The position numbers were made by a program, and so were the translations under genes. From a virus, in the IMG/VR virus record IMGVR_UViG_3300022752_000241, positions 1-32,815 of that record: DNA of 32,815 nucleotides; one strand, written 5' to 3'. Below the pieces are notes generated by a model, which was not told the DNA's origin, ran no database searches, and worked only from the letters and a program-made list of their open reading frames with translations. This document shows, piece by piece, positions 1-32,815 of the stretch (positions are counted from its first letter, which is position 1; every line of letters starts with the position of its first letter).

Positions 1-1
1 T

Positions 2-2173
2 ATTCTCCAAGAAGCACAGCAATCATATGACGCATCATTGACGCGTCTAAACGAGGCTACAGTGAACAAGGACTTAGCCCAAGAAGCCTACAATCTTGCT
101 GATGCATCACTGACGAATCAAATAGCAGTCACCAACGAAGCACTCAACACTCTCAACAATGCAAGATTCCTAACAGCAGAGCAGACACAGCAACTAGAAA
201 TAGTACAGCAAGAACTAGACCAAGCACAGCAGGAACTAGATACTGCCAGCACTAATAAAGCAGAAGCACAGTCTAATTACGACAGAGTAAAGTCAGTTTC
301 AGATTTAGCAAAGAGTAATTATGACCAAGCACACCAAAGCACCACTGACTACATTGCAACTTATAACTCACTAATTGATGACTACAACATTGTTTATCAA
401 GAGTACCTAGACGCTCAAGACACAGTAAATATCACACGCACTAATCTTCAAGAAGCAACTAACCAACTCAATCAGGCTCAGTGGAATTACGACAATCTTC
501 TTATTCCAACAGAGGGGGGAGAAGCAACCGTTCAAGGATTGACCGTTAAGGTTTATAACCAAATCAACTCATCTAATCCTCAACGCTCTGATACAGCCTA
601 TAACTTATGTAAAACCACAACACTTACCAATATTCAGGCTAACTGGGGAGGTGGAGATATTTTAGGTTGTGGCGGAGACAGAGTACTAATTCATTACACA
701 GGCTACTTCACACCAAGCGAAAACATTACGTACCTAATGAACCAAGCAGACGATGGCTTTTACTTAACCTTAGACGGAGCCACCATTATTAATGACTGGC
801 GACTAAAAGGCTGCGGAGGTGGTTGGTACCCAGTAAACCTACAAGCAGGTAGAACTTACGCTCTAGACGCTTGGTTCTATGAGTGGGGTGGAGGTGCTTG
901 CTCTACCCTTTACTACCAATCAAACAACAATTGGGGAGTAACACCAGCGTCTTGGTATTCACAAAATCAGCCAGCACAACTTACCAATAACCCAGCCTTA
1001 CTTCCTGAATTACATAACGCACGGGTCTACTATGACGCAACCGTTCTTGCTAACCAGCAAGCAGAAGAAGACTGGCAGATTGCACAAGCAAATCAGCAAT
1101 CAGCAGCACAAGGAACCACCGATGCTTATTACCACCTAATTGGATTAGCAGAGACAGAGAATTCAATTTATTCAAACCTACAAATAGCACAAGCAGACAC
1201 AGTCGAAGCGGAAAGTAATCTAAATAGGATTATTAACGTTTATGACTTAGCACTAAGTAATAAGTCTCAGAAGCAGACAGCCTACGAAACAGCCCAAGCA
1301 GATTTGTTCTCATCACAACAAAAACTTAAGGCTAATGAAATAACTTATCAAGAGGCTACTACACAGCAAGAAACTTTGCGAACAGCGAAGGGAGTTGCTG
1401 AAAATAACTTAACTAATGCTATAAACGTTGAAGCCAGTGCTGGACTAGATAAAACCAATAAGTCAGTCATCTTAACTCAATCACAATCAGAAGAAGCAAC
1501 CGCTTCTCAAAACTTAACCAAAGCAGAAGCAAACTTACAGACGTCTGAAGAAGCGGAATCTGTAGCATTAGGAATTAAGTTACAGAGAGAGGAAGCCCTC
1601 TCATCCTCTCAACAAACACTAGATACATCTTTCCAATCTGCCACAAACGCTTCAAATATATCTCTTACTGACGTCGAGGAAATCCTAAACACCCCTGCTC
1701 CTGAACCTGAACCAGAACCAGAACCAGAACCTGAACCAGAGGGTTCAGCAGAGATTCCTGCCGTTATTGAGAACCTTATGGACGTCGACCTAGAAGCAGT
1801 AGACCCTACCGAACTAACCAAAGCACAAGCAGAGCAACTTGTAGAGGCAGCCCTCGTAGCCTTTGAGACAGCCGAAGAAGGCTCTGCCGAGTACGAACAG
1901 GCTCTTGACGCACTTGCACTTGCAGCCCAGCAGGACGACATTGTTGTTGATGAAGCCCTAGCAGCCATCCCAGGTGTTGGACAGGCAGCCCAAGCAGCAG
2001 TAGCGGTTTTGAACGCTATTGGAAACTTAGGTGCTGACATCTCGCCAAAGAAACGTAAAGAGGCTCAGAACCTCGTTGTAACCACTCTTGTTGTTGGGCA
2101 GATTGCTCAGGCAGCAGCCCTAGCAACTGCTTCTTCAAGCAGTTCATCTAATCGAACATTTAGGAGAAAATAA
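2..2173 (+). CDS. Coiled-coil virion protein with PA14-like domain (5' partial)
   Basis: The frame is open from the first bases of the window, so the true start lies upstream; a TTG at 38 is only an internal codon. The visible product is over 720 residues. Long Ala/Gln/Glu-rich helical stretches with heptad character (about 2-500 and 1020-1680) flank a compact aromatic and glycine-rich domain at about 530-965, with four cysteines, a DDGF motif and a GGW pattern, resembling PA14/GLEYA carbohydrate-binding domains. A Pro-Glu repeat linker (about 1695-1740) precedes an Ala-rich C-terminus ending in a serine run and basic residues. It is probably a fibre or other virion surface protein whose PA14-like part contacts glycans; that role is inferred from domain type and from the lysis genes that follow. 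The stop overlaps the next start (TAATG). Confidence 0.75.
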   Translation: MLQEAQQSYDASLTRLNEATVNKDLAQEAYNLADASLTNQIAVTNEALNTLNNARFLTAEQTQQLEIVQQELDQAQQELDTASTNKAEAQSNYDRVKSVSDLAKSNYDQAHQSTTDYIATYNSLIDDYNIVYQEYLDAQDTVNITRTNLQEATNQLNQAQWNYDNLLIPTEGGEATVQGLTVKVYNQINSSNPQRSDTAYNLCKTTTLTNIQANWGGGDILGCGGDRVLIHYTGYFTPSENITYLMNQADDGFYLTLDGATIINDWRLKGCGGGWYPVNLQAGRTYALDAWFYEWGGGACSTLYYQSNNNWGVTPASWYSQNQPAQLTNNPALLPELHNARVYYDATVLANQQAEEDWQIAQANQQSAAQGTTDAYYHLIGLAETENSIYSNLQIAQADTVEAESNLNRIINVYDLALSNKSQKQTAYETAQADLFSSQQKLKANEITYQEATTQQETLRTAKGVAENNLTNAINVEASAGLDKTNKSVILTQSQSEEATASQNLTKAEANLQTSEEAESVALGIKLQREEALSSSQQTLDTSFQSATNASNISLTDVEEILNTPAPEPEPEPEPEPEPEGSAEIPAVIENLMDVDLEAVDPTELTKAQAEQLVEAALVAFETAEEGSAEYEQALDALALAAQQDDIVVDEALAAIPGVGQAAQAAVAVLNAIGNLGADISPKKRKEAQNLVVTTLVVGQIAQAAALATASSSSSSNRTFRRK

Positions 2174-2469
2174 TGAAACTATTCGGAAACGTAATACTAA
2201 GAGTTGTAGCCACATTTGTTGCATCTGCACTAGGCGTAATTGGTGCTGGCTCTGTTGCTGGCTCAGTAAGCGGCGTTGATATTCCAATCTGGTTCAGTGC
2301 GATTATGGGTGGAATTATGGCAGTTGCCAAGGTTGTTGAACTTCTATCTCTAGCGTTCCTAGAAGATGGAAAACTTAGCCGAGACGAAATCAACGCTGCT
2401 TTCCGCCAGACTACCAAAATCAAAGACATTGACGAAACCACTTCAACAAGCAAGAAAGAGAAAGAATAA
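2173..2469 (+). CDS. Small membrane protein, holin candidate (DGKL-DEIN family)
   Basis: A 98-residue protein. Residues about 5-32 and 38-62 form two hydrophobic segments, followed by the motif EDGKLSRDEINAAF and a charged Lys/Glu tail. Size, membrane topology and position upstream of an endolysin gene fit a holin or holin-like protein, but no family was recognised with certainty. The DGKL..DEI stretch looks like the second half of an EF-hand loop, though the usual acidic residues at loop positions 1 and 3 are missing. The gene at 11112-11381 encodes a clear paralogue with the same layout. The start overlaps the previous stop as TAATG and is preceded by AGGAG, implying translational coupling. 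Confidence 0.7.
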   Translation: MKLFGNVILRVVATFVASALGVIGAGSVAGSVSGVDIPIWFSAIMGGIMAVAKVVELLSLAFLEDGKLSRDEINAAFRQTTKIKDIDETTSTSKKEKE

Positions 2470-2663
2470 TGAAGAAAATAACAAAGTTCCTAGGGGAACT
2501 CTTCAAAGACTTACTCGACCAAGCGTGGACTCTACTAGGTCTAGCGTTGGGTTGGGTGCTTCTAGAAGGCTCTGCACGAGACATTGTAGGTAAGTTGATT
2601 GGAATCACCCTACTTATCTGGATTCTGACCTTCCCTATCCGTCGTGAAAAAGACGACGAATAA
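2469..2663 (+). CDS. Small membrane protein, possible second holin
   Basis: A 64-residue protein with an amphipathic N-terminus, hydrophobic stretches at about residues 20-33 and 42-56, and a very charged C-terminal end (RREKDDE). It starts inside the stop codon of the previous gene (TAATG), so the two membrane proteins are probably made together. Paired small membrane proteins before an endolysin are common in phage lysis cassettes (holin with antiholin, or two-component holin). The family was not recognised, and the role rests on context only. Confidence 0.6.
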   Translation: MKKITKFLGELFKDLLDQAWTLLGLALGWVLLEGSARDIVGKLIGITLLIWILTFPIRREKDDE

Positions 2664-2683
2664 TCAGCAATTCGCAGAAGTCT

Positions 2684-2689
2684 TACAAT
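2684..2689 (+). promoter_or_regulatory. -10 box TACAAT for leaderless transcript
   Basis: TACAAT occupies -12 to -7 relative to the ATG at 2696, so the predicted transcription start is the A of the ATG. No Shine-Dalgarno sequence precedes the gene, which agrees with a leaderless mRNA. A convincing -35 box is not visible. Confidence 0.5.
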
Positions 2690-2695
2690 AAAACT

Positions 2696-3910
2696 ATGAC
2701 TAATTTGAATCCCGAAGAACGCGACCTCGCTAATGCGTTACTCATACTCGCTCAGAAGTATGGAAAGTTTAATGAAGACGAGACTGGCATTTGGGCTGGC
2801 TATGAGTCTGCTCAAGCAAACGAGGTTGCTGCCATTGGCGTAAAGTGCTCTAACTGTGTTCTATATAGAGGTGGCTCTGAGTGTGCAGTTATTGACTTTG
2901 AAGTTGAACCAGATGGTAAGTGTCGATTCGCTGTTATTCCAGATGGCGTAGTTATGTCTAACCCAATTCAAATACCAGAAGATGACTTGGAGTTCTCTAA
3001 CGACAGTCCTTGCTGGGATGGCTACAAGCAAGTTGGTATGAAAGAAAAGAACGGAAAGATGGTTCCTAACTGCGTTCCAGAGAACGAAGCGTCAGCAATT
3101 AGTGCTACAGCAGGTTCTAAACCAGCACCTAAGAAAGACCAAATCAAAGGTTCTGACAAAAATAAAAAGGGTTCTGCATCAGATGGTAAGGGTGTAACTT
3201 TTACAGCAGAGATTACTAAGGCTCTCGAGAAGAAGGTCGCTGACCACAACGCTAAGGCAAAGAATGGTCGCAAGGTTACGCTAGCAAAACTTAAGGCTGT
3301 CTATCGTCGTGGAGCAGGTGCTTTCTCTTCATCACACCGTCCAGACCAAAACAGAAACTCTTGGGCTATGGCTCGTGTTAATGCGTTCCTTAAGTTAGTA
3401 CGCTCTGGTAAACCTAACAATCCTAAGTACGTTCAAGACAATGACCTACTTCCTAAACTTCACCCACGTCACACCGAGGCTTCAACTCTAAACCCACTAC
3501 TTGCGTCTATGGTTTTTGCTTTGGATGATAACTCTTGTCCACCAGCAACTCAGGATATTGCCATCAACCTTGCTAACAGAGAGAAGGCAATTGAAGACGC
3601 AGGGTACGGACCGCTAAACCCTAAAGAACCAAATCAAGAGTTTTGGCAGGAGAAGGCACAGCGTTGGAACGTTTCTCCAGTTGAAGCAAAGAAGAGCGTG
3701 TGTGGAAATTGCGTAATGTTTATTCGCACACCAAAGATGTTGGACTGTATTGAAGGTGGCATTGCTGCTGGAGATTCTGGTCAGCAAAACGCATGGGACG
3801 CTATTGACACAGCAGAACTAGGATACTGCGAAGCATTTGATTTCAAGTGTGCTGCATCTAGAACTTGTTCTGCGTGGGTCGTTGGCGGACCAATCACAGA
3901 AGAAAACTAA
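2696..3910 (+). CDS. Cysteine-cluster phage protein (virion or maturation related)
   Basis: 404 residues. Near the N-terminus is a four-cysteine group (CSNC, then two single Cys before residue 78), followed by a segment containing SPCWDGYKQVGMK and VPNCVP. A lysine-rich linker leads to a central domain with the words YRRGAGAFSSSHRP and ARVNAFLKLVRSGKP. The C-terminal region has a second group: CGNC, a single Cys, then GYC and FKCAASRTC. Such modules occur in phage structural or head-maturation proteins as I recall them, but I cannot name a family. The C-x2-C spacing with two later cysteines recalls high-potential iron-sulfur proteins; zinc is the alternative. The start is chosen for the leaderless -10 box just upstream. 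Confidence 0.6.
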   Translation: MTNLNPEERDLANALLILAQKYGKFNEDETGIWAGYESAQANEVAAIGVKCSNCVLYRGGSECAVIDFEVEPDGKCRFAVIPDGVVMSNPIQIPEDDLEFSNDSPCWDGYKQVGMKEKNGKMVPNCVPENEASAISATAGSKPAPKKDQIKGSDKNKKGSASDGKGVTFTAEITKALEKKVADHNAKAKNGRKVTLAKLKAVYRRGAGAFSSSHRPDQNRNSWAMARVNAFLKLVRSGKPNNPKYVQDNDLLPKLHPRHTEASTLNPLLASMVFALDDNSCPPATQDIAINLANREKAIEDAGYGPLNPKEPNQEFWQEKAQRWNVSPVEAKKSVCGNCVMFIRTPKMLDCIEGGIAAGDSGQQNAWDAIDTAELGYCEAFDFKCAASRTCSAWVVGGPITEEN

Positions 3911-3934
3911 TCAACTAACTAAGGAAAAACATTT

Positions 3935-4432
3935 ATGTCAGAAAAAACTGTAGTTTACATTGAGCCATTCCCAAAGAACAAGCGTGGAGATGGATTCAAG
4001 AACTTTGCTTCATACCGTACTAACCCACACCGTGGCGTTGACTGGTCAGTTGCTGGCGGTCTCAAGATTAAGGCAATTACTTCAGGAACAGTTATGGAAG
4101 TTGGCGAGACTAAGGTCTTGGGTAACTACCTAATCCAGTCTACTTATGACGGTCACTTTATTCTTTACGCACACTTCCAAGTTCCATCAACTCTAAAGCA
4201 GGGTGACAAGGTTGAGGCTGGAAAGACAGTTGTTGGTCTAGTTGGAACAACAGGTACAGCCTCTACTGGAAACCACCTACACGTTACTTACGGTGTTAAG
4301 AAGAACCTTATCACCGCTGGTATCGAGGACTTGCGTGACCTGTTTGCAGTACTTGACGCAGCACCTAAGAAGTCTGTTGTATCTAAGGTTGCGTCAGCAG
4401 TCAAGAAGGTAGTTCCTACCAAAAAGGCATAA
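3935..4432 (+). CDS. M23 (LytM-type) peptidase, endolysin
   Basis: A 165-residue protein that would cleave peptide cross-bridges of the cell wall. The zinc ligands of the peptidase M23 family are visible: HRGVDW at about residues 32-37 (H and D ligands) and HLHV at about 112-115, with the usual G-x-V and GNYL strands between them. The last 25 residues are Lys/Ala/Val-rich, perhaps a wall-binding or membrane-interacting tail. There is no signal peptide, so it would need holin help, consistent with the two membrane-protein genes upstream. AAGGA precedes the ATG. A strong terminator follows, ending this transcription unit. The alternative is a tail-associated wall hydrolase used at entry. Confidence 0.85.
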   Translation: MSEKTVVYIEPFPKNKRGDGFKNFASYRTNPHRGVDWSVAGGLKIKAITSGTVMEVGETKVLGNYLIQSTYDGHFILYAHFQVPSTLKQGDKVEAGKTVVGLVGTTGTASTGNHLHVTYGVKKNLITAGIEDLRDLFAVLDAAPKKSVVSKVASAVKKVVPTKKA

Positions 4433-4452
4433 CTATTCCCAAAAGGATAAAA

Positions 4453-4491
4453 GAAACCCCCCAGTCTGGAGCAATTAGACTAGGGGGTTTC
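4453..4491. terminator. Bidirectional intrinsic terminator
   Basis: An imperfect palindrome pairs GAAACCCCC and AGTCT with AGACT and GGGGGTTTC around a 9-nt loop. A-rich and T-rich flanks let it work on both strands, ending the + strand lysis unit. Confidence 0.8.
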
Positions 4492-4521
4492 ATCATTTCG
4501 ACAGAAAGGAAGGAAATGACA

Positions 4522-4555
4522 TTCACGAAATAAAATGAAAGGAAAATTTCGTGAA
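4522..4555. repeat. 10-bp inverted repeat, operator candidate
   Basis: TTCACGAAAT (4522-4531) and ATTTCGTGAA (4546-4555) are a perfect inverted repeat with a 14-bp spacer. A further ATTTCG and TTTTCGTG lie at about 4573-4590. It sits in the gap between the terminator and the convergent gene at 4597, where no convincing gene is seen. It could be a repressor site, an origin-type iteron or an RNA hairpin. Confidence 0.45.
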
Positions 4556-4596
4556 CAAAAAAATGCTAGCACATAATTTCGTTTTCGTGCAACTTT

Positions 4597-4944
4597 TTAA
4601 ATGGTTTCTTCCAGCAGATATTTCACTAAGTCTGGGTTGTCCCTAAGTAGTAGAAGCAGTGCTTCTTCATAAATTCCAATAAAGTAGTGCTCCCAAACAG
4701 TAAAGTCGTCACTCTTCTTTGGCTTAACAGATGTATCAAACACCATACTCAAAGCGTGAAGCATCTCGTGCAAAACTACAGTTTTTTGTCTGGTTGGCTT
4801 TAATGAACTGTCAACAACAATCAAGTTCTCGGTATCTAGCGTGTAACCCATAGTGCTGTCATTAAGCATTCCGTCATTATTTCTGGTACGCAGGACTATC
4901 TCAAAGACCTGTGTCCCTATCTTGACTTTGCTCGGTGGGTTCAT
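4597..4944 (-). CDS. HExxH zinc metallopeptidase-like protein
   Basis: 115 residues. The centre reads VVLHEMLHAL, an HExxH zinc-binding helix, and a downstream acidic stretch (WEHYFIGIYEE) could give the third ligand. Small proteins of this kind occur in phages, often annotated as putative proteases or ImmA/IrrE-like, but the substrate cannot be read. The N-terminal half looks like a short beta domain. It runs away from the methyltransferase gene and has its own leaderless-type promoter, so it may be expressed separately from its neighbours. Confidence 0.65.
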   Translation of the reverse strand: MNPPSKVKIGTQVFEIVLRTRNNDGMLNDSTMGYTLDTENLIVVDSSLKPTRQKTVVLHEMLHALSMVFDTSVKPKKSDDFTVWEHYFIGIYEEALLLLLRDNPDLVKYLLEETI

Positions 4945-4950
4945 AGTTCT

Positions 4951-4956
4951 ATCATA
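4951..4956 (-). promoter_or_regulatory. -10 box TATGAT for leaderless transcript
   Basis: On the minus strand TATGAT ends six bases before the ATG at 4944, placing the transcription start on the start codon. No Shine-Dalgarno sequence is present. The -35 region is weak. Confidence 0.55.
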
Positions 4957-4966
4957 ACACTATAAC

Positions 4967-5992
4967 TTAGACCTTTTTAAAGACCAGTACTGGCTCATAT
5001 TTGTAGCCACCTTTAGTTATAGAAGATAAAGATAGTTTCAAATTGTCAACATACTCAAAACCCTCTTCAGTAGCGATAGTTATTGTGTCGACTACTAGGT
5101 TCTTATGCGATTTAACATTAGCCACGTTCAGAACCATATACTTATCTTTCTTTAGAGCAACATAAGCATTACGGATTGTAGAGCGTAAGAATCCCTCATT
5201 CCAAGATTCAACAGAATTAAACTTCACATAACTTTGCGTATTTTCATTAGAGTACTTCTCTGTATCAAAGTAAGGCGGAGAGGTGAAAGCAAAGTCAATT
5301 GATTCTGGCTCAAGGAAAGTAATCTCGCTACCTTGCATACGCAACTCAATAAAAGTATTACTGCCAATAGCAAAGTCTGTAGCCATCTCAAGTAGCCCAT
5401 GCATAGTATCTGCTGCAGGGTCAGTTCCGATATAAGTAGCAACGTTTCGAGCAATCATTGCACCAAGAAGTCTGCCACCATAACCACAACTCATATCCCA
5501 AACAACAGCGTCTTCGCCAGCGTACTTACGATAGATTGCAGCCGCAGCAGTAGGTCTAAAGTTTGAAACAGATTGTGTACCAGAATAACTTCTCAATGCT
5601 TTACGAATACCAGCGTCCGAGATAAAGTCTCCACGCACCATACGTCGACGAATTGCTTTCATAAAAAGAACGTCGTCAGAATAGACTTCAAGCGGAGTAC
5701 GCATCGCTCCAACTTTTACATCCCACGAGTGGTGCATATAACTCCACGCTAAAGCAAGTCCGTGCATTGTCTGACGAATTACGTCGCCGTCAATTACTTT
5801 ATCTCCTTCACGCATAAAGTAGTCGAGGAGTTTGTCATACTCTTTACGTCGCTCTTCTTCTGTCAAGTTATAGACAGGGAAACCTTTTGCTCTGTAGTAA
5901 TCAAACACCACTTGAGCAAATTCTTGCTTACCTTCTTCGTTTAAACTCTCCCAAACAGATTTAGATACTGGCTTACTAAAATCAATTTTCAT
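4967..5992 (-). CDS. Orphan DNA methyltransferase (SPPY type)
   Basis: 341 residues. The SAM-binding motif I reads DMSCGYGGR at about residue 167 and the catalytic motif IV reads TSPPYF at about residue 237, which fits an amino-methyltransferase modifying N6-adenine or N4-cytosine. The N-terminal 160 residues are helical and may recognise DNA. No restriction endonuclease lies nearby, so a protective role against host restriction is likely. Its start codon overlaps the end of the upstream kinase gene by 11 bp, so the two are co-transcribed. Confidence 0.75.
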   Translation of the reverse strand: MKIDFSKPVSKSVWESLNEEGKQEFAQVVFDYYRAKGFPVYNLTEEERRKEYDKLLDYFMREGDKVIDGDVIRQTMHGLALAWSYMHHSWDVKVGAMRTPLEVYSDDVLFMKAIRRRMVRGDFISDAGIRKALRSYSGTQSVSNFRPTAAAAIYRKYAGEDAVVWDMSCGYGGRLLGAMIARNVATYIGTDPAADTMHGLLEMATDFAIGSNTFIELRMQGSEITFLEPESIDFAFTSPPYFDTEKYSNENTQSYVKFNSVESWNEGFLRSTIRNAYVALKKDKYMVLNVANVKSHKNLVVDTITIATEEGFEYVDNLKLSLSSITKGGYKYEPVLVFKKV

Positions 5993-6953
5993 CAGTTAAC
6001 TTTAAGTAGCCCATCATTAGGTCTGTCAGATTGTAGAGTTCACGAACGTCTAGATTGTTTGTTATCACAGAGTCATACTCGTAATCATCCATAGCAGTTT
6101 CAGACGTGTGGCTATTCGCAGCCCCAACACCATCTCTAACAACTCTAACTACTTTGCCACCCAACTTACGAATAGCATCAGCCTCATTAGGATAACGGAC
6201 GTCGGCGATAACAACTTTTGAACCGTCAGGAATGTTATGCAAGGCATAGTTGACCCAGAAGTCTTCATCAAACATCTGGCGACCAACTTCTGTGCCAAAG
6301 CGTTGTAGCAATCCACGAATGTCTGGGCTACGCTCTTTTAACTCTTCCCAACCATATACGTCGACGCCAACACGAAGGTTGTTAGTCGAGAAGTGAGTTG
6401 GTGGAATTCTCTTATCTACGACCGCCGAATTGTTTATGGTAATTTTTGGATTCAGTCTGTACATTGCTTCTTTCATAGGAGCAGCGAAAGATGCCTTCTC
6501 ATAGCCATACTTACTTACTAGGTAATCAGCAACAGTATCTTTACCACTTCTAGCCCAGCCAGCAATACCAAGCACACTCACTCTTGGAATAAGTTTTCCG
6601 TCCTTGAGCGTGTAGATTGGCATCCCTAATGCTTCCGCGACTTGAACTTCGAGCGAAGCACCTTTACTGCTCTTCCAATTTGGCAGTACACATACAGCAT
6701 CGGATAAACAAAGATTAGATAAATCACGCCGCATATAAGAAGACCAAGTAGCCCCAGAAAGACTAGCGGAAATTGCATTTTGCGTGGCAGTTTTGACATC
6801 AGCACCATCATTCTTGGCTGGGTTGAGCGTCTCATATCCTAGTTCCTTTAATTTCTCTTCGGTCTCAAAAAATAGTGGAAAGTTGAAGTCTTCTATCCCT
6901 GTCATAGGACCTGCAATGTAAATCTTCAATTTAGCATCCAAGTTTTTCTGCAT
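5982..6953 (-). CDS. DUF4406 - deoxynucleoside monophosphate kinase fusion
   Basis: 323 residues with two domains. Residues 1-120 carry IYIAGPMTG, FNFP, YMRRDL and a final GASLE..VA..LG, as in DUF4406 / nucleoside 2-deoxyribosyltransferase-like proteins. Residues about 127-323 form a phage dNMP kinase with P-loop GWARSGKDT, FAAPMKEA and a VIADVRYPNEA strand. The product would phosphorylate dNMPs toward dNTPs; the first domain may act on deoxynucleotides or their bases. The start at 6953 is preferred over an upstream ATG at 6971 because GGGGGAAG precedes it. It overlaps the next upstream gene by 23 bp and leads into the methyltransferase gene, suggesting a nucleotide/DNA-modification operon. 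Confidence 0.8.
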   Translation of the reverse strand: MQKNLDAKLKIYIAGPMTGIEDFNFPLFFETEEKLKELGYETLNPAKNDGADVKTATQNAISASLSGATWSSYMRRDLSNLCLSDAVCVLPNWKSSKGASLEVQVAEALGMPIYTLKDGKLIPRVSVLGIAGWARSGKDTVADYLVSKYGYEKASFAAPMKEAMYRLNPKITINNSAVVDKRIPPTHFSTNNLRVGVDVYGWEELKERSPDIRGLLQRFGTEVGRQMFDEDFWVNYALHNIPDGSKVVIADVRYPNEADAIRKLGGKVVRVVRDGVGAANSHTSETAMDDYEYDSVITNNLDVRELYNLTDLMMGYLKLTDEN

Positions 6954-7128
6954 ACGCTTCCCCCATCTCATTCCAAATTCTCATGCACTCTTTTGTCATT
7001 TGTCCTTCCATAGGGACGTCGACCTCATTCGATTTAAGCATGAAGTAGCCATAAATCAAAGAAGCAATCATTGCACCAACAATCAACGCAAACGCAATAA
7101 TCTCTTTCTTAGTTATCTTCTCGTTCAC
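6931..7128 (-). CDS. Small single-pass membrane protein
   Basis: 65 residues: a lysine-rich start, one hydrophobic helix at about residues 11-30, then an acidic C-terminal part with cysteines at 49 and 65. It overlaps both neighbours (20 bp upstream, 23 bp downstream), typical of a tightly packed phage operon. Function is unknown. Confidence 0.55.
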   Translation of the reverse strand: MNEKITKKEIIAFALIVGAMIASLIYGYFMLKSNEVDVPMEGQMTKECMRIWNEMGEAYAEKLGC

Positions 7129-7345
7129 TACTCTCTCCCTTTAATATTGCCATAGCAGCCTGATAGCCTCTATCCCATTCAGGATTCTCTTCGCCGCCTT
7201 CATATTTAGTAGACCATTGAGTCAACTCAAAGAAGGATTCAACCCTCTTGATTAGGCGTTCACGCTCTGCAAGTTCTCCTTGCTGGAACCAGTGCTTTCT
7301 AACAACCATTAGTTTTGCTTTTTCGATTTTATTTCTTTTTTTCAT
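7109..7345 (-). CDS. Small hypothetical helical protein
   Basis: 78 residues, basic at the N-terminus (MKKRNKIEK) and otherwise charged and helical, ending in an acidic tail. The motif EWDRGYQAAMAIL near the C-terminus resembles short helices seen in many actinophage hypothetical proteins. AAAGGAAAG lies just before the ATG. It overlaps the following gene by 20 bp. No function is assigned. Confidence 0.55.
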   Translation of the reverse strand: MKKRNKIEKAKLMVVRKHWFQQGELAERERLIKRVESFFELTQWSTKYEGGEENPEWDRGYQAAMAILKGESSEREDN

Positions 7346-7552
7346 TTATCTTTCCTTTTTGTTATTTGTAATCAAAGAATTGACGGCAATAAGGGCGTCG
7401 ACCATTTCATGCTCATTTCTACAGCATACAGGTTCATACTCAAAAGTCACCGTAATAGTTGGACAATCTCCCCCCTTAGGGAAGGATATCTTGTCAACCT
7501 TTAGCATAGATAGCCTAGAAGGGTCTCCAGCGTTAATCTTGTTTTTGGGCAT
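7346..7552 (-). CDS. Small hypothetical protein
   Basis: 68 residues. A start at 7552 (ATG, with GAAGG just upstream) is preferred to an in-frame TTG at 7561. The middle contains TITVTFEYEPVCC, a beta strand followed by a cysteine pair, then a helix. It ends immediately before the next gene begins and overlaps the preceding 57-residue gene by 20 bp. No function is recognised. Confidence 0.5.
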   Translation of the reverse strand: MPKNKINAGDPSRLSMLKVDKISFPKGGDCPTITVTFEYEPVCCRNEHEMVDALIAVNSLITNNKKER

Positions 7553-7706
7553 TACCTTCAACCCAATCGATGGTCTTCTTTATCTTGGCGTTTTGCTTTT
7601 CAGTTGGCTGCATTCCGTATTTCACCCAAATAATTCCAGCGATGTTGAGGATAAGCACAAATGGCAATAAGCACAAATAAAGCACTATAAGGATTTGCTC
7701 AATCAT
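7533..7706 (-). CDS. 57-residue single-pass membrane protein, operon leader gene
   Basis: The frame encodes a hydrophobic segment at residues 4-28 (ILIVLYLCLLP onward), then a basic and polar tail ending in GNAQKQD. The ribosome-binding site is strong (GGAAAGGAG, five bases before ATG), which supports the gene despite its size. It is the first gene after the promoter-like repeat at 7725-7757 and so probably heads the minus-strand operon running down to 4967. Function is unknown. Confidence 0.6.
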   Translation of the reverse strand: MIEQILIVLYLCLLPFVLILNIAGIIWVKYGMQPTEKQNAKIKKTIDWVEGNAQKQD

Positions 7707-7724
7707 TTAATCTCCTTTCCTGAG

Positions 7725-7757
7725 AGTTATATAATAATGTATCATTTTTGTACAGAT
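7725..7757 (-). promoter_or_regulatory. 33-bp promoter/operator repeat, copy 1
   Basis: Read on the minus strand this is a promoter-like sequence: TGTACA as -35, 17 bases, TATAAC as -10, then the ribosome-binding site and ATG of the 57-residue gene. 31 of 33 bases match the plus-strand copy at 25017-25049 upstream of the serine recombinase. The -35 part contains an imperfect TGTAC..GTACA dyad (here ATACA), which suggests a repressor site. Confidence 0.6.
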
Positions 7758-7770
7758 AATGCCCTATAAC

Positions 7771-7793
7771 CTTAAGTTTAAGTTTATACAGCA
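7771..7793. repeat. 23-bp repeat, copy 1
   Basis: This stretch matches 24980-25002 at 21 of 23 positions in the same orientation and includes TTAAGTTTATACAGCA. It covers the stop codon of the gene at 7784-8209. On the minus strand it reads CTGTATAAA, like the CTGTACAAA of the 33-bp repeat, so both may bind one protein. Confidence 0.5.
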
Positions 7794-8209
7794 GAGGTTT
7801 CTTCGGTCTCAGACCACACAGTTTCCAGTTCATTAAGTCGACCTAGAAGTACGGACATTGCTGTCTCCTTGGCGTTCTCTACATAACCGATATCCTGATA
7901 GATGTCTTTAATGACTAATTTATAAGCGTCAGTTAGTTTGCTCACTATTACCACCTCCTCTTCTTTTAGTTTTAGAGTTGGGCAATAATCTACCTTTTTA
8001 CTTTGATTCATAAGGATATCGCCGTTGGAGTGGTAAGTTCTGTTGATTATTAGTTCGTGCATCCAAGTCGAGTCACTAACCATATTTGATATGTGTTCAT
8101 TACACACAGAGCAGATAGCAAAGAAAGAGCCATCTTTACGATAACCCTCTCTAATATCTTTTGGAGTAAATGATAAGCCTTGTGGCTCAGTAGTCTTTTC
8201 GTCATTCAT
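7784..8209 (-). CDS. Hypothetical protein with one CxxC
   Basis: 141 residues. The N-terminal half has AICSVCNEHISNMV, a CxxC followed by a possible His ligand, and a later single Cys (DYCPTL), so a small zinc site is possible. The C-terminal half is helical and acidic. AAGG lies seven bases before the ATG. The family was not recognised. The gene ends inside the 23-bp repeat that precedes the next promoter. Confidence 0.5.
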   Translation of the reverse strand: MNDEKTTEPQGLSFTPKDIREGYRKDGSFFAICSVCNEHISNMVSDSTWMHELIINRTYHSNGDILMNQSKKVDYCPTLKLKEEEVVIVSKLTDAYKLVIKDIYQDIGYVENAKETAMSVLLGRLNELETVWSETEETSAV

Positions 8210-8246
8210 ATTTCAACCTTAGCAAACTTCTTTATAGAAGTCAAGT

Positions 8247-8600
8247 TTATTTGGAGTCTGTTTCTTTCTGCTTTAGTTCCTTTAAAACCTTTTTCTTGGC
8301 TTTATATTCTTTAACCATATGTTGGTCAGTTTTATTCCTGCTATGGACAGTCTTTACCATTTCAAGTCTGCAACTTCTAAAGCACTCAAATTTATTGTTG
8401 CCACCCCAGACGTCCACCCATTCCTTACCTTTTTCAGTTTTTACATACTTTACAAAGCGGTAGCGACCAGACCAACCAGCAATCTTTAGTTCAGTTCCTT
8501 GCTTTACGTGTCGCCCATTGATTTGCATCTCTGTGACTATTTCCCATTGTGCATCAGGTCTAACTGACTCAGGCACATCTATTTTCTTTTTCTTACCCAT
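8247..8600 (-). CDS. Hypothetical basic protein
   Basis: 117 residues from the ATG at 8600; an in-frame ATG at 8651 would add 17 residues but lies upstream of an excellent promoter. The product starts with GKKKKIDVPE, has a probable small beta domain (TELKIAGWSGRYRFVKYV, then WVDVWGG, then two close cysteines) and ends in a lysine-rich helix. A nucleic-acid-binding role is possible from the charge; nothing more specific is visible. Confidence 0.55.
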   Translation of the reverse strand: MGKKKKIDVPESVRPDAQWEIVTEMQINGRHVKQGTELKIAGWSGRYRFVKYVKTEKGKEWVDVWGGNNKFECFRSCRLEMVKTVHSRNKTDQHMVKEYKAKKKVLKELKQKETDSK

Positions 8601-8606
8601 AATTCC

Positions 8607-8635
8607 ATTATACCTATTCGTGTGGTATTTGTCTA
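8607..8635 (-). promoter_or_regulatory. Leaderless promoter TAGACA-17-TATAAT
   Basis: On the minus strand TAGACA (8635-8630), a 17-bp spacer and a perfect TATAAT (8612-8607) end six bases before the ATG at 8600. The transcript should therefore begin at the start codon. This decides the start of the gene. Confidence 0.7.
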
Positions 8636-8664
8636 CTACTTTATAGCACATTTTTTAGGTAAGT

Positions 8665-8698
8665 AAAAACCCCCTACAACAATGAAGCGTAGGGGGTT
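8665..8698 (-). terminator. Intrinsic terminator of the ncRNA
   Basis: CCCCCTAC and GTAGGGGG form an 8-bp stem around an 11-nt loop. On the minus strand it is followed by TTTTT, so it ends transcripts coming from higher coordinates; the plus side lacks a T run. Confidence 0.8.
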
Positions 8699-8927
8699 AG
8701 TATGAATAGGTGGATTTCGTTTTACCACCAACGCATAGCCACCAGGTTCTCTAGCGATTATCTGCGTACCTGCCGTTGAGTTTTCCACTCGGTTGATTAG
8801 ACCCGACAGTGCCTTCTCCCTGTTGGCACAGAGATTCAGCCATATTCCGACTGACTTGCAATTCAGCCGTTTGTGAATTGTCGGGACTTGAACCCGATGT
8901 TTGCCTGACCAAACAATTCTCCCTTGA

Positions 8928-8984
8928 CTATCCAGCCAAGAATTCTTCAGCACTATCTAGTGCCTTAGAAATATTGTATTTCAT
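8928..8984 (-). CDS. 18-residue peptide inside the ncRNA
   Basis: MKYNISKALDSAEEFLAG follows an AGGA five bases before its ATG. It looks like an amphipathic helix rather than random sequence. It may make the ncRNA a dual-function or attenuator-type RNA, or be chance. Confidence is low. Confidence 0.3.
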   Translation of the reverse strand: MKYNISKALDSAEEFLAG

Positions 8985-9161
8985 ATTTCCTAACTTGTCA
9001 AATCCAATTGTGAGTTGGCTCGCTGTTTGTTTCAACTACTTGGATATAGAGTCTGATTCATTCAATAATATTCTTGAACTTCACATCGTCGCACTTTTTG
9101 TTACCTCACAAAACTAGGGAGTGCCCTAACCGTTTTGGCAATTTAACTTGCTAGTAAAAAG

Positions 9162-9190
9162 ATAATACAAAACTATTTTATTTTTGTCAA
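9162..9190 (-). promoter_or_regulatory. Sigma70-type promoter TTGACA-17-TATTAT
   Basis: On the minus strand TTGACA (9190-9185), exactly 17 bases, and TATTAT (9167-9162). The predicted start is the A at 9155. It is the best promoter in the window and drives the ncRNA. Confidence 0.8.
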
Positions 9191-9200
9191 CTATTATTTG

Positions 9201-9271
9201 TGGACTGTGTAGATTTGCACTACCGACTACTACCTACCGAATCGACTCGTAGCCTATGGCTACGCCAGTCC
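9201..9271 (-). ncRNA. Cloverleaf-like RNA element A
   Basis: The 71-nt segment is closed by GGACTG/CAGTCC plus a terminal A. Inside are GTAGCC-ATA-GGCTAC, a weaker CGATT/AGTCG stem, and a T-like arm GTAG-TGCAAAT-CTAC. The topology is that of a tRNA, but the first arm lacks a D-loop, no seven-base anticodon loop is present, and the T-like loop has G at the second position. Confidence 0.5.
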
Positions 9272-9329
9272 TTGGAGATTCCGTTGCCTAGGACGGGTAG
9301 ACCGCTTTACGCTCCTTTGTCTACAAGCG

Positions 9330-9412
9330 TGGACTGCGAGGAATCGCACCTCGGAAACTCCATACGGAGCACCTCTCGCTACTTTATCCATGGTAGTCAA
9401 GTAGCACAGTCC
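9330..9412 (-). ncRNA. Cloverleaf-like RNA element B
   Basis: An 83-nt segment with the same GGACTG/CAGTCCA closing helix as A and C. Arm one is a perfect 7-bp GCTACTT/AAGTAGC stem, arm two GCTCC-GTAT-GGAGT, and arm three CGAGG-TGCGATT-CCTCG. It begins six bases after the stop of the membrane-protein gene at 9419-9664. Between B and A (9272-9329) are further small inverted repeats (GTAGAC/GTCTAC). Confidence 0.5.
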
Positions 9413-9418
9413 TAAAGT

Positions 9419-9664
9419 TTATTTAGTCTTTCTCTTAGAGATGGCAATACCTAAATCAAAAAGACCTAGAGTAATAGCAATTGGCAAAAGTGGCAAACTA
9501 TAAAAAGCAACAAACATCATAACCCTCGCAGCATCACTAACTGCTGCGTGAGAGTTGACATTGAAACCTGCTAAAACATAGACTGTGCTAATTGCTAGTA
9601 GTGGAATTAGTCCTAAAACAATTCCAGTCTTGCGTAATACTTTTTGTACTTTATCTTTATTCAT
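9419..9664 (-). CDS. Two-helix membrane protein
   Basis: 81 residues: a basic N-terminus, a hydrophobic helix at about residues 14-33, a short polar loop, a second helix at about 46-72, and a basic tail (KRKTK). A weak purine-rich AGAGAAAG precedes the ATG. It sits between RNA elements C (upstream) and B (downstream), 33 and 6 bp away, so it is probably on the same transcript. No family was recognised; holin-like or superinfection-exclusion roles are only possibilities. Confidence 0.5.
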   Translation of the reverse strand: MNKDKVQKVLRKTGIVLGLIPLLAISTVYVLAGFNVNSHAAVSDAARVMMFVAFYSLPLLPIAITLGLFDLGIAISKRKTK

Positions 9665-9697
9665 CTATTTTTCTTTCTCTATTATTTGGTTGTTGCG

Positions 9698-9761
9698 TGG
9701 ACTGTGTAGATTTGCACTACCAACTTCGAGAGTTGACTTTAGCCCAAGGGCTAACCAGTCC
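9698..9761 (-). ncRNA. Cloverleaf-like RNA element C
   Basis: 64 nt closed by GGACTG/CAGTCC plus A. Arm one is TTAGCC-CTTG-GGCTAA, arm two TCAAC-TCTCGAA-GTTGG, and arm three GTAG-TGCAAAT-CTAC. The last 23 nt equal those of element A, while arm one differs in sequence but keeps full pairing. It is too short and lacks a D-loop for a normal tRNA. Confidence 0.5.
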
Positions 9762-9815
9762 TGAAACTAAGAACCCTAATGTCAAAGCAATAGGGGGAAT
9801 CCTACTCTCAGTTTC
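9762..9815 (-). ncRNA. Cloverleaf-like RNA element D
   Basis: 54 nt closed by a 7-bp helix GAAACTG/TAGTTTC followed by A, abutting element C with no gap, as in processed RNA arrays. Inside are GTAGG/CCTAT or the alternative CCCTA/TAGGG. Between it and the tmRNA (9816-9878) are further hairpins: CCTAG/CTAGG, GAGGT/ACCTC and CCCC/GGGG. Confidence 0.4.
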
Positions 9816-9878
9816 TAAACGCCTAGCCTTGCGACTAGGGTGAGGTACGAGACCTCAATGCCCCTAACGGGGTCATCG

Positions 9879-10230
9879 TGGAGATGAGGGGAGTCGAACC
9901 CCTGTCCTGAAAGGTTTATATGTTCTTCTACACGCTTAGGCAGTTTGCTTTGTGTTCCCGATGGTTGACCTGCCAGACATCGAGTCAGATTCAATTACGG
10001 TTTGAATCGTTACCGCACTGCTAGTTGTTCTCTTTATTTAAAACCTAGATGCCCAGCGAGAACTACTGCTTTTCTAGGGGCAAATGCGAACGCAACCTAA
10101 CTAAAGATTACGCAGCAAGAGCGAATGCGGAACGAGATTCAGCATTTATTGTTTTAGCGGATTCAAGAGAGACCGCCATCTCTGCGTGCTTCACCATACT
10201 AAAGTCTCCCAGTCGAAACCAGGCATCCCC
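9879..10230 (-). ncRNA. ssrA: tmRNA (transfer-messenger RNA)
   Basis: The 352-nt RNA has the tmRNA hallmarks. The 5' end GGGGATG pairs with CATCTCC at the 3' end, with the G3-U70 wobble recognised by alanyl-tRNA synthetase. The D-like region contains TGGTTTCGACTGG, and the T-arm is AGGGG-TTCGACT-CCCCT. The tag reading frame ends in ALAA and a TAA at 10110-10108. With the resume codon GCT at 10143 the tag is AESRSAFALAA; an earlier GCT at 10158 would give AKTINAESRSAFALAA. CCA is not encoded after the discriminator A. The RNA would rescue stalled ribosomes with host SmpB and tag products for ClpXP-type proteolysis. A promoter lies at 10291-10263. Confidence 0.92.
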
Positions 10231-10262
10231 TTGGTGTTGCTTCACTATTTAGTTGTATAGAT

Positions 10263-10291
10263 ATGTTAGCACACTTAGTCTTTTTTTACAA
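10263..10291 (-). promoter_or_regulatory. Candidate tmRNA promoter TTGTAA-17-TAACAT
   Basis: On the minus strand TTGTAA (10291-10286), 17 bases, TAACAT (10268-10263); predicted start about 10256, leaving about 26 nt of 5' leader to be trimmed from the tmRNA. It overlaps the 3' end of the small basic protein gene. Confidence 0.5.
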
Positions 10292-10409
10292 CTAAGCGAC
10301 GCTTTTCTTTGTCAAAAATCTTAGGGCGTTTCTTACTAGCCTTGCCATTTTGTCTGCCAGAACTTTTTACTTCTGGTGCTGGCTTTGCACCACCCTTGTT
10401 CTTTGCCAT
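10275..10409 (-). CDS. 44-residue lysine/arginine-rich protein
   Basis: The frame begins MAKNKGGAKPAPEV and ends EKRRLVVKKD, with about one third Lys/Arg. AGGAG lies six bases before the ATG, which supports translation. It could bind nucleic acid, for example as a small RNA- or DNA-packing protein; that is inferred from charge alone. It lies directly upstream of the tmRNA and its last codons contain the candidate tmRNA promoter. Confidence 0.6.
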   Translation of the reverse strand: MAKNKGGAKPAPEVKSSGRQNGKASKKRPKIFDKEKRRLVVKKD

Positions 10410-10480
10410 ATCTACTCCTATTTTATAAGTTGCTTATAGATGCTATCATACCCTGTTCGCTATCGGAGTATTGTATTAAT

Positions 10481-10510
10481 TTGCAATCTAATAGAACCTG
10501 TGTTTATAAT
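10481..10510 (+). promoter_or_regulatory. Promoter TTGCAA-18-TATAAT
   Basis: TTGCAA (10481-10486), 18 bases and a consensus TATAAT (10505-10510) precede the HTH gene. The predicted start is near 10517, giving a leader of about 33 nt that contains AAAGGAG. Confidence 0.65.
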
Positions 10511-10549
10511 GAGGTATAAATGTTTTTCACAACGACAAAAGGAGAAAAT

Positions 10550-11011
10550 ATGAAAGACGAGTTAGTTGAGCAGTACGCTCCACTACTGAAAGAACTTCTT
10601 CCATTGGCTCGAAAGGCTTATGGCTCTAGAAGTACAGTATCACCACAGCACGACGCTAGTCGTGAATACACCAGACTGCTTGTTGAGTACTACAACAAGG
10701 GTGGCTCTTTGATTGCAATTGCTCAGGCAGTTGGAGTTACTTATGCTGGAGTCCGCAGACGTGTGACAACTTCTGACATTACACCATCTAGTAAGCGTAA
10801 CCGCAGTCGTGCAACTGAGACTGATGTTGCCCTAGCGGTTGAAAGAATCAAACAAGCAAAACTACATGGAGTAGATGAATATCACGAAGCACTACGCCGA
10901 GAGTACGAAGACAACGGAATCTCTCTGACCAAGATTGCCAAGGCAATGGGTCTAAGTTCTTCAAACCCTCTATATTACGGAGTGGCTAGAACAAAAATTA
11001 AAAAGGCTTAG
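10550..11011 (+). CDS. DNA-binding protein with two helix-turn-helix motifs
   Basis: 153 residues from the ATG at 10550, chosen because AAAGGAG ends six bases before it; an upstream ATG at 10520 has no ribosome-binding site. Two HTH-like segments are visible, IAIAQAVGVTYAGVRRRV at about residue 58 and LTKIAKAMGLSSSNPLYYGV at about residue 126, separated by a basic, charged linker. A transcription regulator or DNA-binding replication factor is likely. It is monocistronic, with its own promoter and a strong terminator, and faces away from the RNA region, so it may control early functions. Confidence 0.65.
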   Translation: MKDELVEQYAPLLKELLPLARKAYGSRSTVSPQHDASREYTRLLVEYYNKGGSLIAIAQAVGVTYAGVRRRVTTSDITPSSKRNRSRATETDVALAVERIKQAKLHGVDEYHEALRREYEDNGISLTKIAKAMGLSSSNPLYYGVARTKIKKA

Positions 11012-11023
11012 TAGCCAAAAAAT

Positions 11024-11056
11024 GAAAACCCCCCTGACGCTAATCGGGGGGTTTTC
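11024..11056. terminator. Bidirectional intrinsic terminator
   Basis: GAAAACCCCCC and GGGGGGTTTTC form a perfect 11-bp stem with an 11-nt loop. T tracts on both strands serve the HTH gene (+) and the operon ending at 11112 (-). Confidence 0.85.
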
Positions 11057-11111
11057 TATTTAGTTATAGGCATTACAACCGTGCGACTGGTTGTAAGTAA
11101 ATACTAGCAGA

Positions 11112-11381
11112 TTATTCGGCAGACTTGCTCTTCTTTGTTTCAGCCAAAGCAGCCTCTGCTGAACTAGCAAACGCAACGTTGATTTCGTCGTTGTCAAGTT
11201 TTCCGTCTACAACATAAGCACGAGCCAAAGACTCAGCCACTTCCATTACGCCAACAAAGGCAGCAATTAAAGATGATTGCCATAGTTCAACGCCACCGAT
11301 AGAACCAGCAGCAAGAACAGCACTGACTTTTAGGATTACAAGAGCAATAGTTCTCTTGAAGATGGTTAATGCAGTTTTCAA
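11112..11381 (-). CDS. Membrane protein, paralogue of the 2173-2469 holin candidate
   Basis: 89 residues starting at a TTG with a good GGGAG seven bases upstream; no ATG alternative exists near the start. Two hydrophobic helices (about residues 8-28 and 34-48) are followed by VDGKLDNDEINVAF and an Ala/Lys-rich tail. The motif and order match the protein at 2173-2469. It is the last gene of the ribonucleotide reductase operon, far from the endolysin, so it may be a second holin, an antiholin or a membrane protein with another job. Confidence 0.65.
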   Translation of the reverse strand: MKTALTIFKRTIALVILKVSAVLAAGSIGGVELWQSSLIAAFVGVMEVAESLARAYVVDGKLDNDEINVAFASSAEAALAETKKSKSAE

Positions 11382-11443
11382 GGTTTTCTCCCTAGGATAG
11401 ATGTGGGTAATTCACCCCTCTCCCAAGGTCTACTTCTATTTTA

Positions 11444-11764
11444 CTACTTCTGCTTAGAGGCTATTTCCTCAATAGATTCGCCAGTAATTTTTATTCGGCG
11501 TCTGATTTCTTTTCTTTGACCATCGGTAGTTCCACCCCAAATACCTTGCTCGTTGTTCTTGAAGGCAAAGATTAAGCAATCAACTTTATAAACGCAAGTA
11601 GAGCAAACTTCTTTTGCTCCTCTTTCGTTGTAGTAACTAGCGTTTATGTTTCCCTCGACATCCTGAGGAAAGAATAACTCAGGGTCTATTTCAGAACATA
11701 TTGGCATCCCTTTTTCTAAAGATAAAAACGGTAGAACGTGCTGGGACAAGTCAATATCTGACAT
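11444..11764 (-). CDS. WhiB-family iron-sulfur transcription factor
   Basis: 106 residues with the WhiB signature: a first Cys in PICSEIDPELFFP, then CSTC and a fourth Cys (DCLIFA) to hold a 4Fe-4S cluster, followed by the GIWGGTT turn and a basic helix (QRKEIRRRIK). WhiB proteins are confined to Actinobacteria and their phages and bind the principal sigma factor; phage versions such as WhiB of TM4 inhibit host WhiB2. Here the gene follows nrdJ, nrdH and the FmdB-like gene, so it may respond to redox state or reprogram host transcription. Confidence 0.9.
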   Translation of the reverse strand: MSDIDLSQHVLPFLSLEKGMPICSEIDPELFFPQDVEGNINASYYNERGAKEVCSTCVYKVDCLIFAFKNNEQGIWGGTTDGQRKEIRRRIKITGESIEEIASKQK

Positions 11765-11780
11765 AAATCTCTTTCTTTAG

Positions 11781-11963
11781 TTACGCCCTACTTGAATTAA
11801 AGCCTGTACCTTTAAATTGAATAGGAGGAGCATTGAATACTCTACTTAGATTACCACCACAACCATCAGCAGCACAAGTTAGTTTCTTTTCTTCCTCGTT
11901 CATACTGCGTATTTCTTTATGAGAGGAGTTGCACTTTTCACATACATATTCATACGTAGGCAT
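11781..11963 (-). CDS. FmdB-type zinc ribbon protein
   Basis: 60 residues beginning MPTYEYVCEKCNSS, the standard opening of FmdB-family zinc ribbons, with a second pair of cysteines (TCAADGC) and the ending PIQFKGTGFN. The role in this family is not settled; it is often described as a regulatory protein. The start overlaps the nrdH stop as TAATG, so both are translated together. Confidence 0.85.
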   Translation of the reverse strand: MPTYEYVCEKCNSSHKEIRSMNEEEKKLTCAADGCGGNLSRVFNAPPIQFKGTGFNSSRA

Positions 11964-12187
11964 TATTCACCAATCAACGAATTCAATTTGTCTAAACGGA
12001 ACCCAGACCAACTATCTTCACCAGCAACGACTACAGGTGCTGAAGCATAGCCTTTTTCTTCAATGAGAGAAAATACTTCTGGACTATCTTGAATCATTTT
12101 TGCTTCAAATGGAATTTCTTTTAGAGTCAGAAATCTTTTAGTCTGCTCACATGCTTGGCAGTTTGGATTGCTGTATACGATTACCAT
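11963..12187 (-). CDS. nrdH: NrdH/glutaredoxin-like redoxin
   Basis: 74 residues with the thioredoxin fold order and the redox motif NCQACEQTK at the N-terminus, then APVVV (cis-Pro) and a final GFRLDKL. NrdH proteins deliver electrons to ribonucleotide reductase. The start overlaps the reductase stop (TAATG), which supports this pairing. The CQAC active site differs from the common CVQC of NrdH but keeps the two cysteines. Confidence 0.85.
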   Translation of the reverse strand: MVIVYSNPNCQACEQTKRFLTLKEIPFEAKMIQDSPEVFSLIEEKGYASAPVVVAGEDSWSGFRLDKLNSLIGE

Positions 12188-14226
12188 TACTTCTGGTTCT
12201 CCACAATCAACTTGATTTCACATGCGTCTGTAGTGCAATATTTTTCACCGATTGCATCAAGACCTAGACCAGCGTAGATACCAGCAAAGTCGATAGGGAA
12301 CAACTTACCCTGAGCATCTTCATACTCTTCTTTGGTAATTTGTGTGTACGGCATTTGCTTATAGGTAAAGTTTCCAGACGGCAAGAACGATACAGTCTTC
12401 AAACTTCCGTCGTACATGTGTAGAACCTTTTCGATATCTCCAGCCTCAGTTTCAGGATTGAAAGAGATAGTTACAGACACAGAGTTGTCTGACCAGTAAC
12501 GCTGGGCAGTAGCAGCCAAGTTCATCTTCTCGTAGATGCTTACATCTTTCTCAGCACGCTTCGCCTGTGCCTTGATTGGGAAGTAAACAACAGAAGTGTG
12601 CTCTGGATTTTCTGACGCTGGCTCAACCGTGTAGTTAGCCATCTTGAATAGAGCCAACTGCGGGTCATCGTTTCCAAAACGAATTGCACGCATAAAGTAC
12701 TCACCACCTGGAGACCAGTGAGCACCAGGAGATTCTCCAGCCAAGATAGATACAGTACCTGATGGCTTGACGGTTGTGGTCTTGATTGACTCACGAACAC
12801 CTAGCCATTCAGAATATACAGAGTCATACTTTTTTACTACCGCATAACCTTCATCCATCCATTGACGCAAAACAGGCAGACCCTTGTTGTCAGCGAAGTT
12901 AGCAATACCAGAAATAGATGTACCAATTCTTCTGTTGCGTTGCATAATTGCGTTGGTCTCTTCCCAGTGTGTTGGGAGTAGTGTCACAGTCTTGGCATAC
13001 AAGTAGGCAAACTTCAAAGTTCTCTTGAAGTCTTCTACATCTGTGTGACGGTTTAGATAAGTCTCAACAAGAGTACACATTTCGTATGACTCAAGCGACT
13101 GCTCTGCACAAGGGTTGTATCCAGCAATACGCCAGTCCTTGTTATTGATAGGGTCAGCAAGACGACCATAAGCCTTAGAAATGTCTTCCCAGATAACACC
13201 TGGCTCACCATTACGGACAATACCGTCAATAATCTTTGAGAAGTCAGTTCCGACGTTTACCATGACTGAGTTATTTGACATCCAACCCCAGCCTGGTGCT
13301 TCTTCATCATAAGAGTTGCGAGCAGGGAAAGCCTCTGCGTTCTTTAGGTTCAAGAAGTTGTCGTCGTCAATGCGACCAATCAAAAGTTCGGCAGAGCGAC
13401 GAACGTTTCCAGACACAACACAGCGACCAATCAAGTTACCAATGTCAGCGATATCAACAGTAGTAAGTAGTTCACCAGCACGACCAGTGAAGATTTTACG
13501 AATAGCGTTGTGCAAATCAACCAGTGGTTTAGGACCTGAAGCAGTGCCACCAAAAGTAGCAATAGGAGCACCATATGGACGAATCTCGCTGTAATCAAAC
13601 TCCCAAGTCGGCTGGTCTGGCTTTAGGTGTGAGTTGATTAGAGCAACTGTAGATTCCTGCCAACCCTCACGAGTGTCAGGTACTAGGTAATTCTGAACAT
13701 CACCAGTTGAGTAAATCTCAAAGTTCTTGTCAGCACCCTTGTCATCAAAGCCAACACCGACACCTAGCATAGATGCTTCCATTAGGAATGCAAATGGCTT
13801 ACCTGGGTTCTGCTTGGTCATTTCCAAAGTAGAAACAAAAGCACAGTTCTGTAGTGAAGCAGAGTTCTTCTGACGATTTACAAGGTCGGTACCCATCTGA
13901 GATAAGCCACGACCAGGTGGAGACCACTTGAGGTCAAACAAACGGTCAAAGAACTCTTTAGCAGAAGCAGCAGCCTTGGCATCTGACCACGGCAAACGCT
14001 GTTGCTTTGCGTAATCTTTTTGTAGAGAGTAAGTTCCGTTAGTTACACGCTCACAGACTTCAGCCCAAGTTTCCTTAGTGCCGTCCTCCTTCTTGCGTGA
14101 ATAGGTACGTAGGAATGTAATCTCTCCTACGGAGTTTCCACCAGCATCTTTAAAACCAAATGGTGACTCCTTATCTTTGTAACTGTTGACAAATTCTTTA
14201 TTAAGTTCAAAAGAAAAAAGAGACAT
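12187..14226 (-). CDS. nrdJ: Adenosylcobalamin-dependent ribonucleotide reductase (class II)
   Basis: 679 residues, close to the usual length of monomeric class II enzymes that reduce ribonucleotides (commonly triphosphates) to deoxy forms. Visible motifs: NCAFVS with the first reducing Cys, GRCVVSGNVRRSAELLIG, the thiyl loop NPCAEQSLESYEMC, PSGTVSILAG, and a C-terminal pair CTTDAC. The enzyme needs vitamin B12 from the host. No Shine-Dalgarno sequence is obvious; a TATACT -10-like box is at 14270-14265. It is co-transcribed with nrdH, the FmdB-like gene and whiB. The start at 14226 gives the expected N-terminus, with SPFGFKDAGG near it. Confidence 0.93.
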   Translation of the reverse strand: MSLFSFELNKEFVNSYKDKESPFGFKDAGGNSVGEITFLRTYSRKKEDGTKETWAEVCERVTNGTYSLQKDYAKQQRLPWSDAKAAASAKEFFDRLFDLKWSPPGRGLSQMGTDLVNRQKNSASLQNCAFVSTLEMTKQNPGKPFAFLMEASMLGVGVGFDDKGADKNFEIYSTGDVQNYLVPDTREGWQESTVALINSHLKPDQPTWEFDYSEIRPYGAPIATFGGTASGPKPLVDLHNAIRKIFTGRAGELLTTVDIADIGNLIGRCVVSGNVRRSAELLIGRIDDDNFLNLKNAEAFPARNSYDEEAPGWGWMSNNSVMVNVGTDFSKIIDGIVRNGEPGVIWEDISKAYGRLADPINNKDWRIAGYNPCAEQSLESYEMCTLVETYLNRHTDVEDFKRTLKFAYLYAKTVTLLPTHWEETNAIMQRNRRIGTSISGIANFADNKGLPVLRQWMDEGYAVVKKYDSVYSEWLGVRESIKTTTVKPSGTVSILAGESPGAHWSPGGEYFMRAIRFGNDDPQLALFKMANYTVEPASENPEHTSVVYFPIKAQAKRAEKDVSIYEKMNLAATAQRYWSDNSVSVTISFNPETEAGDIEKVLHMYDGSLKTVSFLPSGNFTYKQMPYTQITKEEYEDAQGKLFPIDFAGIYAGLGLDAIGEKYCTTDACEIKLIVENQK

Positions 14227-14290
14227 GAAAATACCGATTCTGATTTGTAGGGATTGGAGATATCAGTATAGCGAAAAAAATTAGGGGGTA

Positions 14291-14518
14291 TTATTCAGAA
14301 TCAACAAATAGTGCATCTAAAATATCTTTACACTCTGGACAAACCCTTAGTTTTAAAGGGTCTCTGTGAGGTACAAATACCTTACCGCATAGGGCTATTA
14401 CAGGAGTTCCCATAATATACCCCTCTGTTACTTTGGCAGCATCGGCATAATGGGCAAACTGATTTGAATCATCTAAGTCTGTCTTGTGATTGATTGGAGA
14501 TTCTAATAGTTCTTGCAT
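14291..14518 (-). CDS. DUF3039-like actinobacterial protein
   Basis: 75 residues. The core HYADAAKVTEGYIMGTPVIA is followed by LCGKVFVPHRDP and VCPECKDI, which matches DUF3039 as I know it: a small protein with three cysteines and a His that may bind zinc. It is common in Actinobacteria and its function is unknown. The start overlaps the stop of the propeller gene upstream (TAATG). Confidence 0.75.
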   Translation of the reverse strand: MQELLESPINHKTDLDDSNQFAHYADAAKVTEGYIMGTPVIALCGKVFVPHRDPLKLRVCPECKDILDALFVDSE

Positions 14519-15483
14519 TAGACCTCTTCCATAATATTAAGAACTTGCTCTAAACCAATTTTACCAAGATAGGCAGTTCGGTCATTTTCACCAAAAGAAA
14601 CAATTACATCTTTATTTTTGACAATTAACCCAGAACCAAACTCTACGTTAGAGTCTAAAAATTTAAACGGCGGTGACATTTGAATTATTTTTCCAAAATA
14701 GTCATATCTAACAAAGTAGTGATAATAATTTCTTACGTGATTTTTTACATACCCAAAAGATTTAGCATCATAGTAATTTACCCATTTAACAAAAGTTTTA
14801 TGAGAGAGGCTTAAATATGTCTTATCCCCCAAGTCCCACAGATTAGAACCACCACGTAAATTTTTAATTGCTTCAGAAGATTCCCTAACTTTTAAAAGTT
14901 TGTTATCTTTAATAATTGAATTTTCATTGTATATGTAATCAAAATTAGGATTTTTTTGGTAAGGCATCATCCAGTTTTTTTCAGGAACGTTAATTTTTTC
15001 TTGTTCAAAATGTCCAATTTCAATTAGTTGAGCATTTTTTCCATCAAATTTAAATACTCCAATTCTTGGAATAGGAATGCCAAAATCTGGTTCTGCTAGT
15101 ACTGCTGTGAATTGCCAACCCCCGTCTCTCCAAAATAGTTTTGCATCTTCAGCACCTCTAGTCATTTTTACATTCACGCTAATGTAAGAAATTGGATAGT
15201 AATTTATTTCAGATAAATCACTAATTTCTAAGTTTTCCCCTACTTTACAAAACCACGTTTTGTTTTTTATAAGGTTTCCAGTAGTTAATTCATATTTTCC
15301 ATTTTTTGCGTTGAGAATGTAGTTGCTAGACCTAATTGTCATAGCCATAGAGCCATCTGAAGATATGCCAATAGAAGGATTAAAAGCAGACCAATGCTTA
15401 TTTTCAGGGTCAATGAATCGAAGAACCTTTTTGACGTTTCCGCCAAGCGACTCAAAACTCACATAATCAACGGGTAAGTTCAC
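14518..15483 (-). CDS. GH130-like five-bladed propeller protein, paralogue 1
   Basis: 321 residues, GTG start. Landmarks of the GH130 / GH43-like propeller fold appear in order: FNPSIGIS, RGAEDAKLF, EKNWMMPY, LRGGSNLW, and VEFGSGLIVKNKDVIVSFG. GH130 enzymes are mostly beta-mannoside phosphorylases or hydrolases. The GAEDAKLF acid pair corresponds to the GxEDPR region, but the Pro-Arg is lost, so activity is uncertain. The same landmarks occur in the protein at 22171-23187. It heads the operon that includes nrdJ. AT content looks higher here than in nrdJ. Confidence 0.6.
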   Translation of the reverse strand: MNLPVDYVSFESLGGNVKKVLRFIDPENKHWSAFNPSIGISSDGSMAMTIRSSNYILNAKNGKYELTTGNLIKNKTWFCKVGENLEISDLSEINYYPISYISVNVKMTRGAEDAKLFWRDGGWQFTAVLAEPDFGIPIPRIGVFKFDGKNAQLIEIGHFEQEKINVPEKNWMMPYQKNPNFDYIYNENSIIKDNKLLKVRESSEAIKNLRGGSNLWDLGDKTYLSLSHKTFVKWVNYYDAKSFGYVKNHVRNYYHYFVRYDYFGKIIQMSPPFKFLDSNVEFGSGLIVKNKDVIVSFGENDRTAYLGKIGLEQVLNIMEEV

Positions 15484-15486
15484 AGT

Positions 15487-15492
15487 TATAAT
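15487..15492 (+). promoter_or_regulatory. -10 box TATAAT for leaderless transcript
   Basis: TATAAT ends six bases before the ATG at 15499, so transcription should start on the start codon. The sequence is nearly palindromic and also offers TATTAT on the minus strand for the divergent propeller gene starting at 15483. Confidence 0.65.
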
Positions 15493-15498
15493 ACTTTC

Positions 15499-15702
15499 AT
15501 GGAGAACAAAGTAGAAGATACCGACTACGTATTAAATACTACTGACCGCTGCGACGCTTGTAATTCCCAAGCGTATGTTTACGTCAAACTTGAGTCAGGA
15601 GACTTACTATTTTGCCTCCACCACTGGACAGAGAATAAAGATTTATTATCTGCCCTTGCATTAGAAGTTCTGGATGAATCAGAACGTTTATTGGCTAGAT
15701 AA
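15499..15702 (+). CDS. DUF7455-like small zinc protein
   Basis: 67 residues with DRCDACNSQAYVYVKLESG and LLFCLHHWTENKDLL, ending DESERLLAR. The CxxC and CxHH pair would bind one zinc. This arrangement matches a small actinobacterial family usually annotated DUF7455, whose function is unknown. The gene has its own leaderless promoter and a terminator right after it, so it is a separate unit. Confidence 0.75.
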   Translation: MENKVEDTDYVLNTTDRCDACNSQAYVYVKLESGDLLFCLHHWTENKDLLSALALEVLDESERLLAR

Positions 15703-15708
15703 CTAGCC

Positions 15709-15749
15709 CACTCCGCTTAGGAATCCTAGGTGAAGTGCGTCTATTTTTA
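15709..15749 (+). terminator. Intrinsic terminator
   Basis: A 13-position stem, 12 of them paired, from CACTCCGCTTAGG and CCTAGGTGAAGTG with a 3-nt loop, followed by TATTTTTAT. Confidence 0.75.
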
Positions 15750-15788
15750 TAAGTCATTAGTCTACTTTTATTGTAAAATAATAGTAAC

Positions 15789-15794
15789 TATACT
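15789..15794 (+). promoter_or_regulatory. Candidate -10 box TATACT of the tail-fibre operon
   Basis: TATACT lies 17 bases before the ATG at 15812, giving a predicted start near 15801 and a leader of about 11 nt without a Shine-Dalgarno sequence. The -35 region is AT-rich without a clear box. Confidence 0.4.
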
Positions 15795-15811
15795 CTCCCG
15801 AACGGTACCCT

Positions 15812-16180
15812 ATGACTTGCGGAATTGCTGGACTTTACAACATCACCTGTCAACAAGGTGCTACTTTCCAACGTCAAATTACTTGGACTGACTCAGCCAG
15901 AGACGCATATAATTTGACTGGCTACACTGCCCGTATGCAAGTTAGAGATAATGTCAGTTCTAACACCATAATTGCGACTTTATCTACAACTGCTGGCAAT
16001 ACTGGAACTATTACTTTAGGTGGAATCGCAGGGACAGTAGATTTACTTATCTCCGCCACTAACACAGCGGCTCTAACCGCAGGTCAATATGTTTACGACC
16101 TAGAGTTGGTGTCTGGTGGTGGAGTAGTAACTAGATTGCTTGAAGGTAATTTTAGAGTTTCGGCTGAGGTGACTAGATAA
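15812..16180 (+). CDS. Tail-fibre-associated beta protein
   Basis: 122 residues. The opening [13 protein letters not shown], then [12 protein letters not shown] and a final [14 protein letters not shown], is a pattern seen in many phages just before fibre genes, with a probable beta-sandwich fold like baseplate BppU-type proteins. It likely joins a fibre to the baseplate or forms part of the tail tip. TAATG coupling links it to the collagen-like fibre gene that follows. Confidence 0.65.
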
Positions 16181-17220
16181 TGTCAGTTGAATTTAATGAC
16201 CAAAGAGCAACAGTAAAAATAAATCCTCTTGACGCTAACAAAGTTATTGTTCAAGAAGTTACTAATGAAGTAAAAGTCACTGGTTGGGGACCGCAAGGAG
16301 CAATAGGTCTCCAAGGAACACAAGGTGTTCAAGGTACGACAGGTATTCAAGGTCTTACAGGTGTTCAGGGTACTCAGGGAATACAAGGTATCCAAGGCAT
16401 ACAGGGTACTCAAGGTATCCAAGGAACTACAGGTCTGCAAGGATTTAGAGGAACTTACACCGTATCTGAAACAGCACCTCTAAACCCCAATGTCGGCGAT
16501 GCTTGGTTCAATTCAACAACTAGCCAAATGTATATTCGATACGATGGCTACTGGGTAGAGACATCAAATAGTTATTTAGGTCCATCAGGTATCATTGCAG
16601 TCACCGCACCTATCACTAACTCAGGAACATCGACATCGGCACAACTTGGATTCTCAGGACTGATTACCGCTGCTTCTACATCAACAGTTCCATTGACTTT
16701 GCAAGCCTCATCTGGTCAAAGCGTAAGCATTTTAGATATTGTCAATTCTTCTTCTACCGTTCTTGGTGGTTTTGGCAATACAGGTAATCTAAAAGTCAGA
16801 ACTCCAATTGAGTTCTCTGCTGCCTTAAGTATCGCTGCTGCTTCTAGCACTCAAATTGGTGCTGTTATTCGTGGTGCGGCTTCACAATCTGCTAACTTGC
16901 AGGAATGGCAAAACTCCGCAGGAACAATTTTAGGGAGAGTTGCATCCGACGGTAATTTATTTGTGCCAACAATTCAATTAACCAGTTCTGGTATTTTAAG
17001 TTCTGGCGGAAGCACCTCAATGGGTGTCAGTCCAAACAGAAACGTTTTTCTAAACTCTGTCGGCGGTAGTTACGGCGGTGGTCTAGGGGTAACATTTATC
17101 GGTAACTCAACTACTGTCCCAACATCTAACCCAACTGGTGGCGGTATTCTGTATGTTGAAGCAGGTGCTCTAAAATATCGTGGTTCATCAGGGACTATTA
17201 CAACCATCGCAAACGCATAA
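16180..17220 (+). CDS. Collagen-like tail fibre protein, short repeat
   Basis: 346 residues. An N-terminal beta anchor (residues 1-35) precedes a collagen-like Gly-X-Y run (about residues 36-92, mostly GIQ, GTQ, GLQ). Next comes [20 protein letters not shown], a domain common in phage fibres, then a Ser/Thr/Gly-rich beta region to the end with [14 protein letters not shown]-type repeats. It should form a trimer that projects from the virion and touches the host surface. The start overlaps the previous stop. Confidence 0.8.
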
Positions 17221-17228
17221 GGAAAAAA

Positions 17229-17435
17229 ATGTTTAATGTATCTCCAGAAGTAAAGGCTCAGTTGCTAACTGACCGTATTCAGGCACTCAACCTTGAGGGC
17301 TACCAGAATGAATTAAATTTAAAGTTAGCCGAGGCTTTAGGTAATCAGTCCGCAGTAGACCAAGCCACTGCAAACATATCAGCAATTCAGGCAGCCATCG
17401 AGACGCACCAGCAAGAACTAGACGACTTGAGTTAG
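17229..17435 (+). CDS. Small coiled-coil protein between fibre genes
   Basis: 68 residues, AAGGA before the ATG. It is almost wholly helical (QLLTDRIQALNLEGYQNELN, then a QSAVDQATANISAIQAAIET stretch). It may be a chaperone or spacer for fibre assembly, judged by position only. Confidence 0.6.
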   Translation: MFNVSPEVKAQLLTDRIQALNLEGYQNELNLKLAEALGNQSAVDQATANISAIQAAIETHQQELDDLS

Positions 17436-17450
17436 TAGGAGACAAGACAC

Positions 17451-20400
17451 ATGCCCTCGATTGATTTTCCAAACTCCCCATCCGTAAATGAAACATTTAC
17501 GGTAGGCGAGCGTACCTGGAAATGGACAGGGTCTACTTGGGATATTGTTGTCACAACTCAAGTCACTGGTGCACAAGGTCTTACAGGTGTACAAGGCACT
17601 CAAGGTGTACAAGGGCTTCAAGGTGCACAAGGTGCTCAGGGCATCCAAGGCATCGTTGGAGTTCAAGGAACAACTGGCTCGCAAGGAGTTACAGGTGCAC
17701 AGGGTATAACTGGTACACAAGGTTCGGTAGGTACTCAGGGTGCAACTGGACTACAAGGTGCAGTCGGTTTACAAGGCACTCAGGGCGTACAAGGCACACA
17801 AGGAGTTCAAGGCACTCAAGGCACTCAGGGCATACAAGGCGTTATTGGTGCTCAAGGTACTCAAGGCGTAATTGGTGTACAGGGTACAACAGGATTACAG
17901 GGTGCAACTGGAACTCAAGGATTGGTTGGCTCACAAGGTATTACAGGTTCTCAAGGCATCACGGGAACTCAGGGTGCAACTGGAACTCAAGGTTTAGTTG
18001 GTTCTCAAGGAACTACTGGAGCACAGGGAACAACTGGAACTCAAGGTGCAACAGGATTACAAGGTCTGCAAGGAATCCAAGGTATTCAAGGTGTACAAGG
18101 AGTTCAAGGACTTCAGGGTGTTCAAGGTACAACTGGCTCTCAAGGCACCCAAGGACTACAAGGTGTTCAAGGCATAACTGGACTACAAGGTTTAGTTGGC
18201 TTGCAAGGTGTGCAAGGAATAACAGGTGCTCAAGGAACTCAAGGCACACAGGGTGCAACTGGAACACAAGGTATTCAAGGTGAGACTGGTTCATTCGGTG
18301 GTGCTGTATTTACTTACAACTACTTAACCAACACGACTAATAGCGACCCAGGTTCTGGAAACCTTAAATTAAACAACGCTAACTTTTCACTTGCTACTTC
18401 ACTTTACATTGACTTTTTAGACCTTAATTCTGTAGATAACCAAGCGTATCTAGACACTATTGATGACTCAACTTCAACCATTAAGGGACACTTCAAAATG
18501 GAGCAGGTTGGCAACTCAGCCAACTTTGCGTACTACGCCATCAACGGAGCACACACCCAATCAACTGGATACTTTGCTGTTCCAATCGTTTATCTGTCTG
18601 GCTCGGTAACATCTTTTGCTAACGGAACTGATGTAAATGTCACTTTCGTTCGCACAGGTGATAAAGGAGACGCAGGTCTCGGTGGAACCGTTGCCAACTG
18701 GGGTAGTTTCTGGGATACAACAATCCAAAATGCTGCATTAGTAAACACCCCTTATGCAATGACTTTAAACAGTTTTGATGCAGAAGGAATTGGTGTAACA
18801 GTTGTTTCAGGTAGTCGGATTACGATAGCCAACGCTGGAGTTTATAACCTTCAGTTTTCTGCTCAATTTGATAAAACCAACAACGGAACAGACAAAGTAG
18901 ACATTTGGCTGCGTAAAAATGGTGCAGATGTGGCAGCCACTGACACAGAAATTGCTCTAACTAAAGACGAAAAACTGGTTGCCGCTTGGAACTTTGTTTT
19001 CGAGGCAAATGCTGGTGACTACTACCAATTGATGTGGGCTACTCCAGACACCAACATTAGGATATTTGCTCAAGCAGCCAACCTATCTGTACCGCATCCA
19101 GCCGTTCCTTCTGTAATTGTTACAGTAACTCAAGTTACTTACACACTACAAGGCACTCAAGGTATTACAGGCTCTCAGGGTCTAACTGGTATCCAAGGTC
19201 TCACAGGTATTCAAGGCTCGACTGGTTCACAAGGACTACAAGGAACTACAGGCTCTCAAGGCACAACTGGCACACAGGGTCTAACTGGAACGCAAGGTCT
19301 AACAGGCTCACAAGGTGCCACTGGTCTACAAGGTCTAACAGGTTTACAAGGTTTTACAGGTTTACAAGGTTTTACTGGCTCACAGGGCACTACAGGCTCA
19401 CAAGGTACTACAGGTGCTCAAGGTTTAATTGGTACTCAAGGTTTTGAAGGTACGCAGGGCACTACAGGCTCACAAGGAACAACTGGTGCACAAGGTATCC
19501 AAGGTATCCAAGGTATCCAAGGTATCCAAGGTATCCAAGGTATCCAAGGTCGCCAAGGAACTCAGGGTATTCAAGGAACTCAGGGTCTCTCTGTCCAAGG
19601 TATTCAAGGTACTTCTGGAGCACAAGGGTTACAGGGTATTTCGGGGGCACAAGGAGTTACAGGATATCGAAGCACCTTCAGCACGGACTGGACTTATGCA
19701 GAATATTACTACTCCGATTTGGTCACATTTAGAGATGGTGCAACAGCACTAAATACTTCAGAAATACTTATTCCAGCATGGGCTTCTTTACTTGGCTCTT
19801 TAGCCCTAAACACTTTTAACTTAACATCAACAGTAAAGGGTTTTGTAAAGATAAAATCTTTATCTAGAAATTTTGAAGTTACTTGGCAAGTAAATTCCTT
19901 AAATTCATATCTAGATGAAGGTATTACTTTAGTCACTATTGGACTAGCGGTTTCTAACCCGTTCTATTTTGGTTCGGGATATGGAAGTGCAGTCTTCTCT
20001 AACGGAGAAGCAATTTCAGTTGAATTCGTTAGAAATGGAGATAAGGGCACTCAAGGAACTACAGGCTCACAAGGTATTCAAGGTCTTCAGGGAACATCTA
20101 TACAAGGTACTCAGGGGTTACAAGGTTTACAAGGTTTTACAGGTTTACAAGGTTTTACAGGTTTACAAGGTATTCAAGGCATCTCTGTACAAGGTATTCA
20201 AGGTATTCAGGGAACCACTGGTCTTCAAGGTCTAACTGGAACAGGGACACAAGGTGCAACTGGTGCACAAGGAGTGACAGGAACATACAATGCTGTTTCA
20301 GGTAGCGGTACTCCACTTGCTTTCTCTGGAGCAGCACCTTCATTTACTTCAATTCCAGGAACATACAAAAAACTTATTGTTCAGATAATTTTTACAAACA

Positions 20401-20747
20401 TCGGGTCAATTACTGGAAACTTACAGATGACTGTTAATGGTGGTGCTACAGTAGCAACCACGCACTACAACACAGGTTCAACAACAGCAACTGTTGCCAC
20501 CGCTGGAACATCAATTGCACTAAGTTCTGGAGCACCGACAGCATTAGAAATGATTACGGTAGAAATACCGAATTATGCAAATACAAGACCTACTATGTGG
20601 ATATCAGGCTCAACTGGTGCATCAGCACAATCTTCAAGATGGGGAATCGCATCAACAAGTGCTGCTATTACTTCAATAACCTTTTCGGCTGGTGCTGGAA
20701 GTTTTACTTCAGCCACTGGAACCGCCTATCTATACGGAATAAACTAA
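17451..20747 (+). CDS. Large collagen-like tail fibre
   Basis: 1098 residues. Residues 1-38 form a short anchor (FPNSPSVNETFTVGERTWKW). Three collagen-like Gly-X-Y blocks follow, at about residues 39-282, 566-738 and 863-944, dominated by GTQ, GIQ, GLT and GVQ triplets. Between blocks one and two are a beta domain (283-405, ending VTFVRTGDKGD) and a C1q/TNF-like beta domain (about 410-565). Between blocks two and three is a second copy of the first beta type (739-862, ending VEFVRNGDKG). The C-terminal 150 residues form another beta domain, a receptor-binding candidate. AGGAG precedes the ATG. Internal DNA repeats make length variation likely. Confidence 0.85.
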   Translation: MPSIDFPNSPSVNETFTVGERTWKWTGSTWDIVVTTQVTGAQGLTGVQGTQGVQGLQGAQGAQGIQGIVGVQGTTGSQGVTGAQGITGTQGSVGTQGATGLQGAVGLQGTQGVQGTQGVQGTQGTQGIQGVIGAQGTQGVIGVQGTTGLQGATGTQGLVGSQGITGSQGITGTQGATGTQGLVGSQGTTGAQGTTGTQGATGLQGLQGIQGIQGVQGVQGLQGVQGTTGSQGTQGLQGVQGITGLQGLVGLQGVQGITGAQGTQGTQGATGTQGIQGETGSFGGAVFTYNYLTNTTNSDPGSGNLKLNNANFSLATSLYIDFLDLNSVDNQAYLDTIDDSTSTIKGHFKMEQVGNSANFAYYAINGAHTQSTGYFAVPIVYLSGSVTSFANGTDVNVTFVRTGDKGDAGLGGTVANWGSFWDTTIQNAALVNTPYAMTLNSFDAEGIGVTVVSGSRITIANAGVYNLQFSAQFDKTNNGTDKVDIWLRKNGADVAATDTEIALTKDEKLVAAWNFVFEANAGDYYQLMWATPDTNIRIFAQAANLSVPHPAVPSVIVTVTQVTYTLQGTQGITGSQGLTGIQGLTGIQGSTGSQGLQGTTGSQGTTGTQGLTGTQGLTGSQGATGLQGLTGLQGFTGLQGFTGSQGTTGSQGTTGAQGLIGTQGFEGTQGTTGSQGTTGAQGIQGIQGIQGIQGIQGIQGRQGTQGIQGTQGLSVQGIQGTSGAQGLQGISGAQGVTGYRSTFSTDWTYAEYYYSDLVTFRDGATALNTSEILIPAWASLLGSLALNTFNLTSTVKGFVKIKSLSRNFEVTWQVNSLNSYLDEGITLVTIGLAVSNPFYFGSGYGSAVFSNGEAISVEFVRNGDKGTQGTTGSQGIQGLQGTSIQGTQGLQGLQGFTGLQGFTGLQGIQGISVQGIQGIQGTTGLQGLTGTGTQGATGAQGVTGTYNAVSGSGTPLAFSGAAPSFTSIPGTYKKLIVQIIFTNIGSITGNLQMTVNGGATVATTHYNTGSTTATVATAGTSIALSSGAPTALEMITVEIPNYANTRPTMWISGSTGASAQSSRWGIASTSAAITSITFSAGAGSFTSATGTAYLYGIN
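19494..19547. repeat. Six perfect tandem copies of a 9-bp unit
   Basis: GGTATCCAA occurs six times in a row inside the second collagen-like block, encoding Gly-Ile-Gln. Other triplets in the fibre use mixed codons, so this perfect array is recent or maintained by slippage. Confidence 0.9.
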
Positions 20748-20938
20748 TGAATAGAATAATCGAACTAAACTGCACCACTGGTCAAATAATTGAAAGAGAT
20801 GAAACACCAGAAGAAATTGCTATTAGAGAGCAAGCGGCAGAACAAGAAGCACAAGCATTAGCAACTAGACAATCTGCCCTAGCAAAACTGCGAGCACTCG
20901 GTCTTACCGAAGAAGAAATCGAAGCAATTCTAGGCTAG
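20747..20938 (+). CDS. Small fibre-assembly-type protein
   Basis: 63 residues from the ATG at 20747, which overlaps the fibre stop (TAATG). It has a short beta start (IIELNCTTGQIIERD), then PEEIAIREQAAEQEAQALA and the ending LTEEEIEAILG. This layout, with a helix-rich middle and an LGLTEEE tail, is familiar from small genes directly after phage fibre genes, usually thought to be assembly proteins. Its stop shares CTAG with that of the convergent FkbM gene. Confidence 0.65.
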   Translation: MNRIIELNCTTGQIIERDETPEEIAIREQAAEQEAQALATRQSALAKLRALGLTEEEIEAILG

Positions 20939-21603
20939 ATAACCCAAAGCATTCCAACATCAGCAGTTGGTCTTAGGTTAGAACGCTTCCATCCATCAAA
21001 AGTCCACCACTCTTCTTGCTCTTTGCGAATAAACTCAAGGTTTACATTTTTAGTTATTGGTCGCCAGTCTTCTTCTGGCTCTAGCAAGTGGTCTTCAATA
21101 AATTGAAATTTAAATTTTGTATATCCAATTGATTTTAAATATTGCAATTGTTTGTTGTGCTCGCCCATTGTTTCTTGAGTCCATTCAAGAGCAATCTTTC
21201 CAGAGTGTTTAGTCATACCACGAAGTACAGACCACTCCGCCCCCTCAACATCAATCTTGATTAAGTCAGGCTTACCATACTGTTCAACCAACCAATCCAT
21301 AGTGCAGGTATTGACATAGATAGTTCTAAATTCTTTACCGTTGTACGGCATCGTTGGGTCTGTCAGCCAAGACTTTTCCATAGTAGATAGACCATCTTCT
21401 ACGCATTCATAAAACTCAATACGCTCCCCACCAGTCTCTGACACTGCCAGTCTGAGTGGTACAACATTAGGCTCATAAATAAAATTTCTAACCAACTCAG
21501 CAAACACTCTAGGTGCTGGCTCTAAAGCAATAACTTTGTAGCCTTTCTCAATCCCAGCAATAGTGGCATCGCCTCTATTTGCTCCAATATCAAATAGCAA
21601 CAT
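20935..21603 (-). CDS. FkbM-family methyltransferase
   Basis: 222 residues. It has the SAM site LLFDIGANRGD, the acidic VIALEPAP strand, and the FkbM hallmark LIKIDVEGAEWSVL at about residue 120. FkbM enzymes O-methylate sugars and other small substrates. In this operon, with a GH130-like protein, it would modify a glycan. The start overlaps the stop of the TPR gene (TAATG). Confidence 0.85.
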   Translation of the reverse strand: MLLFDIGANRGDATIAGIEKGYKVIALEPAPRVFAELVRNFIYEPNVVPLRLAVSETGGERIEFYECVEDGLSTMEKSWLTDPTMPYNGKEFRTIYVNTCTMDWLVEQYGKPDLIKIDVEGAEWSVLRGMTKHSGKIALEWTQETMGEHNKQLQYLKSIGYTKFKFQFIEDHLLEPEEDWRPITKNVNLEFIRKEQEEWWTFDGWKRSNLRPTADVGMLWVI

Positions 21604-22181
21604 TAGATGCCAACCTTTATCAAATTATCAAAAACTGCTGACCTATAAACAACACTCAAATCTTCCCTAAGACTTAGTTCTTGTAGTCTTTTTATGCTTT
21701 CGTCTTTTCGACCAATCCACCAAGCACTCATAGCAACTTGAAACTCTAAAGAATAGTCTCCGTGATAGCCATCGATACCAACGGGAAGTCGAACTAAAGG
21801 ATTGTCCAACACCATCAAGCCAACGCTTGCGTAGGTGTAGCACTCCTGCCAGTTTCCATCTTTTTCATAAAATCTTGACAAAAGAAAATATGCTTCAGGT
21901 CTTTTTGGTAAATGAGCAATTGCTTGAAGAATTACATTAGAGACAGTATTCCTTCTATCTTTCTGACCCTCAATGCAGATAGATATTCTAAGTAAAGAAG
22001 CATAGGCAATAAGAGGTTCAGTTTCATAGCCGTATTCCGCAGCACGAAGATAAAATCCAACAGCAGATGCCGTCTGACCTAACTTTTCATACTCAACGGC
22101 AATATCAAAGTTTTTCTTGGCATCGAGTGGGCCACTAGAAGCCTCAACAACAAGTCTTTCAATAATCTCATTAGAACTCAT
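21603..22181 (-). CDS. TPR-repeat protein
   Basis: 192 residues of paired helices. Repeats such as AVEYEKLGQTASAVGFYLRA, AYFLLSRFYEKDGNWQECYT and FQVAMSAWWIGRKDESIKRL fit tetratricopeptide-type repeats, which bind other proteins. Similar proteins accompany glycosyltransferases in phages and bacteria, so it may be a scaffold for the FkbM and propeller enzymes beside it. The 5' end overlaps the upstream gene by 11 bp. Confidence 0.65.
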   Translation of the reverse strand: MSSNEIIERLVVEASSGPLDAKKNFDIAVEYEKLGQTASAVGFYLRAAEYGYETEPLIAYASLLRISICIEGQKDRRNTVSNVILQAIAHLPKRPEAYFLLSRFYEKDGNWQECYTYASVGLMVLDNPLVRLPVGIDGYHGDYSLEFQVAMSAWWIGRKDESIKRLQELSLREDLSVVYRSAVFDNLIKVGI

Positions 22182-23187
22182 AAGTCAATGCCTCCAAAAT
22201 AAGTTCCTCAACAACAAGCCTAGGCGTTCTCAAAATAAAAGCAGCGTTGTCTTGAACACCAAAACTAATCAATAAATCGTCTCCATACTTAGCAGCACCA
22301 GCGACAAACTCCACTCTTGCTTCTAAGAATGTAAGCGGTCTAGGAGATAACCCAATTAGGTTGAACTGTTCATCCCAAATAACTAAGCGATGTCTGTAAA
22401 TGCCGTCTTTTTGGTCAAGATAGTTTTTGAACAAATCAACTTCGTGAGTGATAGCAATATAGACATTTCCCCACCGAACAACATGCGAACTACCACGCTG
22501 GTCTTTAGGTGGAGTAAGTCCTTGATTCAACATAACCTGCTCGCAACGAGCAGGAAGTTCTGGGTAAGTTTTGACAACTTCAGTCGGGGAAGTCCACTTT
22601 ACAAAGTGAAATGGTTTATCTAAAATCGGCATCCAATTTTTTTCGCAGTAAGAATTGTTTGCTCCAGGAGCAGGAATGCGAATACGAGATACTTCTTTTA
22701 CTTCCCAAGTCTCCTCGTTGATAGTAATCTCGCTAAGTTCCATACGACCCTCACCGTGAGTTGTTGTATCTCTTCTTACTCCAATAATGTAATACTTACC
22801 ATCCCACTCAACAAGACGGCAATCTTCTTCACCAGTAAATTCCCACAAGGGTTTTACATCCAGTTCTGAAGTATCAACTACTCCGTGTCCGACCATAGAC
22901 AAGTTTCCATCTAACTTACAAATGTAGTTAGTTGTGCGAAGTGCTTGGTCTTGCTCAGGATGTAGGTAGGACATCGGCCCCCACTTGCTATTGAACCGTT
23001 GATTATTTTCTGAATGATATAGCGTGTAATTTACATGACGCAGATTTACAAAAATCTCATTTTTAGAATTGACAAAAACAGACGGGTTCATTAGCCCAGT
23101 TCCAGAAGTTAGACCATCAGAGATAACTAAGGGTGCAAGTTTGCCACCATACGCTACGGATTTTTGAACTAGGTTATCGGTACTCAT
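22171..23187 (-). CDS. GH130-like five-bladed propeller protein, paralogue 2
   Basis: 338 residues with GH130 landmarks: GLMNPSVFVN, TGEEDCRLVEWDG, SYCEKNWMPI, DQRGSSHVVRW, ARVEFVAGAAKYGDDLLISFG. The EEDCRL site keeps the acidic pair and the Arg of the GxEDPR catalytic region better than the copy at 14518-15483. A glycoside phosphorylase or hydrolase acting on mannose-type linkages is the family-based guess; a non-catalytic binding role is possible. It is the second gene of a minus-strand operon. Confidence 0.6.
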   Translation of the reverse strand: MSTDNLVQKSVAYGGKLAPLVISDGLTSGTGLMNPSVFVNSKNEIFVNLRHVNYTLYHSENNQRFNSKWGPMSYLHPEQDQALRTTNYICKLDGNLSMVGHGVVDTSELDVKPLWEFTGEEDCRLVEWDGKYYIIGVRRDTTTHGEGRMELSEITINEETWEVKEVSRIRIPAPGANNSYCEKNWMPILDKPFHFVKWTSPTEVVKTYPELPARCEQVMLNQGLTPPKDQRGSSHVVRWGNVYIAITHEVDLFKNYLDQKDGIYRHRLVIWDEQFNLIGLSPRPLTFLEARVEFVAGAAKYGDDLLISFGVQDNAAFILRTPRLVVEELILEALTYEF

Positions 23188-23200
23188 TCATAATAGTTTA

Positions 23201-23374
23201 CTAAACATCTTTAGTTTTTTTATTAGATTTAGGTCTAGGCTCTTGCTCAGGTCTTCTCTCAAAGACAGCACCATCGTGCTTCATTTCGCAACAACGAGCG
23301 AGAAGACTGACGACAAAATGCTTATTACAAGATTCACACCTGTAAGGGTCTGGCACTTTATTTTGTTGTCCCAT
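23201..23374 (-). CDS. Small zinc-finger-like protein
   Basis: 57 residues from the ATG at 23374; an in-frame ATG at 23452 would overlap the divergent methyltransferase start, so it is less likely. It has YRCESCNKHF and ARCCEMKHDG, four cysteines and two histidines that can hold a zinc ion, then a Pro/Arg/Lys-rich tail. It heads the operon with the second propeller gene. The function is unknown. Confidence 0.55.
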   Translation of the reverse strand: MGQQNKVPDPYRCESCNKHFVVSLLARCCEMKHDGAVFERRPEQEPRPKSNKKTKDV

Positions 23375-23437
23375 ATACAATAATTGTCGCACGTCAATTG
23401 CTAGGTTATTTTTTAGTTTTGTAGTACCATCTAACCA

Positions 23438-24289
23438 ATGAACACTGCTCAAATCTTAAACGGAGACGTACGTCAGGCGTTAGCCCTACTACCAGACCAA
23501 TCAGTTCAAACTGTCATCACGTCCCCACCATACTGGGGATTGCGTGACTACGGTTCTGAAGGACAGTTAGGTCAGGAAGATACTCCATACGAGTTCATAG
23601 AGAATTTAGTAGAGATTTTTCGTGACGTCAGACGTGTCCTAAAAGACAATGGCACGGTTTGGTTGAATCTTGGGGATTCTTATGTTGGAACTGGAAACAA
23701 GGGAGACTACAAAGACCCTAAATATTCCAATGGTCGTAACGGTCAATCGATTGCTTTAAATAATAAAGTTGAAGGATTAAAATCTAAAGACCTAATTGGT
23801 ATTCCTTGGAGAGTTGCTCTTGCTTTACAGGCTGATGACTGGTATTTGCGTAGCGATATTATTTGGCACAAACCAAACGTTATGCCAGAGCCAGTAAAAG
23901 ACCGACCAACTAAGGCTCACGAATACGTTTTTCTCTTAAGCAAGAGTCCTAAATACTTTTATGACCACGAGGCTGTACGTGAAGATAGCCTCAGCGGTAA
24001 ACGTAATCGTCGCTCGGTGTGGAGCGTAAATACAAAACCATTTAAGGGTGCACACTTTGCTGTTTACCCTACAGAACTTGTAGAGCCTTGCGTTTTAGCA
24101 GGTTCACAGCCAAACGATACAGTTTTAGACATTTTTTCTGGTTCTGGCACTACTGGTGTAGTTTCACTACAAAATGGCAGAAACTACATAGGCATTGAGT
24201 TAAATCCTGAATACGCACTAATCTCCGAAAAGAGGCTTACTGAAGAGGCTGGCTTATATGGAGATATAATAGTAAATATTGTCAAATAA
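23438..24289 (+). CDS. DNA amino-methyltransferase, beta class
   Basis: 283 residues. Motif IV comes first, ITSPPYWGLRDYG at about residue 26, then a target-recognition stretch, then motif I, LDIFSGSGTTGVVSLQ, near residue 230 and IGIELNPEYALIS. The order IV-TRD-I defines the beta class (N6-adenine or N4-cytosine). SPPYWGLRDYG is frequent in orphan phage and host enzymes. No nuclease partner is near, so self-protection is likely. TACCAT lies seven bases before the ATG, fitting a leaderless transcript. Confidence 0.85.
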   Translation: MNTAQILNGDVRQALALLPDQSVQTVITSPPYWGLRDYGSEGQLGQEDTPYEFIENLVEIFRDVRRVLKDNGTVWLNLGDSYVGTGNKGDYKDPKYSNGRNGQSIALNNKVEGLKSKDLIGIPWRVALALQADDWYLRSDIIWHKPNVMPEPVKDRPTKAHEYVFLLSKSPKYFYDHEAVREDSLSGKRNRRSVWSVNTKPFKGAHFAVYPTELVEPCVLAGSQPNDTVLDIFSGSGTTGVVSLQNGRNYIGIELNPEYALISEKRLTEEAGLYGDIIVNIVK

Positions 24290-24303
24290 TTTATTAAAAT
24301 ATT

Positions 24304-24332
24304 TTGCAATTTCTAGAAATATGTGCTAGTCT
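24304..24332 (+). promoter_or_regulatory. Promoter TTGCAA-17-(TGC)TAGTCT
   Basis: TTGCAA (24304-24309), 17 bases, and an extended -10 (TGC then TAGTCT, 24327-24332) lie in a gene-free gap. The predicted start is near 24339. The only thing downstream before a terminator is about 90 nt of non-coding DNA. Confidence 0.5.
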
Positions 24333-24338
24333 TTAAAA

Positions 24339-24429
24339 GTCAGGTAACTGATGTTGATTGTTAATTGGTTATTAATTGTCATCTCCTTTCGTGGAAGACC
24401 CGTCTAGTTCGCTAGGCGGGTTTTCTGTT
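24339..24429 (+). ncRNA. Candidate small RNA with anti-Shine-Dalgarno segment
   Basis: The stretch between the promoter at 24304 and the terminator at 24398-24429 would be a 90-nt RNA. It contains ATCTCCTTTC (24381-24390), the exact complement of the GAAAGGAGAT ribosome-binding site of the gene at 7533-7706. It might act on translation, or it may be only a leader or terminator of the methyltransferase gene. Confidence 0.4.
24398..24429 (+). terminator. Intrinsic terminator with TTCG tetraloop
   Basis: The stem ACCCGTCTAG/CTAGGCGGGT closes on a TTCG loop and is followed by TTTCTGTTT. It ends the methyltransferase unit or the candidate small RNA. Confidence 0.85.
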
Positions 24430-24436
24430 TCTCTGG

Positions 24437-24442
24437 TAGGAT
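24437..24442 (+). promoter_or_regulatory. Extended -10 box TAGGAT for leaderless transcript
   Basis: TGG-TAGGAT ends six bases before the ATG at 24449. It gives the gene after the terminator its own promoter with no 5' leader. Confidence 0.5.
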
Positions 24443-24448
24443 GTCAAC

Positions 24449-24955
24449 ATGTACAAATTACAACTGACAAAAGACGAAATAAGAATGTGTACGGATATTG
24501 CTGTCAATCGATGGCTAATGAAGTTTAATAGCACAGACCGACCAAACTATGCTCAAGGCAAGAAGGATGGTCGCTTAGAGCACGAACTTCAAGCAAGCAT
24601 ACGAAGCATTGTTGCCGAGTACGCTGTGGCAAAGTTAACTAAAAAGCCATTCAACCTTCCTTGGTATCCAAATGAGATGCACCCATTTCGTAAGGACTTA
24701 CCAGACGTCGGTGGCAACATTGAAGTTCGCACTGTAAGAACCTATGACGAAGTACCAATCTGGCGTAAGGATGCTGACAAGGCAATCGTGGGCTGTAAAG
24801 TCACAGACTCCGAGTACTTCTCCGAAGTAGAAATCTACGGCTGGGTGATGGCTAATGATGTTATCGGAAATGACTCGTTCGAAGACTCTTACATTGGTGG
24901 CTGGCGTTACCCACTTACGTCGCTAACTGCGTTCGAAGAACCAACCCACCTTTAA
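24449..24955 (+). CDS. Nuclease-like hypothetical protein (possible PD-(D/E)XK)
   Basis: 168 residues. The centre has a helix (ASIRSIVAEYAVAKLTKKP), then KDLPDVGGNIEVRTVRTYDE and KAIVGCKVTDSEYFSEVEIYGW. The D, then E-x-R spacing and the following strands resemble a PD-(D/E)XK nuclease core, but the usual Lys is Arg, so activity is doubtful. Proteins of this kind are common in phages and not well characterised. Confidence 0.5.
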   Translation: MYKLQLTKDEIRMCTDIAVNRWLMKFNSTDRPNYAQGKKDGRLEHELQASIRSIVAEYAVAKLTKKPFNLPWYPNEMHPFRKDLPDVGGNIEVRTVRTYDEVPIWRKDADKAIVGCKVTDSEYFSEVEIYGWVMANDVIGNDSFEDSYIGGWRYPLTSLTAFEEPTHL

Positions 24956-24979
24956 TCGCTCTCCCCTAAAACGTCTAAA

Positions 24980-25002
24980 CTTAGGATTAAGTTTATACAG
25001 CA
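24980..25002. repeat. 23-bp repeat, copy 2
   Basis: It matches the copy at 7771-7793 at 21 of 23 positions in the same orientation. It also contains the dyad AAACTTA-GGAT-TAAGTTT (24977-24994). Confidence 0.5.
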
Positions 25003-25016
25003 TTTTTAGCGAATTA

Positions 25017-25049
25017 ATCTGTACAAAAATAGTACATTATTATATAACT
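25017..25049 (+). promoter_or_regulatory. 33-bp promoter/operator repeat, copy 2
   Basis: CTGTACAAAAAT and TACATTATTATATAACT flank two bases that differ from copy 1. The sequence gives TGTACA-17-TATAAC and then AGGAG and the ATG of the recombinase. TGTAC-AAAAATA-GTACA is a perfect 5-bp dyad, an operator candidate. Confidence 0.6.
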
Positions 25050-25059
25050 AGGAGACCTT

Positions 25060-25725
25060 ATGTCACAGATTGCACTTCTGTACGCCAGAGTATCTACTCA
25101 ACTTCAAGTAAATGACGGAGTTAGCCTAGATGTTCAAGAGCGACAGTTACAGCAAGCAGCGGAATTGGCTGGCTTCACCGAGTATGAATTAGTGAGGGAA
25201 GAGGGTCGCTCAGGTAAGTCTATTTCGGGTCGCCCTGCCCTCACAAACGCCTTAAAGAGACTAGATAACGGAGAAGCCCACGCTCTTTTTGTGACCCGTA
25301 TAGACCGTTTAGCACGCTCTACGAAGGACTTTCTGAACATCATTGACAGAGCCAACACTAAAGGCTGGCGTCTTGTAATGCTAGACCTAAACCTAGATAC
25401 ATCTTCTTATCAGGGACGCTTCGTAGTCACAATTATGTCTGCTCTAGCAGAGATGGAACGAGGCATTATTGCTGCCCGTCAAAAAGACGTGCATAAAGAC
25501 CGCCGTGAGCGTGGCATCGTTTGGGGCGTGGATATGGGTCCTAAGAACAAAACCTCAGAAGAGGTAAAGGCTAGGATTTATCTTGAGCGTTCTGCTGGTC
25601 AGTCGTTTCGTCAGATTGCTGATGGTCTGAATCGAGACCAGATTCCGACTCAGAATCATCGAAAATGGCATCCAACGACTGTAAAGAATCTGCTTGACTC
25701 AATGGTACGTCCACAGGATGGCTAG
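25060..25725 (+). CDS. Small serine recombinase (resolvase/invertase family)
   Basis: 221 residues. The N-terminal catalytic domain has LLYARVST with the nucleophilic Ser, then GRPALTNALKRL, VTRIDRLARS with catalytic arginines, and ALAEMERGIIAARQKD. The C-terminal HTH is SFRQIADGLNRDQIP to TTVKNLLDS. Size and layout are those of resolvases and invertases, not of large integrases. AGGAG is seven bases before the ATG. It lies just after one copy of the 33-bp repeat, while the other copy is 17 kb away in inverse orientation. The last 155 bp overlap the glycosyltransferase gene on the other strand. Confidence 0.9.
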   Translation: MSQIALLYARVSTQLQVNDGVSLDVQERQLQQAAELAGFTEYELVREEGRSGKSISGRPALTNALKRLDNGEAHALFVTRIDRLARSTKDFLNIIDRANTKGWRLVMLDLNLDTSSYQGRFVVTIMSALAEMERGIIAARQKDVHKDRRERGIVWGVDMGPKNKTSEEVKARIYLERSAGQSFRQIADGLNRDQIPTQNHRKWHPTTVKNLLDSMVRPQDG

Positions 25726-26530
25726 GGGTATTTACTGTAAACCCCTCTTCCTTATCTAGTGGATTTACATCACCCTGAGCGACAGCCATTTGATTTTGAA
25801 TTTCAAGAGTTCTAAGGAAGAATCCAGAGAAGTTATATTCACCAGCGTGAGTAATTCTTACCCAAGGTGCAGCGTAGACATTGTGTCCAGTCTGACGCCA
25901 TAAGTGACAAAAAGCATAGTCTTCAGATAGCAAAATACTTTCTGGCTCCTCAGTAATAATTGTTGGGAAATACTCAACCATTTCTTCACCCATAGCAATG
26001 TCCTGACTAGGAGAGTTGTTTTTGTATTTCTTACATAGTGGGGCAACCGTCTCAAATACATTACGACGAATAAACATCATTCCAGTGCCAATGTCTCGAA
26101 CCTTAAAAGGTTCGTCTCCCCTAAATTCCTGATTTTCTGGCAAGAAGTTAATTGCAAAATTTCCAGAGTATAGAGAAAGTTCACTAGCAGGTTTTCCAGA
26201 AATTGCTGCGGCGTGGACATTATCCCAATTGATTGACTTCATTGGATAGATAGCACCAATCAGGTCTTTACCTGAGTTGACCATCTTTACAATATCGTCT
26301 GAAATCCATCCATGGTCTGCGTCAATAAAGAGCAGTGCATCACTGTCACTCTTTAAAAACATATGAGTCAAAGTATTTCTTGCTCTAGTAATAAGACTTT
26401 CATTAGTAATTGACGAATGAGTTACAGAGTGACCAGCAGCATTTAGTTTGCTCATTAGTTCATTTAGACAGGCTACATAAACACTTTTAGAAATTCCACC
26501 GTACATCGGGGTGGCAATTGTAATCTTCAT
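25571..26530 (-). CDS. Glycosyltransferase, GT-A (GT2-like)
   Basis: 319 residues from the ATG at 26530 (GGAGAATA in front). Features: KITIATPMYGG, LITRARNTLTHMFL, the metal-binding DXD in LLFIDADHGW, DIGTGMMFIRRNV, and LSEDYAFCHLWRQTGHNVYA. Such enzymes are common in phages and transfer sugars to phage or host molecules. The last 50 or so residues are an acidic, Ser/Asp/Gln-rich tail encoded opposite the recombinase HTH, unlike the rest of the protein. The body ends near PLDKEEG, so the tail may be a recent extension. Confidence 0.8.
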   Translation of the reverse strand: MKITIATPMYGGISKSVYVACLNELMSKLNAAGHSVTHSSITNESLITRARNTLTHMFLKSDSDALLFIDADHGWISDDIVKMVNSGKDLIGAIYPMKSINWDNVHAAAISGKPASELSLYSGNFAINFLPENQEFRGDEPFKVRDIGTGMMFIRRNVFETVAPLCKKYKNNSPSQDIAMGEEMVEYFPTIITEEPESILLSEDYAFCHLWRQTGHNVYAAPWVRITHAGEYNFSGFFLRTLEIQNQMAVAQGDVNPLDKEEGFTVNTPSHPVDVPLSQADSLQSLDAIFDDSESESGLDSDHQQSDETTDQQNAQDKS

Positions 26531-26555
26531 TATTCTCCTTGTTGAAAAATTAGAA

Positions 26556-26588
26556 GGGGGATTAGGCATAGGGATTACCTAATCCCCC
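26556..26588. terminator. Intrinsic terminator between primase and glycosyltransferase genes
   Basis: GGGGGATTAGG and CCTAATCCCCC form a perfect 11-bp stem with an 11-nt loop. On the minus strand a TTTTT follows, so it ends most primase transcripts before the glycosyltransferase gene. Confidence 0.8.
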
Positions 26589-26633
26589 GATGTGCGTCTC
26601 TCCCAAGACACGTTTTTATACTACATCAACTCA

Positions 26634-29270
26634 CTAAAAATTGTTGCTAGCAAATCGTGTCGCCATGCTCCAGTCAACTTCAGCCGATGGCACAGCACGA
26701 GGTAGTAAAATCATTCCGTTTATAATAGCCTTAGAACCGTGACCAACAATATTTAATCCACGGTCAGACAATTTGCGGTTGAATGCAATCTGTGTCATAG
26801 GACGTTCACCACGGTCTTCAGACCACATACGATAGACAGAGAACAAAGCCTTAACTGATAGAGAGCCTCCATCAGATTCTTTAGTTTCTTCGTCTAAGAA
26901 TAATCCAATACGGTCTTCATTCTTGCGATACACCTCCGCTGCATCTTTTACAGCAGTACACCAACCCAATGGGTCACGAGCAGAAGAACCTAAATACTTG
27001 ATAGCACCTTCAACAGCCCAAGAAAGAATTGCTGGCAATCCACCTTCAGGGTCAAACAAATATGCCTTTAGGTCAGGGTCTGGCGACTCAGGTACGTTGC
27101 TCCAAGGAATAGGGCGAATACGACGCCACATAGCATCATCGTTAATCATCGGACGGTGGTTAGTTGTAATCCACAACTTAGCCTGAGCCTTAAATGTAAA
27201 CGGCTTCTCACCAGGAGAACGAGCAGAAATTTCAGATGAACCAGTCAACTTTTTAATTGCGTTCTCTTTAATACGTTCTGATTCTGGCAACTCGTCTACC
27301 CAAACCATTCTGCGACCACGCAACTCTGCCCAGTGGTACAAGTCAGTGCTACTCGTAGCACCACCGTTATCAGCAAGGATGCTTGAATCTAAGGGCCATG
27401 CGTATTGCTGAGTTCCCATTGCTTTTACAACTGCTTCAACAAATGTGTTCTTACCAGAACCAGGAGGACCATATACAAGGAACATAAGGTCTTGATTATT
27501 TAGACCAGTTAGTGTGTACCCAACTGCACGCTGAATCCACTCTTGAAGTTCCTTGTCGCCACCAGTTGCATAATCTATGAACTGCTCCCAACGAACATTT
27601 CTCAATCCTGCTGTGTAAGCAACTTCAGCACGCTTTGTGATGTACAAATCTGGACGCCCACGAAGTAGTTCACCAGTACGCAAATCAATTACACCGTTTT
27701 GCACACCGAATAGGTATTCATCTCCATCCCAGCGTTCAACAGCAGTAACAATACGAGGGTCTGAGTTTGCACTCTCAATAGCACCGTTCAAACGAGAATT
27801 TGACTTAGCGTTGTTTGCCCACTTGATTACTTCATTCTTTTTATCTTGGTCTGAGTAATGAACAACTTCAGTAGCAATAATTGGCGGAAGTTTTTTAGCA
27901 AGTTCATGCATACCTAAATCTTCTGCATCTGGACGCCAGTACTGACCATCCCAAATAAACCAACCGATTCCTGGAGTGTAGCGAATTGCATTACCAAAAG
28001 AATCAACTAAGCGACGTCCATTACCGATATCAGATAGAGTACGCTTACCAGGAGTTCCACCCTCAGCCTCGGATATGGCGTCAGGGTCTCTAGGTATGTC
28101 GATGTTTCCAGAACTAAACGCATCTGCAATAGACATTCCATTTTTGGTAGCCTCAGCAACCGAGCCACCAACAGTTCCAGGAAGACTACTAAAGTCTTCC
28201 CAATCATCAGGGTCAGAAGTATTTACAGCAGGAGTATTTGCAGAAGCCAAAGTTGCATTAGTCTCAGCCTGAGAGCGATTCACCCAGTTTTCTAACTCTG
28301 GGTACAACTTAAATGTCACAGGATTGTCGGCGACAAAATCCATTGCACGACGTGTGTGCATTAGTAAAGAGTTAGGTCCTTCCAAATCCATTGGAGGGCG
28401 AACCTTTTCGTGATTGAAACGAATCATCATTGTCTCAATCATTAAACGCTTTTCAGGAGTTTCTACGCCAAACTTGTTTGATATTGCACAAGCCAACTTG
28501 TAGATGTCTACAGCACGAGAACCTTCGTTGATTCCTTCTTCAAGCATCTTAGAGATGTCAACTCTTTCACTCCCACCAAAGTCAAGTTCAGACATCCAAT
28601 CCCAGTCAGTAGAGCCAAGCGAAGTGCCTGAGCGACGACTACGTTTGCGAAGAGAATTAAGTAATTCTTCTGGAGCATTTGCCATTTCAATTTGCCATGG
28701 AGCCTTGCCATCAGCCCACTCATAAGTCACTCCAGAGAAGTGGCGTGATGGGGCAATTAAAACATAACCATTGTGCTTAATGTCAATACCAGGTAAATCA
28801 GCAGATTTTAGATTTCCAAGCAATTGCTCATTTGCTTCTACTTTGTAGTAGAGATGTCTACCACGAACGGCTTTACCATTGTGGTTATACTCACCAGTCA
28901 GAGCCTCCACGGTTGGAGGTAAGGCACCAACAAGTTCTTCAAACTTTTCAAACGACTCAATACCGCCAGAGCGTGGGTCAATGTCTATTACCAAGAATCC
29001 AGAAGGCTTGCAATTAACTCCAATATTTCTATCAGGAGTAGAAGTCCACCAATCAGAGACTACGGTTTGGTCATCGGTAGCACGAAGTTGCCATTCACCA
29101 ATTGCTGGGTGCTTACCAATATCCTTTGGCTCTGTGTGCGAGCCATTACAAGTACAACGACCACTGTCGTTGATACCGTAGCAGGGTAAAATTTTCCAGC
29201 CGTTTTTGGCGTACCAGACTGCACCATTAAAAATCTTTTGTAAGTGTTCGGACTTGGGAGAAACTGACAT
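26634..29270 (-). CDS. Primase-helicase (PrimPol plus D5/SF3 helicase)
   Basis: 878 residues. The N-terminal 200 residues look like a PrimPol domain: AVWYAKNGWKILPCYG, GKHPAIGEW, and LVIDIDPRSGG with the metal-binding Asp pair. A long linker leads to a D5_N-like region and an SF3 helicase with Walker A VYGPPGSGKNTFVEAV at about residue 600 and Walker B-like MVWVDELPE near 660, then KLWITTNHRP. It would prime and unwind DNA for phage replication. A 12-codon reading frame stops just before the start (TAAATG), suggesting coupling. Confidence 0.88.
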   Translation of the reverse strand: MSVSPKSEHLQKIFNGAVWYAKNGWKILPCYGINDSGRCTCNGSHTEPKDIGKHPAIGEWQLRATDDQTVVSDWWTSTPDRNIGVNCKPSGFLVIDIDPRSGGIESFEKFEELVGALPPTVEALTGEYNHNGKAVRGRHLYYKVEANEQLLGNLKSADLPGIDIKHNGYVLIAPSRHFSGVTYEWADGKAPWQIEMANAPEELLNSLRKRSRRSGTSLGSTDWDWMSELDFGGSERVDISKMLEEGINEGSRAVDIYKLACAISNKFGVETPEKRLMIETMMIRFNHEKVRPPMDLEGPNSLLMHTRRAMDFVADNPVTFKLYPELENWVNRSQAETNATLASANTPAVNTSDPDDWEDFSSLPGTVGGSVAEATKNGMSIADAFSSGNIDIPRDPDAISEAEGGTPGKRTLSDIGNGRRLVDSFGNAIRYTPGIGWFIWDGQYWRPDAEDLGMHELAKKLPPIIATEVVHYSDQDKKNEVIKWANNAKSNSRLNGAIESANSDPRIVTAVERWDGDEYLFGVQNGVIDLRTGELLRGRPDLYITKRAEVAYTAGLRNVRWEQFIDYATGGDKELQEWIQRAVGYTLTGLNNQDLMFLVYGPPGSGKNTFVEAVVKAMGTQQYAWPLDSSILADNGGATSSTDLYHWAELRGRRMVWVDELPESERIKENAIKKLTGSSEISARSPGEKPFTFKAQAKLWITTNHRPMINDDAMWRRIRPIPWSNVPESPDPDLKAYLFDPEGGLPAILSWAVEGAIKYLGSSARDPLGWCTAVKDAAEVYRKNEDRIGLFLDEETKESDGGSLSVKALFSVYRMWSEDRGERPMTQIAFNRKLSDRGLNIVGHGSKAIINGMILLPRAVPSAEVDWSMATRFASNNF

Positions 29271-29309
29271 TTAGCCAAACACCCACGCTGTCTTTTTCTG
29301 TCTTTGCAT
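29271..29309 (-). CDS. 12-residue leader peptide of the primase gene
   Basis: MQRQKKTAWVFG has GGAAGG a few bases upstream, and its TAA directly abuts the primase ATG. The primase start itself has no Shine-Dalgarno sequence, so translation may depend on this leader. It could also be chance. Confidence 0.35.
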   Translation of the reverse strand: MQRQKKTAWVFG

Positions 29310-29456
29310 AGCAAACCTTCCGTTAGAGAATCCATATTAGCATCTAGAGACGACAAATTATCTGTATTTGCGAATGTGTTTTTTGTGCCTTTATATAAAT
29401 AGGATTGCACTACCTGAGGTTATAATTATAAGGTAAATCTGGAGTATGGATTAGGG

Positions 29457-29801
29457 ATGTTGCAAGATTCAATTTTCACAATAGCAGCGGTAATTACAGC
29501 AGTTGGTGTAATCGTCGGTGCCTTGGTAGCAATTTATAGACTCGCTAAAAAAATTAGTGACTCAATCGGTTTAGATAAAAACGGTAGAACAATTGCAGAA
29601 CGTCTTGACCGAGTAGAGCATCAACTTTGGGAGAACGGTGGCTCTTCGCTTGCTGACCGAGTAAATAACATTGACAAGTCGGTTACCTCACTAAATGCCG
29701 AAGTAAAACTGATTACAACCTTAGTAACTGCTTCCGCTGGTCTTACTATAGAAAATCCAGAAACTAAGCCAAGAAGGACACGCTCTAAAAAAACAATATA
29801 G
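29457..29801 (+). CDS. Membrane-anchored coiled-coil protein
   Basis: 114 residues: an N-terminal hydrophobic helix (about residues 6-28), then a coiled segment with RLDRVEHQLWENGGSSLADR, and a basic tail (RRTRSKK). This arrangement recalls small actinophage membrane proteins annotated as DUF2746-like, sometimes proposed as holins. Upstream, a TTGCAC..TATAAG pair (29405-29432) is a weak promoter candidate. Confidence 0.6.
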   Translation: MLQDSIFTIAAVITAVGVIVGALVAIYRLAKKISDSIGLDKNGRTIAERLDRVEHQLWENGGSSLADRVNNIDKSVTSLNAEVKLITTLVTASAGLTIENPETKPRRTRSKKTI

Positions 29802-29856
29802 TTTCTAAAAAAACAGGTAGTATTTGTAAAGACATAAGATACATGAAGGAGTACAA

Positions 29857-30123
29857 ATGTCGCTGTCTGACAAACTCAACAGTGCGTCAAAAAACACATC
29901 TACTAGATTGTGCAAAATAGGCGTAATACTGGTATCAGAATCACTTTCTAAAGAAGATAGAGAGAGTCTCAAGACAGTTTTAGATGTCTCAGACTCAGAC
30001 CCTAATAAGGTATCAAATGTCCAAATTGCTAGGATTCTTAGAGAAGAAGGATTCGACGTATCAAACAGTGCAGTAGATAGACATAGAAGATATGAATGTC
30101 CATGCACGAGAACGGCTAAATAA
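29857..30123 (+). CDS. Small HTH protein
   Basis: 88 residues. A C-terminal segment, SNVQIARILREEGFDVSNSA then VDRHRRYECPC, is an HTH-like recognition region followed by a cysteine pair. It resembles small DNA-binding proteins of actinophages, in which this kind of HTH has been linked to terminase small subunits or regulators; which applies here is unknown. GGAG lies a few bases before the ATG, and the next gene starts two bases after its stop. Confidence 0.55.
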   Translation: MSLSDKLNSASKNTSTRLCKIGVILVSESLSKEDRESLKTVLDVSDSDPNKVSNVQIARILREEGFDVSNSAVDRHRRYECPCTRTAK

Positions 30124-30125
30124 AA

Positions 30126-31325
30126 TTGGGAATTTCAGACAAGTTAAAAGAGTTTTCAGAACCAGGTAAATCTGGCTCTGACATAAAAGCATTAAATACT
30201 CCAGAAGAATGGCGACCACGCTTAGATGTTGACGACACTAAGGGTGGTTTTGTTGTATCTAAGCCACGTCCTGCTGGACAAATTCCAGATGCAGAAGAAG
30301 TTCTCAAAGAATTTGACTTAGACCCACTGGCGTGGGCAGTAACTTCTCTGCGTCGCTCACGTTGGCAAACTCATTCTGGAGAGTGGCTTGAGTCAGTTCG
30401 TGTAAGTTTGACTCCATCTGGAATTGCACAATCAGAGCAATTGGATGCAGAAAAATTAATTGATGAAGTAAAAAAGTGGCGTCCTCAAACTGGAATTAAA
30501 ACTTCAACTGGAAGTGGTGCTTTTTCAGTTTTCCCTAGCGACCAACAGATTGGCAAAAAAACTGGCTCTGGTGGTACAGAGCAATCAATTGAAAGAATTT
30601 TATATCTTACTGGTGCATCAGTAGCAAGATTCAAAGGTCTACAAAAGATGGGACTGTCTCTTGGAACTATTGTTTTAGGTCTACCAGGAGACCACGTAGA
30701 AGGTAACGTTTCTCAAAATGGACGTTTACAAGGTCTAGCATCATCTGACCTTGGACTTACCGAGCAAGTTCGTGTTGCACGTCGCTTGCTTATGGCACAG
30801 ATTAAAGCACTAGCACCTTTAGCCGAACGAATGATTGTTCCAGTGATTAACGGAAACCACGACGAGGTAACTCGTCAGGTTGCAGCAGACCCTGCTGATG
30901 GCTGGAACGTTGAAATTGCATCGTCAGTACAAGACGCTTGTGCTGAGAATCCTGCTCTGCAACACGTAGAATTTCGTTATCCATCACACGGTCATCAAAC
31001 ACTAACGGTAGACATAAATGGATGTATGCTTGGTCTATTTCACGGACACCAAGCAAATCAAAACAACGTCCTTAAATATTTATCTGGTCAAGCAGCAGGT
31101 CAAACCGCATTAGGAGGTGCAGACGTTTGGGTCTCTGGTCACTTCCACAATTTTAGAACTATGGATATTGGTGACAGACTTTGGTGTCAGTGCCCAACTA
31201 CTGACCCAGGTTCAGAGTGGTTCCGTGACCGTGCAGGTCTAGAATCAAAACCTGGACTATTGACTATGGTTCTTGGTGGAGATTATGACCCACGAGAAAA
31301 CATTAGCGTACTGCCAGTAAGGTAG
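30126..31325 (+). CDS. Calcineurin-like metallophosphoesterase
   Basis: 399 residues with a TTG start. Motifs: LGLPGDHVEGN (about residue 195), VINGNHDEV (about 240), LGLFHGHQ (about 298) and VSGHFHNF (about 337), all metal-ligand loops of calcineurin-like phosphoesterases. The substrate may be DNA ends (Mre11/SbcD type) or a nucleotide; I cannot tell. The N-terminal 150 residues are unassigned and end in a segment with basic and Trp residues, perhaps DNA-binding. MGISDKLKEF echoes MSLSDKLNS of the preceding gene. No ribosome-binding site is visible, so translation may be coupled to that gene. Confidence 0.75.
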   Translation: MGISDKLKEFSEPGKSGSDIKALNTPEEWRPRLDVDDTKGGFVVSKPRPAGQIPDAEEVLKEFDLDPLAWAVTSLRRSRWQTHSGEWLESVRVSLTPSGIAQSEQLDAEKLIDEVKKWRPQTGIKTSTGSGAFSVFPSDQQIGKKTGSGGTEQSIERILYLTGASVARFKGLQKMGLSLGTIVLGLPGDHVEGNVSQNGRLQGLASSDLGLTEQVRVARRLLMAQIKALAPLAERMIVPVINGNHDEVTRQVAADPADGWNVEIASSVQDACAENPALQHVEFRYPSHGHQTLTVDINGCMLGLFHGHQANQNNVLKYLSGQAAGQTALGGADVWVSGHFHNFRTMDIGDRLWCQCPTTDPGSEWFRDRAGLESKPGLLTMVLGGDYDPRENISVLPVR

Positions 31326-31327
31326 TC

Positions 31328-32134
31328 GTGAAAAGCAAAACTTACATAATCGCTTGGGATGGTGCAATAAAAAATTGCATCAACATAAGTGAACAACTTT
31401 ATGGGGAGATAGACCATAAGTTTTTTAATGTGTCTGCACAGCCAGAAGTCACAGAACACTGGGAAAGAAAAGAAGACGTAAGGTATTACAGGCACTTTTT
31501 TAACGCAGTAAAAGAATTTTTATCTACTGATGCTGAAGTTTTTATATTTAGTGCTGGAGATGCTAGATACGATAACTACGTTGAATATACAAAATACATA
31601 GAAAAGATTTTTTCTGAAAATCCAAATTTAGTTGCTTTTGCACCAAACGCCACATACGACGACTGGTCTGGGGAACGTTCTTACATAAGACAATCAATTA
31701 AGTATGAAAATTTATATTTGACTACTTGCACTAACGGTATTCATTTTGCACTTAGTAGAGAAGTTTGCATTGTGCTAAATGACTTCTATCAATGGTCATC
31801 TATAGATAGCAATCTTATAGAGTCAGAAAAAATGTTTAGTGGGTGGGGGATTGATATCGCTATTTCTGCTTATGCAATCTATAACAATAAATATTGCTAC
31901 AGAGATGCCAACGTTAAATTAGAACATCCAATTTCAAGTAGTTATAATAAACAAAGAGCATCCGAAGAGGGTTCAATAACTATAAACGGCTTTTCAATGT
32001 ACTTAGAAAAAGTTCATGGATACAGTAGAGATAAATACATTGACATCGTTCAAAAAATTAATAAGTTATTTAGAGAACCAAAAACTTTGTCCGTAGAAGA
32101 TTTTTACGCAAATTACAAAGAATTAGAGATTTAA
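31328..32134 (+). CDS. Glycosyltransferase-like protein
   Basis: 268 residues with a GTG start, six bases after AAGG. The reading suggests a GT-A fold: YIIAWDGAIKNCI, VFIFSAGDARYD (a possible acidic metal site), NGIHFALSREV, and SGWGIDIAISAYAIYN, a GWGxD motif near the end as in sugar transferases. The acceptor is unknown. It is AT-rich, and the stop touches the ATG of the cytidylyltransferase gene (TAAATG), so they probably act together. Confidence 0.55.
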   Translation: MKSKTYIIAWDGAIKNCINISEQLYGEIDHKFFNVSAQPEVTEHWERKEDVRYYRHFFNAVKEFLSTDAEVFIFSAGDARYDNYVEYTKYIEKIFSENPNLVAFAPNATYDDWSGERSYIRQSIKYENLYLTTCTNGIHFALSREVCIVLNDFYQWSSIDSNLIESEKMFSGWGIDIAISAYAIYNNKYCYRDANVKLEHPISSSYNKQRASEEGSITINGFSMYLEKVHGYSRDKYIDIVQKINKLFREPKTLSVEDFYANYKELEI

Positions 32135-32566
32135 ATGGGATTAAGAATTTATAGTGGTGGAACCTACGACCTATTTCACTCTGGTCACGTAAGACTTTTA
32201 AAGAGATTAAAAGATATGGCTGGTGAAAACGGAGTCTTGATAGTAGCCGTAAACTCAGACAGTTTTGTTGAAAAATTTAAAGGTCAAAAGCCAGTAATGT
32301 CTTTAAAAGAAAGAATGGAAGTAGTTTCAGCCTGTAGATACGTAGACGTAGTAGTTGAAAATTACGGGAACGAAGACTCTAGGCAAGTCATTCTAGATTG
32401 CAAAGCAGATTTTGTAGTTACTGGTACAGACTGGTGTGACCGAGACTACATGAAACAAATGGGTTTCACTAGAGAGTGGCTAGAAGAGCACAGCATAGGT
32501 TTTGGATTTCTTCCATATACAAATGGAATTAGTACAACAGAATTAAAAAAGAGAATTATTTCTTAA
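32135..32566 (+). CDS. Cytidylyltransferase (TagD/HldE-type nucleotidyltransferase)
   Basis: 143 residues. The HxGH nucleotide-binding motif appears in GTYDLFHSGHVRLL at about residue 10, followed by VAVNSDSFVEKFKGQKPV, SLKERMEVV, and a C-terminal ISTTELKKRI. This matches glycerol-3-phosphate cytidylyltransferase-like enzymes that make CDP-activated polyols or sugars. With the glycosyltransferase-like neighbour it could activate a sugar for transfer. Confidence 0.85.
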   Translation: MGLRIYSGGTYDLFHSGHVRLLKRLKDMAGENGVLIVAVNSDSFVEKFKGQKPVMSLKERMEVVSACRYVDVVVENYGNEDSRQVILDCKADFVVTGTDWCDRDYMKQMGFTREWLEEHSIGFGFLPYTNGISTTELKKRIIS

Positions 32567-32815
32567 ACTTTTTTTCTTCACGTTCTTGGTGATATGCATT
32601 TACAGCATTAGCACTGGTACGACTACGCCATTTAAATCCACACTCGGTACATTCAACCATACGAGCAGTAGTCCATCTACCACCACCCGTGAGATTAACA
32701 ATATAAGTTTTTAATTTGCTAGTACGAGCAGAGCAGTAGCCACACTGAGGATAGCGACCTCTGCGATATTCATCACCATTAGCATCGACAGATAAAGTTC
32801 TACGAACTTCATTTT
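32556..32815 (-). CDS. Zinc-ribbon protein (5' partial)
   Basis: The frame is open to the right edge, so the start lies outside. The visible 86 residues contain PQCGYCSART and VECTECGFKWRS, two CxxC pairs of a zinc ribbon, between basic stretches, and end in REEKKFKK. Its last 11 bp overlap the convergent cytidylyltransferase gene. A DNA- or RNA-binding role is possible. Confidence 0.65.
   Translation of the reverse strand, partial: NEVRRTLSVDANGDEYRRGRYPQCGYCSARTSKLKTYIVNLTGGGRWTTARMVECTECGFKWRSRTSANAVNAYHQEREEKKFKK

Follow-up and report, generated by a model that had tools for sequence, protein, structure and literature searches.

In our study, the minus strand of a viral DNA stretch of 32,815 bases (hereafter the window) was found to contain a putative stand-alone phage RNA gene of about 490 nt, which runs from a sigma70-type promoter to an intrinsic terminator and whose 3' third is, as judged from its match to the family model, a divergent manA RNA (RF01745). 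Sequence comparison suggests that manA probably acts in trans as an independent phage RNA, which accompanies tRNA arrays and is released as a separate molecule, the window carrying a long variant of it. The window comes from a virus of actinobacteria living in fresh water, and among its genes a WhiB protein (PF02467, E 9.7e-13, Pfam search) was found; the WhiB family is typical for actinobacteria and their phages. The only standard RNA gene called in the window was a tmRNA (10230-9876, minus strand); no ordinary tRNA was called anywhere in it by ARAGORN or Rfam. The features of the RNA gene and of the gene that follows it are given in Table 1.

Table 1. Positions of the features of the RNA gene and of the following gene in the window.
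Feature	Position	Strand	Basis or remark
Promoter TTGACA-17-TATTAT	9162..9190	-	11/12 consensus match; predicted start near 9155
5' region, about 235 nt	8921..9155	-	kept in five contigs; no Rfam match
Internal promoter-like site TTGACA-17-TACAAT	8973..9001	-	11/12
Hairpin CTTGGCTGGATAGTCAAG	8940-8923	-	part of the 5' region
D-armless tRNA-like element	8874..8919	-	structure pair counts, fold
Acceptor-like 6-bp helix (GAATTG/CAATTC)	8919-8914/8880-8875	-	within the tRNA-like element
Short hairpin of the tRNA-like element	8913-8910/8903-8900	-	
T-arm of the tRNA-like element	8897-8881	-	TCGGG-TTCAAGT-CCCGA
Discriminator-like A	8874	-	end of the tRNA-like element
Linker CAAAC	8869..8873	-	resembles CAAACA-like linkers behind tRNAs preceding manA in relatives
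manA RNA domain (RF01745)	8699..8868	-	model 1-192 of 192, 51.4 bits, E 8.6e-12
Intrinsic terminator CCCCCTAC-11-GTAGGGGG-TTTTT	8665..8696	-	stem, 11-nt loop, five T
Promoter TAGACA-17-TATAAT of the next gene, outside the RNA	8607..8635	-	11/12
Next gene, DUF7246 (PF23904)	start likely ATG at 8600	-	Pfam; homologues match from residue 21

The first-pass annotation had proposed an independent structured non-coding RNA gene with its own promoter and terminator, a hairpin-dense interior and no solid protein gene, and all of these points were supported. The TTGACA of the promoter was invariant when the window was aligned with three homologues, and a fifth copy (G033) contained TTGACA followed by TACTAT at 17 nt (by eye). 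The promoter and terminator scans used here and below report consensus matches. Three promoter sites of at least 11/12 were found on both strands of positions 8000-9999, where 300 dinucleotide shuffles gave 0.043 on average, and four in the whole window; the three were the RNA gene's own, one within the RNA and one of the next gene. The TTGACA of the internal site was present also in G004 and absent in G001 and G003 (alignment); this predicted site could yield a shorter transcript with the tRNA-like element and manA. The terminator with its T run, lying about 490 bp after the promoter, was missed in the first terminator scan because of the loop limit of 8 in that scan, and was detected at the manA end by a second, purpose-made scan. 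The 488 nt folded with -147 kcal/mol against -122.1 (sd 6.0) in 100 shuffles, none of which was as good (z -4.12). Two ORFs overlapped the RNA gene, one of 105 aa (8636-8953, minus strand) and one of 102 aa (8809-9117, plus strand), and neither had a Pfam match. No reading frame was conserved, as the corresponding stretches in four homologues hit stops or changed frame, and a protein gene was therefore ruled out.

The manA domain was found in a permissive Rfam scan over positions 8500-10300. The match covered the full length of the model, yet its 51.4 bits lay below the curated gathering cut-off of 55.2. The manA copies of G004 (62.3), G003 (64.9) and G001 (59.1), which were found via relatives of the protein neighbouring the RNA of the window, scored over this cut-off, and that of G033 was undetected by Rfam and was placed by eye. 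In the alignment of 33 actinophage-type manA sequences including the window, compensatory changes were found at 20 of the 31 predicted pairs. The window copy was gapped in one internal region of this alignment, part of one helix region being missing, and diverged more than most copies. It shared with the manA family the full-length model match, the end hairpin GGTGGTAAAA..TCCACC, the closing helix and the phage setting. The family is filed as cis-regulatory, whereas the window copy has its own promoter and terminator, and the RF01745 model does not contain the tRNA-like element and the 5' region which precede manA in the window.

Membership in GOLLD (RF01998) or ROOL, which had been raised before, found no support, as the Rfam search of positions 8500-10300 gave neither family up to E 5. 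The suggestion of a new class failed for the 3' third, which is a known RNA, and held for the 5' region and the D-armless tRNA-like element, which have no Rfam family. GOLLD and ROOL are described in the text of PMC12286853 as phage RNAs near tRNA islands that form RNA cages, and GOLLD was reported there to be ribosome-bound in pull-downs. The RNA of the window resembles them as a structured phage RNA near tRNA islands with unassigned function, but it is much shorter and has no sequence match to them; the cages are described for those two and the ribosome binding for GOLLD.

Directly 5' of manA, the window, G004, G001, G003 and G033 contained a common tRNA-like element with a T-loop beginning TTCRA. 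The T-arm look-alike noticed in the first-pass annotation was thus found together with an acceptor-like helix and was backed by compensatory change, and the comparative folding that had been advised revealed such changes in both the tRNA-like element and the manA domain. In the five homologues, 98.6% of 73 cells were paired and 5 pairs were changed on both sides; 9 cells were changed on both sides, whereas shuffles gave 3.3 and slid controls 0-1. The five sequences represent about three lineages, so that the compensatory support is modest in number, though clear in the T-stem. The acceptor-like helix was stacked on the T-arm and both were kept by compensatory change, and by structure alone the element was therefore tRNA-like. 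As a cloverleaf it was not called a tRNA by ARAGORN or Rfam on 8919-8874, where three helices only were found. With tRNA genes that have degenerate parts and with the tRNA-like domain of tmRNA it shared the acceptor-like helix and a T-arm with a canonical-looking T-loop, whereas it was devoid of a D-arm and contained a 6-nt hairpin loop in place of the 7-nt anticodon loop.

Other pairings were rejected. The automatic scan chose an upstream TGGATAG as the acceptor strand for the window, G004, G001 and G033; the local acceptor-like helix was preferred because the TGGATAG version keeps a mismatch, has no compensation and is absent in G003. The possibility that the 5' region is tmRNA-like, with an acceptor strand at its 5' end, was likewise rejected because the local helix covaries (by eye). 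The mutually exclusive helix CAATTCA/TGAATTG (8880-8874 with 8866-8860) that had been pointed out earlier did not survive, as none of the four homologues is able to form it (by eye); a riboswitch-like alternation of helices was rejected, since the second helix is confined to the window.

The 5' region and its promoter were confined to the same five contigs when a profile of the five copies was compared with the survey loci, the sole other rows being L085/L132 at E 0.2. Some compensatory pairs were found in its predicted, provisional fold. Homology between this region and the RNA-like segments before the tRNA-like elements in G056, G041 and others was not found. G033 and G001 had nearly identical 5' regions, and in G033 this region was combined with another type of manA, which resembled that of G014; this suggests that two modules meet where the tRNA-like element borders on manA.

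These observations bear on three other readings. The whole 490 nt might be a single composite RNA, the tRNA-like part of which docks on a tRNA-binding partner. The promoter, the 5' region and the tRNA-like element stay together in five contigs, and the tRNA-like helices are maintained by compensatory changes despite the lost D-arm, which argues that the element is under selection as a structure. However, G033 pairs the same 5' part with another manA type and manA occurs without a 5' part in most relatives, so that the parts appear to be separable modules; moreover, transcription from the internal promoter could give a manA RNA that lacks most of the 5' region. A composite RNA is on the whole unlikely. 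Only slightly less doubtful is the proposal that manA is a common, non-riboswitch member of a wider class of phage tRNA-array RNAs, fused in this lineage via a retained D-armless tRNA mimic to a further RNA domain, and that this mimic would bring the structured RNA to a tRNA-binding enzyme or the ribosome. The locus might also be decayed: the tRNA ahead of manA in an old array would have degenerated, and the RNA would be functionless in this phage. The missing D-arm, the missing ARAGORN call and the divergence of the window's manA (51.4 bits, with part of one helix region lost) would fit decay, but the compensatory changes in the tRNA-like element, the fold (z -4.12), the conserved promoter and the intact terminator speak against it and make it highly improbable.

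To the window and G033 we added 57 IMG/VR matches and 16 named phage records, which gave 75 manA loci, 60 of the actinophage type and 15 of cyanophages. The manA 3'-hairpin pattern was found in 54 IMG/VR stretches. RF01745 matched 10 of 33 records in the first set (7 over the cut-off) and 48 of 49 in the next set (33 over the cut-off). The named phages comprised 15 taken from 45 records matching the manA consensus, several others of which were duplicate GenBank/RefSeq entries, and Rhodococcus phage Francesca. The G033 locus (L064) was entered by eye, some loci entered through a 25-mer (GGTAGTGCAAATCTACNCNGTCCAC) situated behind tmRNA genes, and L046, a second weak row of G001 (16.3 bits), was left out of the counts as chance. 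The loci were gathered by similarity and sequence patterns and not at random, so that the frequencies given here apply to these loci only. In the bacterial genome collection the 3'-hairpin pattern had no match; a looser pattern had 6 matches, none of which was confirmed by Rfam at E 0.01, and these were taken as chance. No manA was found in plasmids by the DNA similarity search.

Upstream of manA, an ARAGORN tRNA was found within 12 nt in 18 of the 75 loci, ending 3-6 nt before manA with a usually CAAACA-like linker, and a tRNA-like T-arm and acceptor occupied the same slot in 15 more. Among the remaining 42 loci, a promoter of at least 8/12 ended 3-14 nt before manA in 37, a 7/12 site was present in 4, and the contig started 68 nt off in 1 (G052), which was counted with the rest without a promoter; these 68 nt resemble the end of tRNA-Trp, as in G080 (by eye). 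None of the 33 loci with a tRNA or tRNA-like element contained a promoter of at least 8/12 before manA. At random positions of the same loci the promoter scan gave 80/1318, the tRNA-like scan 5/1318 and the terminator scan 127/1318. All 33 loci with a tRNA or tRNA-like element directly upstream were of the actinophage type (33/60), and 22 of the 27 others of this type had a promoter of at least 8/12.

Downstream of manA, the 60 actinophage-type loci contained a tRNA within 80 nt in 35 cases (within 5 nt in 13) and a terminator within 70 nt in 28; one or the other was present in 53, and neither in 7, of which 2 were at a contig end. When near-identical loci were merged into 35 actinophage groups, a tRNA or tRNA-like element was found upstream in 18, a promoter of at least 8/12 in 12 of the 17 others, and a downstream tRNA or terminator in 30. 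In all 75 loci taken together, a tRNA followed manA in 37. The end of manA touched the start of tRNA-Gly in Synechococcus phage S-SSM7, a tRNA began 4 nt after manA in the marine virus AG-345-F15, and in Rhodococcus phage Francesca manA was located 3 nt after tRNA-Met and 1 nt before tRNA-Lys, in a gap that is unannotated in the record. The kinship with structured phage RNAs near tRNA genes, which the first-pass annotation had suspected, was borne out by these flanks. In the cyanophages a promoter of at least 10/12 was present right before manA in 15/15 loci; a tRNA or scanned terminator followed in 3/15 and neither in 12/15, and a T-rich hairpin was seen by eye behind manA in L049 and L050, beyond the 3/15 of the scan.

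In the relatives, manA RNA is thus placed either in a group of tRNA genes or between a start and a stop signal of its own; it therefore probably works as an RNA in its own right and does not act as a switch. Immediately before manA stands a tRNA, a promoter or an unusual tRNA-like element, and behind it mostly a tRNA or a terminator, which points to separate release. Where manA lies among tRNAs, it would be freed by tRNA end-processing, with RNase P acting at the following tRNA and 3' tRNA processing at the preceding one; alternatively, it would be released through its own start and own stop. The degenerate tRNA-like element of the window would likely serve as such a processing signal or be what remains of one. 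The most speculative step is that the mature RNA, which would measure about 170-190 nt, may have a trans-acting role in the infected cell, with the translation apparatus as its most likely target; it would then work alongside the phage tRNAs and tmRNA and would not switch a neighbouring gene. The role in translation is guessed from the company that manA keeps with tRNAs and tmRNA.

A terminator after a structured RNA can serve as the expression platform of a riboswitch. The manA RNA might accordingly be cis-regulatory, perhaps a riboswitch, with its terminator as the platform for the DUF7246 gene of the window. This is the published view: Weinberg et al. 2010 placed manA in presumed 5' UTRs and counted it among the riboswitch candidates (PMC2864571), and the term cis-regulatory is kept in the text of later papers (PMC9964418; PMC10832533). 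It also agrees with the 12 cyanophage loci without a tRNA or terminator behind manA; a protein gene follows 16-130 nt downstream in most of these, and the order of promoter, manA and protein gene is the expected look of a 5' UTR element. However, manA was single-copy in 13/13 named phage records searched whole and lies beside unrelated genes, those of the cyanophages encoding hypothetical proteins, transaldolase, purL and gp32, and tRNAs follow it in about half of the loci. In the window, the DUF7246 gene has its own 11/12 promoter after the terminator of the RNA, and in G001 and G003 it was found more than 13 kb from manA and on the opposite strand, so that it is not tied to manA; the consistent link expected of a 5' UTR element was thus missing. 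The 5' arm of the terminator had no 6-nt partner anywhere in the RNA of the window, and hence no antiterminator is visible. The single copy, the unrelated cyanophage genes, the tRNA neighbours and the promoter and non-linkage of DUF7246 argue together against a switch. A predicted riboswitch of the DUF7246 gene is disfavoured, and the cis-regulatory reading as a whole is quite improbable, though the cyanophage copies could be cis-acting.

The location of manA beside tRNAs in some cases is already published and is not new here. In the Bifidobacterium megaplasmid pMP7017, which contains a tRNA array and a tmRNA, manA RNA was reportedly identified from transcriptome analysis (text of PMC10832533), a point in favour of a separate RNA. 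By this published description, pMP7017 and the window are alike as actinobacterial mobile elements in which a tmRNA and tRNA array adjoin manA, and they differ in that pMP7017 is a plasmid for which the authors retain the riboswitch reading. The claim that manA is an independent non-coding RNA does not appear in the passages searched of PMC2864571, PMC9964418, PMC10832533, PMC7779021, PMC3023696, PMC7657543, PMC12286853 and PMC9569102. Within the literature searched, neither the reading of manA as a separate gene nor the two-fold pattern of its flanks across many phages was found. If manA is a free phage RNA, ligand searches are misdirected, and the family should no longer have the type 'Cis-reg' in Rfam. 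Beside GOLLD and ROOL, manA would then be a further structured RNA of the tRNA arrays of phages, and with 170-190 nt it is far easier than these to make, probe and delete; it is found in culturable phages, namely Prochlorococcus and Synechococcus phages and Rhodococcus phage Francesca. The window variant indicates that degenerate tRNA-like elements can occupy the tRNA slot before manA, which raises the question of tRNA-processing enzymes as makers of other phage RNAs.

Three further tRNA-like elements were observed on the minus strand of the window (9762-9697, 9411-9329 and 9271-9200), with an acceptor-like GGACTG/CAGTCC and a T-loop of TGCAAAT or TGCGATT, in which a G stands in place of U55 of tRNA. 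They were uncalled by ARAGORN or Rfam. Fifteen distinct copies of such TGC-loop elements shared a cloverleaf-like consensus fold. The staphylococcal cell-wall tRNA-Gly is also without the usual T-loop sequence. The 25-mer was present in 20 IMG/VR stretches, often right behind the tmRNA, and had no match in annotated phages. In G065 (L097), a tRNA-like element of the TGC-loop kind with GGACTG/CAGTCC was located right before manA at 2800, and its place in the manA slot links the two sorts of element.

Directly before manA in L088, L072, L123, L105, L131 and L102 (contigs G056, G041, G076, G073, G062 and G070, respectively), tRNA-like elements with a D-arm, T-arm and acceptor were seen by eye; their anticodon arm was short and odd, and they had no ARAGORN call. 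Several of these six contained a conserved hairpin-rich segment of about 130-170 nt between tRNA-Asn or tRNA-Gly and the tRNA-like element, which may be another unlisted RNA of these arrays. In L036, L042, L064, L038 and L041 a conserved stretch, starting AGGCTCTTTACTG, was present about 120-170 nt before the promoter of manA or of the 5' region. This stretch (GGCTCTTTAC..CCACAAGACCAACC..GAGACGAC..GGGAACCTCTGG..CCAAGGTCCAAACTTGG) lies between the tmRNA and manA in those five loci and after manA in L081. In the loci scanned, Rfam gave no match to it at gathering level, and it is possibly another RNA gene. Upstream of manA in cyanophage P-RSM6 (L052, 1031-1083), a Glutamine-II riboswitch match was found, with a score of 33.1 against the cut-off of 33.

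Follow-up and report, generated by a model that had tools for sequence, protein, structure and literature searches.

Phage tRNA clusters are usually annotated by tRNA finders. Some also hold other stable RNAs: RNAs C and D of phage T4 are not tRNAs, lie inside a tRNA cluster and can be likened, by description, to the tRNA-like structures (TLSs) reported here. Elsewhere, lncRNA tRNA mimics of the mascRNA type recruit RNase P, and tRNAs punctuate mitochondrial transcripts. RNase P, RNase Z and the CCA-adding enzyme all recognise the tRNA elbow, and tRNA mimicry elsewhere recruits RNase P for end maturation (PMC4810234). RNase P processes tmRNA precursors and phage RNAs, and the pseudoknotted 3' TLSs of TYMV and TMV are also among its substrates (PMC12710915). 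Here we describe a family of phage TLSs that escape tRNA finders completely. The family is almost certainly real and conserved, and it is new in that it is undescribed in Rfam and in the open-access PMC literature searched.

The RNA-gene region of the window

The window, meaning the whole 32.8-kb stretch of DNA analysed, is a virus record that encodes a ribonucleotide reductase (RNR), tail fibres, a DNA primase/helicase and a WhiB protein. Among named phages the nearest is Actinomycetia phage DSL-LC01 from Dishui Lake, whose RNR shares 74% identity with that of the window and which its authors regard as an actinobacteriophage (PMC10611076). Given this likeness and the assignment of DSL-LC01, the host of the window virus is most likely a freshwater actinobacterium. 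DSL-LC01 has no tmRNA, and a search of that phage with covariance model R2 (trained on elements A and C) found no TLS. Relatives include 80 IMG/VR loci whose RNR is 76-96% identical to that of the window.

An RNA-gene region spans positions 10230 to ~8665 of the minus strand and runs throughout in the direction of the tmRNA (Table 1). Its order is tmRNA, spacer I, hairpin D, element C, an 81-aa ORF, element B, module E, element A, a promoter-like site, a mini element, a manA RNA and a terminator-like hairpin whose loop exceeds the length range of the terminator scan. Pseudoknot E, the 46-nt mini element and the manA RNA did not figure in the original prediction. A blastn match (77% over 66 nt, E=6e-6) places a homologue of module I in locus L093, where it lies downstream of an H element. 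The DNA of the 81-aa ORF is 95% identical in L023/L111, and a Pfam search with this ORF gave no match.

Table 1. Features of the RNA-gene region and of related loci (positions refer to the window unless a locus is named)
Feature	Position	Strand	Evidence
tmRNA gene, tag AESRSAFALAA, array head	9878-10230	-	ARAGORN; Rfam RF00023, 126 bits
Module I, three-hairpin spacer between tmRNA and D	9816-9877	-	fold z=-3.7
Element D, single bulged hairpin directly upstream of C	9762-9815	-	fold z=-3.3, one stem
Element C, tRNA-like structure, 64 nt	9698-9761	-	R2 65 bits, E=5.8e-13 over 1.1 Mb
81-aa ORF between C and B	9419-9664	-	start 33 nt after C, stop 6 nt before B
Element B, tRNA-like structure, 83 nt	9330-9412	-	covariation, homologues; starts 6 nt past ORF stop codon
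Module E, H-type pseudoknot between B and A	9272-9329	-	covariation in 15 sequences
Element A, tRNA-like structure, 71 nt	9201-9271	-	R2 100 bits; R1 E=6e-5; covariation
Promoter-like site TTGACA-17-TATTAT, directly downstream of A	9162-9190	-	11/12 consensus positions; consensus match only
Second promoter-like site TTGACA-17-TACAAT, upstream of mini element and manA RNA	8973-9001	-	
'Mini' tRNA-like element, 46 nt	8874-8919	-	homologues in L005/L006 with different acceptor pairs
manA RNA (RF01745), directly downstream of mini element	8699-8868	-	51.4 bits, E=6.2e-12; gathering score 55.2
Likely intrinsic terminator CCCCCUAC...GUAGGGGG-UUUUU closing the RNA region	8665-8696	-	read from sequence
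Module F	L023 7362-7425; also L085, L094, L098, L099, L105, L115, L116, L119		
Element H	L093 966-1045, L094 ~1732, L097 ~1864, L112, L114 ~9196; changed middle part in L118, L119		
Type K TLS	L096 2002-2078 (also L148)	+	acceptor-blind structural search

Structure and conservation of the tRNA-like elements

Four cloverleaf-like elements, A to D, had been predicted in this region; A, B and C stand and D does not, which leaves three. A, B and C display the predicted closing helix GGACUG/CAGUCC with a 3' A, a first arm that varies in sequence yet remains paired, a second arm and a T-like arm. In A, arm 1 is CGUAGCC/GGCUACG, arm 2 is CGAUU/AGUCG and the T-arm is GUAG-UGCAAAU-CUAC. B has arm 1 GCUACUU/AAGUAGC with a 14-nt loop, arm 2 GCUCC-GUAU-GGAGU and T-loop UGCGAUU, while C has UUAGCC/GGCUAA, UCAAC-UCUCGAA-GUUGG and UGCAAAU. 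Against shuffled sequences, folding gives z = -4.0, -3.5 and -3.0 for A, B and C. The G-U pairs had pointed to transcription of the minus strand, and this strand indeed folds better than the plus strand (A -26.6 vs -19.2, B -33.0 vs -27.1, C -22.8 vs -21.0 kcal/mol); G-U pairs that replace A-U in relatives pair only on the minus strand.

D abuts C exactly, as predicted. It folds as one bulged hairpin (GAAACUGAGAG/UUCUUAGUUUC), has no homologue among 117 related loci and is not reported as a TLS by either covariance model, R1 (trained on B only) or R2. The single-stem fold, the absent homologues and the silence of both models rule it out as a fourth cloverleaf.

The elements are not ordinary tRNAs. 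ARAGORN and Rfam at gathering threshold call only the tmRNA and leave A, B, C and D uncalled. The tRNA models (ARAGORN, RF00005) give zero matches at these four positions even with E up to 10, and RF00023 gives no significant tmRNA match there. An anticodon loop of 7 nt with U33 is absent: the arm 2 loops have 11 nt (A), 4 nt (B) and 7 nt (C, UCUCGAA with C at 33). The D-loop G18 G19 is likewise absent, the arm 1 loops being AUA, CAAGGU, CUUG or 14 nt long with no conserved GG. All elements have a 7-nt T-loop, which reads UGCRAWU (AGCGAUA in L115) instead of UUCRANN, with G at position 55; generic T-loop geometry is plausible for UGCRAWU loops. The acceptor of A, B and C is a plain 6-bp helix that joins the 5' and 3' ends without a pseudoknot. 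With a T-stem of 4-5 bp, the GGACUG types reach 11 layers, often with a mismatch between the two helices, where a tRNA has 12. CCA is not encoded in A, B and C, nor in the adjoining tmRNA. ARAGORN, Rfam and the arm 2 loops thus exclude tRNAs with normal anticodons. Protein coding on either strand is also rejected, as lengths within types vary by 1-3 nt (64-67, 70-72, 80-83) while pairs covary.

A search pattern of T-arm plus 3' acceptor strand (GTGCRAWTCNNNNCAGTCCAC) matched 31 viral stretches. All except L084 hold a complete element, with the 5' acceptor strand GG[A/G]CTG at the right distance. They fall into types A (70-72 nt), C (64-67 nt; homologues in L093, L094, L095, L098, L099) and B (80-83 nt), plus two divergent elements (L086, L103). 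Across some 30 homologous instances on IMG/VR phage contigs the fold is maintained by compensatory changes (0/500 shuffles). In the B alignment 96% of cells are paired, four pairs are changed on both sides (for example UA to AU and CG to UA in arm 2, CG to AU in arm 1) and 0/500 shuffles reach the score; the A/C alignment likewise contains compensatory changes. Because these alignments are small and their sequences related, the shuffle counts should not be read as probabilities, but pairing is lost in every case when the partners are slid. The covariance models find each other's types. R1 finds A at E ~5e-5 to 2e-3 over 1.1 Mb as well as L086 and L103, and R2 detects the B element of L105 (E = 0.001). 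Across types (L086, L103, B, A/C) only the acceptor and T-loop are common, and arms 1 and 2 are wholly different; arm 1 of L086, for instance, is CCUGAGUC/GACUUGGG, eight pairs with a sequence unlike A's arm. Position -1 is A in 26/30 elements and N73 is A in 30/30, A73 lying inside the search pattern; N-1 and N73 are therefore mostly unable to pair.

The pattern requires the T-loop and CAGTCC, and their invariance might be an artefact. We therefore ran an acceptor-blind structural search on all phage loci collected, in which the ASCERTAINMENT control accepted any 7-bp acceptor followed immediately by an arm, together with a 4-bp T-stem that carries the loop TGNRANN. It returned only family members and one new element, type K, found as overlapping copies of one place. 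Type K, 96 nt from a B-type TLS, has acceptor GGACCAG/CUGGUCU, arm 1 CCCCGU/ACGGGG, arm 2 GCAGAU/AUCUGC and T-loop UGCAAAU, and alone combines a 7-bp acceptor with a 5-bp T-stem. Real tRNAs in the same phages have T-loops UUCGA or UUCAA. Since type K combines UGCAAAU with another acceptor and with unrelated arms, the U55-to-G change marks the TLS family. U55 may be dispensable in TLSs, the D-loop GG that it would meet being absent. At ~2415-2490 in L115, before module F and the B-type TLS with loop AGCGAUA, we observed a non-canonical tRNA-like RNA with a normal T-loop (CUAGG-UUCGAUU-CCUAG).

That the elements are decaying tRNA genes, functionless pseudo-tRNAs left in a tRNA cluster, is a disfavoured and very improbable reading. 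They do lie among real tRNA genes and go unseen by tRNA finders, but compensatory substitutions in the variable arms and a near-invariant T-loop and acceptor in 30 instances on many contigs contradict decay.

To date, uncultured phage contigs are the sole source of the TLS family. One pattern scan of 85,000 bacterial and archaeal genomes gave 16 matches, none with the fold. R2 with strict filters found no structured match in 296 actinobacterial genomes, only one chance hit, and blastn against 50,697 phage records found no close relative. A 22-bit model match in one MAG proved to be an ordinary tRNA-Pro. A host or attP origin was rejected: no host tRNA gene with an identical 3' half was found, and the 16 genome matches lack the fold. 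It is similarly hard to credit that the elements are recombination sites, attP-like tRNA 3' ends or cassette junctions for an integrase with module order as a by-product, and we rate this as highly unlikely. Modules are indeed shuffled between TCCAC junctions. However, the T-arm/acceptor core has no structured match in the 85,000 bacterial genomes, so that no host attB is seen, and the covariation indicates selection on RNA pairing and not on DNA sequence only.

Pseudoknots, modular arrays and other RNAs

Module E is an H-type pseudoknot whose two crossing helices covary. P1 (GUAGAC/GUCUAC) crosses P2 (GGAG/CUCC), with a hairpin within the long loop. An alignment of 15 sequences has 99.3% of its cells paired and shows double changes in both P1 and P2 (score 0/500 shuffles); P2 also covaries in length (GGAG/CUCC, GAGAG/CUCUC, GGAAG/CUUCC). 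The topology suggested an HDV-like or other ribozyme, which we rejected since the known catalytic core is unmatched; ToxI-like repeats were rejected in the absence of tandem repetition. A second pseudoknot, module F (CCACGG/CCGUGG crossing GCAACUA/UAGUUGC), is interchangeable with E.

Mapped across 33 loci, the arrays are modular and nearly gap-free, and combine tmRNA, E or F, TLSs, real tRNA-Trp, -Leu and -Asn, and short ORFs. Examples are tmRNA-E-TLS-F-tRNA-Trp (L098), tmRNA-F-(G)-TLS(B)-E-TLS(A)-56 nt-tRNA-Leu (L085), tmRNA-F-145 nt-ORF-TLS(B)-E-TLS(A) (L023) and F-TLS-60 nt-tRNA-Trp (L099). The module after E is TLS A, B or C, tRNA-Trp (L114) or, in L003, another structured RNA; F leads into a TLS, module G or tRNA-Trp (L098, L116, L119). 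Gaps between modules are 0-4 nt; E-TLS is 2 nt throughout and F-TLS is flush. A stop codon lies 6-10 nt before the TLS or E in L023, L103, L110 and the window (at B), and a start codon 12-35 nt after the TLS in L006, L011, L022, L029, L035, L088, L103, L112 and the window (at C); this distance is 22 nt in six loci. Because E and F precede a TLS or a real tRNA-Trp alike, TLSs fill the slots of tRNAs, and this is the chief argument that the two share their processing. Covariation, cross-finding covariance models and these shared slots together bear out the reading of A, B and C as tRNA-like yet not normal tRNAs. Neither a lack of covariation in homologues nor a confident tRNA match, which the original prediction had named as contrary outcomes, was encountered when examined.

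By analogy with the plant-virus UPD plus TLS and with Bacillus cereus tRNA-Other, E or F and the next TLS might stay joined as a composite regulatory RNA of ~130 nt, in which the TLS would stabilise the 3' end. The invariable spacing speaks for such an RNA, E P2 and the acceptor could stack, and tRNA-Other provides a precedent for a tRNA-like element within a larger regulatory RNA (PMC3399842). We nevertheless consider it distinctly unlikely, as E and F stand before real tRNA-Trp too and some TLSs have no E or F in front of them: in the window, B comes right behind an ORF and C right behind hairpin D.

Several other structured RNAs accompany the arrays. Element H, ~80 nt (GGGCYWGAAAUGGNGUCGAUUGC...CWGGUCCA), stands at the array head where other phages have tmRNA. 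Its acceptor retains G3-U70 while neighbouring pairs vary (CCUG/CAGG, CUUG/CAGG, CUAG/CUGG; read from sequences), and its 5' part is similar to the D-loop segment of tmRNA (UGGUUUCGAC). Two H-bearing records (93 and 94 kb) contain no tmRNA over threshold, and Rfam does not call H. As a lead, H may be a tmRNA tRNA-like domain without a message. A weak second tmRNA match in G014 is ordinary tRNA sequence.

The mini element has acceptor GAAUUGU/ACAAUUC, one small hairpin and a canonical T-loop, UUCAAGU. Its homologues lie at L005 15582-15642 and L006 ~15504-15548, and the acceptor differs between phages (GAAUUG/CAAUUC vs GGGUUG/CAAUCC). manA RNA (RF01745) is known from cyanophages and marine metagenomes. 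In these phages it sits inside the tmRNA/tRNA array, directly behind the mini element or a promoter, with no obvious 5' UTR position; homologues above threshold occur at L005 15650-15827, L006 15551-15728 and L035 4441-4621. Another conserved structured RNA of ~130 nt (AAGGCUCUUUACUGCUGAGUCCAC...), with no Rfam match, lies behind A or B (L005 15205-15330, L006 15140-15270, L023 8035-8170).

Proposed transcript processing and comparison with known systems

A, B and C retain the 'top half' of a tRNA, namely the acceptor minihelix, T-arm, T-loop and discriminator A, and two plain hairpins replace the D and anticodon arms. Our best explanation, held with about even confidence, is that they are noncoding tRNA mimics in a stable-RNA operon that punctuate a polycistronic transcript via host RNase P and RNase Z. 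Host RNase P would cut 5' of GGACUG, and RNase Z or exonucleases would cut after the discriminator A. Cuts at the mimics would free the tmRNA, the E/F pseudoknot RNAs, real tRNAs and short mRNAs with defined ends, and a freed TLS may additionally act in trans. The mostly adenine N-1, A73, the T-loop and the slot shared with real tRNAs are consistent with A, B and C as candidate RNase P substrates. The 6-bp acceptor counts against punctuation, as does the missing D-loop GG that would complete the elbow recognised by RNase P and RNase Z. Processing alone also does not explain why several different TLSs occur per array beside a tmRNA that would be cut anyway.

The original prediction had offered two roles. 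The recruitment of host tRNA factors fits the acceptor/T-arm half that A, B and C conserve. A role as decoys for anticodon nucleases is unlikely, because these elements have no anticodon-like loop. A broader decoy or effector role in trans, in which a freed TLS would titrate or inhibit RNase P, RNase Z, the CCA-adding enzyme, EF-Tu, or a tRNA-targeting toxin or defence nuclease, could account for several distinct TLSs per array and for the conserved elbow-less top half. Phages do deploy tRNAs against tRNA-targeting defences (PMC10264068, PMC11555353). Those precedents, however, are real tRNAs, one with altered anticodon loops, whereas A, B and C have no anticodon loop. Most records carry 1-2 TLSs per genome at fixed processing positions, a better fit to use in cis, and the sequence indicates no particular target; we regard this role as rather doubtful. 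Tentative, and less likely than not, is the possibility that the arrays are combinatorial stable-RNA cassettes. In such cassettes TLS types would be shuffled with pseudoknot RNAs, real tRNAs and reduced tmRNA-like domains, and the matured mimics or pseudoknots would target host translation or defence in trans.

If confirmed, a TLS family that retains only the acceptor/T-arm half offers a natural test of which portion of a tRNA actinobacterial RNase P, RNase Z and CCA addition require. It would also bear on why phages retain tmRNA-tRNA arrays. TLSs are one possible answer to the role of non-tRNA stable RNAs in phage tRNA clusters.

Compared with canonical tRNA (RF00005), the TLSs share the acceptor helix, the arm with a 7-nt T-loop, the discriminator A and the slot in phage tRNA arrays, but they have a 6-bp acceptor, UGCRAWU in place of UUCRANN, and neither a D-loop GG nor a U33 anticodon loop. 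With the tRNA-like domain of tmRNA (RF00023) they share the acceptor/T-arm half, a non-decoding nature and adjacency in the array. They differ in having no mRNA-like domain, tag or pseudoknot ring, and their acceptor usually carries A3-U70, not G3-U70. The 3' TLSs of plant RNA viruses (TYMV, TMV) are likewise viral tRNA mimics, sometimes behind an upstream pseudoknot, whereas the phage acceptor is a plain helix instead of a pseudoknot and the elements occur in multiple internal copies in a DNA phage. The proposed RNase P/Z logic, which sets the ends of neighbouring RNAs, is that of mascRNA-type mimics and of mitochondrial tRNA punctuation, although sequence and host are unrelated. Finally, tRNA-Other of Bacillus cereus is also tRNA-like, works outside translation and is part of larger RNAs (PMC3399842), but it is a cellular, single-copy, degenerate tRNA, in contrast to a covarying phage family.
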